DNA of 60,862 nucleotides from Methanolobus sp. (GTDB taxonomy: Archaea > Halobacteriota > Methanosarcinia > Methanosarcinales > Methanosarcinaceae), in assembly GCF_016278385.1 (NCBI RefSeq), contig NZ_JADQBY010000040.1:1-60862 (forward strand). Reading direction: 5' to 3'. The notes under the pieces were generated by a model that saw nothing but the letters and a program-made list of their open reading frames with translations, searched no databases and was not told where the DNA came from. The number at the start of each line of letters is the position of its first letter. Positions within the stretch are counted from its first letter, which is position 1. Below are positions 1-60,862 of this stretch, one piece after another. The translations under genes and the position numbers were made by a program.

Positions 1-847
1 TGGTCCCGTGTTCATCACCATAATCATAAGCACATGCATAAATTCCAGCATACATAGTATTGTATATTATATTGTTATATATTTCAACAGAAGTCACGGG
101 ACTGTTTTTATCATATGATTGAACGTAAATACCCGTGTATCCACTATTAACTGTAGCATATATCTTATTGTTGTAAATTTTCATATTTTTTGATGCTTCA
201 GCGCGAATTCCTGTGTTTACCTGAATAGATATATCGTTATTGTAGATGTTTACACCATCACAGTAAAAGACCCAGACGAATTCATGTCCTTGGTCCCTCG
301 CTATATTGTCATGGACAGACACATTAGAACATCTGTTAAAGTGCATTAGATCGTATGCATTGTCATGCATATACATGTCATAGACTTCGATGTTATCGAC
401 ATCCTCCATGAAAATCAACATATAATACATAGGTACTCCAAGTATCCACTCATCATTATTTTCATAGTTACCATCTATTTCAAAACCATGAATTTTGATA
501 TTTTCAGCGCCTTCTGCCAGAATCATAGGAACATTATTAGCGAAACGCACATGGTCATCTAATTTAAGCACAGTATCAGAATCACCTGTGAGGATTGTGT
601 TAGAACCTACATTAAGAGGACCACTAATAACAAAAAGACCTGACTTCATATAGATTGTTCCACCACCAATGGACTCAACGTAATCAAGCGCCTGGTTGAT
701 TTGTACCTGGTCGTCGATTCCATCACAGTTGTAATCACCACTTCCGTCATCAGCAACATATACAACAGATGCACCACCAACAGTTATGTAGAATACAAGC
801 AAAAAAACAAAATTACCAAAAATATACAAAGCTCGTTTTATTATCAT
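1..847 (-). CDS. Secreted right-handed beta-helix surface protein (C-terminus outside window)
   Basis: An uninterrupted frame runs from ATG at 847 to the window edge (about 282 codons, no stop), so the gene is cut at its 3' end. Residues 1-27 form a signal peptide: Lys-Arg, then a hydrophobic stretch ending in GGAS. Next comes DDGSGDYNCDGIDD, a lead-in seen in NosD/pectate-lyase-like surface proteins of methanosarcinal archaea. Repeating rungs follow, for example NIKIHGFEIDGN, NIEVYDMYMHDN, NVSVHDNIARDQ, NMKIYNNKIYAT and SVEIYNNIIYNT. Their N-x-x-I/V-x-x-N/D pattern is typical of parallel beta-helices. The protein is probably exported and cell-surface or secreted. Its role is unknown (adhesion, sugar binding or polysaccharide cleavage are all possible). 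The anchor, if any, lies outside the window. Confidence 0.8.
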   Translation of the reverse strand, partial: MIIKRALYIFGNFVFLLVFYITVGGASVVYVADDGSGDYNCDGIDDQVQINQALDYVESIGGGTIYMKSGLFVISGPLNVGSNTILTGDSDTVLKLDDHVRFANNVPMILAEGAENIKIHGFEIDGNYENNDEWILGVPMYYMLIFMEDVDNIEVYDMYMHDNAYDLMHFNRCSNVSVHDNIARDQGHEFVWVFYCDGVNIYNNDISIQVNTGIRAEASKNMKIYNNKIYATVNSGYTGIYVQSYDKNSPVTSVEIYNNIIYNTMYAGIYACAYDYGDEHGT

Positions 848-1308
848 AATCAGCAAAACCCATTATATGCAAATCCCATATAACATTCAAGAATTTATTA
901 TATAAAATAATTTTCCTTTTAACTTTTTACACATTTTTATTCTAAATTTATTATAATTAATGTAAGACACGGTCTGTAGAAATCCTATATTTCAATTAAA
1001 GCATACTGATTCCAATTTACACAATTAATCGCATGAATGGTGTACTTTTAGGGGATGGGAACTCCTACAATCACTTTATAAAAATAGTGTATATACATCC
1101 TTCATTTAAACGTTGATTTAGGGCCCTAATCTTCGTGTAATTTGGTTGGTGTTTAGTAAATATTTCCAGTTTCTTATTGCATGGATAAAAAAATGAAAAC
1201 CAATAAACCGCCATATTGTGAATACATATGAAATTCTACAAAGCCTTTACTTTGATATTTCCCCGATTTGTAGAAATCACCATATGTAAAAACATAAATG
1301 GAAACTTT
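848..1308. other. AT-rich intergenic stretch with IS-end-like motifs
   Basis: No credible ORF. It holds the upstream region of the beta-helix gene and the 3' side of the membrane-protein gene. A TGTAGAAATC motif occurs at 975-984 and as TTGTAGAAATC at 1268-1278, and an inverted, imperfect copy (ATTCTACAAAGCC) lies at 1233-1245. These look like terminal repeats of a lost insertion sequence. Confidence 0.4.
971..1245. repeat. Possible MITE or IS scar with imperfect terminal inverted repeats
   Basis: The left end GGTCTGTAGAAATCC (971-985) faces a right end whose reverse complement begins GGCTTTGTAGAA (1233-1245). Nearly the same left end, GGCTCTGTAGAAATCC, recurs at 7573-7588. The 275-bp interior has no ORF. 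No convincing target-site duplication is visible, so this is a weak call. Confidence 0.25.
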
Positions 1309-3252
1309 TTATTTGTCATCCCGTTTATTGATGTAACTTACAATATCACCATTATTATAGACCAAATCATAATCATTTGATTTAAACTTTGCAAAGAAAT
1401 TCTCTGGTAGTATCATACTCATGCTCAGTCCGAAAAGTTTTCCATATGTAACACTAATAGGTTCTTTTAATGTTGATTGTCTAAAAACAACCAATGAGTT
1501 ATCATCTATTTCTGTTGAATTTGATTCAATATATTCTAACGAAAAGGGATAAAGAGCGTCATCTGAACCATTTCCATAAGATCGGACACAAGTGACAAAA
1601 AGTGAATCTAACCTTATGTCTCCAGAGTATGAATTGGTAATTGTATTTGCAGCATTCATTTCAGAATATTTAAACTGATTTCTAGTTGTCCTTTCTTTTT
1701 CGATTACAGGAACATCTTTGTCTATTGCCGGTGTGATTAGCATAAACGATGTAAAAACAGATACTACCACAAGTACTGTCATTATTTTGCCTTTGTTCGA
1801 TTTAATAGTATTTGCAAAATCGAAAACATATGCAGATACTACAATAACCAACAAAATAGAAAGTAATGGAATCCACCTGGTAGTTAATAGATTTCTCATT
1901 CCAAGTACAGGAACAACATATATGATCGCATACAATCCACTAATTGCAAAAGCAAATGAAAACTTTTTATAATCTCTTGAAGAGATCCATGATAAAACTC
2001 CACTAATCACTAAAAAAGGCATAATCAGATAGCATGATTGAATTAGGATAGTATCAACTAATCCTCGTTGATACTCATACCCGGTAAGTAATACATCACT
2101 TCCATACTCACTACCGGATTGCAATACATGTAAAAGTGGAACTAGAATCATCTCAAAAAATGACACACCTGAATTGACATAGGTATACATCCAGTATGCC
2201 TGTAATGAAACGGCAAAAAGTATAATATAGTTCATGTTCATGCCCAAAAAACCATTCCATTTCACGGAATTTAGAACATTAGAAATGTATATGCCAATTA
2301 GTAAAAACATGAACATCACGAATGAAACAAATGTAGTCAATTGATGAGTAATTACCATCACGAATGTAATTGCTACTAATATAATTTTAGTTTCAACATT
2401 CTGGTTCTTTCCAAAAATAAAGTATAAACAAAGTAGTAAATAACAGAGAACCAAAGACCCAGGAGTAATATTTGCAATTCCTGTTATTATATTGTAATTA
2501 TGCACATTTATTAGTAAGGCACTAAAAAGACCAACCTTTGGTCCCATAAGATTTTTACCAATAAGATACACGAAAAAAGTAACCATAAAAATACTTGCGA
2601 AGCCAATTGAAAAGAAAATAGCATTTTTAAGGGTTACCTGGCAGATTATCTGAGTTAAGGACATAAAAAGATGAAATATCGGATAAGAGGCGTATTTTCC
2701 AATTATATCAACGGATGGTACAAAACCCGTGGATACAATAAAATTGCTTATACCACCATGAGTATAAGCATCATATCCTATCAGACTTGGAAATGCATAG
2801 TAAATCCCCACCCTTATATTAAAAGATACGAGTATGATTTTTAGCAGTGTTGAATAGACATTTTCAGCATCCCTTGAATACATGATTTCAATGGCAATTA
2901 ATGCTACTAGAATTACTATCAGTATGAAGTAAGGAATAGATCTTTTGTATGACTGCAGATAATAAAGAACCATTGAAATTAAGAAAATACTGTAAAAAAG
3001 AACATCTAAGAATACTTTATTTTGAGGATTGAGACTATCTATGAACTGTGCAATTGTATCGGGATTTTTTTTGATTTTTGATCGAGCTAACAAGTAAAAA
3101 AAACATGCAAAAAATACAGCCAGACCAATACCTTGTTGATTTATGTTGAGCATATAAGATACAACAAGAATAACAAGACCAAGAATAACGCCCAGGATTC
3201 CAAAAATCACATCCAGCTTATCGTTTATCGTTTTTAGGTTAATAATCTTCAT
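1309..3252 (-). CDS. Polytopic membrane protein, GT-C glycosyltransferase-like
   Basis: 647 residues with at least a dozen hydrophobic segments, starting at about residues 13-32, 40-56, 80-98 and 105-124. The motif GYDAYTHGG (D161, H165) sits in an external loop early in the protein, where GT-C enzymes (PMT, ArnT and oligosaccharyltransferase types) carry their catalytic Asp. A second loop holds YASYPIFHLF. The soluble C-terminal part (about 520-647) would face outside. The start has a good ribosome site (GAGGAAT about 9 nt upstream). Beside a beta-helix surface protein, it may glycosylate surface proteins or lipids. That role is inferred from topology and the DAY motif; the family is not firmly recognised. 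An O-antigen-polymerase-like protein is the main alternative. Confidence 0.6.
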   Translation of the reverse strand: MKIINLKTINDKLDVIFGILGVILGLVILVVSYMLNINQQGIGLAVFFACFFYLLARSKIKKNPDTIAQFIDSLNPQNKVFLDVLFYSIFLISMVLYYLQSYKRSIPYFILIVILVALIAIEIMYSRDAENVYSTLLKIILVSFNIRVGIYYAFPSLIGYDAYTHGGISNFIVSTGFVPSVDIIGKYASYPIFHLFMSLTQIICQVTLKNAIFFSIGFASIFMVTFFVYLIGKNLMGPKVGLFSALLINVHNYNIITGIANITPGSLVLCYLLLCLYFIFGKNQNVETKIILVAITFVMVITHQLTTFVSFVMFMFLLIGIYISNVLNSVKWNGFLGMNMNYIILFAVSLQAYWMYTYVNSGVSFFEMILVPLLHVLQSGSEYGSDVLLTGYEYQRGLVDTILIQSCYLIMPFLVISGVLSWISSRDYKKFSFAFAISGLYAIIYVVPVLGMRNLLTTRWIPLLSILLVIVVSAYVFDFANTIKSNKGKIMTVLVVVSVFTSFMLITPAIDKDVPVIEKERTTRNQFKYSEMNAANTITNSYSGDIRLDSLFVTCVRSYGNGSDDALYPFSLEYIESNSTEIDDNSLVVFRQSTLKEPISVTYGKLFGLSMSMILPENFFAKFKSNDYDLVYNNGDIVSYINKRDDK

Positions 3253-3632
3253 AAAATATTCCTCATCCGAACGTAAATGTTGGAATAGTTAACTTTTTTA
3301 ATTAATGCATGAACGTATTATTATAAGAACTCATCTATTTTAGTACACTAATTCACAGCAGTTTTATTGTTCCTTTTATGGCCCACATTATTCTTGATAA
3401 CTCTCATTCTTTCGAGATATTCTTCCGGTTTTTTCATCCCTTAGAGAACCCAGTATAATATAAGAATTTCGATAAAAAGACCTCTTTCACAAAACTGATT
3501 TATTTAAGAGGATTTTGATATTCTCTCATTTTTGATCATTTAAGTATTCAAACTCAATTATCCCCACTAGTTTTTTATCATTTTGTGTATTTCTCTTCAT
3601 TTATCCTGATTTTAAGGATAGCTTCCGCTATC
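3253..3632. other. Intergenic stretch between membrane-protein gene and transposase remnant
   Basis: No gene seen. AT-rich. The segment AGACCTCTTTCACAAAACTG at 3480-3499 resembles the outer end of an IS5-type element, but no matching inverted partner was found beyond 4400. A perfect 7-bp hairpin (GGATAGC-TTCC-GCTATCC, 3616-3633) closes the stretch and abuts the transposase stop codon. Confidence 0.35.
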
Positions 3633-4230
3633 CTAGATTACTCCTTTGGCTTTTAGTGTCCCCATTTGATACAAATTAAAACAAAAGACTGTCATCAACA
3701 TTTTTGCATTCACTCTTTCTACAGTCGTAACAGGAACATTTCTGATTTTGAATACTTCTTTTGTCACTGCATACACTCTTTCACAAGGAACTCTTTATAC
3801 ACTTATTCGTTCATTTCTGAGGATATCCATTATTCCCAAAGGATGTCCTCTTACAGCTCGTTGCATTGTTGCTGCAAAACCTTTTGCCATTGCTCCAAAA
3901 TATCCTTTATCTCTATACGCCACTTCACTTTTTCAGACATATCAACCTGTAAATCGTGACGTGATGCAGTTTTTGTCTCAAATCTTCTGATTAGTTCACA
4001 ACCTTACCAATAATTGTGCGACGTTTGTACCAAAAATGAGATTTTCCATTTTTCTTAGTCCAGGTTACATCTTTGCTTCTTCTAGTTTTCGCATCTTTTC
4101 CTCGGGGTTCATCTGCTTTGGCATGTCCTGGATGTGAATGAATAAAAGTTGCATCCTGTATCATTCCTTTTTTAATCTTCAAACCAAGAACATCAAGCTG
4201 ATTCTGCATTTCATTCCATATTACTTTTTC
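3633..4230 (-). pseudogene. IS5-family transposase remnant (C-terminal part)
   Basis: On the minus strand the frame containing VIWNEMQNQLDVLG, DATFIHSHPGHAKADEPRG, KTRRSKD and KKNGKSHFWYK matches the IS5-group DDE transposase core (normally DATFIESDPGHAK...KTRRSRDGTW). Beyond a stop near 3991 and frame changes, the homologous sequence continues with YRDKGYFGAMAKGFAATMQRA, VPCERVYAVTKEVFKIRN and FCFNLYQM-TLKAKGVI, ending at the TAG at 3633-3635. The N-terminal third is missing. Several stops and frame changes make it non-functional. The 5' end joins a different transposase remnant (next entry). Confidence 0.75.
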
Positions 4231-4570
4231 TCTGGATTAAGTGTGGCAATAGGATCTTGGAGCAGGATATTTTCGTTTAGGTGGATAAGTTCTTCAAGAT
4301 CAAGTTTATTGAGATGATGTCTTGTAGATGTTTCACAAGGAATCTTTTGATAGTGTTTTGACATGGAATGAATCGAACTATTATCTAGTGCCATCTAAAT
4401 GGCAGCATAGAACAGGTCTTTACAGATAAGTGAACCATTTATAGTAATGGTGATATTGTCCGCAAGGGATTATAGAACAGTATCAATGCATTCTTTAGAT
4501 CTTAATTCGACTTTAGCACAGGCGTTTGGATTAGATGCTAGAAGAGATATATGGCGGCGTTTCCGCCGAT
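4218..4570 (-). pseudogene. Second transposase remnant (N-terminal part, ISH3-like)
   Basis: One minus-strand frame reads KVELRSKECIDTVL, stop, SLADNITITINGSLICKDLF, YAAI, stop, MALDNSSIHSMSK, IPCETSTRHHLNKLDLEELI and ILLQDPIATLNPEKK, then a stop near 4216. This is the style of the N-terminal domain of ISH3-type transposases of methanosarcinal archaea (recalled, not searched). It carries an in-frame TAA and TAG and is cut where the IS5-type remnant begins, so two different elements have been joined by deletion or nested insertion. Confidence 0.5.
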
Positions 4571-4629
4571 TATAAAGCTATCGAAAGGCATTGATGAGCT
4601 CAAGTGGATTAAATTAGCAAAGTACTGAA

Positions 4630-4641
4630 TTTGTATACAAA
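4630..4641. promoter_or_regulatory. Perfect 12-bp palindrome upstream of hcp
   Basis: TTTGTATACAAA is a perfect 12-bp palindrome whose end lies 54 nt before the hcp start codon. Its place and symmetry suit a dimeric repressor or activator site. The binding factor is unknown. AT-rich DNA produces short palindromes by chance, so the regulatory role is inference. Confidence 0.4.
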
Positions 4642-4695
4642 AATCATGCAACGTAAATAGATATACCTGCACAGCATACTAAGATAGGTGATAAA

Positions 4696-6315
4696 ATGTT
4701 TTGCTACCAGTGTGAGGAAACGATGAATGGGGAGGGCTGCACAAAGAATGGTATGTGCGGTAAGAAAGGGGAGGTCGCAGATCTTCAGGACGATTTGATC
4801 TATGTGCTTAAGAGTATTGCATTCTACAACCAGAAAGCAAGAAAGGCAGGTCTTTCAGAAGAGAGCACTGATGATTTTATGCTCGATGCACTGTTCTCAA
4901 CTATAACTAATACCGATTTCAGAGAGAGCGGAATTCAGGACCGCATTGACAGAGGATTTAAGCTTCAGAAGGAGATCAGGCAGAAACTTCTGGATAACAA
5001 TTTACTTGGGAATGATGATCAGCCCGAGATTGCAACTTTGACCCTGGAAAACCTCAAGGACAGGAATACCGGCATACTCGCAACAGAGGATGAAGATGTC
5101 CGGTCGTTGAGAGAACTGTTGATTTTTGGTATCAAAGGAATTGCAGCATATGCACATCATGCTATGATGCTTGGAAATACCAATAAAAAGGTTAATTCAT
5201 TTATAGAAGAAGGCCTCGTGGCAACCACGGACGATAGTCTGAATGGTGAGCGCCTTATTTCATTGGTCCTGAAATGTGGTGAAAAGGGTTTTGATGTCAT
5301 GGCAGACCTTGACCGGGCAAATACCACTGCATTTGGGAATCCTGAACCTACACAGGTCAATATCGGAACAAGAGACAAACCTGGAATTCTCATAAGTGGT
5401 CATGATCTAAAGGACTTGAAACAGCTTCTCGATCAAACAGAAGGAACCGGTATAGATATCTATACTCACGGTGAGATGCTGCCTGCAAACTCATATCCGG
5501 AATTTAAAAAGTATGAACACCTGGTAGGCAACTATGGTGGTTCATGGTGGCATCAGAAACAGGAATTTGAGAGCTTCAACGGACCAATATTACTGACGAG
5601 CAACTGCATAGTTCCTCCAAGGGAGAGCTACATTGACAGGTTATACACTACCGGCTCCGTAGGCTATGACGGTGTCACACATATCGTAGCTGAAGGTGGT
5701 AAGAAAGACTTCTCAGTCATCATCGAGCAGGCAAAGACGTGTGAATCTCCGGTACAACTGGAAGAAGGTACGATTATGGGTGGGTTTGCTTACAATGCAG
5801 TACTATCTAACGCAGACAAGATAGTTGATGCTGTTAAAACAGGCAGGATAAAGAAGTTCATTGTCATGGCAGGCTGTGATGGACGTCAAAAGGACAGGCA
5901 ATATTATACGGATTTTGCAGAAGCACTGCCAAAGGATACTGTCATACTCACCGCAGGATGTGCAAAATATCGCTACAACAAACTTAATCTTGGGGACATC
6001 GATGGTATTCCAAGGGTATTGGATGCAGGACAGTGCAATGATTCATTTTCACTGATTGTCATTGCACAGGGACTTATGTCCAGACTTGGATTTACAGATG
6101 TTAACGAAGCACCGATCTCGTATAATATCGCATGGTACGAACAAAAGGCAGTTCTTGTGTTGCTTACTCTCCTGAGGCTCGAAATACAGAATATTACACT
6201 TGGCCCGAAGCTCCCTGCATTTGTCTCACCGAATGTTCTCAAAGTACTGGTGGAGAAGTTCAATATTACCCTTAGCAGTACCATAGAAGAAGACATGAGT
6301 AGACTACTAAAATAG
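4696..6315 (+). CDS. hcp: Hybrid cluster protein (hydroxylamine reductase / NO reductase)
   Basis: 539 residues, a full-length Hcp (prismane) protein. The N-terminus [15 protein letters not shown]...C supplies four Cys (3, 6, 15, 21) for the proximal FeS cluster. Hybrid-cluster ligands are visible: H258 and E260 in [10 protein letters not shown]304 in NCIVPP, C394 in GCDGR, C422 in GCAKYRYN and C447 in GQCND. Hcp proteins reduce hydroxylamine in vitro and are linked to NO detoxification in anaerobes. A start site with GGTGAT 5 nt upstream is clear. The gene stands alone, preceded by a palindrome (4630-4641). No Hcr reductase gene is adjacent, so the electron donor is not evident; the small [2Fe-2S] ferredoxin at 7.2 kb is one candidate but is frameshifted. 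Confidence 0.96.
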
Positions 6316-6507
6316 CTCTACTAAGCATTTTTTAAGTGATGTAGCATATACGCTTTAAGAAATGCAGAAGGAGAGTGTTCATACTAAAAATACCATTCGT
6401 GTCTAAAAGAATGCAAATAGTCTAAAGCATCAAAAAAACAAAACCAATAGTTTATCGACCTTATTGTTCTCACTAGAATAAAACTAATAGTTATATAGGC
6501 ATTGTAG

Positions 6508-6539
6508 AAAAAAAAGGAAAACCATAATTTTGGTCTTCC
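6508..6539 (-). terminator. Hairpin plus poly-T terminator of the TRAM gene
   Basis: On the minus strand GGAAGACCA pairs with TGGTTTTCC (one G-U), with a 6-nt loop, and is followed at once by eight T. It lies 33 nt past the TRAM stop codon. Confidence 0.65.
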
Positions 6540-6571
6540 GATCAGATATTCAATTAGTAGTAACTTTAAGA

Positions 6572-6763
6572 TTAAGCAACTTCGCCAAATGCGAACTTAC
6601 TCATTACTTTTGTAACTTTAATAGTTACTTCGTCGCCGACCTTTGTTTCGGGGACAAAGACTACAAATCCACTGACTCTTGCAATTCCGTCGCCTTCTCT
6701 TGCGATATCTTCAATAGTCACATCATAAGTACTTCCAGCTTCTACTGGAGCGTTTGAATCCAT
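6572..6763 (-). CDS. Small TRAM-domain RNA-binding protein
   Basis: About 63 residues, essentially one TRAM domain: PVEAGSTYDVTIEDIAREGD, GIARVSGFVVFVPET, KVGDEVTIKV and SKFAFGEV. TRAM-only proteins are abundant in methanogens. In Methanococcoides burtonii a homologue (Ctr3) binds RNA and has been linked to cold response, so an RNA-chaperone role is likely. I chose ATG at 6763 because homologues begin just before the PVExG segment. The frame stays open to an ATG at 6820, and a GTG at 6784 lies between. A TATA-like TTTATATAGC on the minus strand near 6930-6940 implies a leader of over 100 nt. A hairpin/poly-T terminator follows. Confidence 0.88.
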   Translation of the reverse strand: MDSNAPVEAGSTYDVTIEDIAREGDGIARVSGFVVFVPETKVGDEVTIKVTKVMSKFAFGEVA

Positions 6764-7163
6764 GTTGTTAAACAAATATTTCACGTCCTGATTAATTTGC
6801 TTAAAAAGAAATACAACCATTTGGCTAAAGATATGGAAAAACAGTAAATTCGATTAAAAAAATACTATCTGAACCTATAATTCATCAAACTAGTTTAAAC
6901 CTCTAAAAGCATGTGTATAATACTGATAATGCTATATAAAGCTGTTCTTTGATTCTTAATTATTATAAATTAAATATATAATGAATGTGGAAAGCATAGT
7001 TGTCTGGAAGTACTGGCTTAGTCAATAAAACAACACCTGAATGTATGATTTTTGTGCAAATATCCTGCAATACATAGTTATAAATATATTTATATCAGTA
7101 AATGCCTTCCGCTAGTATGCCATTAAAAACATGGCTCAAAACATTAATTTGAGGAGGCTTATC
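6764..7163. other. Divergent intergenic region (TRAM / ferredoxin promoters)
   Basis: No ORF. The minus strand carries a TATA-like box near 6930-6940 for the TRAM gene. The plus strand carries TATAAATATATTTATA near 7079-7094 for the ferredoxin. The long stretch upstream of the TRAM start is probably transcribed leader. Confidence 0.4.
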
Positions 7164-7468
7164 ATGCAAAAACCAGAAACCATATATTTATTTGCACAAG
7201 CACAAGACTGAACGGAAAAGTACAGAGCGCATGCAAGAACAAGGACTCACATGATTTGGTAACGATGTTTACCGAAGCAGTAATGGACAGGGATCTGGAG
7301 GGTGAAGTGATGGTTACTGCAACCGGATGTGTAGGTCTTTGTGAGAAAGGACCGATAGTAATGATTTATCCTCAGCAGGTATGGTATGGCGAGGTAACTG
7401 AAGATGATATTGATGACATACTTGATGCATTGGAGGAAGGCACAGTAGTAGACAGATTAAGTATATAA
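7164..7468 (+). pseudogene. Thioredoxin-like [2Fe-2S] ferredoxin, one-base frameshift near the start
   Basis: ATG at 7164 has an excellent ribosome site (GAGGAGG, 7151-7157) and begins MQKPE, but that frame soon stops. From 7181 the next frame reads HIFICTSTRLNGKVQSAC, KNKDSHDLVTMFTEAVMDRD and then TATGCVGLCEKGPIVMIYP to the stop at 7468. Joined by one inserted base between 7167 and 7181, they give a complete about 100-residue thioredoxin-like [2Fe-2S] ferredoxin. All four ligands are present: Cys in ICTS, Cys in QSAC, and the C-x3-C pair in TGCVGLC. The frame has no other start. Either the gene was inactivated recently or a base was missed in sequencing. Such ferredoxins carry electrons to soluble oxidoreductases. 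Confidence 0.8.
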
Positions 7469-7704
7469 TAGACTGAATACGATATTACAAAGCGAGTTGT
7501 TAAATTTATTGAATAACTCTCTTTTTACTTACTTGGCAAATATTGTTTTTTTAAATCATTTCAATAAAAGCGGCTCTGTAGAAATCCTCTAAATTCAAGC
7601 TTTGATTTTATGATAGGTAAAAAACAGGTTGGAATAAGCTAGAAAGATGAGGTAAAAATAAGTTCAAAACAGTGATATTTTATAATGAAAGTGTGGGTTG
7701 CTAC

Positions 7705-10284
7705 TCATCCTTTCTTTACAGTTACCCAGAAAACACTACCTTTTCCTTTAGGATTGTCCTCGACGCCGAATTTTCCGTCATGCAATTCTACTATTCTTTT
7801 TACTATGGCAAGTCCAAGTCCTGTTCCTTTGATACCTTTTTTATCGGCACGGTGGAAACGAGTGAACAGCAGAGGTTTTTCATTATCTGAAATGCCAATT
7901 CCATAATCTGTAACACTTATCTTCCACATGCTTCCCTCGTCGGTGAAAGCTATTTCTATATTGCTCTTTTCAGGACTGTACTTTATAGCGTTGGAAATGA
8001 GGTTTACAAAAACCTCTTCAATAACAGGATTAATTATAGAATGGCATGTTTCATGTCCACTGATAATAATATCATGTTCTTTCAATTCCAACTGTGTTCT
8101 AAAACTATCAATAACCATTTTGAAGATAGGAACAATATCTATCTTTTCAAAAGTAATTTCATCTTCCCTCTGCAATTTTGCCAGTTTAGTAGCCGTTTCA
8201 AGTAGTTCAATAAGCCTGTCGTTATTATCTCTTACTTTTTCTGCCAATTTATGTGTTTGTTCATCTTTTATAGCAAGAAGAAGTTCTTCAGTATAACCTT
8301 TGATAACACTTGCAGGAGTCAGTAAGTCATGTCTGATAATGTCTGTAAAAAGGTCTTTGAGTTCATTCGACTGTCTAAGTTCACCAGCGTATCTTTTTAG
8401 TCTTTCCTCTGATTTCTTCCTTTCAGTGATATCCCTGGCAACTGAAATAATAGCCTGTTCACCTTTATATTCAATTAGTTTTGAATTGATTTCTAGTGGT
8501 AACAAAGTTCCGTCTTTGTGAACATGGTATAGTTCAAACATGATATTTTTCTCTTTTAAAATCCGTCTGGTATAACCGTCCATCAAAGGTTTTACTTCCG
8601 GTTTAAGCATATCATGTGGTGTCATTTCAAGCATTTCTTCCTTAGTATAACCGGTAGAATGAATTACAGCCATGTTTACGTCTATGAATTTTCCATATGG
8701 TTTATAAATATATATCTGGTCATCAACATGGTCAAATATTGCTTTCAGATTTTTTTCAGACTCTATAAGCATGGCCTCTATTTTTCTGTTCTCAGTGATG
8801 TCTTCACCTGAACTGATCATACCAATCCGTTTACCAGTTTCATCTTCAAGTGGAACATCATGCCAGAATATTAATCTCTCATCCCCTGTTTTCGTTAGCA
8901 AGAGGTTCTCAAAATACTGTGGTGGAGTTAGTTCGCCATCCATAACTTTATAAAAATTCTGTCTGGTCATCTCTCTTACACTTTCAGGCAAGAAATCATC
9001 GAACCAGTTCTTGCCTATGATATCATCTTTAGGATATCCGAGGACATCAGCCCCGATCTGATTGACAAAAATTATTTCAGAATCACTGTTAACTATTCCT
9101 ATAATAGAACCTACAACATCAAGATAATTCTCAAGCCTGTCTCTCTCTTTCTGAAGCAGATCTTGACTACGTTTTCTTTCGCTGATGTCCCGCACGATAA
9201 GAAGCTCAGCATTCTCACCTGCATAATCAATCACAGACACATTAATTTCTGCCGGGATATCTTTATTTTCTTTTGTCACCATATCTATGCTGAATATACT
9301 GTTCTCATCTGAATTGCCATTTCGCTTACTGAACCAATCAAGGCATTTATGGTGATCATATTGTGAAATTAACTCCAGATAATCTTTATTGATGAGGTCA
9401 TTGTGTGTGTATCCGGTAATATTGAGAATTTTTAAATTTGTAAACTTTATTTTTCCTTCCTGAACTATGATGATACCATCATTTCCTTTTTCCACTATGG
9501 TTGAATACTTTTTCTCTGATTCATGTAATTCAGATTCAGTCTGTTTCGTCTCTGAGATATCTTTTGCTACACAGATAAATGCTGTATCTTCAGAATCTTC
9601 AAGTGGTTTGCATGTTATGCTCAGTTGGATTATTTCCCCGTCACAATTATGTTCAACCTCAAATTTCGAACATCCAGTTTCGATTGCGTTCCTTAAAAGA
9701 GAAGATTTATCTATATCAGTTGTACACTGGGACAATATACTACTGATGTTCATCTGCAGTAGCTCCTCAATAGTATGACCTAGACAATTCACAAATTTTT
9801 TATTAAAATCTATTATATTGCCTTTTGAATCTACAATAAATATGTGGTCTTCAAGTTTTTCACAATAATTTCTTGTTTTCTTTTCCAGTTCTTTTAAATC
9901 TACAACTTCTCTTCTTTTTTCAAAAAAAACAGATATCATTCTGGAAATAAGCTGAAGAAGTTTTTCATAACCATTTATCAGCTCTATATCTTCTATAATT
10001 GCTTTATTTTTGTTTTTGATAGTAATCTCAATAAAGCCTTCTTTTTTTCCCTTAATAACAATGTCACTGGTAAGAATAAAATCATTTTTTCCACAGGCAA
10101 ATGATTCACATCTTTTATCCATCCATTCTACCCTGACAGCTACATTTTCAGGTTCAGAAAAAAAAGATGGGATTTTATCTACAAGTACTTTTAATACTTC
10201 TTCGATGGGTGCCTGATCAAGAATATTATCTACTATGTCTGCTATGTTTTCGATGGCATATTCAGTGTTTTTAGGAGTTCTCAT
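7705..10284 (-). CDS. Soluble multi-PAS sensor histidine kinase
   Basis: 859 residues with no membrane segments, so cytoplasmic. Order: an N-terminal region with short helices (1-110); four PAS domains at about 116-235 (HIFIVDSKGNIIDFN), 250-370 (DGIIIVQEGKIKFTN), 385-505 (IGIVNSDSEIIFVN) and 510-635 (QIYIYKPYGKFIDVN); HisKA with phospho-acceptor H652 in IIRHDLLTPASVIKGY; and HATPase with NLISNAIKYSP (N box), DYGIGIS (G1) and GTGLGLAIVKRI (G2). It would autophosphorylate in response to a ligand or redox signal sensed by PAS. No response regulator is nearby, as is common for methanosarcinal kinases. Transcribed alone. The signal cannot be deduced. Confidence 0.93.
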   Translation of the reverse strand: MRTPKNTEYAIENIADIVDNILDQAPIEEVLKVLVDKIPSFFSEPENVAVRVEWMDKRCESFACGKNDFILTSDIVIKGKKEGFIEITIKNKNKAIIEDIELINGYEKLLQLISRMISVFFEKRREVVDLKELEKKTRNYCEKLEDHIFIVDSKGNIIDFNKKFVNCLGHTIEELLQMNISSILSQCTTDIDKSSLLRNAIETGCSKFEVEHNCDGEIIQLSITCKPLEDSEDTAFICVAKDISETKQTESELHESEKKYSTIVEKGNDGIIIVQEGKIKFTNLKILNITGYTHNDLINKDYLELISQYDHHKCLDWFSKRNGNSDENSIFSIDMVTKENKDIPAEINVSVIDYAGENAELLIVRDISERKRSQDLLQKERDRLENYLDVVGSIIGIVNSDSEIIFVNQIGADVLGYPKDDIIGKNWFDDFLPESVREMTRQNFYKVMDGELTPPQYFENLLLTKTGDERLIFWHDVPLEDETGKRIGMISSGEDITENRKIEAMLIESEKNLKAIFDHVDDQIYIYKPYGKFIDVNMAVIHSTGYTKEEMLEMTPHDMLKPEVKPLMDGYTRRILKEKNIMFELYHVHKDGTLLPLEINSKLIEYKGEQAIISVARDITERKKSEERLKRYAGELRQSNELKDLFTDIIRHDLLTPASVIKGYTEELLLAIKDEQTHKLAEKVRDNNDRLIELLETATKLAKLQREDEITFEKIDIVPIFKMVIDSFRTQLELKEHDIIISGHETCHSIINPVIEEVFVNLISNAIKYSPEKSNIEIAFTDEGSMWKISVTDYGIGISDNEKPLLFTRFHRADKKGIKGTGLGLAIVKRIVELHDGKFGVEDNPKGKGSVFWVTVKKG

Positions 10285-10464
10285 TTCCTATTGCCCCGCG
10301 GTATATTATGAGTGAGATTATGCATTAAAATATAGGAACATTCCCACTAACCAATTGCCTTTATGTTTTTTAGAGTTATAAATATATCCATGACAAATAT
10401 ATTTTATTGATATATTTATAAGTAGTTTTTGTATTGTGGCTGAAAAAGAATGATATGTTGGATT

Positions 10465-11754
10465 TCAGGCATATATATAGCTTTCAATAAAGCTAATATC
10501 CTGACTTGAAGCAGAACTGGCAATCTGAATATATTCTGAATTATCAATGCCGTTTTCATAACTTATGAATTGCTGGTTCATGTCTTGTAAAGTATCAATA
10601 CCTGTTGTCTTATATAATGTGTATGTCAGAGAGAATGCTTTCTTGTATCCAAAATCCACTCGCTCTTCAGTTGAATCATCAAGGCTTTCAGGTGTACTCC
10701 AATCGGATAATGGATAATCACACTCATTTTTCAGATTTTCATATTTGTTAAGGAATCTGTCACGCCTTGATTCTGCTTCTTCGGGTTCTATTTCAGCCAA
10801 TATCATATAGGTATATAAATCAGCATACCCTTCATCCATCCATAACTGATCAAAGTTGCAGGCACGTGTCCAGTAATGTGCCAGCTCATGAATGAGTATT
10901 CCGTGGTTGGATGTATATAGTAACCAGATTCCATTCTTGCCTTCGTTATATCCTCCATATCCGCCGGTTTCGGTTATGTTTGCCTGTGTAATGGTAATGT
11001 TGTAATTTGCAGGATATGCAAATCCCCATTTATTTTCAAGTAATTTCAGACTTTCGATGGTTGTCTGCATGGTGTCCTGTGCCCATTCCTCTTCGCCTTC
11101 CCAGTATATTACTTCTACATCCACATCTTTTTCGCTTAAATGGGCTGTATCTTTTAGCGTCAGGCGTGGTGAGGCTCTTACTGAATTTACAACACAGGCT
11201 GTATCCCATTTCTGTCCTTTTTCGAATTTATAAATGCTTGAATACATTTTTTCTTCTACTTTGTAATCGTCCCTGCTTAAGTACGTATCAAAATCAGATG
11301 GTACTTCGAGTGTAACTTCAATGTTATCTCCGTATTCATTTAAGGAAAAGACAGCTGTGTTCTTGTTTATTTCAAGTTTATAGCTCACATAGAATGTGTA
11401 ACTCTCTTCGTACCAGACTTTATTGTTGAAATAAAATACGTAGTATCCTTCTGGTGCCATGTAATAATCCATTGAATCTTTACTGTCATAAGCCTGGATG
11501 TCCATTGCACCTTTGGGCAAGTAATAGTTGTAATTTGAATAGTATCCTCTCCAGTAGCTGGTATTACTGTTGTCATTATGGAATGTGATTTCCTTGGAGA
11601 CTTCCACAATTCCATCTTCGGGGATAAGTTTGTAGCTGGAACTGATGTCTGTAGAAATATCATTGGCACCTGCTACTGTTATTTGGATAGTACACAGGAA
11701 CATAATTAAAATAATTGTCCCTGCAAGTAAGCTACGTTTTTTAGAATATCTCAT
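10465..11754 (-). CDS. Secreted M1-like zinc metallopeptidase
   Basis: 429 residues. An N-terminal signal peptide (SKKRS, then a hydrophobic core to about residue 28) implies export. A beta-rich domain precedes a gluzincin core: HELAH (H289, E290, H293), then WMDEGYADLYTY with the third zinc ligand probably E308. The spacing H-x14-E is shorter than the x18 of classical M1 aminopeptidases, and GAMEN is absent. Upstream, NITITQANITETGGYGGYNE resembles the substrate-cleft strand of M1 enzymes. It probably degrades or trims peptides at the cell surface. No C-terminal anchor is seen, so it may be free or held by the short C-terminus. Monocistronic. Confidence 0.8.
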   Translation of the reverse strand: MRYSKKRSLLAGTIILIMFLCTIQITVAGANDISTDISSSYKLIPEDGIVEVSKEITFHNDNSNTSYWRGYYSNYNYYLPKGAMDIQAYDSKDSMDYYMAPEGYYVFYFNNKVWYEESYTFYVSYKLEINKNTAVFSLNEYGDNIEVTLEVPSDFDTYLSRDDYKVEEKMYSSIYKFEKGQKWDTACVVNSVRASPRLTLKDTAHLSEKDVDVEVIYWEGEEEWAQDTMQTTIESLKLLENKWGFAYPANYNITITQANITETGGYGGYNEGKNGIWLLYTSNHGILIHELAHYWTRACNFDQLWMDEGYADLYTYMILAEIEPEEAESRRDRFLNKYENLKNECDYPLSDWSTPESLDDSTEERVDFGYKKAFSLTYTLYKTTGIDTLQDMNQQFISYENGIDNSEYIQIASSASSQDISFIESYIYA

Positions 11755-12020
11755 TATTCTCTAATGAACATACTGAATGTACACCGTTTAAACTGTTATG
11801 TCATTAAATTTGGATATATGGCCATGATAAATCTATTTGTGTACATGTATTTATAAAAATTCAGTCTAAAATATAAATATATGTAGTCACAATTGAATAT
11901 ATATGTACAAATATAAATTGCAGGTAAGCTTTTTTTATAAGAGTCCTGTTATCATGGACCATTATAGCAAATCATTTAAAGATGTACTCATATGTGAGGA
12001 TATTTTGCGGAGATGTTCCT
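11755..12020. promoter_or_regulatory. Divergent promoter region, metallopeptidase / phenylacetate-CoA ligase
   Basis: 266 bp of AT-rich DNA between divergent genes. TATA-like boxes include AAAATATAAATATATG near 11869-11883 and GAATATATATG near 11895-11905. The region ends in GGAG (12009-12012), the ribosome site of the ligase gene. Confidence 0.4.
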
Positions 12021-13322
12021 ATGAGATACTGGCAGCCAAAATACGAAACAATGAAAAAGGACGAACTTGCTGAATTACAATTAAAACGCTTAAAGAAGAC
12101 GGCTGCAGCAGTCTATAATAATGTTCCTTTCTACAGGGAAAATTTCCGGGAACTTGGAATAAGTCCAGATGATATCAAATCGCTGGATGATATCAGCAAG
12201 TTACCTACCACAAAAAAAACGGATCTTCGGGATAATTATCCCTTTGGACTCTTTGCCGTTCCAAAAAAGGATGTTGTGAGGATTCACGCTTCATCAGGTA
12301 CAAGTGGAAAACCTACCGTTGTCGGTTACACTAAAAATGATATTGAGACATGGTCTGACCTTATGGCAAGAAACCTTACCATGGTAGGTCTTGACAGTAA
12401 TGATGTTTTCCAGAATGCTGTGAACTACGGACTTTTCACAGGTGGTCTTGGTTTTCACTACGGTGTGGAACGCATGGGTGCCATGACAGTTCCAAGCGGC
12501 ACAGGCAATACCTGCAGACAGCTTGAGATGATGATGGATTTCGGTGTTACTGCAGTACACTGTACTCCTTCTTATGCTCTTTATCTTGCAGAAACCGCAA
12601 AGGAAATGGACATCGTGGACAAGCTTTCTCTTAAGGTTGGATGTTTTGGCGCTGAACCATGGTCATCCAACACAAGAAAACAACTGGAGAACTCCTTGAA
12701 CATTAAAGCTTACGATTCCTATGGTCTTTCGGAGCTCATGGGTCCGGGAGTTGCTTTTGAATGTGAAGAGCAGGATGGTCTTCACGTATGGAGTGACCAC
12801 TTCTTTGTGGAAGTACTTGATGAGAATGGTGACCAGGTTGCCGAAGGCGAGAAAGGAGAACTTGTACTCACATCACTTACAAAGGAAGCACTGCCAATTA
12901 TCAGATACAGGACCGGAGACATCACAAGATTGCTCGAAAGTGAGTGTTCATGTGGTCGAACAACGCCCCGTATATCAAGACTTCTCGGAAGAGCCGATGA
13001 TATGCTTATTGTCAGGGGTATAAACGTATTCCCTTCACAGATTGAAGATGTCATAGTCAATATTCCGGAGGTAACAGAGCATTTCCAGGTCATCCTTGAC
13101 AGGAATGTAAAGATGCTTGATGAGATCACGGTAAAAGTGGAACTTGAGGAAAATGCATTCACTGGTGAACTGAAAGACCTTGCTGCTGTACGCAGACATG
13201 TTGAGAATGAGCTAAAGGGCGTGCTTAATATAAGGACCAATGTGGAACTTGTCGAGAAGGGTACTATCCCACGTTCAGAGGGTAAGTCAAAGAAGGTCGT
13301 TGACAGAAGAAATGCTCTTTAA
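12021..13322 (+). CDS. paaK: Phenylacetate-CoA ligase (AMP-forming)
   Basis: 433 residues from the chosen ATG at 12021; an in-frame ATG at 11982 has no ribosome site, whereas GGAG lies 8 nt before 12021. PaaK signatures are clear: the ATP loop HASSGTSGKPTVVGYT, YGLSELMGPGVAFEC, YRTGDIT, CGRTTPRISRLLGRADDMLI and RGINVFPSQIEDVI. The enzyme activates an aryl acid such as phenylacetate with ATP and CoA. In methanogens these ligases are thought to feed indolepyruvate- or 2-oxoacid:ferredoxin oxidoreductases, allowing aromatic amino acids to be made from aryl acetates. The stop is 41 nt before the methanogenesis marker 8 gene, suggesting one operon. The exact substrate is not shown by sequence. Confidence 0.92.
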   Translation: MRYWQPKYETMKKDELAELQLKRLKKTAAAVYNNVPFYRENFRELGISPDDIKSLDDISKLPTTKKTDLRDNYPFGLFAVPKKDVVRIHASSGTSGKPTVVGYTKNDIETWSDLMARNLTMVGLDSNDVFQNAVNYGLFTGGLGFHYGVERMGAMTVPSGTGNTCRQLEMMMDFGVTAVHCTPSYALYLAETAKEMDIVDKLSLKVGCFGAEPWSSNTRKQLENSLNIKAYDSYGLSELMGPGVAFECEEQDGLHVWSDHFFVEVLDENGDQVAEGEKGELVLTSLTKEALPIIRYRTGDITRLLESECSCGRTTPRISRLLGRADDMLIVRGINVFPSQIEDVIVNIPEVTEHFQVILDRNVKMLDEITVKVELEENAFTGELKDLAAVRRHVENELKGVLNIRTNVELVEKGTIPRSEGKSKKVVDRRNAL

Positions 13323-13363
13323 ATACATTGAAGAATTATAGTTCTTATAAAAGGTGAAAAACA

Positions 13364-14212
13364 ATGCCACATGTAATGGAAATATTGGGAAAGGCTAGAG
13401 TTGTTGTGGATAACGGAGAAGTTGTAGAGGTTAGTGAACCTCTTATCAGCTGGTGTCCGATTTTTGAAAAGACTCGGGGCATCACTGAGATAACAAAGGA
13501 AGAGATTAAGAAGAATATGGAATTCCGAATCCTGGATTTTGGTCTATTTACAAGTAAACGTCAGCTTGACATGGATGTCTTTGTTGGATTTGGTGCTTCC
13601 GAGACTATGATGACAGGACTTAACCGAGGTCTTCTTGACACAACGGTTACCGCATGTGATGGCGCAGGTTCTGTGATATCCAACAACCCAAATCTTGTAC
13701 AGGGTATGGGTGCCCGTATTTCCGGTCTCGTTGAGACGGAACCCATTGATGAAACCATCAACGGTATAACTGAGCGTGGCGGAATCGTCTTTGATCCATC
13801 AACTGCAAAACTAGATCCGGTTGCCGCTACCAGGAAGGCTGCCGGACTTGGCTATCAGAAGATAGCAGTAACCGTTGTTTTCCCAGAGACTGCAAAGCAG
13901 TTAAGGGAACTGGAATCTGAACTGGACCTCGAGCTGACCATAATTGGTGCACATGTAACCGGTATTGACAGGGATTTTGCACAGGAGCTCTTGAACAATG
14001 TAGATATTGTTACCAGCTGTGCATCAAAAAATATACGTGACCTTGTTAAACCACTTGTACAGGTCGGGAATGCAGTGCCTCTTTTCGGACTTACGCAAAG
14101 GGGAAAGGAACTGCTTCTTGAAAGAGCAAAGGAAGTTGATTCACCTTTGCTTGTAAGTTCTATGAAATTACCTTCATTGCCTGATAACAGGCAGCCAAAA
14201 GAGCTGGTTTGA
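13364..14212 (+). CDS. Methanogenesis marker 8 protein (DUF2099)
   Basis: 282 residues matching the methanogenesis marker 8 family at full length: an N-terminal MEILGKARVVVDNGEVVEV, LISWCPIFEK, then DVFVGFGASETMMTGLNRGL, TACDGAGSVISNNPNLVQGM and TSCASKNIRDLVKPLVQVG. Families of this kind are nearly confined to methanogens, but the biochemical role of this one is unknown to me. The start has AAAGGTGA upstream. It lies 41 nt after phenylacetate-CoA ligase on the same strand and is followed by a convergent hotdog thioesterase. The central GxGASE/GAGSVI segments suggest a nucleotide- or cofactor-binding alpha/beta fold, which is inference. Confidence 0.9.
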   Translation: MPHVMEILGKARVVVDNGEVVEVSEPLISWCPIFEKTRGITEITKEEIKKNMEFRILDFGLFTSKRQLDMDVFVGFGASETMMTGLNRGLLDTTVTACDGAGSVISNNPNLVQGMGARISGLVETEPIDETINGITERGGIVFDPSTAKLDPVAATRKAAGLGYQKIAVTVVFPETAKQLRELESELDLELTIIGAHVTGIDRDFAQELLNNVDIVTSCASKNIRDLVKPLVQVGNAVPLFGLTQRGKELLLERAKEVDSPLLVSSMKLPSLPDNRQPKELV

Positions 14213-14271
14213 TCATCCAGCTTTTTTAACTGTTTTTTGAATGTTTTGATTTTATTATTGTACAATATGTT

Positions 14272-14697
14272 TTACTTTTCAGGAATTTCAAGTTTGTTCT
14301 TTTTTCTGTAAGCCATTCCATTGAATATAGCTACAATATCTCCCTCATCATCAGTTACATGGACTACATACGTTGATATCTTTGGGTTTATGGAGGTTTC
14401 TTTAGCTTCAGCATAAAGTGTCCCTTTAATTGCGGCTTTAACGTAGGCTATGTCCACATTAATAGCAACTGCTACATTCCCGTGGGAGTTGGATGCAGCG
14501 GCAAAAACCATGTCCGCTAGAGTAAAAATAGCTCCTCCGTGGACCGTACCCAATATATTGAGGTGTCTTTTTTCAATTTCCATCTCTGCTTTTGCATATC
14601 CCTTTGAAATAAATGTGAGATTCATACCTGAATTTGACGCAAAACATTCCTGTGAGAAATATCTTTTGATATCATCCATGTTTTCTTGTGTTTCCAT
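14272..14697 (-). CDS. PaaI-type hotdog thioesterase
   Basis: About 141 residues with the PaaI hotdog signature GTVHGGAIFTLADMVFAAAS, followed by a VDIAYVKAA strand. PaaI-type enzymes hydrolyse aryl- or acyl-CoA thioesters. Placed convergent to phenylacetate-CoA ligase and marker 8, it could relieve dead-end acyl-CoA made by the ligase. The ATG at 14697 has GAGGG just upstream; an in-frame ATG at 14709 is also possible. The substrate is not determined. Confidence 0.88.
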   Translation of the reverse strand: METQENMDDIKRYFSQECFASNSGMNLTFISKGYAKAEMEIEKRHLNILGTVHGGAIFTLADMVFAAASNSHGNVAVAINVDIAYVKAAIKGTLYAEAKETSINPKISTYVVHVTDDEGDIVAIFNGMAYRKKNKLEIPEK

Positions 14698-14872
14698 GCT
14701 TTCCCTCATCTGAATTATGTCTATCTTCTCTGTTTTTCTGGTACTTATCTATTGTTGATTGGATTTCACTAATCGTTCACAATTGTTCGTAACAATACAA
14801 AGCAAATGATTAATAATGATAAATAGAAGTAAGTTTTATATAGTATCAAGTCAATGATTGTCATGATAAAAC

Positions 14873-14986
14873 ATGACAGAATATCACGTTAACCACAATT
14901 CATACAGTTTCGGAACAGTTCTTGTTTCTCTTATGGTAGCTCTCTTGACATACTATTCATTCCTCAGCTACCATGGTGTAGTTTAA
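14873..14986 (+). CDS. Putative 37-residue single-span membrane protein
   Basis: ATG at 14873 opens a 37-codon frame: a polar N-terminus MTEYHVNHNSYSFG, then a hydrophobic span TVLVSLMVALLTYYSFLS, then YHGVV. A TATA-like TTTTATATAGT at about 14833-14843 lies about 30 nt upstream, which suits an archaeal promoter with a very short leader; no ribosome site is present. A stable hairpin follows at 15038. The promoter, membrane span and hairpin together make it plausible. No homologue is recognised. Confidence 0.45.
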   Translation: MTEYHVNHNSYSFGTVLVSLMVALLTYYSFLSYHGVV

Positions 14987-15037
14987 GCTTTTACGTGTAC
15001 CACACAAATATACAAAACTGAGTAAGGGGTTTACTGT

Positions 15038-15083
15038 GGAAAAGGGCAAATGGGTTATCCATCATCCATTTGCATTCTTTTCC
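15038..15083. other. Long imperfect hairpin downstream of the small ORF
   Basis: GCAAATGG (15046-15053) pairs perfectly with CCATTTGC (15066-15073) around a 12-nt loop. Outside a small internal loop, GGAAAAG pairs with CTTTTCC. It may end transcription of the 37-residue ORF or protect RNA. There is no poly-T tail, so its role is open. Confidence 0.45.
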
Positions 15084-15212
15084 TATGTGCTACCTGACTT
15101 TTATGCTTTTAATAAGGCATTAAGATTATGAAATAAAAAATACTTCTGTTTTTTAGAAGAAATATAGATGGACAGTGATTGTCCATCTGATGCTTATGCA
15201 AAAATATAACTT

Positions 15213-15525
15213 TTAATAGCTGACCATATCCCTGTAACCAAATACTTTTTTGTAATCCAGATAGTATGCTGTTACAGGTTCCACTTTTAAAAGCATATTG
15301 TCGTTATCTACAGGCATGTCAATCATAAAAGGGAACTTTTCAAGCATTAACTGGAATGCTTTTAACAATTTTACGTGTATCCTTTCCGGAACCAAAATAA
15401 ACTACTGCATCATCTGATACTTATCCCATGGTATGTACCATTGTTTTTCCATTTGCATCCACAGCTCCCCAGTTTCATCCAATTATGACTACTAAGGTAG
15501 TCAAATATTTTTTGTTTAATTTCAT
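15213..15525 (-). pseudogene. Decayed PPOX-class flavin-binding protein gene
   Basis: One minus-strand frame from about ATG 15525 reads MKLNKKYLTTLVVIIG, stop, NWGAVDANGKTMVHTMG, stop, VSDDAVVYFGSGKDTRKIVK and SIPVNA, stop. A shifted frame then continues EKFPFMIDMPVDNDNMLLKV, EPVTAYYLDYKKVFGYRDMV and SY to 15213. The pieces align in order with pyridoxamine-5'-phosphate-oxidase-like general-stress flavoproteins (VDENGKPMVHT, YFGTGKNTRKVK, LDYSKGFGHRD). At least three stops and one frame change show true decay. It is unrelated in sequence to the intact PPOX-ferredoxin fusion at 55.5 kb. Confidence 0.65.
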
Positions 15526-15850
15526 TTGATAATTTGTTACACTTACATATATTGATACTAAATACAATGACCCTTCAAATTCAAAAAGTTTTGTCAGATT
15601 CCACTATATAAATGATAGTGTACTTGTCCTGTCATTATTTCCGTTTCTAATTAAATTTAATGCCAGTAATATAATTCTACTGTTTAATTGGTGCTATTTA
15701 AATATAATTTAAAATGTTGTGCAAAATATTTATATTATGCGACGCAATTATTTATTCAGTTAAGTGAAGCAATAACTATACTTGTATGATATAATAGTCT
15801 GCATATTGAAGATTGCTAAACACATGTGAAATACATGGTATAGGGGGATA
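15526..15850. promoter_or_regulatory. AT-rich upstream region of the second histidine kinase
   Basis: No ORF seen. Several TATA-like stretches occur, including AAATATAATTTAAAA near 15699-15713 and AATATTTATATTATGCGACG near 15726-15745. The AGGGGGA ribosome site is at 15842-15848. Confidence 0.35.
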
Positions 15851-17497
15851 TTGGCATTGTTGGATAATAATAAAGAAGATGATTCTGATTTAGGTATGCA
15901 GGACTCGTTAAAAAGAGAATTATTTAAAAAAACTGCTTTGCTTTCCGTTTTGCTTCATTCTGTTCCTGATCTTGTGTTTTTTAAGGATACAAATGGTGCT
16001 TTTCTTTCTTGTAATGAAATATTTTCCAGGTATGTTGGTAAACCAGTCAGTGAAATAATAGGAAAAACAAGTCATGATATATTTGAACGGAGCCGGGCAG
16101 ATTTTTTCAGGTCCAATGATCTAAAAGTTATGGATTCAGGTCAGTCTTATAAAAGTGTAGAATGGATCGATCGTGCAGATGGCAAAAGAATACTTCTTGA
16201 AACATTCAAAGCACCCATTTTTACAGAAGATAATAAGTTGATAGGCGTTGTTGGTGTTGGTCGTGATATCACCGAGCGTAAATGTGCAGAAATAGAACTA
16301 CAAGACAAAAAGAACGAATTGTTCCAGATAGTCAACGGCAGTCCAATACCTATGTTTGTGATTAACAAAGATCATGAAATTATCTACTGGAACAGGGCTT
16401 GCGAAAAAACCACCGGTATCAAGGCAAATGAAATAATTGGTACAAGAAATGCCTGGATGGCTTTTTATAAGGAAAAGCGCTATGTACTTGCAGATTTCAT
16501 AGTAGATGACTCTCTTAAAAGTATAGATAAATTATACGGTGACAAAAAGCTAAGCCCTTCTTTTGTAGAAGGCGGATACCAGGCTGAAGATTTCTTCCCG
16601 GCTCTTAATAAGTGGGTTTTTTTCACTGCGGCACCCATTAGGGATCACAATAACGAGATAATTGGTGCCATCGAAACTTTGCAGGACACTAGCATATCGA
16701 AACAGGCTGAAAAAGCAATGTTTGATGCAAAAATGCTTGCAGAGAATAGTTCCCGCACAAAAAGTGAGTTTCTTTGCAACATGAATCATGAGTTACGAAC
16801 TCCTCTAAATTTAATATTAGGTTATGCTGATTTGCTTTTAGCCCAGGAAACCGGTCAGCTTAATGAAGAACAGAAACACTTTACAGAAATAATCAAGTTT
16901 GCAGGCTCCCGATTCCTAGATCTGGTGGACTCTCTAATTTACATTGCAGAAATAGAAGAGGGGAAGATGGAGCTTGATATTGATATGTTTTCCCTGCCGA
17001 CTATGGTCTCTGATATGAAAAGAATGCTCAGCCCGAATGCAGCTAAAAAAGGCGTTAAACTGGAGTTTGACATTGATCCTAATGTAAACGTAATTTATGC
17101 AGATAAATCCAAGATTAAAACAATATTACATCATTTAATAAATAACAGTATCAAATTTACACCTGCTGGGGGTGAAGTGTCTGTGGCTATAAAGCAGAGT
17201 CCAGAAAAAGACCTGCATTTGGTTATCAAGGATACAGGAATAGGAATTTCAAAAGATGATCAGAATAAGCTTTATAATGCTTTTGTGCAGCTTGATGGTT
17301 CACTCAATAGGAAATTCGAGGGAACAGGACTTGGGCTGGTCATTGTAAAAAAGTTCATAGAAGTGCACGGTGGCCATATATCTCTTGATAGTAAACTTGG
17401 AAAAGGAAGCACATTTGAGGTTATATTGCCTTCAATAAGCTCGAATATGAGTAGCTATGTGGGTAATGATTATTATTCAAGAGAGATTCTTGAATAA
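15851..17497 (+). CDS. Soluble PAS-PAS sensor histidine kinase
   Basis: 548 residues, no membrane segment. PAS 1 at about 30-145 (DLVFFKDTNGAFLSCNEIFS, GRDITERK); PAS 2 at about 155-270 (PMFVINKDHEIIYWNRACEK, with TAAPIRD); HisKA with H313 in NMNHELRTPLNLILGYADL; HATPase with NNSIKFTPAGG, DTGIGIS and GTGLGLVIVKKFIEVHGG. No ATG precedes the PAS core with a ribosome site. TTG at 15851, 15857 or 15860 follows AGGGGGA, and 15857 has the best spacing. It probably senses a cytoplasmic or redox signal. No response regulator is adjacent. Confidence 0.92.
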   Translation: MALLDNNKEDDSDLGMQDSLKRELFKKTALLSVLLHSVPDLVFFKDTNGAFLSCNEIFSRYVGKPVSEIIGKTSHDIFERSRADFFRSNDLKVMDSGQSYKSVEWIDRADGKRILLETFKAPIFTEDNKLIGVVGVGRDITERKCAEIELQDKKNELFQIVNGSPIPMFVINKDHEIIYWNRACEKTTGIKANEIIGTRNAWMAFYKEKRYVLADFIVDDSLKSIDKLYGDKKLSPSFVEGGYQAEDFFPALNKWVFFTAAPIRDHNNEIIGAIETLQDTSISKQAEKAMFDAKMLAENSSRTKSEFLCNMNHELRTPLNLILGYADLLLAQETGQLNEEQKHFTEIIKFAGSRFLDLVDSLIYIAEIEEGKMELDIDMFSLPTMVSDMKRMLSPNAAKKGVKLEFDIDPNVNVIYADKSKIKTILHHLINNSIKFTPAGGEVSVAIKQSPEKDLHLVIKDTGIGISKDDQNKLYNAFVQLDGSLNRKFEGTGLGLVIVKKFIEVHGGHISLDSKLGKGSTFEVILPSISSNMSSYVGNDYYSREILE

Positions 17498-17513
17498 ATA
17501 TTAAAAGTTCTGT

Positions 17514-17915
17514 TCAAACCAGTTCATCATCCTCAATTTCAACATCCAGTACAGGCAAAGATATCTCTTCCCCGTTTCCGCTGTAGCATTTCCAGTTGTC
17601 TGGTCCGAAGGGGTGACCAACAATAATATGGTGATTACCTGTTTTACTGAATAGTCGCAGGTCTGCTTTTGAAGGTCTTATCACTGAACTTGGGTGGCTG
17701 TGCACTGAGCCCACAGCTGACATGTTTGGTAGCATGAAAAGCTGGAGTACAGCATTTATTTCACTGGACTCTGTGCCGGGGAGAATTAAAATATCTGTTA
17801 TAATACCATTATTTGCCTGCAAAAGTCCTGCAAATTCCTTTGGATATGTTGATTTGCTTACTTCCAGTATGAAATCAAGAGTTACCCTTGCAATTCCCTT
17901 AATTGCTTTATTCAT
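17514..17915 (-). CDS. JAMM/MPN-domain metalloprotease (Rpn11-like)
   Basis: 133 residues, one MPN domain with a complete JAMM motif: E27 in PKEFAGLL, then GSVHSHPSSVIRPSKADL giving H72, H74, S82 and D85. Archaeal JAMM proteins of this size remove ubiquitin-like SAMP modifiers or process sulfur-carrier proteins, with zinc bound by H72, H74 and D85. The acidic C-terminal tail (DVEIEDDELV) is unusual and may dock a partner. Convergent with the kinase gene and divergent from malic enzyme. The target in this organism is unknown. Confidence 0.88.
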   Translation of the reverse strand: MNKAIKGIARVTLDFILEVSKSTYPKEFAGLLQANNGIITDILILPGTESSEINAVLQLFMLPNMSAVGSVHSHPSSVIRPSKADLRLFSKTGNHHIIVGHPFGPDNWKCYSGNGEEISLPVLDVEIEDDELV

Positions 17916-18017
17916 CTTATGACTCTATTCAGGGAGAACATATAACTTTTTTGAAGACTTTATATGGAAAAGAAGTTATAATTATATTTTTTAATACTGT
18001 ATGGGAAGTGGATTAAA

Positions 18018-19250
18018 ATGGATAAAGACCCTAAGGCTTTCATGTGCAAGGCAGGCGATAGTACACTAGGTGAAAGGTCACTGGAGCTTCATGAAAGTGC
18101 CGGTGGAGTAATTGGAATATGCGGCAAGGTTCCCCTTGACAATATAGAGGACCTGAGTCTGGTTTATACACCGGGGGTTGCTGAGTCATGCAAAAGAATA
18201 GCAGCAAATCAAAACGATATTTACCGCTACACTATGAAAAAGAACTCAGTGGCGGTTATATCAGATGGGTCAGCAGTACTAGGTCTTGGAAACATAGGTG
18301 CGTACGCAGCTCTTCCTGTAATGGAAGGTAAAGCCCTTATATTCAAAGAACTTGCAGGCATAGATGCGTTTCCTGTCTGTCTTGATACAAACGATACTGA
18401 AGAGATAATCAAAACAGTTAAACATATAGCGCCTGCCTTTGGTGGTATAAATCTGGAAGATATCAGTGCACCACGTTGTTTTGAGATAGAGGAAAGGTTG
18501 CGTAATGAACTTCCAATACCGGTTTTTCATGATGATCAACACGGAACTGCAGTTGTAGTCATTGCAGGACTGATCAATGCTCTGAAGATCGTTGACAAAA
18601 AGATACAACATATAAATGTAGTTATTTCCGGTGCCGGGGCTGCCGGTAAGGCAATCGCTCTTAAGCTAATGTATGCAGGTGTCAGTGCCGAAAAACTTGT
18701 TGTGTGTGATAGTCGTGGAGTAATCCACAAAGGCCGTAAGATAGGCATGAACAAGGAAAAAGAAGAGATTGCCAGTCTGACCAACAAAAAAAAGATGATA
18801 GGAACTCTTGCAGATGCACTGATTGGTGCTGATGTATTCATTGGTGTTTCAGCACCTGGAATCGTAAGCGTTAAAATGGTTTCATCCATGGCTTCCGATG
18901 CAATTATTTTTGCAATGGCCAACCCCATACCGGAAATTATGCCGTTTGACGCAAAAAAGGCGGGTGCAAGAGTTGTTGCAACAGGTCGGTCTGACTGTCC
19001 TAACCAGGTCAATAACTGCCTTGGTTTTCCTGGTATATTTCGTGGTGCTCTAGATACACGTGCCAGTAACATTACTCTGGAAATGGAAATGGCAGCAGTT
19101 TTTGCACTTGCAGATATTGTTACAGACGAAGAACTCAATGAGAACTACATTATCCCTGCTCCGCTTGATAAAAGAGTTGTTGAAGCAGTCTCTTTAGCTG
19201 TTTCAAGTGCAGCAATTAAAGATGGTGTTGCAAGGACAGATTCGCTTTAA
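18018..19250 (+). CDS. NAD(P)-dependent malic enzyme
   Basis: 410 residues, the short prokaryotic malic enzyme type without the phosphotransacetylase domain. Motifs: YTPGVAESCKRI, VISDGSAVLGLGNIGAYAAL, the metal-binding VFHDDQHGTAVVV, the dinucleotide loop VVISGAGAAGKAIA and MANPIPEI near the end. It converts malate to pyruvate and CO2 (or the reverse), linking the partial TCA cycle of methanogens to pyruvate. A short AT-rich region with TTTATATGG upstream separates it from the divergent JAMM gene. The cofactor (NAD or NADP) cannot be told from sequence alone. Confidence 0.94.
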   Translation: MDKDPKAFMCKAGDSTLGERSLELHESAGGVIGICGKVPLDNIEDLSLVYTPGVAESCKRIAANQNDIYRYTMKKNSVAVISDGSAVLGLGNIGAYAALPVMEGKALIFKELAGIDAFPVCLDTNDTEEIIKTVKHIAPAFGGINLEDISAPRCFEIEERLRNELPIPVFHDDQHGTAVVVIAGLINALKIVDKKIQHINVVISGAGAAGKAIALKLMYAGVSAEKLVVCDSRGVIHKGRKIGMNKEKEEIASLTNKKKMIGTLADALIGADVFIGVSAPGIVSVKMVSSMASDAIIFAMANPIPEIMPFDAKKAGARVVATGRSDCPNQVNNCLGFPGIFRGALDTRASNITLEMEMAAVFALADIVTDEELNENYIIPAPLDKRVVEAVSLAVSSAAIKDGVARTDSL

Positions 19251-19275
19251 CAAGAGTTAGTACAGACAGGAAAAC

Positions 19276-20706
19276 TTACACGAGCAGCAGATAAATAACT
19301 CCGGAAACAATGGCACCTGCAAAAGTTGCCACAAAATTGACCCCGCTGTTTGAAAGCAGACCTTGTTTCTGGAGCGTTGCCCCCAGAATGCTGTCTATAT
19401 TTGTTCCAATAAATCCTCCGGCTGTTGTGACTGTCACTACAAGGAAAGCATCATCTACTTTGCCAAATAGAACCGGAAGCAAGCCTATAACAAGTGAACC
19501 CAGAAGGGCTGCTATTTCACCAAGTACTGTGACCGCTCCATCAACTCCTGCATGTGTGGGTTTAAGGGTTGTAATCATTATTGGCTGGGCATGTGCTGTG
19601 GTGCCGACCTCACTTGCCAGAGTATCTCCGGTTGCTGTGGCTACTGTACCAAGATAAGCAAAAATGATAAGTTCTGCATGTTGCGGGTAAATTCCATAGC
19701 ACAGGGCGAGTACAAGAGCAGCTGTACTGTTGCTGAATACATTTTCATAACTACGTACTCCTCCTTTGGATTGGGCGAGACCTATGGATTTTTTATATCT
19801 GTATTTGTATTTGGTGAAAACCCCACCCAGTATAAAAAAAGTGAGTAAAAGGATGAACCAGAAGAGTTCACTAAAAACAATTATCAATACTCCAAGAAGT
19901 GAAGCACTGAAAAGAGCTGAAAGGTCAGCTATTTTAGTCCTGTATGCCAGATACCCTAGTACCAGTGAAAATACAAGTGCAAGAAACATCGTTTTAGGTG
20001 GAACAGAATAACCAAATGAGTTGAACAACCACATTGTCATTCCTGAGCTCAGTGGAACAGAAAGATTGTTGTCTATGTTCGATGGAATTGATTCGAAGAG
20101 AGCACCTGTTATTGACCCAATGACAGCAAGGAAGAATATCATGTTCAGGCTGACACTAATTCCCTGCCAGTACATAAGCCAGAGTCCGGCAAAGTATGCA
20201 GTAATTATTCCAACACCGAGAAGTACTATGCTCGAAGGCAACAGATGACTTTCATGTCCATTATTTCTCCATGGACGGACACGAAGTGTTTGTAATTTCT
20301 TCCTGTGTCTTATGAAATTTGCAGAACTTGTACCAAATGTAGATATTGCAATTGCTGCTGCAATCACATATAATGGGAAACGATAAGGAGTTAATTCCAG
20401 TAATGAGCTTATCAACATCAGGACAAATACTGCAACAGCAAGATGCTTTGCACTTTTCAGTCCGTCATTAATGTTATCAGTAAGCATTTCCCTGGAGCCC
20501 GGAAGTGGTTTTTTGTAGAGGTATTTACAAATACGTGAATCTTCAGGAAGGAACGTAAGCCCCATTACTACAATAAAACTCAGTAAAAGCAATATTTCAG
20601 AACCGATGAAAGGAAATAACACTATCAGAAGGCCAAAGGCAGCATGAAGTAGCTGTCTTCTGTATTCATGCTCCATTTTTTCAAACAATCCTAGAATGCC
20701 TTTCAT
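19276..20706 (-). CDS. DUF92 membrane protein with N-terminal prenol-kinase-like half
   Basis: 476 residues and roughly a dozen membrane segments. The C-terminal half is DUF92 (TIGR00297): TKIADLSALFSASLLGVLI, GLAQSKGGVRSYENVFSNS, YLGTVATATGDTLASEVG and AGGFIGTNIDSILGATLQKQ. The N-terminal half has HEYRRQLLHAAFG and LPEDSRICKYLY, resembling the start of dolichol- or phytol-kinase membrane proteins. The plant DUF92 protein VTE6 is a phytyl-phosphate kinase, so a role in phosphorylating a polyprenol or isoprenoid phosphate for lipid or glycan carriers is a reasonable inference. It is convergent with malic enzyme, 25 nt apart. Confidence 0.8.
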   Translation of the reverse strand: MKGILGLFEKMEHEYRRQLLHAAFGLLIVLFPFIGSEILLLLSFIVVMGLTFLPEDSRICKYLYKKPLPGSREMLTDNINDGLKSAKHLAVAVFVLMLISSLLELTPYRFPLYVIAAAIAISTFGTSSANFIRHRKKLQTLRVRPWRNNGHESHLLPSSIVLLGVGIITAYFAGLWLMYWQGISVSLNMIFFLAVIGSITGALFESIPSNIDNNLSVPLSSGMTMWLFNSFGYSVPPKTMFLALVFSLVLGYLAYRTKIADLSALFSASLLGVLIIVFSELFWFILLLTFFILGGVFTKYKYRYKKSIGLAQSKGGVRSYENVFSNSTAALVLALCYGIYPQHAELIIFAYLGTVATATGDTLASEVGTTAHAQPIMITTLKPTHAGVDGAVTVLGEIAALLGSLVIGLLPVLFGKVDDAFLVVTVTTAGGFIGTNIDSILGATLQKQGLLSNSGVNFVATFAGAIVSGVIYLLLV

Positions 20707-21031
20707 GTTAATCGGTTGTGTTTTTTAATAATGTAGAATACTTATTAAAGTATATATTAATAATGTTAAATCCAATATTATTTTATTAATATATTTTCAT
20801 ATAATAAAAGCCAATATGTTTTTTTACTTCACATAATCATTTTTCCTCTTCCATGCTATGTTTACACATGACACTGTCAAAACAAATATATTCAAATAAT
20901 AGTAACCCTTAAAATCACAGACCAATACGGATATGGGGACAGGTTTCCTTTCTGAGAAGTTTCTCTTTCAGGTGACAAGATATGGGAAATTTCTCGTTGT
21001 ATCCGAACGTTTATTTTGTGAAGGTATTTCT
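20707..21031. promoter_or_regulatory. Divergent promoter region, DUF92 / XRE-cupin
   Basis: No credible gene. AT-rich with TATA-like boxes: AGTATATATTAATAATG near 20747-20763 facing the DUF92 gene, and AAATATATTC near 20881-20892 facing the regulator. The 5' leader of the XRE-cupin gene may exceed 100 nt. Confidence 0.35.
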
Positions 21032-21586
21032 ATGCAGGAAAAGATCAAAGAAATCACAGATCGTGTAAGGGAATTACGGGATATTTCAGGTATTTCCGTT
21101 GAGGAGATGGCTAAGAAACTGGTATTGCCTATTGATACATATTCCAGATATGAAAATGGGGAAGAGGACATGCCTGCAAGTATTCTTCTTGAGATAGCCC
21201 AGTGTCTAAATGTTGATATGTCATTATTGCTTACTGGTGAAATACCCAGAATGCATGTTTTCTCAGTTACCCGCAAGGATAAAGGCGTTAGTGCTGAACG
21301 TCGCAAGGATTACAAGTACCAGAATATCGCTGCTAATTTTGCTCACAAGAAAGCCGAACCTTTTGTTGTAAAGGTTGACCCCAAACCTGAAGGTACACCT
21401 GTCTCAATGAACTCTCATCCTGGACAGGAATTCGATTTTGTCCTTGAAGGAACTCTTAAAGTAATCATCCATAACAATGAGCTTGTTCTTGAAGAAGGCG
21501 ACTCCATTTTCTTTGATTCCAATTATGAACATGGAATGCAGGCAATGGGTGGAAAAACTGCAAAATTCCTGGCTGTAATTTTGTAA
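21032..21586 (+). CDS. XRE-family regulator with cupin domain (first copy)
   Basis: 184 residues from ATG 21032, preceded by GAAGG; an in-frame start at 20933 lacks support. N-terminal HTH (about 1-65): [19 protein letters not shown] and [21 protein letters not shown]-terminal cupin (about 110-184): [40 protein letters not shown]. Such proteins bind DNA and sense a small molecule in the cupin pocket. It is the first gene before an acyl-CoA synthetase and oxidoreductase operon, so it probably controls it, with an organic acid or acyl-CoA as plausible ligand. A paralogue heads the second ligase operon at 33.2 kb. Confidence 0.9.
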
Positions 21587-21615
21587 TTGTAATATTGTAC
21601 TTATGAGGAGGCATT

Positions 21616-23292
21616 ATGACTTCATTACTTGATCGATATATTTCACGTGTTAAATATGATTCCTATGAGGATTTTAAAACAAATTTTAAAATAAATATCC
21701 CTGACAATTTCAACTTCGCTTATGATGTAGTTGATGTCTATGCATCGGAGCAGCCTGATAAAAAGGCTCTTGTCTGGTGTGATGACAACGGTGCTGAAAA
21801 GGTATTCACTTTCAAGGACCTTGAGTATTATAGTAATAAAACTGCCAGCATGCTTCAAAGTATGGGAGTTAAAAAAGGCGATAACGTAATGCTCATGCTC
21901 AAGAGCCGTTATGAGTTCTGGTTCTGTGTGCTTGCACTTCACAGGATAGGTGCCATTGCAGTTCCTGCCACACATATGCTTACCAGGAAGGACATTGTCT
22001 ACAGGGTAGAACGTGCAGTTATCAATACTGTTATCTGTGCACCTGACGAAGGTGTTCTCAGGTATGTGGATGAAGCTTACGATGAGGTAAGCAGCATACT
22101 GAAAAACCGTCTGGTAATTGGAATTGAAAAAGAAGGATGGCTTAGCTTCACTGAAGAAATGGAGAAAGCCTCAGAGGACTTTGCTCGTCCAACAGGTGAG
22201 GAAACAACAACTAATGATGATATTCTGCTGAATTATTTCTCATCTGGAACCACCGGATTTCCGAAGATGGTGCAGCACAACTATGTTTATCCTCTTGCAC
22301 ACATCATCACTGCAAAATACTGGCAGAACGTCACAGACGATGGTCTTCACTATACTGTTGCAGATTCTGGCTGGGCAAAATGTGTATGGGGCAAGATATA
22401 CGGACAATGGATATCAGGCAGCGCTGTTTTTGTTTATGATTATGAGAAGTTCAGTGCAGACAGGATGCTTGAGAACGCTATCAAATACGGTGTAACTACA
22501 TTCTGTGCCCCGCCAACAATATACAGGTTCCTTATCAGGGAAGACTTGAGTAACTATGATTTCAGCATTCTTAAGTACTGTGTAACAGCAGGAGAACCGC
22601 TGAACCCAGAAGTCTACGAGCAGTTCTACCGCATCACAGGAATGAAGCTCATGGAAGGGTTCGGGCAGACAGAAACCGTTGTTTCCGTCGCAACTTACCC
22701 ATGGCTCAAACCAAAACCCGGTTCAATGGGAAAACCATCTCCTGAGTACGATATAATCCTTCTTAATAGTGAAGGCAAGCCATGTGAAGCTGGTGAGGAG
22801 GGTGAAATTGTAATAGATACAAGTTTTGGAAATCCACCTGGCATATTCACCGGATACCGCTCTGATGAACAAATGACATCAAGAGTCTGGCATGACGGAT
22901 ATTATCATACTGGTGATATGGCCTGGATGGATGAGGATGGATATTACTGGTTCGTTGGAAGGGCCGATGATATCATTAAAACATCCGGTTATCGTGTTGG
23001 GCCTTTCGAAGTTGAGAGTGCTCTGATAGAACACCCTGCGGTCCTGGAATGTGCCATCACAGGTGTTCCTGACCCGGTGAGGGGACAGGTCATCAAGGCA
23101 ACTATTGTGCTTACAAGGGATTACACAGCAAGTGATGAACTTAAAAAAGAGCTTCAGGATCATGTTAAGAAGGTCACTGCACCGTACAAGTATCCTCGTG
23201 TAATCGAATTTGTACCTGAACTTCCAAAGACCATAAGCGGCAAGATCAGGCGTGTGGAAATACGTGATCATGATATGGAGGGCAAGCAGTAG
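21616..23292 (+). CDS. Medium- or branched-chain acyl-CoA synthetase (AMP-forming)
   Basis: 558 residues, full length for the ACSM/acetyl-CoA-synthetase-like group. Motifs: [16 protein letters not shown] (ATP loop), [50 protein letters not shown] and the catalytic Lys in [14 protein letters not shown] characterised homologue in Methanosarcina acetivorans (MacsMa) prefers 2-methylbutyrate. It lies 29 nt after the XRE-cupin gene with ribosome site GAGGAGG. The adjacent ferredoxin and oxidoreductase suggest that the acyl-CoA is reductively carboxylated to a 2-oxo acid for amino-acid synthesis. Substrate is inferred. Confidence 0.93.
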
Positions 23293-23432
23293 CTTGTTTT
23301 CTCATATACTTTCATATATGATCTATTATTCACTCCCGGACCATAAAGTAAATAGATGTTCAATGAATTTATGGACTATTCCTGTATCCGGGATATTAAT
23401 TATTTTATTAACTGAAAATGAGGCATTGTATT

Positions 23433-23666
23433 ATGTCAGGCAAGAATGAACCATACCCGGTTATTAATATTATTGAGTGTAAAGCCTGCGGACGTTGCAT
23501 TGTAGCATGTCCCAAAGGTGTCCTTAAAATGAGTGATGGACTTAATGAGAGAGGATATCACTACATAGAGTATGCAGGCGAGGGCTGTACAGGTTGTACC
23601 AATTGTTATTACACCTGTCCGGAACCGCTTGCCATAGAGATACACATTCCGCTTAAAGATCAATGA
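23433..23666 (+). CDS. 2x[4Fe-4S] ferredoxin, delta-like subunit of 2-oxoacid:ferredoxin oxidoreductase
   Basis: 77 residues from ATG 23433 (GAGG 9 nt upstream; a start at 23418 is less likely). Two cluster motifs: [14 protein letters not shown] and [14 protein letters not shown]. It is encoded 15 nt before the alpha subunit, so it is the electron-transfer subunit of that complex, passing electrons between the TPP site and soluble ferredoxin. The order ferredoxin, alpha, beta-gamma matches Kor/Vor-type operons. Confidence 0.9.
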
Positions 23667-23681
23667 ACTTAAGGTGAGAAC

Positions 23682-24743
23682 ATGGCAACACAATTAGTAA
23701 AAGGTAACACAGCCGCTGTTATAGGTGCACTGTATGCTGGCTGTGACTGTTATTTTGGTTATCCTATTACTCCTGCAAGTGAGATTTTGCAAGAAGCTTC
23801 CAAATATTTCCCCATGGTGGGAAGAAAATTTGTACAGGCAGAATCTGAAGAGGCTGCTATCAATATGGTCTACGGAGCTGCATCAACCGGTCACAGGGTC
23901 ATGACTGCTTCATCAGGTCCGGGAATCAGCCTGAAGCAGGAAGGAGTTTCCTATCTTGCAGGTGCAGAACTTCCATGTGTCATAGTTGACATCATGAGAG
24001 CAGGTCCCGGACTTGGTAACATAGGTCCCGAACAGGGTGACTATAGCCAGGTGGTAAAGGGTGGCGGACACGGCAATTACAAGAGCATAGTACTGGCCCC
24101 CAACTCCGTGCAGGAAATGTGCGATATGGTCATCAAAGGTTTTGAACTTGCTTTCAAGTACCGCACCCCTGTCTATGTGCTGGCCGATGGAGTATTGGGT
24201 CAGATGGTGGAGTCCCTGCAATTCCCTGAGGTTTCTGTTAAACCGGAAATTGATACGTCCTGGGCTGTAAGCGGAACCCCGCAGACCAGAGATAACCTTG
24301 TAACATCGATATTCCTTGATTTTAATCAGCTTGAGGAATTCAACTATGAACTCCAGGAGAAATACGACACCATAAAGGAAGAAGAGGTCGATTACGAGGA
24401 TTACATAACAAAGGATGCATCCATAATCCTTGTTTCATACGGTATCAGCAGTCGTATATGCAGATCTGCTATTGATCAGGCAAGAAAAGAAGGCATTAAT
24501 GTCGGACTTTTCAGGCCAAAGACTCTTTTCCCGTTCCCTCAGAATGAACTGAAAGCAATAGCTGATTCAAGGGAATGTACATTTGTCTCTGTTGAAATGA
24601 GTAACGGACAGATGCTTGAGGACATTAAGCTGGCTATTGAATGCAGCAGACCTACTGAATTGGTCTATCGTATGGGTGGAAACCTCATTACAATGGATCA
24701 GGTTCTGGAAAGTATCAGGAAAATTGCTGGCAAGGAGGAATAA
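23682..24743 (+). CDS. 2-oxoacid:ferredoxin oxidoreductase, alpha subunit
   Basis: 353 residues. N-terminal pyrimidine-binding domain: [46 protein letters not shown] and [15 protein letters not shown], followed by [19 protein letters not shown]. The C-terminal domain II carries [14 protein letters not shown] and [12 protein letters not shown]. The start follows GGTGAGAAC. It forms a thiamine-diphosphate enzyme with the flanking subunits, interconverting a 2-oxo acid plus CoA with acyl-CoA, CO2 and reduced ferredoxin. Branched-chain (Vor) or 2-oxoglutarate (Kor) preference cannot be decided from sequence; the adjacent acyl-CoA synthetase favours branched-chain acids. Confidence 0.93.
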
Positions 24744-24745
24744 AG

Positions 24746-26167
24746 ATGACAGAGCGAGTTATCAAAAGCGCAGGCCTCTATTCAGACTTCTCCCGAAAAG
24801 GAGGTGCAGCACCAACTGCAACCCATTACTGTCCGGGATGTGGGCATGGTGTGATCCATAAACTCATTGGTGAAGCAATGCATGATCTGGAAATACAGGA
24901 CCGCAGTATCATGATAAGCCCGGTGGGTTGTGCTGTTTTTGCTTATTATTACTTTGATTGTGGAAATCTCCAGGTAGCACATGGACGGGCTCCTGCTGTT
25001 GGAACAGGTGCTTCCAGAGCACAGGATGATGCAGTAGTTATAGCTTATCAGGGAGATGGAGATCTTGCATCCATTGGTCTGAACGAGACCCTGCAGGCAG
25101 CTAACCGTGGCGAAAAGATGGCAGTATTCTTCGTAAACAACACAGTCTACGGAATGACCGGTGGCCAGATGGCGCCCACTACTCTTATTGGGGAGAAGAC
25201 TGTCACATGTCCCGATGGAAGAGATCCCCGATTTGCAGGTTACCCCCTGCATATGTGTGAACTGATCAACAACCTGAAGGCTCCTGTATTCATCGAAAGA
25301 GTTTCTATTTCCGACATTTCACATGTCAGAAAGGCACGCACAGCCATTCGTAAAGCTCTTGAGATACAGCGTGATGGCAAAGGCTATACATTTGTGGAGA
25401 TACTTTCCACCTGTCCCACAAATTTAAGGCAAAACTCCGAGCAAAGCACGAAGTTTGTGAATGAGCAGATGGAGCCGGAGTTCCCGCTGGGTAATTTCAG
25501 AGACCTTTCCGATGAGACCGAACCTTTGCACAGGAGTGAAAGCGTCTTTGACAAACAATCCATTGATGATCTTTTTAACCTTGATACCGAATCATCACAA
25601 GATTCAGTGCTTGACCCATCGTTCCCTGAGGTCCAGATAAAAGCAGCAGGCTTTGGAGGTCAGGGTGTTCTGAGTATGGGCCTGACTCTGGCACATGCAG
25701 GTTGCGATGCACAACGCTTTGTTTCCTGGTATCCATCATATGGTCCTGAACAGAGGGGCGGAACATCCAACTGTTCAGTTGTAGTTTCAGGTGAGTCCAT
25801 AGGTTCCCCTGTGGTCTATACTCCTGATGTTCTTGTGGCAATGAACCGCCCTTCCCTTGAGAAGTTTGCTGTAGATGTAAGAGAAGGCGGTTACGTACTC
25901 TATGATTCAGCTATAGGTGAGTTTGATATTCCTGAAGGTGTTACTGGAATAGCTGTCCCTGCTGTCAAAATAGCAGGTGATGCAGGCTCAGAAAAGGCTG
26001 CTAACACTGTCATGCTAGGTGTTATCATGGCTCTTGGAATTACAGGACTTGGCGAGGAACATTTCAAGTCAGCACTTGCAGAGACATTCTCCAAAAAACC
26101 AAAGCTAATTCCTTTAAACCATGCAGTTCTCGATGCAGCAGCTTCATGGGCAAAAGAGAATATCTAA
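24746..26167 (+). CDS. 2-oxoacid:ferredoxin oxidoreductase, fused beta-gamma subunit
   Basis: 473 residues, 2 nt after the alpha gene. Residues about 1-270 are the TPP-binding beta subunit: [52 protein letters not shown] and [16 protein letters not shown]. After a linker rich in acidic residues (about 245-290), residues about 295-473 are the gamma subunit: [28 protein letters not shown] and [12 protein letters not shown]. The beta-gamma fusion is found in many methanogens. A hairpin with a T-rich tail follows at 26188, closing the operon. Confidence 0.93.
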
Positions 26168-26187
26168 AACAGATTTACATAAATGAT

Positions 26188-26222
26188 GCAGGCTTATTTG
26201 CCTGCTACATTTCTCTTTTTTA
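26188..26222 (+). terminator. Terminator of the acyl-CoA synthetase/oxidoreductase operon
   Basis: GCAGGC and GCCTGC form a perfect 6-bp stem with loop TTATTT, followed within 15 nt by a T-rich run (TTTCTCTTTTTTA). It starts 21 nt after the beta-gamma stop codon. Confidence 0.6.
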
Positions 26223-26274
26223 AAGATAACATTTTAATATCTATAGATCAACTTCTAATATGGGAGCGGTTAAA

Positions 26275-26667
26275 ATGACTAAAAGCAATGTTATAGAGTT
26301 TAATGATTCTAACTGGGAAGAACTTCTGAAAAACCAGGAGAAGCCTATGGTTGTTATGTTCTATCTTCCTGCATGTACTCATTGCAAAGAGATAGAACCG
26401 TATTTCAGGGATTATTCCAATGAATTCCATGAGTCATGTACTTTTGTAAAGATGAATGGGCTTGAAAGTCCTATGACTGCAAGGAAATATGGTGTAAGGG
26501 GAACCCCAACCTTCAAATTCTTCTGCAAGGGCCGGGCAATCAAGGAAGAAGTAGGACTTGTATATCCCTCAATACTTAGAAAAGCAATAGCAGAACTCAT
26601 AAGACATGGTAATGAATGCGTCTTGCACACCACTCCCATGCCTGATGAAGTATCACCATATGAATAA
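26275..26667 (+). CDS. Thioredoxin-fold protein with CTHC active site
   Basis: 130 residues from ATG 26275 (GGGAGCGG about 6 nt upstream; TATA-like TTTTAATAT at 26232-26240). Thioredoxin fold: VIEFNDSNWEELLKNQEKPM, VVMFYLPACTHCKEIEPYF with redox pair C-T-H-C, and YGVRGTPTFKFFCKGR with the cis-Pro. The CTHC pair differs from the CGPC of thioredoxins and is closer to DsbA-like or glutaredoxin-like sites. It has no signal peptide, so it acts in the cytoplasm, perhaps reducing disulfides of metabolic enzymes. Monocistronic. Confidence 0.88.
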   Translation: MTKSNVIEFNDSNWEELLKNQEKPMVVMFYLPACTHCKEIEPYFRDYSNEFHESCTFVKMNGLESPMTARKYGVRGTPTFKFFCKGRAIKEEVGLVYPSILRKAIAELIRHGNECVLHTTPMPDEVSPYE

Positions 26668-26687
26668 CAAAACTCTCCCTCATTTTT

Positions 26688-27353
26688 TCATTCGTCCTTG
26701 ATGAACTCACCTTTAACGAACTGGTAATATAGTGGTTTCCCGGTTGCAATTTCAAGCTTAGTTATATCTTCATCGCTGATATTCTCAATGTATTTGACCA
26801 CAGAACGAAGGCTGTTGCCATGGGCAGAAATGATGACATTTTTACCATTTTCCAGTTGTGGAAGAATACTTTTCTTAAAATAAGGAATTGTGCGTTCATA
26901 TGTATCCTTAAGACTCTCCCCCTCCGGAGGTTGCACATCATAGCTTCTTCTCCAGATGAACACCTGTTCTTCACCGTAAACTTCCATTGCTTCCTGTTTG
27001 TTCTGTCCCTGAAGTTTTCCGTAGAAACGCTCGTTCAGGGTATCGCTCGAATATATCGGTATCTCTGTATCTTCAAATCTTGAAGGGTGGTACGACCATT
27101 CATCTCTTTTTTTACTTTCATGCAGGAAAATACCAGTTTTTTTTTGTTTTGCAAGTATCAGGAAAAGTGTTTCCTGTGCTCTGGATAATTTAGATGTGAA
27201 GGCAAGGTCCAGCCTTATATTTGCCAGCTCATCTGCACAGTCCATTGCTTCACGAATTCCTTTTTCACTAAGTGGTACGTCAACCCACCCCGCAAATCTG
27301 TTCTCAAGGTTCCACCTTGATTGTCCGTGTCTTACAAGTATTAAGTAGTTCAT
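26688..27353 (-). CDS. gpmA: Phosphoglycerate mutase, cofactor-dependent (dPGM) type
   Basis: 221 residues from ATG 27353; a GTG directly upstream (27356) is an alternative. Histidine phosphatase superfamily: LILVRHGQSRWNLENRFAGW, VDVPLSEKG, NERFYGKLQGQNKQEAMEVY, RSYDVQPPEGESL and SAHGNSLRSVVKYIE. These are diagnostic of the 2,3-bisphosphoglycerate-dependent mutase, which interconverts 3- and 2-phosphoglycerate in glycolysis and gluconeogenesis. Many archaea use the cofactor-independent ApgM instead, so this may be an acquired or additional isozyme. Convergent with the thioredoxin gene, 20 nt apart. Confidence 0.92.
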   Translation of the reverse strand: MNYLILVRHGQSRWNLENRFAGWVDVPLSEKGIREAMDCADELANIRLDLAFTSKLSRAQETLFLILAKQKKTGIFLHESKKRDEWSYHPSRFEDTEIPIYSSDTLNERFYGKLQGQNKQEAMEVYGEEQVFIWRRSYDVQPPEGESLKDTYERTIPYFKKSILPQLENGKNVIISAHGNSLRSVVKYIENISDEDITKLEIATGKPLYYQFVKGEFIKDE

Positions 27354-27434
27354 CACAAATCCCCCCGTTAACTCGTATCATATTTTGTTTGCAGGTTATT
27401 AAAGCTTTAAGGTCTTCTAAGGTAACTTTGATAA

Positions 27435-28313
27435 ATGTACCCGGACATTACTCTTCAAGCCATGAATAAAGAAGATAATGATTTGGGACTGGATTTCTTT
27501 CCGCTGGTAATTCCTCCGTACAAAGAAGAAAGCAGCGAAACATACTGTTTTGCATTCAGGGATCGCAGGTTATTGCTGCTAAATGAGAATGGTAATTTTA
27601 GGTTACCTTCCCTGGAAGAAACAGGTAATATGGATATTACAATCCTCAGGCAACAGTATCTTGGTGAACTGAAAAGTATATCCTGCTTTTCCATGGAACT
27701 TGATGGCTCAAAGGATATGGGGAATAATGATAACTTTGGTTTTTTTGTTCTCAGGGAACTGGGAGCTATCCTACAGGCCCCTCTTCCTTTGATTGCTGGC
27801 AAAGCTGTCCATATAATGGAATGGGACAAGAACACCATGTTCTGTGGCAGGTGCGGTTCCAGCACATCCCTAAAGGAAAACGAAAGGGCAAAACAATGTC
27901 CTGAATGTGGATTCCTTGCATTTCCAAAGATATCTCCGGCAATCATCGTGCTTATAGAAAAAGAGGACAAGGTTCTGCTGGCCCGCTCTCCTAATTTCAG
28001 ACCAGGGTTATACAGTATCATAGCTGGTTTTGTGGAGCCCGGTGAATCAATAGAACAGGCTGTTGTACGTGAGGTCAGAGAAGAAGTAGGTATATCCATC
28101 AAAAACGTCAGATACTTTGGCAGCCAGCCTTGGCCTTACCCTGATTCACTAATGATAGGATTTACCGCAGAGTTCTTAGAAGGTGAAATACAAGTTGACG
28201 GTATTGAAATAGATAATGCCGGCTGGTTCAGGAAGGATGAGATCCCTGCAATTCCTGGAATTGATAGTATATCGGGACAGTTGATCGAATATTTCATTAG
28301 CAGGCATTCCTAG
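27435..28313 (+). CDS. nudC: NudC-type NAD(H) pyrophosphatase (Nudix)
   Basis: 292 residues, usual NudC length. A divergent N-terminal domain (1-130), a zinc ribbon FCGRCGSSTSLK...AKQCPECGFLAFP with four Cys, and a Nudix domain with box GFVEPGESIEQAVVREV and REEVGI. The NudC signature SQPWPYPDSLMIGF supports hydrolysis of NAD(H) to NMN(H) and AMP. Start ATG 27435 is weakly supported; ATG 27462 is an in-frame alternative. Divergent from the mutase gene. Confidence 0.93.
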   Translation: MYPDITLQAMNKEDNDLGLDFFPLVIPPYKEESSETYCFAFRDRRLLLLNENGNFRLPSLEETGNMDITILRQQYLGELKSISCFSMELDGSKDMGNNDNFGFFVLRELGAILQAPLPLIAGKAVHIMEWDKNTMFCGRCGSSTSLKENERAKQCPECGFLAFPKISPAIIVLIEKEDKVLLARSPNFRPGLYSIIAGFVEPGESIEQAVVREVREEVGISIKNVRYFGSQPWPYPDSLMIGFTAEFLEGEIQVDGIEIDNAGWFRKDEIPAIPGIDSISGQLIEYFISRHS

Positions 28314-28567
28314 CTTATAAAGTCCTGCTTATAGTTTAGCGAATACAATATCTTTCTTTTTTCATTTTATGGTAATATTTGCTATATCAATTAAGCTCCC
28401 ACCCCTATTAGATGCGTCTCAAATTATATTTATTTGATATTATAAGCTAAATAGAATAGTAAATACATAATATTTATAGAATGTACTCACCTTTAAATAG
28501 GAAATACAAAATAAGTATATAATCGTATTACTACTATGAGATTATAACTTTAAGGAAGGTGTGCGGA
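28314..28567. promoter_or_regulatory. Promoter region of the PGF-CTERM protein gene
   Basis: No ORF. A TATA-like AGTATATAAT (28514-28523) and an AAGGAAGGTG ribosome site (28552-28561) precede the TTG start at 28568. Confidence 0.4.
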
Positions 28568-30517
28568 TTGGTATCAAAAAGAATTCTCTGTATTACATTA
28601 TTGTTTTTTGCATGTATGGTCTTTGTACAAACAGCTACTGCGTTGACATATTCAGGCGGAGGGGAATGGAATTACTCAGAAGAACTACTTATTCAGGAAA
28701 ACTCGGGTACTTCTCTTGTGAATTACCAGATTCCTGTGATTCTTGATAGTTCCAATTTTGATTTTTCAGTTGCTCGTTCTGAAGGTGAAGATATTCGTTT
28801 TACATCCGGCGATAAACAACTTCAACACTGGATAGAGCAGTGGGATGCAAAAAAGGAATCAGCGGTCATATGGGTTGAAGTTCCATCTGTTGCTGCCAAT
28901 GGTAATACAAAAATAACAATGTACTATGGGAATCCCAGCGCGTCAGACATAAGCAGTGGTCCGACAACATTTGATTTCTTTGATGACTTCACATCTACTG
29001 GTCTGTTCAGCAAATGGGAGACATTTACAACCGGAGGAGGTGAGCTAGAAGTCTCTGCAGGTGTCTGTAATATAATAGTTCCCAAATTCCATCCTGAAGA
29101 TGTTGCAACTATCAAATCCAAAGATGAATTTTCAATAAATTCCATGTTTGTAGCTAAAAGGAAAAAAACAACAACTGGTACTGATACCCGTGGTCCTGTT
29201 ATAATACAGGGATTTGTGGACCCGCAAAAGGAAACCAAGAACCAGATACTAACTTCCAGTGAACTTGAAAATGAGACAAAGGTTACCTGGATACTTGAAA
29301 ATTCCAAGAGCGGTGTCCGTTATTTCCCAAAGGATCTAACGAATATCAATGAAGTTGAAGGTGATTGGTACACTATTGGAGTAGCATGGTACATGGGAGA
29401 AGAATTTGGGAATATTGCCTGGTTTAAGGATGGTGTAAGGGACAGTAAAATGAATCTTGAGTCAACAGAAGAGAACAATTATGTTCCTGTTAATGACATG
29501 AAGGTGTATCTTTACACAGGTACTTATTCAGACGTTTCTGATAATACAGGTTATTCATCCATTGATTATGCCTATGTACGAAAATATGTATCAGAAGAAC
29601 CTACTGTGAAGTTCACAGGTTCTATGACAGAAGAAATCATTACAACACCTGAGCCTGTCAAAATAAATATTACTCCTGCAAGTGGTCTGATGACTGCGAT
29701 TCGTATTTTTGATACAACAGGTTATGATGATGCAGCCATATTAGACCTTAAAGATAGCGGACTGAATACTATCATGTTGCTCACAGATGGTGAAAACATC
29801 TGGAATCTGGAAAAATTTGTAAAGACAGCTCATGACAATGATATGCAGGTATATGCAATGATACTCAACGATCCGAAAAGTGATTCAGATGAGGACAACT
29901 CTGCATATGTCACAGGTGTGCTGGAAAAGGTCATTGATTACAACAGCAAGTCACTTTCGGCCTTTGATGGTGTTGATATTGCCCTTGATCCGTGCAGTGA
30001 GAATCTGGGAGAAGCCTGTACTCTGAATCTATTACTCCTTGAGGAAGTCCGTGATATGACAGGAAATGAACTTGCAATTGCAGTTGATATTCCTTCATCG
30101 TACACACTGTCCGATATTTCCAATGTATCAGAGGATGCCGATCTTATCATTCTGCAGACCTATGCCTTGGACGGAAGTAATCTTGAAACCAAGAATGATG
30201 TTATCGATGCTGTAGCATCCAGAATGGGTGAAATAAGGGCATCTGAAAGCAAAGCACTTATTGGTATAGCAGTTAACACAGATTTCATAACGGATACTGC
30301 TGTCCAGAGTCTTTTAGAAGAGGTCCAGACTTACTATGTTGAAGATACAGCATTCATGGGTACATCCATCGTTGTCTATGAAGACTATGAGGCATATACT
30401 ACCGTTCCTGAAACAGTGGAACCGGAAGAAACTGAAAGCAAAGGAATACCTGGATTCACTGTATTGTTCGCAGTTGCCGGATTGGTGGCAGTCGCATACA
30501 GGCAAAAAAGAAGATGA
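28568..30517 (+). CDS. PGF-CTERM surface protein with DUF2341 and TIM-barrel-like domains
   Basis: About 649 residues from TTG 28568 (AAGGAAGG upstream; GTG 28559 is closer to the ribosome site and less likely). Signal peptide: SKR then a hydrophobic core ending TATA. Residues about 25-110 are DUF2341 (YQIPVILDSSNFDFS, WVEVPSVAANGNTKITMYYG). About 115-350 is a concanavalin-like region (FDFFDDFTSTGLFSKWETF). About 365-610 reads as an alternating beta/alpha barrel (IRIFDTTGYDDAAILDLKDS, GVDIALDPCSENLG, ADLIILQTYALDG), recalling glycoside-hydrolase barrels. The C-terminus is an acidic linker, then IPGFTVLFAVAGLVAVAYR and QKRR, a PGF-CTERM signal, so it is probably processed and lipid-anchored by archaeosortase A. 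Possible carbohydrate-active surface enzyme. Confidence 0.82.
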   Translation: MVSKRILCITLLFFACMVFVQTATALTYSGGGEWNYSEELLIQENSGTSLVNYQIPVILDSSNFDFSVARSEGEDIRFTSGDKQLQHWIEQWDAKKESAVIWVEVPSVAANGNTKITMYYGNPSASDISSGPTTFDFFDDFTSTGLFSKWETFTTGGGELEVSAGVCNIIVPKFHPEDVATIKSKDEFSINSMFVAKRKKTTTGTDTRGPVIIQGFVDPQKETKNQILTSSELENETKVTWILENSKSGVRYFPKDLTNINEVEGDWYTIGVAWYMGEEFGNIAWFKDGVRDSKMNLESTEENNYVPVNDMKVYLYTGTYSDVSDNTGYSSIDYAYVRKYVSEEPTVKFTGSMTEEIITTPEPVKINITPASGLMTAIRIFDTTGYDDAAILDLKDSGLNTIMLLTDGENIWNLEKFVKTAHDNDMQVYAMILNDPKSDSDEDNSAYVTGVLEKVIDYNSKSLSAFDGVDIALDPCSENLGEACTLNLLLLEEVRDMTGNELAIAVDIPSSYTLSDISNVSEDADLIILQTYALDGSNLETKNDVIDAVASRMGEIRASESKALIGIAVNTDFITDTAVQSLLEEVQTYYVEDTAFMGTSIVVYEDYEAYTTVPETVEPEETESKGIPGFTVLFAVAGLVAVAYRQKRR

Positions 30518-30550
30518 TGTGATATTCACATCATCTGGTTCTATTTTTCA
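30513..30550 (+). terminator. Terminator overlapping the stop codon of the PGF-CTERM gene
   Basis: GATGATGTGA and TCACATCATC form a perfect 10-bp stem with a 3-nt loop; the TGA stop lies inside the left arm. T-rich runs follow (CTATTTTTCATTTTTTATT). It also sits just past the end of the convergent acyl-CoA ligase gene. Confidence 0.7.
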
Positions 30551-30557
30551 TTTTTTA

Positions 30558-32201
30558 TTATTCATTTCCTTTTTTTAAAAGCTCAACCGCCAGATCCCTT
30601 AGTTTGAACTTCTGCACTTTTCCGCTTGCGGTAAGTGGATAATCATCCACAAAGAAGACATGTTTTGGAACCTTGTAGCGTGCTATCTTTGAAAGACTAT
30701 AATCCCTGACATCCTCTTCGGTGAGTTCATTTCCATCATCAGGGACCACAAAAGCTCCAACTATCTCACCGTATTTTTCATCAGGTATGCCAACGACCTG
30801 TGCACTCTTGACACCTGGCATGGTGAACAGGAACTCTTCGATCTCCCTGGGATAGATGTTCTCACCGCCACGGATTATCATATCCTTTATACGACCGGTA
30901 ATACGGTAGTATCCTTCAGCATCAACTGTTGCAAGATCTCCGCTGTGCAGCCATCCATCCTCATCAATAGCAAAATCGGTCATTTCTGGCATCTTGTAGT
31001 ATCCCTTCATGACATTGTAACCACGGCAACATATCTCACCCTGGACATCCGGTCCGACAGTCTCTCCGGTCTCAGGATCAATTATCTTCACTTCAATCTC
31101 AGGCATGGCTGTTCCCACCGTACTGACACGTCGTTCTATAGGATCATCCGTACTGGTCTGGGTAAAGACAGGTGATGCTTCGGTAAGTCCGTAGGCAATG
31201 GTAATGTCCTTGCAGTTCATGTCATTGATAACACGTTTCATGGCCTCGATAGGACATGGCGAACCTGCCATGATACCAGTTCTAAGTGAGGAAAGGTCAA
31301 ACATTTTGAACATGGGGTGGCTGAACTCTGCAATGAACATTGTTGGTACACCGTATAGGGCTGTACATTTCTCTTTCTGGACTGCAGCCAGCACCATAAG
31401 CGGATCGAACAGTTCAAGTAACACAAGTGTGCCGCCATGTGTGAGAGTTGCAAGTACACCGAGCACAATTCCAAAGCAATGAAAAAGCGGGACCGGTAGG
31501 CAAACCCTGTCTTCCTCGGTGAATTTTTGTCTTTCACCGATGTAGTAACCGTTGTTAAGTATATTATGATGAGTGAGCATGACACCTTTAGGGAAACCAG
31601 TCGTTCCTGATGTATACTGCATATTGATGACGTCATCCTTATCGAGAGTCTGCATGATCTTATGGACATCTTCATCGCTACCATGCTGTCCCAGAAGGAG
31701 CAGTTCACGGGTACTGTACATTCCCCTGTGTTTTTCCTGACCGATAAAAATAATATTTTTTAGGAAAGGAAACTTCTCACTTTTAAGGTTTCCACGGCTT
31801 TGTGTCTTAAGTTCAGGAACAAGTTCATAGATTGTATCAATGTAACTCACATCCCTGAAACCATCTATTATTGCAATGGCTTTAAGGTCAGCCTGTTTCA
31901 TGACATACTCGACTTCGTGTATCTTGTATGCGGTATTAACTGTGACGAAAACGGCTCCTATCTTTGATGTTGCGAACAGAAAAGTCAGCCAGTCAGGTAC
32001 GTTTGTAGCCCATATGCCTACATGGTCACCTTTTCCTATGCCAATCTCTATCAGGCCCTTGGCCAGCATGTTGACTCGTTCATCGAATTCTTTATAGGTA
32101 AATCTCAGGTCCCTGTCCGGATAGACCAAAAACTCCCTATCAGGGTCATTTATGACCGCTTTCTCAAAAAAAACACCAACTGTATCATTTGTAAAAGGCA
32201 T
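30558..32201 (-). CDS. Acyl-CoA ligase (AMP-forming, FadD/ACSF2-like)
   Basis: 547 residues, typical length. Motifs: [20 protein letters not shown] (ATP loop), [54 protein letters not shown] and the catalytic Lys in [14 protein letters not shown]. It activates a fatty, branched or aryl acid to its CoA ester. Third gene of a minus-strand operon: XRE-cupin regulator, thioesterase, ligase, with gaps of 14 and 17 nt. The ribosome site AGGGGAC is clear. It is only distantly related to the synthetase at 21.6 kb. Substrate unknown. Confidence 0.92.
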
Positions 32202-32218
32202 GATTATGTCCCCTTTAA

Positions 32219-32635
32219 TTATTTACAACTGCTATTTTCTTCCTGCAGGTGCATTTCCAGTTCCCTTCTGATATCATCAGGTATAGGAACTGATTTCTTG
32301 TTTATGAAATCGTAGTGAACAATTGTGGACCTGCCTATTGCACCAATCTTTTCATTTTGCCATGCTTCCTGGGTGACTGTGAACGATGAGTTACCGATCC
32401 TTGAAATGTAAGTAAGTATATCGACATCTGCTCCGTAGAACATTTCCCCTACATAATCATACTCGGTTCTTGCCATTATGAGTTTCCAGTTTTCATAACT
32501 GAGGTCAAGGTCAGGTGTGAATAGTCTGAATACAGGGTTACGTGCCTGTTCGAACCATATGGCAATAGCAATATTGTTAGCATGTTTCAATCCGTCAATA
32601 TCACCGAATCTTGGAGTAACAATTGTTTTGAACAT
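32219..32635 (-). CDS. 4HBT-type acyl-CoA thioesterase
   Basis: 138 residues, hotdog fold. [20 protein letters not shown] fits the 4-hydroxybenzoyl-CoA thioesterase pattern, with catalytic Asp in [11 protein letters not shown], followed by [20 protein letters not shown]. It hydrolyses acyl-CoA, the reverse of the ligase encoded next to it; together they could set the level of an acyl-CoA or clear wrong products. Operon with the XRE-cupin gene upstream and ligase downstream. Confidence 0.88.
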
Positions 32636-32649
32636 ATTGATCTTCTTTT

Positions 32650-33225
32650 TTAGTAAGGTGTGTATACGACTGCCAGAATCTTTGCTTCACTGCCTACTGC
32701 ATGGACGTGATGCGGAACAATGGAATCGTAATAGATGCTGTCGCCGGTTGAGAGTTTGAAGCTGTCCTTTCCATAAAGGATCTCAATCTGGCCGTTGAGT
32801 ACGTAAATGAACTCTTCTCCCTCGTGAGATGATTGTTTTGCATCTTCTGATTTTGGTGGATGGACATCAATGATGAAAGGTTCCATGTGCCTGTCAGCTT
32901 TGTCAGTTGCAAGTGAAAAGAAGTCAAGAGTACTTTTCTCGCAAGTATCACAGTTGCCGGAGAATCTTACTACGTTCTTTGAAGCACCGTCTTTAGTAAC
33001 TACAGGCCCGTTGTGAGCAGCATCGTCAAGGAACGTTCCCAAACGAACTCCCAGAGCTCTCGCGATCTGCATAAGTGGGGTCAATGAAGGAACAAGTGCT
33101 CCATTCTCAAGCTGTTCGACAAGCTCGATACTTGTATTACTGGTGTTTGCCAGTTCTTGTACAGACATTTTCTGCATTTCACGTATCTGGCGGATCTTGT
33201 TTCCGAGTATGTTCTTTTCTTCCAT
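32650..33225 (-). CDS. XRE-family regulator with cupin domain (second copy)
   Basis: 191 residues. HTH at about 8-65: [20 protein letters not shown] and [20 protein letters not shown]; a linker with CDTCEKS (a CxxC pair); cupin at about 115-190: [40 protein letters not shown]. Same architecture as the 21.0 kb regulator, and likewise first gene of an acyl-CoA ligase operon, so it probably autoregulates this operon. Both cupins share GDSI-[FY]-[FY]-DS. The CxxC pair could bind metal or sense redox state; it is absent from the first copy. Confidence 0.9.
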
Positions 33226-33331
33226 TTTAATCCTCTTTTTATCAAAAACTTGTTCAAAGGCTTATGATACTTTAGTTATAATAATTGCCCTGTATCATTA
33301 TTATTATTACATATTGTAGTTAAGGGAATTT

Positions 33332-33448
33332 ATGAACGTAGATGAACTAAGGAAAGACCCGGCAGTAAAAAAACTCTTCGATTTGATTAACCTGACTAAG
33401 AGTTCAAACAGAGTCATCCCATGGCCTACTCATATTATTTTAATGTAG
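33332..33448 (+). CDS. Putative 38-residue protein
   Basis: ATG 33332 follows TTAAGGGA with good spacing and opens 38 codons: MNVDELRKDPAVKKLFDLIN and LTKSSNRVIPWPTHIILM. The first half looks like a genuine amphipathic helix; the rest is unlike any domain I know. It may be a truncated remnant: the opening DELRKDPAVKK is reminiscent of the N-terminus of archaeal tyrosine recombinases, which is speculation. Confidence 0.35.
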   Translation: MNVDELRKDPAVKKLFDLINLTKSSNRVIPWPTHIILM

Positions 33449-33519
33449 GCAATGTTTATGCTCTGGTTCATCCGTAAAAAACAAGCAAATTATGATTGAA
33501 ACAGGAGATGTTGAAGCAT

Positions 33520-33816
33520 TCATATATCCCCACCAATCATTGCTTTGTGGTAAGCCATTGCCAGAATCCGGTTCACAAGATCACTGGCTTCTTGCTCAGA
33601 ATCGACCATTCTCACTGTAATCTGGCCATTCTGAAAAAAGTTCATTTCCTTTATCCCAATCTTTATTACTACCATACCAAGATTTTCTGAATACTTCCCA
33701 TCGAGATATTTTGCGATCAGAGGAAGGTCTGGTTTTTCATCAAGATGTGCAATGATCCGTAGTTTCCATGGGTCTGCTATGCATGGAAGAACTTTTTCTA
33801 TATCATTTACTCGCAT
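33520..33816 (-). CDS. Small protein related to the N-terminal domain of archaeal Fe-S proteins
   Basis: 98 residues from ATG 33816; ATG 33828 and a longer open frame to 33990 (overlapping the divergent gene) are less likely. The sequence VNDIEKVLPCIADPWKLRII, AHLDEKPDLPLIAKYLDG, GIKEMNFFQNGQITVRMVDS, EQEASDLVNRIL matches in order a small domain found at the start of archaeal proteins with a later Fe-S cluster module, by my recollection of the pattern. There are no further Cys, so no cluster is bound here. Divergent from the HyuA-like gene, sharing its promoter region. Confidence 0.6.
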   Translation of the reverse strand: MRVNDIEKVLPCIADPWKLRIIAHLDEKPDLPLIAKYLDGKYSENLGMVVIKIGIKEMNFFQNGQITVRMVDSEQEASDLVNRILAMAYHKAMIGGDI

Positions 33817-33934
33817 TTCCCCCACCATATTAGTGAAATTTATTTTAAAATTTATTGAAACTATTATACTTAAATATCTCGCAAGCATTGTATTAAATGT
33901 AGCTAGATTAATTTTTTTAAAAAGGTGATCGTAA

Positions 33935-35869
33935 ATGCATTTTGGTCTTGGTATCGATGCAGGCGGAACATATACGGATGCAGTACTCATACGAGGCTCC
34001 GACGGAACGATTGTAGATTCGAAAAAAGCTTTTACAACCTATCCTGACCTTCAGGAGGGAATTAAGAATGTTCTGGATTCACTTGACCAGGATCTTTTAA
34101 AGGATGTAAACCTGGTATCCGTTTCTACTACCCTTTCAACCAATTCACTTTTGGAGGGCACAGGAACAACTGTTGGTCTTATTATAATAGGAGAGGAGCC
34201 GGCACAAACTGAATTCCCTTCAAAGTATACTTTCTGCGTTTCAGGTGGACACAACACCAGAGGTGATGAAGCCTATGAGCTTGATATATGCGCAGTTGAA
34301 GACTTCATTAATAGAACAAAATCAAAAGTCTCGGCATATGCCATTTCGGCTTATTTCGGTGTTCGTAATCCAGAACATGAGCTGAAGGTAAAAGAGTTCA
34401 TAATGGAAAAGACCGGAATGCCGGTAGTGTGTGGACATGAACTATCCCAGGAACTTGGTGCATATGAGAGAGCTGTTACTGCTGTCCTGAATGCGCAGTT
34501 GATTCCGATCACATACCAATTTGTCAATTCTGTTGTCAAAGATATCAGGGAACGAGGCATTAATGCACGTCTTTTGATGCTTAAATGTGATGGTTCTGTT
34601 TATAATATTGAGGATGCACTTGAAAAACCAATTGAAACCATTTTTTCCGGGCCTGCTGCAAGTCTTCTTGGAGCTTCATACCTGTCAAAGATGGATACAT
34701 GTGTAGTAATAGACATAGGTGGGACCAGTACCGATGTTTCCATGTTGTATAATGGCATTCCTGAAATAAGTGCATCTGGTGCTGTTGTTGGAGGTTGGAA
34801 AACCCGTGTAAGAGCTATGAAGATGGAGACATCTGCAACCGGCGGTGACAGTCATATATGGGTCCGGAATGAAAAAGTTCATGTCGGTCCGAGAAGAGTA
34901 ATCCCGCTTTGTGTTGCAGCCAGAAGATATCCTGGTTTTTCCAGCAAACTCAAAAGAAGCAGGGTAATTTCAAGGAACCTGATGGATGAGAATTTCCAGC
35001 CCACAAAGTTCTTTGTCAGGACCGGTTTTGAATCATTGGAGCTTGAAGACAACGAAAAAACAGTGCTTTCTTTCATAGGGAATGATCCCGTTTCAGCAAT
35101 AGAGATTTCTTCTGTTCTTAGCAGCAACATATCCACAAAAGTACTTGATTCCCTCCTGAAAAAAAGACTGATACAGGGAATTGGTTTCACTCCCACAGAT
35201 GCATTACATGTACTCGGTGTGTACACAAAATGGGATGTTGATACGGCTGAGATCGGAGCAATGAATCTCTCAAGGTATGTCAGTAAAGGAAAATATGATT
35301 TCTCAACTTATGTAAGAGAACTTGTAGCAAAGAACATGGCAGCAGATCTTATGTGCTATATACTCCCTCACCATCCGGTTGAAATGATAGGAGACTTGTT
35401 AAGTCATGAATATCCCGCAAAGCTTAAAGTGGAACTACCGGTGGTGTTACTCGGAGGACCTTCTCAGGCATATGGCAGTGAGCTCAGATCTCTTATTGAA
35501 GCAGATGTTGTAGTACCTGACTTTGCAGATGTTGGAAATGCTGTTGGTGCTCTTACAGGCAAGGGTGTAAAAAGAATCGAGATCATGATAATGCCGGCTT
35601 CAATTGAAAATCCTGATGAGGCTTTCCTGGTATTCTCACCTGTTGGCAGAGAACGGTTCCAGAGGTATGCTGATGCAGTTGAATTTGCGACAAAACTTGG
35701 AACTGAACTTGTATTTGATTATGAAGTACGTTGTGGAATATTAAAAGAAGATACAAAGATAACTGTGTCCAAAAAGACAACATCACCTAATAACTGGTCC
35801 CATCCTCCTTTGGAGACTATATTAGTAATTGTAGGTATAGGAAATCCTATGATGATCCTGAAGGATTAG
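33935..35869 (+). CDS. Hydantoinase/oxoprolinase-family protein (HyuA-like)
   Basis: 644 residues with start site AGGTGATC before ATG 33935. Actin-like ATPase signatures: LGIDAGGTYTDAVLIR, STTLSTNSLLEG, ISAYFGVRNPEHELKVKE, LKCDGSV, FSGPAASLLGASYL and VIDIGGTSTDVSMLYNG. This matches HyuA/oxoprolinase subunit A, which uses ATP to open cyclic amides or, in the related acetone carboxylase and methanogen proteins, to activate other substrates. No hyuB partner is adjacent, and the C-terminal 250 residues are divergent. The true substrate is unknown. The stop overlaps the convergent kinase stop. Confidence 0.85.
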   Translation: MHFGLGIDAGGTYTDAVLIRGSDGTIVDSKKAFTTYPDLQEGIKNVLDSLDQDLLKDVNLVSVSTTLSTNSLLEGTGTTVGLIIIGEEPAQTEFPSKYTFCVSGGHNTRGDEAYELDICAVEDFINRTKSKVSAYAISAYFGVRNPEHELKVKEFIMEKTGMPVVCGHELSQELGAYERAVTAVLNAQLIPITYQFVNSVVKDIRERGINARLLMLKCDGSVYNIEDALEKPIETIFSGPAASLLGASYLSKMDTCVVIDIGGTSTDVSMLYNGIPEISASGAVVGGWKTRVRAMKMETSATGGDSHIWVRNEKVHVGPRRVIPLCVAARRYPGFSSKLKRSRVISRNLMDENFQPTKFFVRTGFESLELEDNEKTVLSFIGNDPVSAIEISSVLSSNISTKVLDSLLKKRLIQGIGFTPTDALHVLGVYTKWDVDTAEIGAMNLSRYVSKGKYDFSTYVRELVAKNMAADLMCYILPHHPVEMIGDLLSHEYPAKLKVELPVVLLGGPSQAYGSELRSLIEADVVVPDFADVGNAVGALTGKGVKRIEIMIMPASIENPDEAFLVFSPVGRERFQRYADAVEFATKLGTELVFDYEVRCGILKEDTKITVSKKTTSPNNWSHPPLETILVIVGIGNPMMILKD

Positions 35870-38412
35870 GCAGGCAATAGTTTTTGTCTTGCAGGGAGTG
35901 TGATATGGACTTTTGTTCCAACTCCTTCTATGCTTTCAATCCAGAGTTGACCTCCATGGTCTTCTGTTATCCTTTTACAGATGTTCAGCCCGATACCAGC
36001 TCCTCCGTATTTGCGTGCAAGTGACCCATCCAGCTGGTGAAAACTATCAAATGTTTTCATGATCTTAGCCTCGGGTATTCCTATGCCTGTGTCTTCGACG
36101 ACGATATGAACTATGTTATCTTCATTGTATCCATAAATAGATATTTTTCCTTCCGATGGTGTGAACTTGAATGCATTGTCTATGATATGGATGAATAATT
36201 CGCCGAGATAATCTGAATCTCCCTTGACAAAATAGAGCTCAGCAGGCAATTTATATTCTACTGTAAGTTTTTTGTCCTTATTCTCCATGGAAATAATTGT
36301 CAGTGAATTATCTATTATAGGTTTAATTGGTATGTTGCTAAAATCATAACTGTAGTTTTTTGCTCCTAGGGAGCACATGAAAAGCAGTGATTCTATCAGG
36401 CGTTTTAATTGAGCAGAATTACTGTTCACCACGTTCATTGCTCTTTTTTGTTCGTTATTAAGAGGTCCCAGGATTTCATCTTCAACTAACTCACTGAAAC
36501 CCATTATAGATATCAGAGGTGTTTTAAGTTCGTGGCTCATGGTTGAAAGGAAGTTATTCTTTAGTTCTTCAAGTGAGTGTAGCTCATTATTTGCTCTGGA
36601 AAGCTCAGAATTGATGTCCACAAGTTTGTTATTATACTTTTTAAGGGCATCTTCTGATTGTTTGAGTAATATTATTCTCCCCATCATCTGTGTAATGAGA
36701 GTAAGCTGCCTCAGATCCGAAGCTGTATATTCTCTTTCTTTATTTGCAACACCCACAAATCCCACAACTTCATTTTCATTCATTACTGGCACAGTAAGAT
36801 AGGACTCAAGGGAAAGTTTTCTGCAAAATGCAAAATCAGGTGAATTGATTTTATCCATGGATCTGTTTAATATTACTGGTTTTTTTCCTTTCATAAACAT
36901 TGGCAAAAAACCTGTACTTTCAAGCAGGGACGCGAATATATCTTTGTTGAGATTGTTTAATAACAATACATTTTCCGGATAAACATTTGTAGTAATCTTC
37001 TGTTCATTTTCATCAAAAAACCCAATCATGCCAATTTTGCTTTTTGTCAGTTTTACTCCTTCTTCGAGTGCGAAAGATTTTATTTCATCAATTGAGGATA
37101 TATTCATCTGGCTCAAGGCATGTAAAGTCTCAAGGCATGATTCATCCAGCAAAAGGGCTTCCTCTGTTCTTTTCAGGTCTGTCAGATCACTGAGGATAAA
37201 GATAATACCTTTGTTACTTTTTGAAAAATAGAATGCAATCTGTTTTTCTAACCCATTTTTACAGGTCAAAATCCATTCGCCGATAAGACCTGTTTCTTTG
37301 GTTTTGAAAATGTTTGCCCAGTTATTGCGGATAGTTTCCCTGTATTCACTATCGGGATATGCATTTTCCCACCAGTCATTAATGGTTGGTATATCCTCTA
37401 TTGTATATCCCAGCATTTCGGTGAGTTTGTTATTTATGTATTCAAAGCGTCCGTTTGAATTCATTATTGCTATAGGTAATGGAGAACTGTCAATTAGCTT
37501 CTTGAAATTCTCTTCGTTTTCTTTCAGTGCTCTTTCAGCCTCTCTGATCTCTGAAATATCGTGGGCTATTTCCAGGCGCACATCACGTCCATCAGGCCAT
37601 TTTATTATCCTGTCAGAAATAAGGTAATCCTTGTATGTTATGGGATTATGATATGCCCATTTGTATGTCTTACCTTTGTTTTCAAGAATAATAGGATTTG
37701 TACAAAAATCACAGGGTTGTTCAGTTCCCTGTAATGCTTCATAACATTTCTTCCCGGTAATATCATTGTTGACCACTTTATCCAGGCACTCGTTGACATA
37801 AAGAATCTCATGGGTGAAAGGGTCTGACACATAAATGGAATCTTCGATACTATCAAAAATAGACAATAATTGTTGTCTTTCCAAATCTAATTCTTCTGCA
37901 AAAGTATTTTTCCTAAAGGCCATTCCAAGAATATTTCCAAAGGTCTTGAGGGTTTCAATATCTTTATCATTCCATTCTCCAGTTTCTTTTACATTGTCAA
38001 AACCAATAAAACCTACAAGCTCTGCTTCTATCTTGAATGGTAACACGATAAGTGATTTTATATCCTGGCTTTCTAGCAGTTCTTTTTCAGCTTTTGCATC
38101 AGGAGGAAGTTTGCTCAGGTCTTTTATGTGGATGGCTTTATCATTATAGAGCGTTTCTGTCCACCATCGATACATTGATATTGGAATATTCTGTAGTTCG
38201 TCTTTCTGTGGCTCGACTCCATATGCACACCATTCATGTGTATTATCTACAAATTCTCCATCAGGATGGAATTTGAATACATATGCGCGATCTGCATTGC
38301 AAAGTTTTCCAAGCAGTGATAGTGATTCATCTATTTTTTTATCAAGATTGTCTGAAAAAGCAAGGAGAGAAGATATTTGCGATAATGTATTTTCTATCCT
38401 GTATTTTAACAA
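35866..38412 (-). CDS. GAF-PAS-PAS-GAF sensor histidine kinase
   Basis: 848 residues, no membrane span. GAF 1 at about 20-175 (NADRAYVFKFHPDGEF, VLPFKIEAELVGFIGFDN); PAS 1 at about 185-300, with CDFC in QPCDFCTNPI; PAS 2 at about 305-420 (PIAIMNSNGRFEYINNKL); GAF 2 at about 440-590 (SYLTVPVMNENEVVGFVGVA); HisKA with H627 in TMSHELKTPLISIMGFSEL; HATPase with DNAFKFTPSEG, DTGIGIP and GAGIGLNICKRI. The CxxC in PAS 1 may be redox-active or metal-binding. A two-span membrane protein gene lies 15 nt upstream on the same strand, so the two are probably co-transcribed and may act together. No response regulator is adjacent. Confidence 0.93.
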   Translation of the reverse strand: MLKYRIENTLSQISSLLAFSDNLDKKIDESLSLLGKLCNADRAYVFKFHPDGEFVDNTHEWCAYGVEPQKDELQNIPISMYRWWTETLYNDKAIHIKDLSKLPPDAKAEKELLESQDIKSLIVLPFKIEAELVGFIGFDNVKETGEWNDKDIETLKTFGNILGMAFRKNTFAEELDLERQQLLSIFDSIEDSIYVSDPFTHEILYVNECLDKVVNNDITGKKCYEALQGTEQPCDFCTNPIILENKGKTYKWAYHNPITYKDYLISDRIIKWPDGRDVRLEIAHDISEIREAERALKENEENFKKLIDSSPLPIAIMNSNGRFEYINNKLTEMLGYTIEDIPTINDWWENAYPDSEYRETIRNNWANIFKTKETGLIGEWILTCKNGLEKQIAFYFSKSNKGIIFILSDLTDLKRTEEALLLDESCLETLHALSQMNISSIDEIKSFALEEGVKLTKSKIGMIGFFDENEQKITTNVYPENVLLLNNLNKDIFASLLESTGFLPMFMKGKKPVILNRSMDKINSPDFAFCRKLSLESYLTVPVMNENEVVGFVGVANKEREYTASDLRQLTLITQMMGRIILLKQSEDALKKYNNKLVDINSELSRANNELHSLEELKNNFLSTMSHELKTPLISIMGFSELVEDEILGPLNNEQKRAMNVVNSNSAQLKRLIESLLFMCSLGAKNYSYDFSNIPIKPIIDNSLTIISMENKDKKLTVEYKLPAELYFVKGDSDYLGELFIHIIDNAFKFTPSEGKISIYGYNEDNIVHIVVEDTGIGIPEAKIMKTFDSFHQLDGSLARKYGGAGIGLNICKRITEDHGGQLWIESIEGVGTKVHITLPARQKLLPA

Positions 38413-38427
38413 AAGTGTTTCATGAGC

Positions 38428-38643
38428 TTAATCTTTTTTCTGTTTTTCAGTTTCAAGATCCTTTTTCAATCCTTTTACCATTATAGCATGGATGAGCAAA
38501 AATCCTGTCATCAGTGCAAGGAAAAACATAAATTCAGGGCTTTGTGCATCTGGATTAATATAAATATGGAACAGGATTATGAGAACTACTATAAAGAAGA
38601 GAAAAAATATAAGTGACACTTTATTTTTGATTTTGTGTTCCAT
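38428..38643 (-). CDS. Small two-span membrane protein upstream of the kinase
   Basis: 71 residues: basic N-terminus (EHKIKNK), a membrane span VSLIFFLFFIVVLIILFHIY, a short loop (NPDAQSPEF), a second span FFLALMTGFLLIHAIMV and a highly charged C-terminus (KGLKKDLETEKQKKD). Both ends face the same side, probably the cytoplasm. It is 15 nt upstream of the soluble GAF-PAS kinase and probably in its operon; a membrane-docking or signalling partner role is inference. No family recognised. Confidence 0.65.
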   Translation of the reverse strand: MEHKIKNKVSLIFFLFFIVVLIILFHIYINPDAQSPEFMFFLALMTGFLLIHAIMVKGLKKDLETEKQKKD

Positions 38644-38915
38644 TTTACCACAATTATCTCAGATGTAAATACGGATGCAGTTCCAACATCAGAATGATTT
38701 TACAGCATTTCTTTTTCTTTTTAGTATATAAGTTTGTTTAAATCGAATTGCAGCAATGATATTTTTGCAATTGTTTTTTAAATTTTTTATTTCTGTTTTA
38801 CAATATTTCTTAATCGTCACTTTTTCTACCGTTATCTTTTTAACTAGATATGGCACTCAATGCGTTTTTTCAATAATGAAAAGCAATTTATAATTGTGCA
38901 TTGTAAAATAGGTAT

Positions 38916-39650
38916 ATGCAGAGATTGATTGAGCTTCTGGAAAGTTCAAAGAACATTGTATTTCTAAGCGGAGCAGGAATTTCAACTTTTTCAGGAATTC
39001 CTGATTTCAGGGGAAGCAATGGCCTCTATAAGAAATATGATGCTAATAAAATATTTGATATTGACTACTTCCGTAAAGATCCGGCTTATTTTTACACTCA
39101 TGCCAGGGATTTCATTTATAATCTCGATACAAAAGAACCTAATATAATCCACAAAACCCTGTCTCATCTTGAAAAAGAAGGACAAATTAAAGCGATTATT
39201 ACTCAGAATATTGATATGCTCCACCAAAAGGCAGGTTCTCTTAATGTTATTGAAATTCATGGTTCACCTGCAAATCACAGGTGTCTTTCATGTAACAGGA
39301 ACTATTCTTATGTTGAAATATGTGATATGTTACTAAAAGAGGAAGTTCCTCATTGCAGTGAATGTAGTGGTTTGATAAAACCGGATATCACTTTTTTCGG
39401 AGAAATGCTTGACGAAGATGCATTTACAAAGGCTGTAGATGCAAGTTCAGATGCTGACCTCTTTGTGGTGATTGGTTCATCGCTTGTAGTCCAGCCAGCA
39501 GCAAGCCTCCCAATGCTTTCGCTAAAGACAGGTGCTAAACTTGTGATAATAAATAACATGTCAACACCACTTGATGTGTATGCATACCTTAAGTATGATG
39601 AACTTGGTGATGTTTTCAATTACCTGTCGGATTATTTTAGGGAAAGATAA
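38916..39650 (+). CDS. cobB: Sir2-family NAD-dependent protein deacylase
   Basis: 244 residues, full-length sirtuin. Motifs: LSGAGISTFSGIPDFRGSNG (NAD loop), ITQNIDMLHQKAG, catalytic His in VIEIHGS, zinc Cys pairs CLSCNRN and CSEC, VVIGSSLVVQPAASLP and LVIINNMSTPLD. It removes acetyl or other acyl groups from lysines using NAD; classic archaeal targets are Alba and acyl-CoA synthetases. Several AMP-forming acyl-CoA ligases, whose catalytic Lys is a known sirtuin target in bacteria, are in this window. The 3' end overlaps the convergent HhH gene by 19 nt. Confidence 0.95.
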   Translation: MQRLIELLESSKNIVFLSGAGISTFSGIPDFRGSNGLYKKYDANKIFDIDYFRKDPAYFYTHARDFIYNLDTKEPNIIHKTLSHLEKEGQIKAIITQNIDMLHQKAGSLNVIEIHGSPANHRCLSCNRNYSYVEICDMLLKEEVPHCSECSGLIKPDITFFGEMLDEDAFTKAVDASSDADLFVVIGSSLVVQPAASLPMLSLKTGAKLVIINNMSTPLDVYAYLKYDELGDVFNYLSDYFRER

Positions 39651-39895
39651 TACTCTTTCAGGGATTTTTTATCCTCTTCAGGCAGATGATGCCAGCGAAT
39701 TCCCTGAATCGCACCTTCAAGTGCATAGAGTTTGTTTACGCAGGAAGTTTCATCGATAATCATTAATCTTTCAAATGTTTTCCTGCTTCCAAGCTCTATA
39801 AGCTCAGCCGGAGTTTTAACCCCGGCCTGATCAAGTTGTTCTTCCACTTTTTTGCCGATGTTGGGAAGCTTTGAAAGATCACCCACTACGTTCAC
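39632..39895 (-). CDS. TfoX C-terminal-like helix-hairpin-helix protein
   Basis: 87 residues. LSKLPNIGKKVEEQLDQAGV with KTPAELIELGSRKTFERL and LYALEGAIQGIRWHHLPEED matches the TfoX C-terminal domain (helix-hairpin-helix type), which occurs alone in many archaea. It may bind DNA or a protein; function unknown. It is 6 nt after the pirin-like gene on the same strand, so probably an operon, and overlaps the convergent sirtuin gene by 19 nt. Confidence 0.8.
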   Translation of the reverse strand: MNVVGDLSKLPNIGKKVEEQLDQAGVKTPAELIELGSRKTFERLMIIDETSCVNKLYALEGAIQGIRWHHLPEEDKKSLKEYYLSLK

Positions 39896-39901
39896 CTGTT
39901 T

Positions 39902-40603
39902 TCAGTAGTTGCCGGCAGCATCCACAAAAACAAAAAAAGCCTCTGTATCTGCTTCAATGACTATTGTATCATTTTGATTAATGCGAATCTGATCATTTTG
40001 GCCAAGTTTTTCTCCGCAAAGCTTGATATTTCCTTCAAGTACATAGATAGAAATGTATCTGGAAATATCAGTCAGGAACTCAATCATTTTACCCTGTTCC
40101 AGTTTAGACATGAAGACAGTTGAGTTGGCACGTAATTTAACAGACCCTGGATATCCCTGTCCTGCGAGGGCTACTAACTCGTTCTTCCGGGAATCCATAT
40201 AGAAATTGTTTTTCCTGCATGCAGGTTCCATATTCTGCCTTAGTGGATTAATCCACATCCTGCAAATGTGTGTATCTTTGTCTGATAGATTTATTCCTGA
40301 ATAAGAAACTCCACTACCTGCAGACAGGACCTGTACATCACCGGCTTTGAGAACATCTTTTGTTCCTATGCTGTCTTCATGGGTCAGTTCACCCTCAAGA
40401 ATTATGGTAACTATTTCTTTATCGTAGATAGATTCTGTCTCAACAGTCTTTCCTGCTCTTATTATATCATCATTAAAAACCTTAAGGTCTCCAAAATGCG
40501 TATTTTTCATATCCAGGTAATCTGAATAGGAAAAAAGCCAGTAACTGTGCTGTGACTCGTTATCTACAAGATGTCTTTCGTCGGCTTTGACTATCTTTAT
40601 CAT
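39902..40603 (-). CDS. Pirin-family bicupin lacking the metal-binding residues
   Basis: 233 residues from ATG 40603 (GGGAAAGAT upstream; ATG 40630 is in frame). Pirin/YhhW layout: VKADERHLVDNESQHSYWLF, HFGDLKVFNDDIIRAGK, EIVTIILEGELTHEDSIG, LKAGDVQVLSAGSGVSYSGI and MWINPLRQNMEPA. Canonical pirins bind Fe or Ni with the His pair HPH and with His and Glu of HSE. Here those positions read ETESIY and YSGI, so no metal site remains. Quercetinase activity is thus unlikely; a sensory or scaffold role is possible. Probable operon with the HhH gene. Confidence 0.85.
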   Translation of the reverse strand: MIKIVKADERHLVDNESQHSYWLFSYSDYLDMKNTHFGDLKVFNDDIIRAGKTVETESIYDKEIVTIILEGELTHEDSIGTKDVLKAGDVQVLSAGSGVSYSGINLSDKDTHICRMWINPLRQNMEPACRKNNFYMDSRKNELVALAGQGYPGSVKLRANSTVFMSKLEQGKMIEFLTDISRYISIYVLEGNIKLCGEKLGQNDQIRINQNDTIVIEADTEAFFVFVDAAGNY

Positions 40604-40795
40604 TTTTATCTTTCCCGATTTTTCGTTCAATCTGACATCCGGGTTTAAGTACTTGACTGTTATGCTGGTTTCAGGATGTATTTATTTAATATCTGGAGTT
40701 AGAACTAAAGGCAAAACAATAGCAAATAGAATAATATCAGTGAAATAAAAGAAAAATACAAAAAAGAATCAAAAACAAAAAATAGATTATGCCAC

Positions 40796-41305
40796 TTATT
40801 CTGTCTTCGCGGCATGTTCAAACACAAGCTCAAGTACACCGTTTTTGTAGTTGGCTATCATGCTTGCAGGGTTTACTTCACATGGAAGGTCAATTACTCT
40901 GGAATATCCTGTACCCGGTGTAATTACGGTCAGTTCTACGTGGGACTTACAGGGGTGATATTCTATTTGTTCTTCCTCAGCCCCAAGGTCTGCCATCAGG
41001 AATACTTTGTTTTCAACCTCACAGACATCTATGAAGGGTTCCTGTTTGAAAATATAGAAATCGCCCTCTTCCTCGCTATCGTCCTCGTATTCCATAGGTT
41101 CTGGCTCATTCTGTCCTTTGAAGCCAAAGAATACCGGTTTTTTCCCTGGCTGGTTGATAATTGTAAAACCATGTATCACAGGTTTGCCACCATTTTTGCT
41201 GATGTTGCTTGTGAACATTTCCATAATATGTTCTATCAGCTCATCAATGCTGGCAATCTTATCGTGCGAGTCATCATCACCGGAGTAATGATCTTTGTCG
41301 TTCAT
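40796..41305 (-). CDS. Hsp20/GvpH-like alpha-crystallin-domain protein
   Basis: 169 residues. An N-terminal helical part (about 15-45) ends in GKPVIHGFTIINQPGKKPVF and FGFKGQN, the pattern of archaeal GvpH-like Hsp20 proteins; an acidic linker follows (EYEDDSEEEGD). The C-terminal alpha-crystallin-like domain (about 88-166) has EPFIDVCEVENKVFLMADLG and YSRVIDLPCEVNPASMIANY, with NGVLELVFEHA. Likely a chaperone. No other gas-vesicle genes are present. Divergent from the PLP decarboxylase. Confidence 0.85.
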   Translation of the reverse strand: MNDKDHYSGDDDSHDKIASIDELIEHIMEMFTSNISKNGGKPVIHGFTIINQPGKKPVFFGFKGQNEPEPMEYEDDSEEEGDFYIFKQEPFIDVCEVENKVFLMADLGAEEEQIEYHPCKSHVELTVITPGTGYSRVIDLPCEVNPASMIANYKNGVLELVFEHAAKTE

Positions 41306-41557
41306 TTCTATATCCTCTTTTTTAGAAAAAATGTTATTCGTAAACTGTTCACTACAACCTGTATGCTACCAAATAACCCCTGATTGTTTTATTATATGCG
41401 AACAAGTATTATAAATATTCTGCGTTCTAAAAAATAAAGGGATGTAATGTGGATTAGATGGATATAATAGCAAAGTGCTGAAACTTTTCCAATCAACTAT
41501 TTATTTGTGCACCGAGTTTTAAAGAACCAGATTAGTTAGAATAAAAGAGGGAGACCA

Positions 41558-42820
41558 ATGGTGTCAAAGCAAGTTCCATTCACAAAGGAAAAGATAACAG
41601 CGATTATTGAAAAGTACCCTACTCCTTTTCATGTATATGATGAGAAGGGAATCATTGAGAATGCAAGAAAGTTCAAGGAAGCATTCAGTGAAGTAAATGG
41701 TTTTAGGGAATATTTTGCAGTAAAGGCTCTTCCAAATCCGTATATCATGAAACTGCTCAAGGCCGAGGGTTTCGGTGCTGATTGCAGTTCCCTTCCAGAG
41801 CTTCTGCTTGCAGAAAAGACAGGTATAGTTGGTGAAGATATCATGTTCAGTTCCAACGATACTCCTGAAGAGGAGTTTATTAAAGCAAGGGACTTGGGAG
41901 CTATCATAAATCTGGATGATATCAGTCACATTGAGTATCTGGAAGAGGTTGCCGGACTACCTGAGATAGTCTGCTGCCGCTACAACCCTGGACCACTTAA
42001 GGAAGGAAACGCCATTATAGGTAACCCTGAGGAAGCGAAATATGGTTTTACCAGAGAGCAACTTTTCGAAGGCTACCAGATGATGAAAGAAAAAGGTGTC
42101 AAAAGGTTCGGTCTGCACACAATGGTGGCTTCCAATGAATTGGACCCTGAGTATTTCATTGAGACTGCAAAGATACTGTTCGAGCTGATAGCTGAACTTT
42201 CAAGGGATCTGGGCATCAAATTCGAGTTTGTGAATCTTGGCGGTGGAATCGGTATTCCTTACAGGCCCGAGCAGAAACCAGTACCTTATGATGTTATTGC
42301 AAAGGGTGTTAGTAAGGCTTATGATGAAGTCATCAGGGCAAATAGTCTGCATCCACTGAAGATATTCCTGGAATGCGGAAGGGTTATCACCGGACCATAT
42401 GGTTATGTTATAACCAGTGTCCGCCACCTTAAGCATATTTACAAAGACTATGTGGGTACAGATGCATGTATGGCAAATCTTATGCGTCCGGCCCTGTATG
42501 GTGCATATCATCATATCACTGTGCTAGGTAAGGAAAATGAAGAGGCTACGCAGCTCTACGATGTCACAGGCTCTCTTTGTGAGAACAATGACAAGTTTGC
42601 AATTGATAGGTTCCTTCCTGAAGTTACAAGAGGTGACATACTTGCCATCCATGATGCAGGAGCACACGGACATGCTATGGGTTTCAATTACAACGGGAAA
42701 CTTAGGTCAGCTGAGATCCTTTTGAGACCTGATGGCAGTTTTGTGCTGATAAGAAGGGCCGAGACAGTAGATGACTATTTTGCAACACTGGATATGGCCG
42801 GACTTTCTAAATTTGAATGA
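41558..42820 (+). CDS. Fold-III PLP decarboxylase (diaminopimelate decarboxylase family)
   Basis: 420 residues, start site AGAGGGAGA. Alanine-racemase-like barrel then beta domain: the PLP Lys lies in YFAVKALPNPYIMKLL, with GADCSSLPELLLA, NLGGGIGIPY, ECGRVITGPYG and, at the active-site interface, GSLCENNDKFA and DAGAHGHAMGFNYNG. It is related to LysA. It makes lysine from diaminopimelate or acts on a related substrate; the motifs cannot separate LysA from other members. Monocistronic, with a terminator overlapping its stop codon. Confidence 0.88.
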   Translation: MVSKQVPFTKEKITAIIEKYPTPFHVYDEKGIIENARKFKEAFSEVNGFREYFAVKALPNPYIMKLLKAEGFGADCSSLPELLLAEKTGIVGEDIMFSSNDTPEEEFIKARDLGAIINLDDISHIEYLEEVAGLPEIVCCRYNPGPLKEGNAIIGNPEEAKYGFTREQLFEGYQMMKEKGVKRFGLHTMVASNELDPEYFIETAKILFELIAELSRDLGIKFEFVNLGGGIGIPYRPEQKPVPYDVIAKGVSKAYDEVIRANSLHPLKIFLECGRVITGPYGYVITSVRHLKHIYKDYVGTDACMANLMRPALYGAYHHITVLGKENEEATQLYDVTGSLCENNDKFAIDRFLPEVTRGDILAIHDAGAHGHAMGFNYNGKLRSAEILLRPDGSFVLIRRAETVDDYFATLDMAGLSKFE

Positions 42821-42857
42821 ATACTCCGGTATTCATTTACTTTCCCTTATTTTTTTC
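42816..42857 (+). terminator. Terminator overlapping the decarboxylase stop codon
   Basis: AATGAATAC and GTATTCATT form a perfect 9-bp stem around TCCG; the TGA stop (42818-42820) is inside the left arm. T-rich sequence with a T7 run follows at 42850-42856. Confidence 0.65.
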
Positions 42858-43052
42858 GTTTCTTTATCCAGTCGTTTTTTTAACAAATGACATGTTTTTG
42901 GATATTTTTTATGAATTGTGTTATGAAAAATAGTTAACATCAATATGTGTTTGTGTTAATCAAATGAATAGCATATTTAGATTCTGATTTTTCAATTATT
43001 GATTAACAATTGTAGTTTGTGCTACTATACTTTCAAGCTTGCAATTTATTAG

Positions 43053-43754
43053 TCATGTTTTGTTTTCCCAGGGAAATTCAGAATATTGTGATTCCACATT
43101 GATAAATTTAACAAATCTCTTATAATCATCAGCTTTTGAAACATTAATAACTAACAGATCATTTGGACGATTTTTAAAGTAGGCCATAACTTTTTTATTA
43201 TAATCTTCATAGAGGGAAATAAGTATCTCTTTATTGTAAGGATCATTATCTGGTGTTTTGTACAATTTTATTAAATTATACGCGGCTCCTTTGCTTATAT
43301 ACTCTGCATTCTTAAGATCCTCAGCTGTTGGAATATTTCCACCCATACCAAATAGTTTTGCATGAAATTTTATAAGAGAATTATACCATTGCTCTGGATC
43401 ATCCCTTACTGTGAGAATAAATTTACTTCCCGGATAAGCTTTATCAAGATATTTGTATATATTTGGCAAACTAAAGGGCACATCCTGAAAGACTTGTGCA
43501 GTCTTACAATATTTAATAATTGGGTCAAAATTTCCATGGAAATAATATGTGTTAGAAAGATACTCTGCCTCTCTTTGTTTGCCCACAATAAAACCAAGGT
43601 CTTCAAATGCTTTTTTGAGAGATGTTGTACCTGTTTTATTTTTTCCTATACAAAAGTATTTAATTTTATTTCTGCAACGAAATGTGTTAATGTTTTTCAT
43701 TATACTAGATTTATAAGGTATAAACCTGAGTATCCTACTTATTCTAAACCCCAT
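43053..43754 (-). CDS. PAPS-dependent sulfotransferase
   Basis: 233 residues. The 5'-phosphosulfate-binding loop is KYFCIGKNKTGTTSLKKAFE near the N-terminus; FQDVPFSLPNIYKYLDKAYP and GSKFILTVRDDPEQWYNSL supply the 3'-phosphate-binding segment. This matches the sulfotransferase family that moves a sulfuryl group from PAPS to a hydroxyl or amine. No membrane span or signal peptide, so it acts in the cytoplasm, e.g. on a lipid-linked glycan or small metabolite. Start ATG 43754 lies about 24 nt from a TATA box (TTTATATAA on the minus strand), implying a leaderless mRNA. It diverges from the cysQCDN operon that makes its donor. Acceptor unknown. Confidence 0.85.
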   Translation of the reverse strand: MGFRISRILRFIPYKSSIMKNINTFRCRNKIKYFCIGKNKTGTTSLKKAFEDLGFIVGKQREAEYLSNTYYFHGNFDPIIKYCKTAQVFQDVPFSLPNIYKYLDKAYPGSKFILTVRDDPEQWYNSLIKFHAKLFGMGGNIPTAEDLKNAEYISKGAAYNLIKLYKTPDNDPYNKEILISLYEDYNKKVMAYFKNRPNDLLVINVSKADDYKRFVKFINVESQYSEFPWENKT

Positions 43755-44036
43755 AATGACCTATTTAATGCAAAGTATTATATAAATTATTGTAAACATA
43801 ATTTTCGATTTGTTAATACCAGATAAGTAAATACCAATAATACAAACATCCAAAATACAATTATCTTTTGTTTATCCGCATAACATACAAAACAAGAGGC
43901 GTTAATAAATCAAATATTTTGAAAATTAAAAATCTAATTATGAGTATGTATTCTTTAGGTAATGACATAAGAATTATTGAATCACATATGTTAAATGGGA
44001 TGTCTTTTTATATTGCAACAATTAATGAATAAAGAA
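43755..44036. promoter_or_regulatory. Shared divergent promoter region, sulfotransferase / cysQCDN
   Basis: 282 bp between the two divergent units. Minus-strand TATA box TTTATATAA (43778-43786) for the sulfotransferase; plus-strand TATA-like TTTTTATATT (44005-44014) about 25-30 nt before ATG 44037 for cysQ. Neither start has a ribosome site, so both messages look leaderless. A common regulator could bind in the centre; no clear operator was seen. Confidence 0.5.
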
Positions 44037-44843
44037 ATGAATGAAAACAAAATTCCAGAAATGCTGGAGGAAATGATTCAAATTTCCAGGGGTGCCGGGG
44101 ATATTACTTTAAAGTACTATGACGATCCTGAAAAAAGTATTAAAATAAAAAATGATGATTCTCCTTTAACGAAGGCCGATCTCGAATCTGACAAATACAT
44201 AGCAGACAAACTGGAAGAACTGTGGGATATTCCAATAGTCTCTGAAGAAAAGTATGCCGATTATGATCTCAGGAAGAATTATACTGATTTCTTCCTTGTG
44301 GACCCGCTTGACGGAACTAAGGAATTCATCGAAGGTAATGGTGAATTTACAGTAAATATTGCTTACATGAAAGATAAAAAACCAATCATGGGAGTAATAT
44401 ACACACCTGCAACCGGCGTAACTTATTTTGCTGCAGAAGGTTTTGGTTCATATGTAGAAGATTCAGATGGCATTAAAAAATTGCCTGTTACTGAACTCGA
44501 ATCAGACAAACTTATTGCAACTGGAAGTAGAAAACATACAACTTATCTAGATTCCAGCTTTATGAAGATGAATTATATCGAAAATGTAATTCCTGCCGGT
44601 TCTTCCCTTAAATTCTGCAGGGTTGCCATGGGATATGCGCACTTGTACCCAAGATTTCAAGGTTCAATGGAGTGGGATATTGCAGCAGGACATATCATTG
44701 CAAAAGAGGCAGGATGTAAGCTTTTAGATCTCAAAACGATGAAAGAACCGGAATACAACAAGGAATCATTATTAAATAATTACTTCCTTGTAATAGGACA
44801 GGGATTGGATGTTTCTTCTATAAAGATACCTGATATTGAGTGA
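44037..44843 (+). CDS. cysQ: 3'(2'),5'-bisphosphate nucleotidase (PAP phosphatase, CysQ)
   Basis: 268 residues from ATG 44037; in-frame ATGs at 44025 and 43995 are alternatives, but the TATA box at 44005 argues against 43995. Inositol-monophosphatase fold with metal motifs VDPLDGTKEFIEGNGEFTVN and GSMEWDIAAGHIIAKEAGCK. CysQ hydrolyses PAP, the by-product of sulfotransfer, to AMP and phosphate, relieving product inhibition. First gene of cysQ-cysC-cysD-cysN; the next start is 7 nt past its stop. Confidence 0.9.
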   Translation: MNENKIPEMLEEMIQISRGAGDITLKYYDDPEKSIKIKNDDSPLTKADLESDKYIADKLEELWDIPIVSEEKYADYDLRKNYTDFFLVDPLDGTKEFIEGNGEFTVNIAYMKDKKPIMGVIYTPATGVTYFAAEGFGSYVEDSDGIKKLPVTELESDKLIATGSRKHTTYLDSSFMKMNYIENVIPAGSSLKFCRVAMGYAHLYPRFQGSMEWDIAAGHIIAKEAGCKLLDLKTMKEPEYNKESLLNNYFLVIGQGLDVSSIKIPDIE

Positions 44844-44850
44844 GTGGATT

Positions 44851-45381
44851 ATGTCAAAAGAAGGATTTACATTATGGTTTACAGGTTGGTCAGGAGCTGG
44901 CAAAACAACAATTGCAATGGCTATTGAGGAAGAACTGAAAAAAAGAAAAATGGGATATGTTCAAAGACTTGATGGGGATCTTGTCAGAGAGTATCTATGT
45001 CACGATTTGGGTTTTTCAAAAGAAGACCGGAATGAGAACATAAGAAGAGCAACATTTGTTGCTGAAATGTTATCTAAAAATGGTGTTATAACGCTTGTTT
45101 CGTTCATATCTCCATATCGGTCTTTAAGGGAGTATGCAAGAATCAGATGTCATAATTTTACTGAGATTTATGTTAAATGTGATCGTGACATATTGATTGA
45201 AAGGGATGTAAAAGGTCTTTATAAGAAGGCACTTGCAAATGAAATCTCAGAATTCACTGGAATAAGCGATCCTTATGAAGAACCTTTAAATCCTGAACTT
45301 GTGCTTGATACTGGAAAGGAAGAAGTTTCGGAATCAGTGAATAAAGTAATAAAATATCTTTATGAAGAGCAACTTATCTGA
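44851..45381 (+). CDS. cysC: Adenylylsulfate (APS) kinase
   Basis: 176 residues from ATG 44851 (GAGTGG upstream). P-loop [47 protein letters not shown] and [14 protein letters not shown] are diagnostic of CysC, followed by [20 protein letters not shown]. It phosphorylates APS to PAPS. Single-domain and free-standing. 7 nt from cysQ, 10 nt before cysD. Encoded beside a sulfotransferase, it is likely to make donor for sulfation. Confidence 0.94.
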
Positions 45382-45391
45382 GGAGCATAAA

Positions 45392-46300
45392 ATGTCCGCT
45401 ACAGAAGAATCTTATCGGCTTTCAAATCTAAAGACACTTGAGGCAGAAAGTATAGGTATCATAAGGGAAGTTGCTTCTGAATTCGAAAATCCTGTAATGT
45501 TATATTCGGTAGGAAAAGACTCTTCGGTAATGGCACATCTGGCTATCAAAGCATTTTATCCGAAAAAAGTGCCTTTTCCTTTGTTACATATTGATACCGG
45601 GTATAAGTTCCCTGAAATGTATACTTTCAGAGATGGTTACACAAAGAAGAATAATCTTGATCTGAAAATTCATAAGAACGAGGAAGCTCTTAGAAAAGGA
45701 ATTAATCCTCTTTCAGTAGGAACAGTCAAATGCTGTGCTGAGCTTAAAACAAAAGCACTACTCGATGCGTTAAAAGAGGGCGGCTATGATGCTGCTTTTG
45801 GTGGTGCCCGCAGAGATGAAGAGAAATCCAGGGCAAAGGAAAGGATATTTTCCTTCAGGGACAAGCACGGTCAATGGAATCCAAAGAATCAGAAACCTGA
45901 ATTGTGGAACATCTTCAATTCACAAATAGACCCCGGAGAATCTATCAGAGTATTCCCACTTTCTAACTGGACTGAACTTGATATCTGGACTTACATTTAT
46001 CATGAGAATATTGACATTGTTCCTCTTTACTTTGCCAAAAAAAGACCGGTTATTGAAAAGAATAATCAACTTATTCCAGCTTATACAAATGAGCATGAAG
46101 AAGAGATCAAAGAAGTTATGTGTCGTTTCAGGACCCTTGGATGTCATTATTGTACAGGCGCAGTAAGATCAGATGCAGTTACTCTGCCACAAATAATTGA
46201 GGAAATGATGGTTGCACGTCATTCAGAACGTATTACAAGAGTGATCGATCATGATCAGGACAGTTCAATGGAACAAAAGAAGAGGGAGGGATACTTTTGA
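45392..46300 (+). CDS. cysD: Sulfate adenylyltransferase subunit 2
   Basis: 302 residues from ATG 45392 (GAGGAGC upstream). PP-loop-type ATP binding [19 protein letters not shown], then [55 protein letters not shown] and [14 protein letters not shown]. This is the catalytic subunit of the heterodimeric ATP sulfurylase that makes APS from sulfate and ATP. Its stop overlaps the cysN start by 4 nt, implying translational coupling. Methanogens mostly assimilate sulfide, so CysDN is not expected in all of them. Confidence 0.94.
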
Positions 46301-47841
46301 AAGGTTCTGAATCTTTGATTGAACAAAACCAGAATATTGGTCTGTTAAGATTTGCTACTGCAGGAAGTGTGGATGATGGGAAATCAACCCTAATAGGCAG
46401 ACTTCTACATGACTCTAAATCAATATTTGAAGACCAATTAAGTTCTATAAAAGACTATTCTAAACTTCATCGAAATCAGGAAATAGATTATTCTCTGGTA
46501 ACAGATGGTCTGAAATCTGAAAGAGAACAGGGAATAACGATAGATGTCGCCTACAGGTTCTATTCAACTCCTAAGAGACGGTTTATCATTGCTGATACAC
46601 CAGGTCATGAGCAATATACCAGAAACATGGCTACCGGTGCATCAAATGCCTCTCTTGCCCTGATTCTTGTTGATGCCAGGAATGGTGTTATGACCCAGAC
46701 CCGTAGACATACTTTCATATCTTCTCTTCTTGGGATCAGGCATTTTGTAGTTGCAATCAATAAAATGGATCTTGTTGATTACTCTGAAGAAGTATTTGAG
46801 AAAATTGTTGATGAGTATAACATTTTTTCTGATAAATTGTCAGCAGAGTCGATATACTTCATACCAATAAGCGCTCTTAAAGGTGATAATGTAATCGAGA
46901 GAAGCAGCAACATGCCATGGTATGGAGGATCGACATTACTGGATTATCTGGAGAACGTGAATGTATCAGGCGGTCGTAACCTGATCGATTTCAGGTTCCC
47001 GGTACAATATGTCAACTGGGACGGCAGTGATTTTAGAGGGTATTGTGGAACAATAGCTTCAGGGGTTATTCGTAAAGGGGAGAGAGTAAGGATTCTTCCA
47101 TCAGGAAAGACAACTGAAATCTCAAGGATCGTGACTTATGATGGAGATCTTGATTATGCATTTGCTCCTATGGCAGTGACACTTTGCCTTAAGGATGACA
47201 TTGATGTTAGTCGCGGTGATGTTATTGCCAGAGCTCATAATCTTCCTGCGATTGTCGGAACAATGGAAGCTAATTTAGTATGGATGGATTCTGATCCTAT
47301 GGAAATTGGGAAGGATTATCTGATAAAGCATACTACAAGGACACTGAAAGGAAGTTTTACCGAAGTTCTTTATAAATTCGATCCTGAAGATATTCATAGA
47401 AAACCTGCAGAAATGTTAAGCTTAAATGATATCGGGAAAGTTAAAATCGAATTAAAGAGTCCGATTTTTGCTGATATATACTCTAATAATAAGATCACAG
47501 GTTCATTTATTGTGATCGATCCACATACTAACCAGACAGCTGCTGCCGGAATGATATCAAAATACAAGCAGGTTTCTCCTGATAAAGCCTGTGAGTCTGT
47601 AAAAGCCAGGGTCATAAAGTATCCGGGATTGAAACAAGAAGAGGCAAAGAGCAATTATGACCGTCTGTCCATGCAAGGCACACACTGCATTTATGTGGAT
47701 GATGAATTACTGATTGAAGGTTTGTGTAAAGGAATTCCAGTTAAAAGCAAGGAATATTCCAATATTGTGGAGGAACTTTGCAGTATTGTTACCAGATCGG
47801 GCGTATCAGTGGTTTTGTGCTCAGAGTCTATAAGTAATTGA
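46297..47841 (+). CDS. cysN: Sulfate adenylyltransferase subunit 1 (GTPase)
   Basis: 514 residues starting at TTG 46297, six nt after GAGGGAGGG. Elongation-factor-like GTPase: [57 protein letters not shown] and a SALKG loop, then beta-barrel domains with [16 protein letters not shown] and [17 protein letters not shown]. It couples GTP hydrolysis to APS formation with CysD. There is no C-terminal CysC fusion; the C-terminal 80 residues are an extension ending [14 protein letters not shown], which resembles a degenerate APS-kinase tail rather than an active domain. Confidence 0.93.
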
Positions 47842-47960
47842 ATTTGATTGTCCCAAATCAGAATTGCAGGAATATATCTGAAACCGTATGGACTACAAGC
47901 ATAAGCAAAGTCTGGTTTGAAAAGTCATGTGGTATATGATTTCAAACAGTGGTGGCGTGA

Positions 47961-49352
47961 ATGACAGAAATTAAGCCCAATTACAGAGTATTACTGGTAA
48001 GTTTCGTTATTCTGTTATTCATATACCTCGTTCCGACTCCCAATGGTCTATCTGTCGAGGGTAAGAATGCACTTGGAATATTTGTTGTAGCTATCATTCT
48101 ATGGACAACAAGTGCCATTCCTCTTTCAGTAACCGGTCTTCTTGTAATTGCTCTCTTGCCATTGCTTAATGTGATGTCCAGCAAGGAAGCTTTTGCACTT
48201 TTTGGAAATCAGGCAGTATTCTTCATTATGGGTGCATTTATTCTTGCAGCCGCAATGATGAAAACAGGACTCAGTAAAAGAGCTGCCCTTTTGATGCTAA
48301 GCAAGTTCGATGGAACTCCACGAAGGCTTTTATTTAGTGTTATGTTTTCTTCTGCACTGCTTTCATTCATAATGCCTGAACACGCTGTTGCTGCAATGAT
48401 GTTTCCTGTAGTAGCAGCGATTGCAGACAGTCTGGACCTTGAACCTCTGAACAGCAAATATGGGACATTACTTTTCCTTTCAATGGCCTGGGGTGCAATA
48501 ATAGGAGGTGTTGGGACACTTCTCGGAGGAGCCAGAAACCCACTTGCAATAGGCCTTCTTGAGGAGAATTCAGGAGTAACAATAAGTTTTTTTGAATGGT
48601 GCATAGCGATAATACCTATTGTATTTGTAATGCTTGCAGTTGGGTTTATTACGCTGAATCTCTTTTTCAAGATAGATGTTCATGATGTCAGATCTGCAAA
48701 AGAAGTGCTCGAAAGACAGTTAAATAGAATGGGTAAAATGAGCATTTATGAAAAAAAAGCAGGTGGGATCTTGTTTTTTACTGTTCTTGCATGGATCTTC
48801 TTTGGACATATAATAGGGTTGGCTGAAATTGCAGTGCTATCAGGTGTATCTTTATTTATTCTCAATGTGATTAGCTGGGATGATGTAGAGTCAAATGTGA
48901 ACTGGGGAATCATCTTGATGTACGGGGGTGCTATTTCCATGGGTTCTGCACTGGTTACTACAGGTGCTGTAGAATGGATTGCAGACACGGTACTTAATAA
49001 TGGATATCCGAATCCCTTCGTTATGTTGATCATTATTTCATTGGTAGCAAAGTTTCTGACAGAAGGTGTTAGTAATTCAGCAGCAGTAGCTATACTACTC
49101 CCAATTGGCTTTAGCCTTGGAGCTGTTATTGATATTAATCCAATAGCTATGACCTATATGGTGGCAGTTCCTGCAGGTCTTGCATTTATCCTGCCAATGG
49201 GGACACCTGCAAACGCAATTGCATATTCCTCAGGCTATTATGAAATAAAAGAAATACTTCTTCCCGGGTTAGTTTTAAATCTAATATCATGGATAGTGTT
49301 TATCCTGATGGCACTCACTTATTGGCCTTTAATAGGAATAAGCCTAACATAG
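47961..49352 (+). CDS. SLC13/DASS-family anion transporter, probable sulfate importer
   Basis: 463 residues and about 11-12 membrane spans. Family motifs: EGKNALGIFVVAIILWTTSA, FFIMGAFILAAAMMKTGLS, TEGVSNSAAVAILLPIGF and PMGTPANAIAYSSGYY. DASS proteins use Na+ to import sulfate, di- or tricarboxylates. Position 119 nt after cysN on the same strand makes sulfate the best guess. It contains no TrkA-C or other cytoplasmic domain; the UspA-like protein next to it may supply regulation. Confidence 0.88.
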   Translation: MTEIKPNYRVLLVSFVILLFIYLVPTPNGLSVEGKNALGIFVVAIILWTTSAIPLSVTGLLVIALLPLLNVMSSKEAFALFGNQAVFFIMGAFILAAAMMKTGLSKRAALLMLSKFDGTPRRLLFSVMFSSALLSFIMPEHAVAAMMFPVVAAIADSLDLEPLNSKYGTLLFLSMAWGAIIGGVGTLLGGARNPLAIGLLEENSGVTISFFEWCIAIIPIVFVMLAVGFITLNLFFKIDVHDVRSAKEVLERQLNRMGKMSIYEKKAGGILFFTVLAWIFFGHIIGLAEIAVLSGVSLFILNVISWDDVESNVNWGIILMYGGAISMGSALVTTGAVEWIADTVLNNGYPNPFVMLIIISLVAKFLTEGVSNSAAVAILLPIGFSLGAVIDINPIAMTYMVAVPAGLAFILPMGTPANAIAYSSGYYEIKEILLPGLVLNLISWIVFILMALTYWPLIGISLT

Positions 49353-49364
49353 CATTATACAATA

Positions 49365-49811
49365 ATGAGAAATATGAATAAAATAAATACTGTGCTTGTG
49401 GCATTTTCTGCAACCTTTATCCATATGGGGCAAGCTAAAAAAGCTCTTGATATGGCAGAAAAAAACAAAGCTAAATTGATTATCCTGAGTGTACGTGATA
49501 AAAATATATCTCAAATGGTCGCCAATGTTTCAAAGGATCATGGTTTTCTTGGCAGGGATGTTGTCAAAAAACTAACTGACGATATCAAAAAAGACAGGGA
49601 TGAATTAATTGATCACAGGCTAGGTCTTGTGGAAAAAGAAGCTGTAAAACATGGGATAGATTTTAAAACTGTGAAAATTAAAGGGAAGTTTGAGGACAGT
49701 GTTTTTTTAATATCAAAAAAGTATGATGTTGATTTGATTATCATTGAGGCGTCAAATAAACATTTCTCGGGTTTGAACGATGCAAAAAATTACGAGATAA
49801 TAACTGTTTGA
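49365..49811 (+). CDS. UspA-like universal stress protein
   Basis: 148 residues, 12 nt after the transporter stop; the ATG at 49374 is an alternative start. Usp fold: INTVLVAFSATFIHMGQAKK, ALDMAEKNKAKLIILSVRD, then VKIKGKFEDSVFLISKKYDV and DLIIIEASNKH. The usual ATP-binding GxxGxxxxxxxxxGS segment near the end is replaced by NKHFSGLNDAKNYEIITV, so nucleotide binding is doubtful. Usp proteins paired with transporters often regulate them, so it may tune the SLC13 protein. Confidence 0.78.
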   Translation: MRNMNKINTVLVAFSATFIHMGQAKKALDMAEKNKAKLIILSVRDKNISQMVANVSKDHGFLGRDVVKKLTDDIKKDRDELIDHRLGLVEKEAVKHGIDFKTVKIKGKFEDSVFLISKKYDVDLIIIEASNKHFSGLNDAKNYEIITV

Positions 49812-49969
49812 ATTATAACTAGTGTTTTCTAAAATGAAGCTTTCAATTCCAAACGTGATATCTATTTTTTTTTCCACAAATTCTTTAATCATTTTTTAAT
49901 GTATACATCACTTCTATACATGCTTCACATAATTTATAACAGATTTAGTTTAAAGGCCCCCAATATAAT

Positions 49970-50185
49970 CTATCTTCCACCAAACAAAAAACTCAACAAC
50001 TCCACTCTCTTCTCTACCATAATCAAAGGAATACACGGAACTATCGATAACAAAAATACCAGAACATAGTCCTGCACACCTAAAACCATTATTGTAAACA
50101 ATCTGAAAAGCGGATGAAACAGATAAATTATCATCGTATTGCGCCCCAGATAATATAAATTTAAGACAGGTTCAGTGAGAAACAT
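49970..50185 (-). pseudogene. 3' fragment of an acyltransferase-3 family gene
   Basis: The frame ends LYYLGRNTMIIYLFHPLFRL, FTIMVLGVQDYVLVFLLSI and VPCIPLIMVEKRVEL. This is the last part of an acyltransferase-3 (OafA/NodX-like) membrane protein (LGxNSLxIYLxHPL). The rest of the gene is absent, replaced upstream by yjbQ, so it is a truncated remnant about 70 codons long. Intact members O-acylate surface glycans. Confidence 0.55.
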
Positions 50186-50576
50186 GCAAATTCAGACCGG
50201 AAAGAGGATCGAACTGATAGATATTACAAAAAAGGTGCAAAAGTACATAAGTGAGACAGAAGTGCAGAACGGTATATGTGTTATAAGTACAAAACACACC
50301 ACCACTTCAATTATCGTTAACGAGAATGAATCAGGTCTTGCTTCTGACATATTGACATTGCTGGATAAGCTCATCCCGGCACACGCAGGTTATGCTCATG
50401 ACAGAATAGACAATAATGCAGATGCCCACCTAAAAGCTGTAATGCTTGGAAGCAGTGAAACTATTCCGGTTATTGCTAGCATACTACTGCTTGGCACATG
50501 GCAGAGCATTTTCCTTGCGGAACTGGATGGTCCCAGAACAAGAGAGGTTACAATTACAGTTGTTAGTAATGATTGA
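50184..50576 (+). CDS. yjbQ: YjbQ/UPF0047 family protein
   Basis: 130 residues from ATG 50184. The UPF0047 motifs are present: TGKRIELIDITKKVQKYI, VISTKHTTTSIIVNENE, AHDRIDNNADAHLKAVMLGS, SILLLGTWQSIFLAELDGPR and REVTI. Members bind a metal with His and Glu and show thiamine-phosphate-synthase activity in E. coli, but their physiological role is unsettled. Monocistronic. Confidence 0.92.
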   Translation: MQIQTGKRIELIDITKKVQKYISETEVQNGICVISTKHTTTSIIVNENESGLASDILTLLDKLIPAHAGYAHDRIDNNADAHLKAVMLGSSETIPVIASILLLGTWQSIFLAELDGPRTREVTITVVSND

Positions 50577-50654
50577 AACTGTATAAAATGGAGTAATCAA
50601 TAAAAATCGTCAGAGTAAAGAACAAGGAAAAAAGAAATAGAAACAAAAACGGTT

Positions 50655-50855
50655 TTATTCGCTTGATTTTTCGTAGTCAGCGTGTGCATAGAAACATCTT
50701 TTCGGAGTACAGACGGCATCTGTGCTCTTGAGAGTCTTGAGTATTTTGCTGACCTCTTTGCTTTTAAGACCTGTTACTTCAGCAATCTCGCCTGGTCTCA
50801 TTGGTTTTGCTGCATCTTTAAGTGCGTCAAGTACTTTCTGTTCATCGTCTGCCAT
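50655..50855 (-). CDS. Small winged-helix DNA-binding protein
   Basis: 66 residues, one winged helix: QKVLDALKDAAKPMRPGEIA, EVTGLKSKEVSKILKTLKST and DAVCTPKRCFYAHADYE. Single-domain archaeal wHTH proteins of this type are widespread. Two Cys at the wing (VCTPKRC) could bind metal or form a disulfide. Targets unknown. Confidence 0.82.
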   Translation of the reverse strand: MADDEQKVLDALKDAAKPMRPGEIAEVTGLKSKEVSKILKTLKSTDAVCTPKRCFYAHADYEKSSE

Positions 50856-50916
50856 GATTCATTTCTCCTGTAGTTTATTGAAATAAGTGTAAAGACATGA
50901 TATTGTCCTGTTAAAG

Positions 50917-51333
50917 TTAATCGAAGGACTTACTTATTGTTTTTGCCAGTTCGGGAAGGTTGTCTGTTGAAGGATTCAATTCTACGATGGTGTGCATGTT
51001 ACCTTCTCCATCTCCTGCACGTCTTGGTATGATATGAACGTGCACATGTGGCACAGTCTGCCCGGCAATCTCACCGTTATTGATGCCCACATTCATTCCT
51101 TCAAGTTTTAGTGTATTCTCCAAAACCTTTGAAATTTTATTCACTGACGTGAAAAGGGCGGATGCATCTTTTCCTTCCATATCTGTGAACCTGTCAAAAT
51201 GCTTTTTCGGAAGAACAATGGTATGCCCCTCTGAACAGGGGAAAATATCGAGAAATGCATAAACAAATTCGTCTTCATAGACCTTATGCGAAGGAATCTC
51301 ACCGGCAACTATTTTGCAAAACAGGCAATCCAT
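50917..51333 (-). CDS. HIT-family nucleotide hydrolase
   Basis: 138 residues from ATG 51333; a GTG at 51342 is an alternative. HIT signatures: MDCLFCKIVAGEIPSHKVYE, DIFPCSEGHTIVLPKKHFDR, INNGEIAGQTVPHVHVHI with the active-site HVHVHIIPRR. The enzyme cleaves adenosine phosphoramidates or dinucleoside polyphosphates. The N-terminal CxxC pair (CLFC) with a later His suggests zinc. Monocistronic. Confidence 0.92.
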   Translation of the reverse strand: MDCLFCKIVAGEIPSHKVYEDEFVYAFLDIFPCSEGHTIVLPKKHFDRFTDMEGKDASALFTSVNKISKVLENTLKLEGMNVGINNGEIAGQTVPHVHVHIIPRRAGDGEGNMHTIVELNPSTDNLPELAKTISKSFD

Positions 51334-51342
51334 GGGTATCAC

Positions 51343-51560
51343 ACTTCTTTCTTTGATGGTTTCAATATTTAATGATTGTTGTTGAGCGAAGTTTGAGTAT
51401 GTTTGGAGTTATGCCTTTTTACTGAAAACTAGAGAGCTTGCTCAGCATCTTATTGGTAAGAAAAAGCCTATAGATATTAGCAAGCCTGTTTATATATTGA
51501 AAGACAGGATTCGGATGATATAAGGCAAAAGATACTGAGTATTTCCTATCCATTTAAAAA
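51343..51560. other. Intergenic stretch with a coding-like fossil
   Basis: Plus-strand frame ending at TAA 51518-51520 reads AKFEYVWSYAFLLKTRELAQ, HLIGKKKPIDISKPVYI and LKDRIRMI with no start codon. The amino-acid pattern is protein-like, so this may be the tail of a lost gene. I do not recognise it. Confidence 0.25.
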
Positions 51561-52313
51561 TCAATTCTCTTCAGGTGCAAGAGAGGAATATATATCGCCT
51601 ATACCTTCCATCACTTTAAATCCTTTACCAGTGATCATATAATCACCTCTTTCATGGCGCTGGATGATCATACCGCTATCCGAGAGCTTCTGGAGATGGA
51701 ATAAAAGGTTTCCTCCCCGAAGGTCTGTGAGTTTGGAAAGGGCAGAAAAACTCATTGACTGGCTGGAAACTGCTTTTAATATCTCAAATCGCTTTGCATG
51801 GCATAAGGATTCGAGCACTTCATCGATCACGGTTTGTGCCGGAAGAAGGGATATGTCCTGCTTCGTATCATTCTTGGTCTCATATATCCTCATGGACTGC
51901 ATGAGATTTACCTGCTTTTCAAAAAGGTCACTTGCCTCGGAGAAGCAGATATCACATTTATCGTATGGCATACCGTTCCTTAAGTTTTTAAATGCTAAGC
52001 GACTGTCATCAATAATATCACAGTCAACATGAGCTTGCTTGACAAGGGCTGCATTCTTCTGTAACATATCTGTGAAAACGGGCCTGCATTCCTCAAGTTT
52101 ATCGCATTTCTTAACCATGTTCTTTGAAAGACCTGCTTTTACATCAGCAATGAGATGTTTTTCCAGAACATTGGAATAATCATTTCGGACAAAAGCCAGA
52201 ATGGATTCGAGATGTTCCCTATTGGAATCTTCTATAAATGTCCTCATATCCCTGTGGATCTCATTGAGCTTTTCCTTTATATCGTCAATTTCAGAGTCGG
52301 GTTTTTTATTCAT
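51561..52313 (-). CDS. Cys-rich winged-helix transcriptional regulator
   Basis: 250 residues. An N-terminal helical domain (1-160) holds Cys at about 70, 76, 98, 119 and 122, including KKCDKLEEC and YDKCDICFSEA, which could bind metal or sense redox state. The C-terminal ArsR-like winged helix (about 163-240): LESLCHAKRFEILKAVSSQS, MSFSALSKLTDLRGGNLLFH and LQKLSDSGMIIQRHERGDYM. It diverges from the flavoprotein gene at 52.5 kb and probably controls it and the redox genes beyond. This is not MsvR, which has the opposite domain order. Confidence 0.85.
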   Translation of the reverse strand: MNKKPDSEIDDIKEKLNEIHRDMRTFIEDSNREHLESILAFVRNDYSNVLEKHLIADVKAGLSKNMVKKCDKLEECRPVFTDMLQKNAALVKQAHVDCDIIDDSRLAFKNLRNGMPYDKCDICFSEASDLFEKQVNLMQSMRIYETKNDTKQDISLLPAQTVIDEVLESLCHAKRFEILKAVSSQSMSFSALSKLTDLRGGNLLFHLQKLSDSGMIIQRHERGDYMITGKGFKVMEGIGDIYSSLAPEEN

Positions 52314-52504
52314 AATAGTGATTTATGCGCATAGCTTATAAGAGTTTCCAGTAAACCCCTGGAGGTTATTGCAGTTACCCATACATACTAAATACAGTAC
52401 AGTGTCGATTAAGCTTATTTGAATAACTATCTATGACCTATTGTGATATTCTGATAGACAAAATCACTCGTATTTTTCAAGTACTGCTCAGGAAGGAGAA
52501 GAAT

Positions 52505-53093
52505 ATGAAAGTCGTCGCAATCAATGGAAGCCCCAGAAAAGAAGGAAATACAGCAAAGCTCATAGGCCATGTATTTTCAGAACTTGAAAAAAAGGGAGTG
52601 AGACCGAAATTATCCAGCTTGGCGATAATCCTGTGAGGGGATGTACTGCCTGTATGAAGTGCAAAGAGAATGAAGACAATCGCTGCATCATTAAGAATGA
52701 TATGATCAATGAGTGCATTGAAAAAATGATCGAATCCAATGGTATCATATTAGCAACAACCACATATGTCGCCAATCTGACAAGTGCGATGAAAACTCTG
52801 ATAGAAAGAGCAGCTATAGTTTCTGGGTCAGGCCATACTAAAGGAAAAGATCCACTTTTCAAACGCAAGGTTGGAGCAGCTGTCGTGGCTGTCAGGAGAG
52901 GAGGCTCAATTCATGCATTTGATTCTATCAACCATTTCTTTATGGTCACTCAGATGATAGTTCCGGGATCAAGTTACTGGAACATGGGTATTGGACTTGC
53001 ATCAGGAGATGTGAGTCTGATGAGGAAGGACTTCAGACCATGCAAACCCTCGGCCAGAACATGGCGTGGCTGCTGAAAAAGATCCAGGAATGA
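52505..53093 (+). pseudogene. Iron-sulfur flavoprotein / NADPH-FMN-reductase-like, two frameshifts
   Basis: ATG 52505 with GGAAGGAGAAG upstream. Frame 1: MKVVAINGSPRKEGNTAKLI (FMN loop). Frame 2 from about 52600: EIIQLGDNPVRGCTACMKCK, NRCIIKNDM, TTYVANLTSAMKTLIERA. After about 53012 a third frame ends DEEGLQTMQTLGQNMAWLLK, KIQE, stop at 53091. Both breaks read GTGAG where GTGGAG restores the frame, i.e. one missing G each. Repaired, it is a complete 190-196-residue flavodoxin-fold protein with cluster-type Cys (CTACMKC...C). Either a recent pseudogene or two identical base-calling errors. Confidence 0.8.
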
Positions 53094-53465
53094 TGTATTA
53101 TAAGCAAAATGGAAGCAATGACATTATAGAAGAAATGCCTGCACTTCTATTGAGCAAGTTTGTTGAGAGATGTGTGGTGCAGTGTAAATAATCCAATTAT
53201 GGAAAAAAAGAGAACATATGAGGAAATACCATGTCTGTTTCAATTCTCTGATAATTCAGGATTTTTGTACATAATATGGAATTTATACATATCATGCAGG
53301 CGAGTTTCTGGCAAGACTTAAAGAGTTATGGGGGTTACTCGAATGCACCAAGTGCATTGTGGTGCCGCTTAAGTATATATGAATGACTATACAATAGTAT
53401 ATTGTGGTTCTAATCTTCCGGAAAACATGCAGCCATATATATCATATATAAAGGAGACAAAAATA
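53094..53465. promoter_or_regulatory. Region upstream of the MTH865 gene with a palindrome
   Basis: No convincing gene. AATGCAC-CAA-GTGCATT (53342-53358) is a perfect inverted repeat, 13 nt before a TATA-like AGTATATATG (53372-53381). That spacing suits an operator near the promoter of the MTH865-family gene at 53466. Confidence 0.45.
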
Positions 53466-53705
53466 ATGAGCGTAAAAGAAGATATTCATTCACAGATTCT
53501 TGGCGGACTTGCAAATGCAACATTCCCTATAAATACACCTGAAGATTTGCTTGCAGCATTCCCTGCTGGTGCAGATACCACATGTAAGTCAGGAGATGTC
53601 GAAGTAACTGCAGGTGAAGCAGGAAAACTTCTTACAGCAGAGGACTTCCCATTTGACAATGCAAAACAGATTGCAGACATTCTCGTTGAAAGGGCAGGGT
53701 TATAA
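53466..53705 (+). CDS. MTH865-family protein
   Basis: 79 residues from ATG 53466 (AAGGAGAC upstream; a longer frame from 53379 has no ribosome site). SVKEDIHSQILGGLANATFP, INTPEDLLAAFPAGADTTCK and AGKLLTAEDFPFDNAKQIAD match the MTH865 family, small helical proteins of methanogens with known fold but unknown function. The neighbours are flavoproteins, so a redox-linked role is possible. A T-rich tract follows the stop and may end transcription. Confidence 0.88.
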   Translation: MSVKEDIHSQILGGLANATFPINTPEDLLAAFPAGADTTCKSGDVEVTAGEAGKLLTAEDFPFDNAKQIADILVERAGL

Positions 53706-53925
53706 CTTCCCTCACTTTCTTTAAAGTATCTTTTCCTTTTTTGTTGTTTTTTTGAATTATTGAAATTTAAACCTTAAAAAGACTCGAGCATTTAAAAAAT
53801 GTTTACAAATATTTCTCACCATCGTGTATTTTTATGCGCTGATTTAATAAAAGTACATAATACTAGTCGTCAACATTATAAGGCAGTATAACTCAGATTA
53901 TTTATCAACTATAAGGTGGGAGTTT

Positions 53926-54423
53926 ATGAAAACATTAGTAACATATATGACAAAGACAGGAAACACAAAAAGAATAGCAGAAGCAATTTATGGTGAAATT
54001 ACTGGTGAAAAGGACATCAAAGATATCAAAGATGTAAGCAACCTTGAGGGCTATGACCTGGTATTTGTGGGATTCCCGGTAATGCAGTTCAATGTTCCTG
54101 AGAATGTTACAAAATTCGTTTCAGAGAACGTGGCTGGTAAGAACGTGGCATTCTTCATGACCCATGCTGTTCCTGAAGGAACTCCTGCCATTCATTCATG
54201 GACTTGTTCCTGCACTGATCTTGCAGCCAGTGGTAATTATCTTGGTATATTTGGATGCCAGGGTGAACTTGCACAAGCAATTATTGATATGCTATCAAAG
54301 TCCGATGACCCTCAGATGAAAGCATTTGCTGAGATGGGCCCCTCCACAAAAGGACAGCCTGATGAATCCCGTGTTCAGAAAGCAAGGGAATTCGCAAAAG
54401 AAATTCAGGCAAAGGTCCAGTGA
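53926..54423 (+). CDS. Flavodoxin-family protein
   Basis: 165 residues. FMN phosphate loop TYMTKTGNTKRIAEAIYGEI, then DVSNLEGYDLVFVGFPVMQF, NVPENVTKFVSENVAGKNVA and FFMTHAVPEGTPA. It carries one or two electrons in place of or beside ferredoxin. The start follows AAGGTGGGAG. 30 nt before an iron-sulfur flavoprotein gene on the same strand, probably one operon. Two Cys (CSCTD, FGCQG) near the FMN edge are unusual for short-chain flavodoxins. Confidence 0.9.
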   Translation: MKTLVTYMTKTGNTKRIAEAIYGEITGEKDIKDIKDVSNLEGYDLVFVGFPVMQFNVPENVTKFVSENVAGKNVAFFMTHAVPEGTPAIHSWTCSCTDLAASGNYLGIFGCQGELAQAIIDMLSKSDDPQMKAFAEMGPSTKGQPDESRVQKAREFAKEIQAKVQ

Positions 54424-54453
54424 CTGGATAATTATTTACAGGAGTGTATAATT

Positions 54454-55110
54454 ATGAAAGTTCTTGGTGTATCGGGTTCCCCGATAAAAGACAGCAATAC
54501 AGATCGTGCTCTTATGGTAGCACTTGAAGCAACAGGTATGGATTACGAATATGTCAAGCTGATTGATTATACCGTTGCTCCCTGCAAGGCCTGTCTGGGA
54601 TGTGTAAATACAAATGTCTGTGTAATAAAAGACGATGGTATTGCGCTGGCAGAAAAAGCAAAAGAAGCAGATGCTCTTATTATTGCGGGCTTTACACCAT
54701 ATTCTTCCCTTGACGCACGTACAAAGGCATTCATTGAACGGCTCTATCCACTTCGCCACAGGCACGGATTTATGAAAGGAAAACCAGGTGGTGCTATAGT
54801 CACATCTGCAGTTCCGAAGGATTTCGATATGTTGCCACCTGCAGGCGATAACGGAATCAATGCAATCATGTATTACATGATGGAAGAAGGCATGGAATCG
54901 GTAGGTTCTGTTAGGGTCCTTGGCAATAATCCCTGTGTAAGATGCAAATATGGAGATACATGTGACATGAGCGGCATCAAGATGATGTTCGGTCCAGATG
55001 CAACTAAAGCGTCCGTAGGAATAAACAGATTTGAAGACCAGCCTGAAGCCGTTAATGCCGCAAAAGAACTGGGTCAGAAGATTGCAGAATACTTGAAGTC
55101 AAAAGAATAA
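54454..55110 (+). CDS. Iron-sulfur flavoprotein (Isf-like)
   Basis: 218 residues, start site AGGAGTG. FMN-binding KVLGVSGSPIKDSNTDRALM, then the cluster motif APCKACLGCVNTNVC (C-x2-C-x2-C-x5-C), close to the compact motif of Methanosarcina Isf, and ALIIAGFTPYSSLDARTKAF. A second Cys group (NPCVRCKYGDTCDMSG) near the C-terminus adds three Cys. Isf shuttles electrons from ferredoxin to oxidants such as O2 or peroxide. Probable operon with the flavodoxin gene. Confidence 0.9.
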   Translation: MKVLGVSGSPIKDSNTDRALMVALEATGMDYEYVKLIDYTVAPCKACLGCVNTNVCVIKDDGIALAEKAKEADALIIAGFTPYSSLDARTKAFIERLYPLRHRHGFMKGKPGGAIVTSAVPKDFDMLPPAGDNGINAIMYYMMEEGMESVGSVRVLGNNPCVRCKYGDTCDMSGIKMMFGPDATKASVGINRFEDQPEAVNAAKELGQKIAEYLKSKE

Positions 55111-55396
55111 AATTGAAAATAACTTCAGTATATTTTTTTAGACCATTGCATATAATGCTTATTTTGTAATTGCCTGAATCGAAGATGTTTTTAAAAATAT
55201 TTTTTCCTTTCCTTCTAACACACAAAAAACGTCTGTTTTGCATAAGTAGTACACAGACACTTTTTCACGTTCCATATACCCCAATAGCAAAAAGTGGGAT
55301 GTGCTTCGAACTAAAATTATGCTTATTTTATGGGGAGATTAGAGATGTGAGAAGGGTAGTAAGCTCACAACATCAAGAATCATGCCATTTCTGACT

Positions 55397-55422
55397 CCAT
55401 TCTGCCATTGACCGCAGAATGG
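55397..55422 (+). ncRNA. Perfect 9-bp hairpin (part of possible structured leader)
   Basis: CCATTCTGC pairs with GCAGAATGG around an 8-nt loop. If transcribed with the downstream gene, it is one of two stems in its leader. It matches no riboswitch or sRNA class I can recognise. Confidence 0.35.
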
Positions 55423-55469
55423 CTGGCAATTATTATATGGTCGGTAAGGAATGTATTATCAAGTATAAG

Positions 55470-55496
55470 GGACAAGTTTTCATGAAGAACTTGTCC
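55470..55496 (+). ncRNA. Perfect 9-bp hairpin upstream of the PPOX-ferredoxin gene
   Basis: GGACAAGTT pairs with AACTTGTCC around a 9-nt loop, followed by TATTCAATTTTAAC. It could act as a terminator or attenuator, or as a protein-binding site. It lies 37 nt before the start codon. Confidence 0.4.
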
Positions 55497-55533
55497 TATT
55501 CAATTTTAACAATAAATATCAAGCTGTGATGAA

Positions 55534-56133
55534 ATGGAAGATCCATTGGAGTTTTTGAGGAAGGTTAAATCCGTATCTATTGCAACTGTTGATAACAACA
55601 GACCGGAAGTTCGGATAGCTGATGTGATGCTGTATGAAGATGATAAGTTATACTTTTTGACAGCAAGGGGAAAACCATACTATAAACAACTAAAAGCTAA
55701 TCCTGAAATTTCCATTGTTGCCATGGATGAAAACTATGTTACTGTAAGGGTTAAGGGGAAAATTAAGTTTGTTGATAACAGTTTCCTTAATAAGATGTTT
55801 GATGAAAATCCGGTTATGAATCACATATATCCAGGAGATACAAGGGAAATTCTGGAAGCATTTTGTCTTCCAAAAGGAGTCGGTGAAGTTTTCGATCTCT
55901 CGACAAATACTCCAAAATGTGAAAGATTTGCATTTGGCGGAGAAACTGTAAGTGAACGCGGATACAAAATCACCGATAACTGTATTGCCTGTGGCATATG
56001 CAAGGATTCGTGTCCTACCGGAGCTATAAGTGAAGGCAATATTTACGTCATTGATAACTTACTTTGCCTTGAATGTGGCAACTGCTATGAAAAGTGTCCA
56101 AATGATGCAATCGAAGAGCCTCTTGAATTTTAG
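55534..56133 (+). CDS. PPOX-class flavin reductase fused to 2x[4Fe-4S] ferredoxin
   Basis: 199 residues. N-terminal split-barrel flavin-binding domain (about 1-130): FLRKVKSVSIATVDNNRPEV, LYFLTARGKPYYKQLKANPE and YVTVRVKGKIKFVD. C-terminal ferredoxin (about 145-195): CIACGICKDSCPTGAI and CLECGNCYEKCPNDAI. The fusion suggests electrons pass from reduced ferredoxin clusters to a flavin bound in the barrel, e.g. F420 or FMN. Its substrate is unknown. Two hairpins lie upstream. The next gene begins 20 nt after its stop, so they are probably co-transcribed. Confidence 0.9.
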   Translation: MEDPLEFLRKVKSVSIATVDNNRPEVRIADVMLYEDDKLYFLTARGKPYYKQLKANPEISIVAMDENYVTVRVKGKIKFVDNSFLNKMFDENPVMNHIYPGDTREILEAFCLPKGVGEVFDLSTNTPKCERFAFGGETVSERGYKITDNCIACGICKDSCPTGAISEGNIYVIDNLLCLECGNCYEKCPNDAIEEPLEF

Positions 56134-56153
56134 ACAAGAAGGGAGGGATAATA

Positions 56154-56537
56154 GTGGAACAAAATTTAGAACAAAATAAGAAAAATGCAATTGCTTTCTA
56201 CAAAATGGCTTATGGCGGAAATCCCAGAAAAGCAACAGAACAATACGTAGGAACAGAATACATTCAGCACAATCCATTGGTGGATGATGGAACTGAAGAA
56301 TTCATCAAATACTTTGAAAGGATGCAGGCAGAATACCCTGAGAAAAGCATCGAGTTTGTAAGGGCTATAACCGAAGGTGATCTTGTTGCCCTGCATACGC
56401 ATCAGGTATGGCCGGGCAATGAAGAGTATGTTACAATGGATTTTTTCAGATTTGATGACAACGGAAAAATTGTCGAGCACTGGGATAGCATACAAAAAAT
56501 ACCAGACGAATCTGCAAACAATAACACCATGTACTAA
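56154..56537 (+). CDS. SnoaL-like (NTF2-fold) protein
   Basis: 127 residues starting at GTG 56154 after GGGAGGGA. KNAIAFYKMAYGGNPRKATE, QYVGTEYIQHNPLVDDGTEE, FIKYFERMQAEYPEKSIEFV and MDFFRFDDNGKIVEHWDSIQ define the SnoaL/ketosteroid-isomerase-like fold, with the characteristic IQHNP and VEHWD segments. Such proteins are found in many genomes without assigned substrates. Co-transcribed with the PPOX-ferredoxin fusion, a role in processing its product is possible. Confidence 0.88.
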   Translation: MEQNLEQNKKNAIAFYKMAYGGNPRKATEQYVGTEYIQHNPLVDDGTEEFIKYFERMQAEYPEKSIEFVRAITEGDLVALHTHQVWPGNEEYVTMDFFRFDDNGKIVEHWDSIQKIPDESANNNTMY

Positions 56538-56748
56538 GATACAACTAGCTTTGTCTGAAAACACAAAAATAAATAAAAATCAGAATTCGTAGAAATCTTA
56601 TTTGGGCTTATTTTATTAAGAGGATTGCCACAAAGCCAATTTTTTGTACACTTCAAATTTTATAGTGTTTATTATTATGTGTTTCATTAGTTGATCCTAC
56701 TTTATCTTGATTCGAGATATTCTTTAAAATGTATTAGATCATTAATTT

Positions 56749-57237
56749 TCATAATAACATCGGAATGGGCAAATCTTCATTCAGCTTGATGTCAAAAGAA
56801 GAATGTGATTGCTTGAAAGCACCAGTCGTTTCTGTAGGAACAGGACGCTTTAATATATTGTTTGAATATTCGACATAGTCTTCGAATATACTTCCCCCCA
56901 TATCACATGGAAATAAAAGCAACGCATCTGGCATAGTGGTGATATTAAACGGAAACAAACGGCACATAGTTGGTCTCCTATCATATACAGTACACTTATC
57001 AGATTCCAAAAAGGGGCAAGGAGGAGACATTTTATAATGACGTTCTCCGTCTTCAATGAAGGATTCTATCTTATCTTTTGGTATTTCCCCTAATGTGTTT
57101 AGATCATTTTCATCCAGATTGATATCTGCTATTTTGCAGCAAATCGCAGGACATGTACGTGGCCATGAATAATGTGAAAGTATTTCCTGAACTATTTTAA
57201 AAAAAGTTAAATCACTTAACGTTCTTTTTTCGTGCAT
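56749..57237 (-). CDS. YkgJ-family Cys-cluster protein
   Basis: 162 residues. YkgJ pattern: TCPAICCKIADINLDENDLN near residue 25, then PPCPFLESDKCTVYDRRPTM and CRLFPFNI. The Cys residues (CPAICC...CPFL...C...C) bind zinc or an FeS cluster; YkgJ-like proteins have been linked to lysine N-methylation of flagellin (FliB) in bacteria. The target here is unknown. Monocistronic. Confidence 0.85.
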   Translation of the reverse strand: MHEKRTLSDLTFFKIVQEILSHYSWPRTCPAICCKIADINLDENDLNTLGEIPKDKIESFIEDGERHYKMSPPCPFLESDKCTVYDRRPTMCRLFPFNITTMPDALLLFPCDMGGSIFEDYVEYSNNILKRPVPTETTGAFKQSHSSFDIKLNEDLPIPMLL

Positions 57238-57513
57238 AATAAAAAATCAATAGATATCTATATGAATGCTTCTAAATGTCACAGCATAAGTAACTCCTGC
57301 AATATATGTTTATATAAACTGTTTATATCGTTCACATACAGCCACAACTAATTCGTGTTAATAATTAAAGCTCTTTGAGAAAGCACCAAATAGACATCTT
57401 ATTATGACGGAAGGTATGAATCTAAGATTAGGAAAAATCCTGTAATGGTCAAAACCCTTGATTTTACTAGCATGTCTCCAGCTAGTACAATGGAAATGGA
57501 CCTCTGAAAACTT
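57238..57513. other. Intergenic stretch
   Basis: No gene seen. It includes a TATA-rich segment (GTTTATATAAACTGTTTATATC near 57308) consistent with the minus-strand YkgJ promoter, and an A/T-rich tail toward the ACT-domain gene. Confidence 0.3.
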
Positions 57514-57924
57514 TTAAAAGTAGTTCTCTTCTGCACCGAACTCTTTTAACGCTAATAGAGCTTCATCTGCTTTTTCTTTCGGCACAAATATATAATCGTG
57601 ATAATACGCAGCAACTACATTTGCACTAATATCACGGGATGCCAGTTTTGTTGCAACAGCCGCCGTTAAACCTACTGCGTCCAAACTTGAATGGACTGTC
57701 AACGTGATTTGCTTAAATGTACTTTCATACTCTAATTGGCCTTTCTCTGCCGCTTCAACCGAAACTATCAAGGTTAAACCTTCTGATTCCACGAAGAAAG
57801 CCAGTGGACTTAAATGTGCATAATCGGAGTAGTCACCGTCAACTGTACAAAACACATAATCACCATTTTGAATTTCAGGTGTCATGGATTTGAGCAACTT
57901 ATCTAATTCAACAATTCCTACCAT
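57514..57924 (-). CDS. ACT-domain protein (CASTOR/ACT_7-like)
   Basis: 136 residues, two small alpha/beta modules. FCTVDGDYSDYAHLSPLAFF, VESEGLTLIVSVEAAEKG and YESTFKQITLTVHSSLDAVG, with LTAAVATKLASRDISANVVA and AYYHDYIFVP, are the hallmarks of stand-alone ACT proteins with the CASTOR-type fold. They are thought to sense amino acids, but no ligand is known for this group. Monocistronic. Confidence 0.9.
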   Translation of the reverse strand: MVGIVELDKLLKSMTPEIQNGDYVFCTVDGDYSDYAHLSPLAFFVESEGLTLIVSVEAAEKGQLEYESTFKQITLTVHSSLDAVGLTAAVATKLASRDISANVVAAYYHDYIFVPKEKADEALLALKEFGAEENYF

Positions 57925-58137
57925 AATTTAGTTTTTCCTTTTTATTGCTAATGTTTAATAAACGATGGTCCATATCTTATTTACTGGTAAAATAATCATC
58001 TTATAAATTCAAGGAAAGTTGAAACCGTTGACATTATAATTTCAATCAATGATTTTCTTGCCCAAAAAGTAATCCTGTCAATTCCCATCAGAAGGAAGAA
58101 AATGGATTTTTCCAGGAAAAACATATATCATGTATTT

Positions 58138-58986
58138 TCAGGCTGAAATGAACACTATTGCAATCATGGCAGTAGCTACCCCTATCCATTGTTTTAAAGA
58201 CATCCTTTCTTTTAGTATCAACCATGCGAGCAACACTGTACCTGCAGGATAAAGAGACGAGAGGATTGAAGCTATGTCGAGCCTGCCGGCCTGTGAAGCC
58301 AGTGCAAAAAAGGTGTTTCCCCCTGTGTCAAAGATTCCTGCAACGATAATTACAGGGAGGACATTTTTAGGTGGCAGATACACCTGTTTGCTTAATGCAA
58401 TAAATACGATTAATGTTACCACAGCTGCTATCCTTGCAGCAGTAAGAGGCCAGAGCACAGCCGTATCGCTGACCTTGTCAATGGATATAAAAAACAGTCC
58501 AAATCCCATTCCGGCAATCAGTGGGAGTATAAGATCTGTACGTTCAATTTTGCTATTTTTGTCTTCTCCACCGGCAATGAGCCAGACTGCCACGAGTGCA
58601 AGAGCAAAACCGACCATTTGGTGAACAGCAGGTAATCCTTCATAGAATGAACCGTAGATTACCGGCACGGTAGCAGCTACTACTGCGGAAATTGGTGCTA
58701 CGAATCCCATCCGTCCCTGCGAGAGACCACGGTAAAGTGCCAGAAGCCCGATGCTGATGAAAATTCCGGCAACAGCTCCCCAAAGCATGCCGCCAAAAGG
58801 TGGCATTTCTTCTTTCATCAGATGAGCTGAAGCAGCAAGAAGGAAAACTCCTACTAGTTGAGTTATCAAAACAACACTATAGACATTTGCACGTTTGGAG
58901 GCGAATCCACCACTGAAATCTCCGGCACCCCAGGAGATAGCTGCTATAAGTCCAAAGAAAACCACAAGAAATTCAGCAGGTATCAT
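58138..58986 (-). CDS. EamA/DMT-family transporter
   Basis: 282 residues with ten predicted membrane spans in two EamA repeats (about 1-140 and 150-282). The first begins FLVVFFGLIAAISWGAGDFS; the second ends ILSSLYPAGTVLLAWLILKE followed by RMSLKQWIGVATAMIAIVFI. EamA proteins export or import amino acids, nucleotides or sugars; the substrate cannot be told. Monocistronic. Confidence 0.9.
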   Translation of the reverse strand: MIPAEFLVVFFGLIAAISWGAGDFSGGFASKRANVYSVVLITQLVGVFLLAASAHLMKEEMPPFGGMLWGAVAGIFISIGLLALYRGLSQGRMGFVAPISAVVAATVPVIYGSFYEGLPAVHQMVGFALALVAVWLIAGGEDKNSKIERTDLILPLIAGMGFGLFFISIDKVSDTAVLWPLTAARIAAVVTLIVFIALSKQVYLPPKNVLPVIIVAGIFDTGGNTFFALASQAGRLDIASILSSLYPAGTVLLAWLILKERMSLKQWIGVATAMIAIVFISA

Positions 58987-59148
58987 GTTTTTTATCCTCT
59001 GGAATTACTATTAGGTGAAGTTATTTAGATTTATGTAGCATCAAAAGCAGTTTTCAAGGCGGAGATTTCATCTAAGCATGTATTAAAACGATGTTACTTT
59101 TCTGAAACGTGTAACAAGGAACAGTCCGCTTCGCTATTTATGCATAAT

Positions 59149-59724
59149 TTAGACCCTTAGCGAGCCACGGAAACCCCTAACGCCATAGTAGGACTGCGCA
59201 CCGTTGTGATACACGAATACATGGTCGTAGCGGCGATCACAGAAGAGTGCGCCGCCGAGTTTTCTAATATCATAAGGTGTTTTCACCCAGCTCGACGTCT
59301 TCGTATCGAACTCTCCGAGTTTCTGCAGCTCACAATATTGTTCTTCCGTTAAAAGCTCAATAACTATGGCGGCGGCCATATCAATAGCGTTATTTACGGG
59401 TTTATTTTATTTCCTTGACTCCAACACTTCACGGTCGTAGCAAACATTTCTGCGGCCTTTAGGACTTCCAGCTGAACAATCATAAAAAAGGTACTCGCCT
59501 GTTTTGTGATCATGAGCAACAACATCCGGTTCACCACCAGTTCTTTTCATTTCATTGAGCGACCACAGTTTTTCAGCATTAGCTTCCAGCTTTGCCTTTA
59601 CTCTAACCCACTCAAGACCTTTATGACGGTTCACGTTTTTCTCAAAACGGGCTTTCAACGTTCTGAGTAGTTCTTCACGTTGTTCTGATGACAACTCCTT
59701 TTTATTGCCATTTATACTGTCCAT
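59149..59724 (-). pseudogene. DUF4256 gene split by a single in-frame stop
   Basis: Two pieces in the same frame make one DUF4256 protein: ELSSEQREELLRTLKARFEK, GGEPDVVAHDHKTGEYLFYD, CSAGSPKGRRNVCYDREVLE, SRK, TAA (59407-59409), NKPVNNAIDMAAAIVIELLT, YDIRKLGGALFCDRRYDHVF and VYHNGAQSYYGVRGFRGSLR. Where the TAA stands, relatives have Glu (SRKENKP), so one G-to-T change explains it. The frame opens at 59751, but ATG 59724 fits the family better. The rest is well conserved, so the break is recent or a sequencing error. The function of DUF4256 is unknown. Confidence 0.85.
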
Positions 59725-59842
59725 ACTTTTTTCATTTGGCAACAATCTCAACTTTCCTCATATTTTTATTTTACTAATATTCTATTTTAATATTTCTCAA
59801 ATGGGGGGTGACGTTTACTTAACAGCTCAATGAAGGAGAGTT

Positions 59843-60116
59843 ATGGGAAAAACAGATAAAACCCTACAATTTCTGTCTGGTGGAATTTCAGATCATAGAG
59901 GATGATGGACAGGTCATTAACTCATTTGCCCCCTACTCTAAAGACCTTCAGAAAATAGTCAATGAGCCTTTTCTGAACTATAATAAAGGTGATAGAAAGC
60001 AGAGTCCAGAGTTTGTCAAGTCTTTGAGCATGACAATATTGCAATATGCAGACTATCCTGAACAAAGGTATGAAGGAGATATAGAACTTTGCATAACAAA
60101 AATAAAAAAATTATAA
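59843..60116 (+). pseudogene. Hypothetical small gene, start separated from body by a frameshift
   Basis: ATG 59843 has a strong ribosome site (GGAGAG, 59835-59840) and begins MGKTDKTLQFLSGG, but that frame stops at 59905. The adjacent frame continues FQIIEDDGQVINSFAPYSKD, LQKIVNEPFLNYNKGDRKQS and PEFVKSLSMTILQYADYPEQ to TAA 60116. Its own first start is a GTG at 59880 without a ribosome site. The likeliest reading is one about 90-residue protein broken by a one-base shift near 59885. No family recognised. Confidence 0.4.
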
Positions 60117-60215
60117 TATTGTAATGACATAATATGTGAGCATGTATAAAAATAAAGTCAATAAAATAGAAACAACTAAATACCTAATCATACTAAGTAT
60201 TATAGGTGATTACAA

Positions 60216-60449
60216 ACGAAAAAAATTGCAATTTTAATGGGATTACTACTCTTAATTGGATTAAGTGGCAATGTTATGGCAGCAGCACCAAACTCAGGAG
60301 ATGGACCAGATGATTCAGGAATGGATGATTCAATCCAGAATGGAAATCCAAATCCAGTGAATGGAGATCCAGATTCAGTAGTAGACTCTAAAGCTCCAGG
60401 TCCAGCACCAAACTCGGGAGATGGAGTACCAGACGGTTCAGGATTTTAA
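60216..60449 (+). CDS. Small secreted Asn/Asp/Gly/Pro-rich protein, ACG in place of a start codon
   Basis: The protein is read from ACG 60216 or ATG 60237. From 60216 it reads TKKIAILMGLLLLIGLSGNV, MAA, then a repeat-rich mature part with APNSGDGPDDSGMDD and APNSGDGVPDGSGF. KKIAILMGLLLLIG is a normal signal-peptide start and GGTGAT lies 5 nt upstream of the ACG, so translation probably once began there. ATG 60237 would drop the basic N-region. PNSGDG-type repeats occur in small exported proteins of methanosarcinal archaea. Function unknown; the acidic repeats could bind calcium. Confidence 0.55.
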   Translation, partial: TKKIAILMGLLLLIGLSGNVMAAAPNSGDGPDDSGMDDSIQNGNPNPVNGDPDSVVDSKAPGPAPNSGDGVPDGSGF

Positions 60450-60862
60450 TATATTTTATTATTTTTATAAACATAAACCAACAATCTTAGAAAGCAATTC
60501 TACGTTATCATTTCGACCATGCATAAGGAATCTAGCTGAAGATTCCAACTTTTTATTTTGTTTGCAATGTCCTTTACTGTGGTTTCTTTATTGATATTTG
60601 CAGCAAAAAAGCGGAATATGTTCATTTCTTATTCTGAATGGAAACAGATGGGATTTTTCAAATGTACTTTGCATTATATGAAGAAAATACTGAGGATGAG
60701 AAGCCATTTGATAAACAGATCAAAACTTTCAATTTCATGCTTGTTGGTAATGGTGCTAAAGTTGGCAAGGATGGACAGATAGAGCCCATTTCAAAACGTC
60801 TCTTTACTCTTTTTCCAACACAACATAAAACATGCAATATCTAATAGCCCTTTGAAAACCAC
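60450..60862. other. Terminal stretch with weak coding potential
   Basis: AT-rich, no clear gene. A 68-codon frame at 60638-60844 (METDGIFQMYFALYEENTED, EKPFDKQIKTFNFMLVGNGA) has protein-like composition but no ribosome site, and a TGA directly precedes its ATG. It may be the remnant of a gene damaged by frameshifts. Confidence 0.25.

Follow-up and report, generated by a model that had tools for sequence, protein, structure and literature searches.

What does a methanogen do with a surface protein in which a DUF2341 domain is followed by a segment that is predicted to fold like a glycoside hydrolase? This question is raised by an open reading frame in a 60,862-nucleotide stretch of Methanolobus DNA (hereafter, the window). 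The original prediction read its product as a possible new carbohydrate-active enzyme of the cell surface. We found that the DUF2341 domain and the PGF-CTERM signal both score above their curated cut-offs and that the gene is conserved in the genus, so the underlying observation is real; what had to be determined is whether the barrel can act as an enzyme and, if it cannot, what else it may do.

A single-copy gene conserved in the genus

The frame at 28568-30517 (+ strand) spans 649 codons from a TTG start at 28568 to a stop at 30515-30517, and is present as a single copy in its own genome. Putative upstream signals, both read by eye, are a TATA-box-like TTTAAATA (28492..28499, +) and a ribosome-binding-site-like AAGGAAGGTG (28552..28561, +) that lies 6 nt before the TTG and is overlapped by an in-frame GTG at 28559. 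Searching 60 genomes (own included) with the whole protein gave matches in 50, many of them to the DUF2341 part or the PGF tail alone. Within the genus (27 genomes with its own), the copy is truncated at a contig edge in one genome (G014), a second shows a weak C-terminal match alone (G012) and a third has no match (G020). The remaining 24 have full-length orthologues and the barrel is under purifying selection (see below), which rules out that the frame is due to chance. The nearest named relatives are those of Methanolobus profundi, M. psychrotolerans and M. vulcani (69-74% identity in the best segment), which bears out the methanogen host that had been proposed. Further relatives come from a Methanosarcinaceae metagenome-assembled genome (53%), a Methanococcoides (45%) and Methanosarcina species (44-45%), the last with a longer linker ahead of the barrel.

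A NUDIX pyrophosphatase gene upstream and an AMP-binding ligase gene downstream recur in all four loci examined from the Methanolobus group (L026-L029); L027 shows the downstream side alone, and in L026 and L029 a further frame separates the NUDIX gene from the gene studied here. The loci of Methanococcoides (L030) and Methanosarcina (L031-L035) lack these neighbours, which therefore give no functional hint. Elsewhere in the window, Pfam matches at 43053-47841 identify an APS kinase, a PAPS-reductase-domain protein, an EF-Tu-like GTPase (as in CysD/CysN), an inositol-monophosphatase-family protein and a Sulfotransfer_4 protein. Beside these sulfate-activation-like genes, 47961-49352 encodes a transporter of the Na/sulfate symporter family (Pfam). 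Judged by sequence, the genes at 43053-49352 point to a possible sulfation of surface molecules in this methanogen.

Signals for secretion and lipid anchoring

Residues 1-26 (28568..28645, +) are hydrophobic by sequence reading, coincide with a helix (2-27) in the full-length model, and are a probable Sec signal peptide. At the other end, the C-terminal PGF-CTERM signal held up: the tail, comprising IPGF, a hydrophobic helix and basic residues (30437..30514, +), matched Pfam PF18204 over residues 627-646 (23.6 bits, cut-off 18.8) and NCBIfam TIGR04126 (26.4 bits, cut-off 24.5). A search of the genome for artA located the gene for archaeosortase A, the enzyme presumed to target this tail (TIGR04125, 269.9 bits, cut-off 75). 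In both its TIGR04126 score and the presence of archaeosortase A in the genome, the protein is like PGF-CTERM/archaeosortase A substrates, and we infer that it undergoes archaeosortase-dependent tail cleavage and lipid anchoring. It differs from those substrates in that it has sugar-active folds and is not the S-layer protein itself.

TIGR04126 matched three places above its cut-off in this genome (the gene studied here, a 682-residue frame and a 206-residue frame) and one below. Three may be a lower bound, since Methanosarcinales are described in passages of PMC9723798 as having an average of 20 PGF-CTERM proteins when purpose-made profiles are added. The 682-residue frame reads as a duplicated S-layer protein. 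The 206-residue frame (at G000:C35:7712-7789) carries a single CxxCH haem motif (CAICH), and its product is possibly a lipid-anchored surface cytochrome. In seven proteins from other species of the genus (L016 and L019-L024), IPAF or IPSF replaces PGF and the remaining tail is kept.

DUF2341 and a jelly roll precede the barrel

The DUF2341 domain was confirmed by a match to PF10102 over residues 73-152 (28784..29023, +; E 1.2e-27, 96.6 bits, cut-off 23.4), the only one in this genome. This N-terminal domain, above the curated cut-off, is what the protein has in common with DUF2341 surface proteins of archaea and bacteria. Of the matches listed, those from outside Methanosarcinaceae mostly cover no more than the first 410 residues, and outside that group the barrel was seen only in family f10 and, partially, in genome G039.

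The full-length model (pTM 0.51), weaker than that of the barrel described below, placed a beta-sandwich at about residues 36-120 and a concanavalin-A-like jelly roll at about residues 135-340 (28970..29587, +). The best superposition of this predicted jelly roll, among the matches listed, was on the GH16 glucanase 3d6e (Z 18.8, 2.7 A, 175 residues), and it also superposed on the lectin ERGIC-53 (Z 17.8). The catalytic motif of GH16 enzymes follows the pattern E-x-D-x-(x)-E, which occurred in the N-terminal part of none of 46 family members; an active GH16 enzyme working by the canonical mechanism was thus rejected.

The C-terminal domain is predicted to be a GH18-like barrel

The original prediction placed alternating strands and helices, like those of a TIM barrel, at residues 365-610. 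Our AlphaFold2 model of residues 360-614, built from a shallow alignment of 11 sequences, revealed a complete (beta-alpha)8 barrel (mean pLDDT 80.1, pTM 0.82) in which eight strands (18-21, 42-46, 68-73, 109-113, 144-149, 167-171, 204-210 and 237-244 in domain-model numbering) strictly alternate with eight helices, one after each strand. The predicted barrel covers about residues 377-611 (29696..30400, +) and falls in no Pfam or NCBIfam family over threshold.

Fold searches identified the barrel as one of the glycoside-hydrolase type. The first 12 rows of a Foldseek search against the PDB were what we take, from row titles and general knowledge, to be GH18-type enzymes or their inactive relatives, with hevamine, a tamarind chi-lectin, chitinase ChiL, a pomegranate chitinase, endo-F3, concanavalin B, yeast CTS1 and XAIP at the top, the inactive ones including the tamarind chi-lectin, concanavalin B and a xylanase/amylase inhibitor (E 9e-7 to 7e-6; moderate TM-scores by query of 0.48-0.60; identity 10-17%). 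Row 13 was an F420-dependent oxidoreductase, and GH18 and unrelated barrels were mixed below it. Among the matches listed by VIA-align, the functional region of Clostridioides difficile Cwp19 came first (Z 17.0, 3.6 A, 219 residues) and GH18 chitinases followed (Z about 16), with the C-terminal domain of PgaB (Z 15.7, 3.2 A, 218 residues) and GH5 within about 2 Z units. Because Cwp19, PgaB and GH5 are other families that lie so near GH18 in Z, structure by itself narrows the barrel down no further than to glycosidase barrels in general and does not prove descent from GH18.

We therefore turn to sequence. PF00704, the Pfam family of GH18, had no match in the window protein at E-values up to 10, so the protein fails GH18 membership by the Pfam gathering score of 29.6 bits; the rest of its genome had none at E-values up to 0.001. 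Three of the 11 members of the barrel alignment did match below the cut-off (best E 1.5e-4). Across 100 family genomes, PF00704 matched in 12, above the cut-off in five (six places), and all eight sub-threshold places were members of this barrel family (seven are listed members, and that of the eighth, L133, overlaps with L117). Against PDB sequences, the only molecule that the barrel profile matched was the chitinase OfChtIV, weakly (E 0.062); neither Cwp19 nor PgaB was among the two PDB sequences matched. Searching PDB sequences directly with the window protein yielded no useful match (best E 0.19), and an NCBIfam scan of the barrel gave weak matches to unrelated families alone (best E 0.0073).

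Profile-profile comparison by hhalign of the barrel family with five Methanosarcinaceae GH18 proteins, all from one genus, gave a local probability of 73.8 (E 2.9e-5, as a single comparison) over 124 columns and, in a global run, a probability of 23.4 over 215 columns; the sixth place above the cut-off (L129) was missed by the motif pattern and left out. The local alignment set DGVDIALD of the barrel on the GH18 catalytic motif DGVNLDLE and LIILQTYALDG on VFLMSYDYCN, so that Y532 pairs with the Tyr in the MxYD segment of GH18 enzymes, a segment which holds the N-acetyl group. The window barrel thus shares with GH18 chitinases its predicted fold, the position of the DG.D.D.E motif and an MxYD-like Tyr after strand 6; it differs from them in scoring below the Pfam cut-off and in having lost, throughout the genus, the assisting Asp and the catalytic Glu.

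The GH18 catalytic residues are lost

GH18 enzymes carry the signature DXXDXDXE, or [LIVMFY]-[DN]-G-[LIVMF]-[DN]-[LIVMF]-[DN]-x-E, as given in passages of PMC3662789. The window protein has FDGVDIALD and fails this pattern: in the relic DGVDIALD (residues 467-474; 29966..29989, +), the assisting Asp is Ala472 and the catalytic Glu is Asp474. Neither position is conserved in the family. Among 46 distinct members (identical copies counted once, one sequence below 200 residues excluded), the Asp column reads A in 23, Y in 15, S in five, D in two and T in one, and the Glu column reads N in 18, D in 16, K in 10, T in one and H in one. When later loci were added to give 55 distinct domains of at least 225 residues each (leaving out L157 and L158, second fetches of L143 and L142), the Glu column held D in 19, N in 18, K in 11, E in five, T in one and H in one. 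None of the 24 genus rows has Glu (15 D, 8 N, 1 H).

Loss of the Glu is not universal in the family: three members from other Methanosarcinaceae genera (L149, L150 and L156) keep it, although their Asp is already Tyr. The full motif is retained in two of the 55 domains, L142 (DGINIDIE) and L143 (DGINIDTE), both from f10, a family of another archaeal class. L143 carries DUF2341 and reaches 29.1 bits with PF00704 (cut-off 29.6), the best of five relatives scanned. L142 has DUF2341 and a sub-threshold PGF-CTERM signal, and gave no PF00704 match at E-values up to 0.1 despite its full motif. The DUF2341-plus-barrel build therefore also occurs with a motif that looks intact. In f10 it is uncommon, occurring in 3 of 51 f10 genomes and 3 of 58 genomes of the class, one of the three (G350) having two pieces alone, without the motif region. 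Over the phylum, a profile of the barrel alone matched in 51 of 392 genomes and 8 of 136 genera, a few of the matches being partial.

The GH18 mechanism requires both the catalytic Glu and the assisting Asp, and with both gone hydrolysis is unlikely. We thus rejected an active GH18 enzyme working by the canonical mechanism. The proposal of a carbohydrate-active enzyme finds no support: the absence of acidic catalytic residues was to speak against it, and the canonical Asp and Glu are replaced by A472 and D474.

Two further observations concern this region. E555 (30230-30232) is Glu in all 46 members, and Ala and Ser in the two full-motif relatives; its change possibly co-occurred with the loss of catalysis. 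Separately, a distant relative of part of the barrel, with FDGIHIDAEP or FDGIHVDAEP, occurs in two very long frames with PKD domains: L151 (1774 aa) and L152 (1845 aa), the latter also with dockerin, NosD and transglutaminase-like domains.

The barrel is maintained by purifying selection

We built a maximum-likelihood tree of 57 rows, whose midpoint root fell on L151 plus L152 (IDAE/VDAE at the motif); the length of the outgroup branch (1.95) calls for caution. L142 and L143 lie outside Methanosarcinaceae (53 rows, support 100/94), with their order weakly resolved (82/39). Methanosarcinaceae divide into a 21-row clade whose deepest branches have Glu, the long branch of L156 calling for caution, and a 32-row clade without it. 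The simplest reading of these sequences is that Glu was lost at least twice and that Asp was lost first in the 21-row clade. Transfer of the barrel between archaeal classes is possible. We also considered whether DGIDIDVN in L097 and L098 is a preserved intermediate and rejected this, as the tree nests both in a clade with mostly Tyr at that column, which makes their Asp more likely a reversion.

Across 26 pairs at least 80% identical, the barrel had a median dN/dS (Nei-Gojobori) of 0.106 and a maximum of 0.349; the synonymous distances of some pairs, at about 1 or higher, are rough. Purifying selection despite loss of the motif suggests that the barrel has another use.

A probable glycan-binding pseudoenzyme

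We consider it more likely than not that the protein is a lipid-anchored, glycan-binding pseudoenzyme of the cell surface, derived from GH18. When secreted, it would consist of a beta-sandwich (DUF2341), a jelly roll of lectin-like fold and a TIM barrel derived from GH18, with the PGF-CTERM tail at the end. After signal cleavage, archaeosortase A would remove this tail, leaving a lipid-anchored protein whose three folded domains stand outside the membrane, either within the S-layer or reaching through it. The barrel, of GH18 glycosidase descent and devoid of the acid/base Glu and the assisting Asp, would carry out no hydrolysis by the GH18 mechanism; purifying selection would have kept it as a binding module which, with the jelly roll, holds glycans. 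The lectin-like fold of the modelled jelly roll and the surface anchor are explained most economically by glycan binding. The ligand would probably be N-acetylhexosamine-containing glycans, either from the envelope of the cell itself or from cells nearby.

Barrels with substituted catalytic residues are known from GH18 chi-lectins and inhibitors (TCLL, concanavalin B, narbonin, XAIP and the animal CHI3L1 type), and the window protein resembles them in this respect. One mark of a chi-lectin-type GH18 pseudoenzyme, alongside specific sugar binding, is homology to GH18 together with a substituted Glu, and the window family shows this combination (hhalign E 2.9e-5, probability 73.8, with the motif columns aligned). 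It differs from the chi-lectins in being archaeal, in its fusion to DUF2341 and a jelly roll, in its PGF-CTERM tail and in an identity of 10-17% over the first 12 Foldseek rows. Plant GH18 pseudoenzymes are able to bind sugars: PMC3662789 describes TCLL as lacking the DXXDXDXE motif and binding GlcNAc. Substitutions of the catalytic Glu are described as recurrent among animal GH18 relatives in PMC1945033. The Methanosarcina S-layer is glycosylated according to passages of PMC3361143, and the methanochondroitin formula given in part of PMC12369344 comprises GalNAc and glucuronic acid; S-layer glycans and, in relatives, methanochondroitin are candidate ligands. The literature found on DUF2341, PGF-CTERM, Methanosarcina and Methanolobus S-layers and chitinase-like lectins (mostly non-subscription papers) does not describe this protein, and a search of likewise mostly non-subscription papers for archaeal GH18 pseudoenzymes found none.

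A more ambitious version of this reading, which we advance tentatively and think doubtful as a whole, is that the family is a stepwise archaeal counterpart of the chi-lectins, which arose from an active surface GH18-type enzyme and is now an N-acetylhexosamine envelope lectin with a role in aggregation. The steps would be represented by the full-motif relatives of another class, then by the Glu-only members on deep Methanosarcinaceae branches and finally by this genus, which has neither residue; the ligands would be S-layer N-glycans or a methanochondroitin-like matrix.

We weighed three rival explanations. It is unlikely, though not far-fetched, that the protein is a structural component of the envelope whose domains bind no glycan and serve as spacers or protein-protein contacts, keeping the S-layer stable or holding another protein in place. 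This would suit a single-copy gene which is kept at full length in 24 of 27 genus genomes, does not share its neighbours with the loci examined in Methanococcoides and Methanosarcina, and whose product has one of the three above-cut-off TIGR04126 places beside a protein reading as an S-layer protein; yet two successive predicted carbohydrate-active folds are more easily explained by glycan binding.

Distinctly unlikely is an active glycosidase with a non-canonical site, which would hydrolyse a surface glycan by means of other residues, for instance E415, which follows strand 2, or D474 standing in for the Glu. Positions E415, D467, D547, E555 and D593 are acidic in all 46 members, the Glu column is Asp in 15 of the 24 genus rows, and two relatives of another class retain the full GH18 motif. 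Asp474, being acidic, might give weak activity in this genus, and W412, E415 and D547, which are among the invariant polar residues of the 46-member set, could form another active site. However, the replacements are varied (D, N, K, T and H in the Glu column; mostly A, Y and S in the Asp column), the two full-motif relatives have Ala or Ser in place of E555, and D467, E555 and D593 lie, by predicted secondary structure, immediately ahead of a strand or near the end of a helix, off the usual mouth of the barrel.

Finally, an adhesin working with type IV pili is improbable: DUF2341 proteins occur in methanococcal pilus loci and have been proposed to be PilY-like tip adhesins (passages of PMC4858521), and a DUF2341 gene was hit repeatedly in a screen for transformation defects in Methanococcus maripaludis (parts of PMC10133366), but no pilus gene was recognised among the frames of the window (start sequences read, ten frames scanned with Pfam) and the PGF-CTERM tail puts the protein at the membrane rather than at a pilus tip. 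In a general way, the links of DUF2341 to pilus-tip adhesins and transformation do fit an adhesive role.

For the glycan-binding pseudoenzyme that we favour, these results mean that about 250 residues of a surface protein widely kept in a methanogen genus, assigned to no Pfam or NCBIfam family above threshold, can be named as a GH18-derived barrel. Because its relatives with full, half-eroded and fully eroded motifs share one architecture, the family provides naturally occurring stages on which to test how a glycosidase turns into a binding protein. If envelope glycans are bound, the protein would also open a way to study how cells of Methanosarcinaceae adhere to one another or to their partners.
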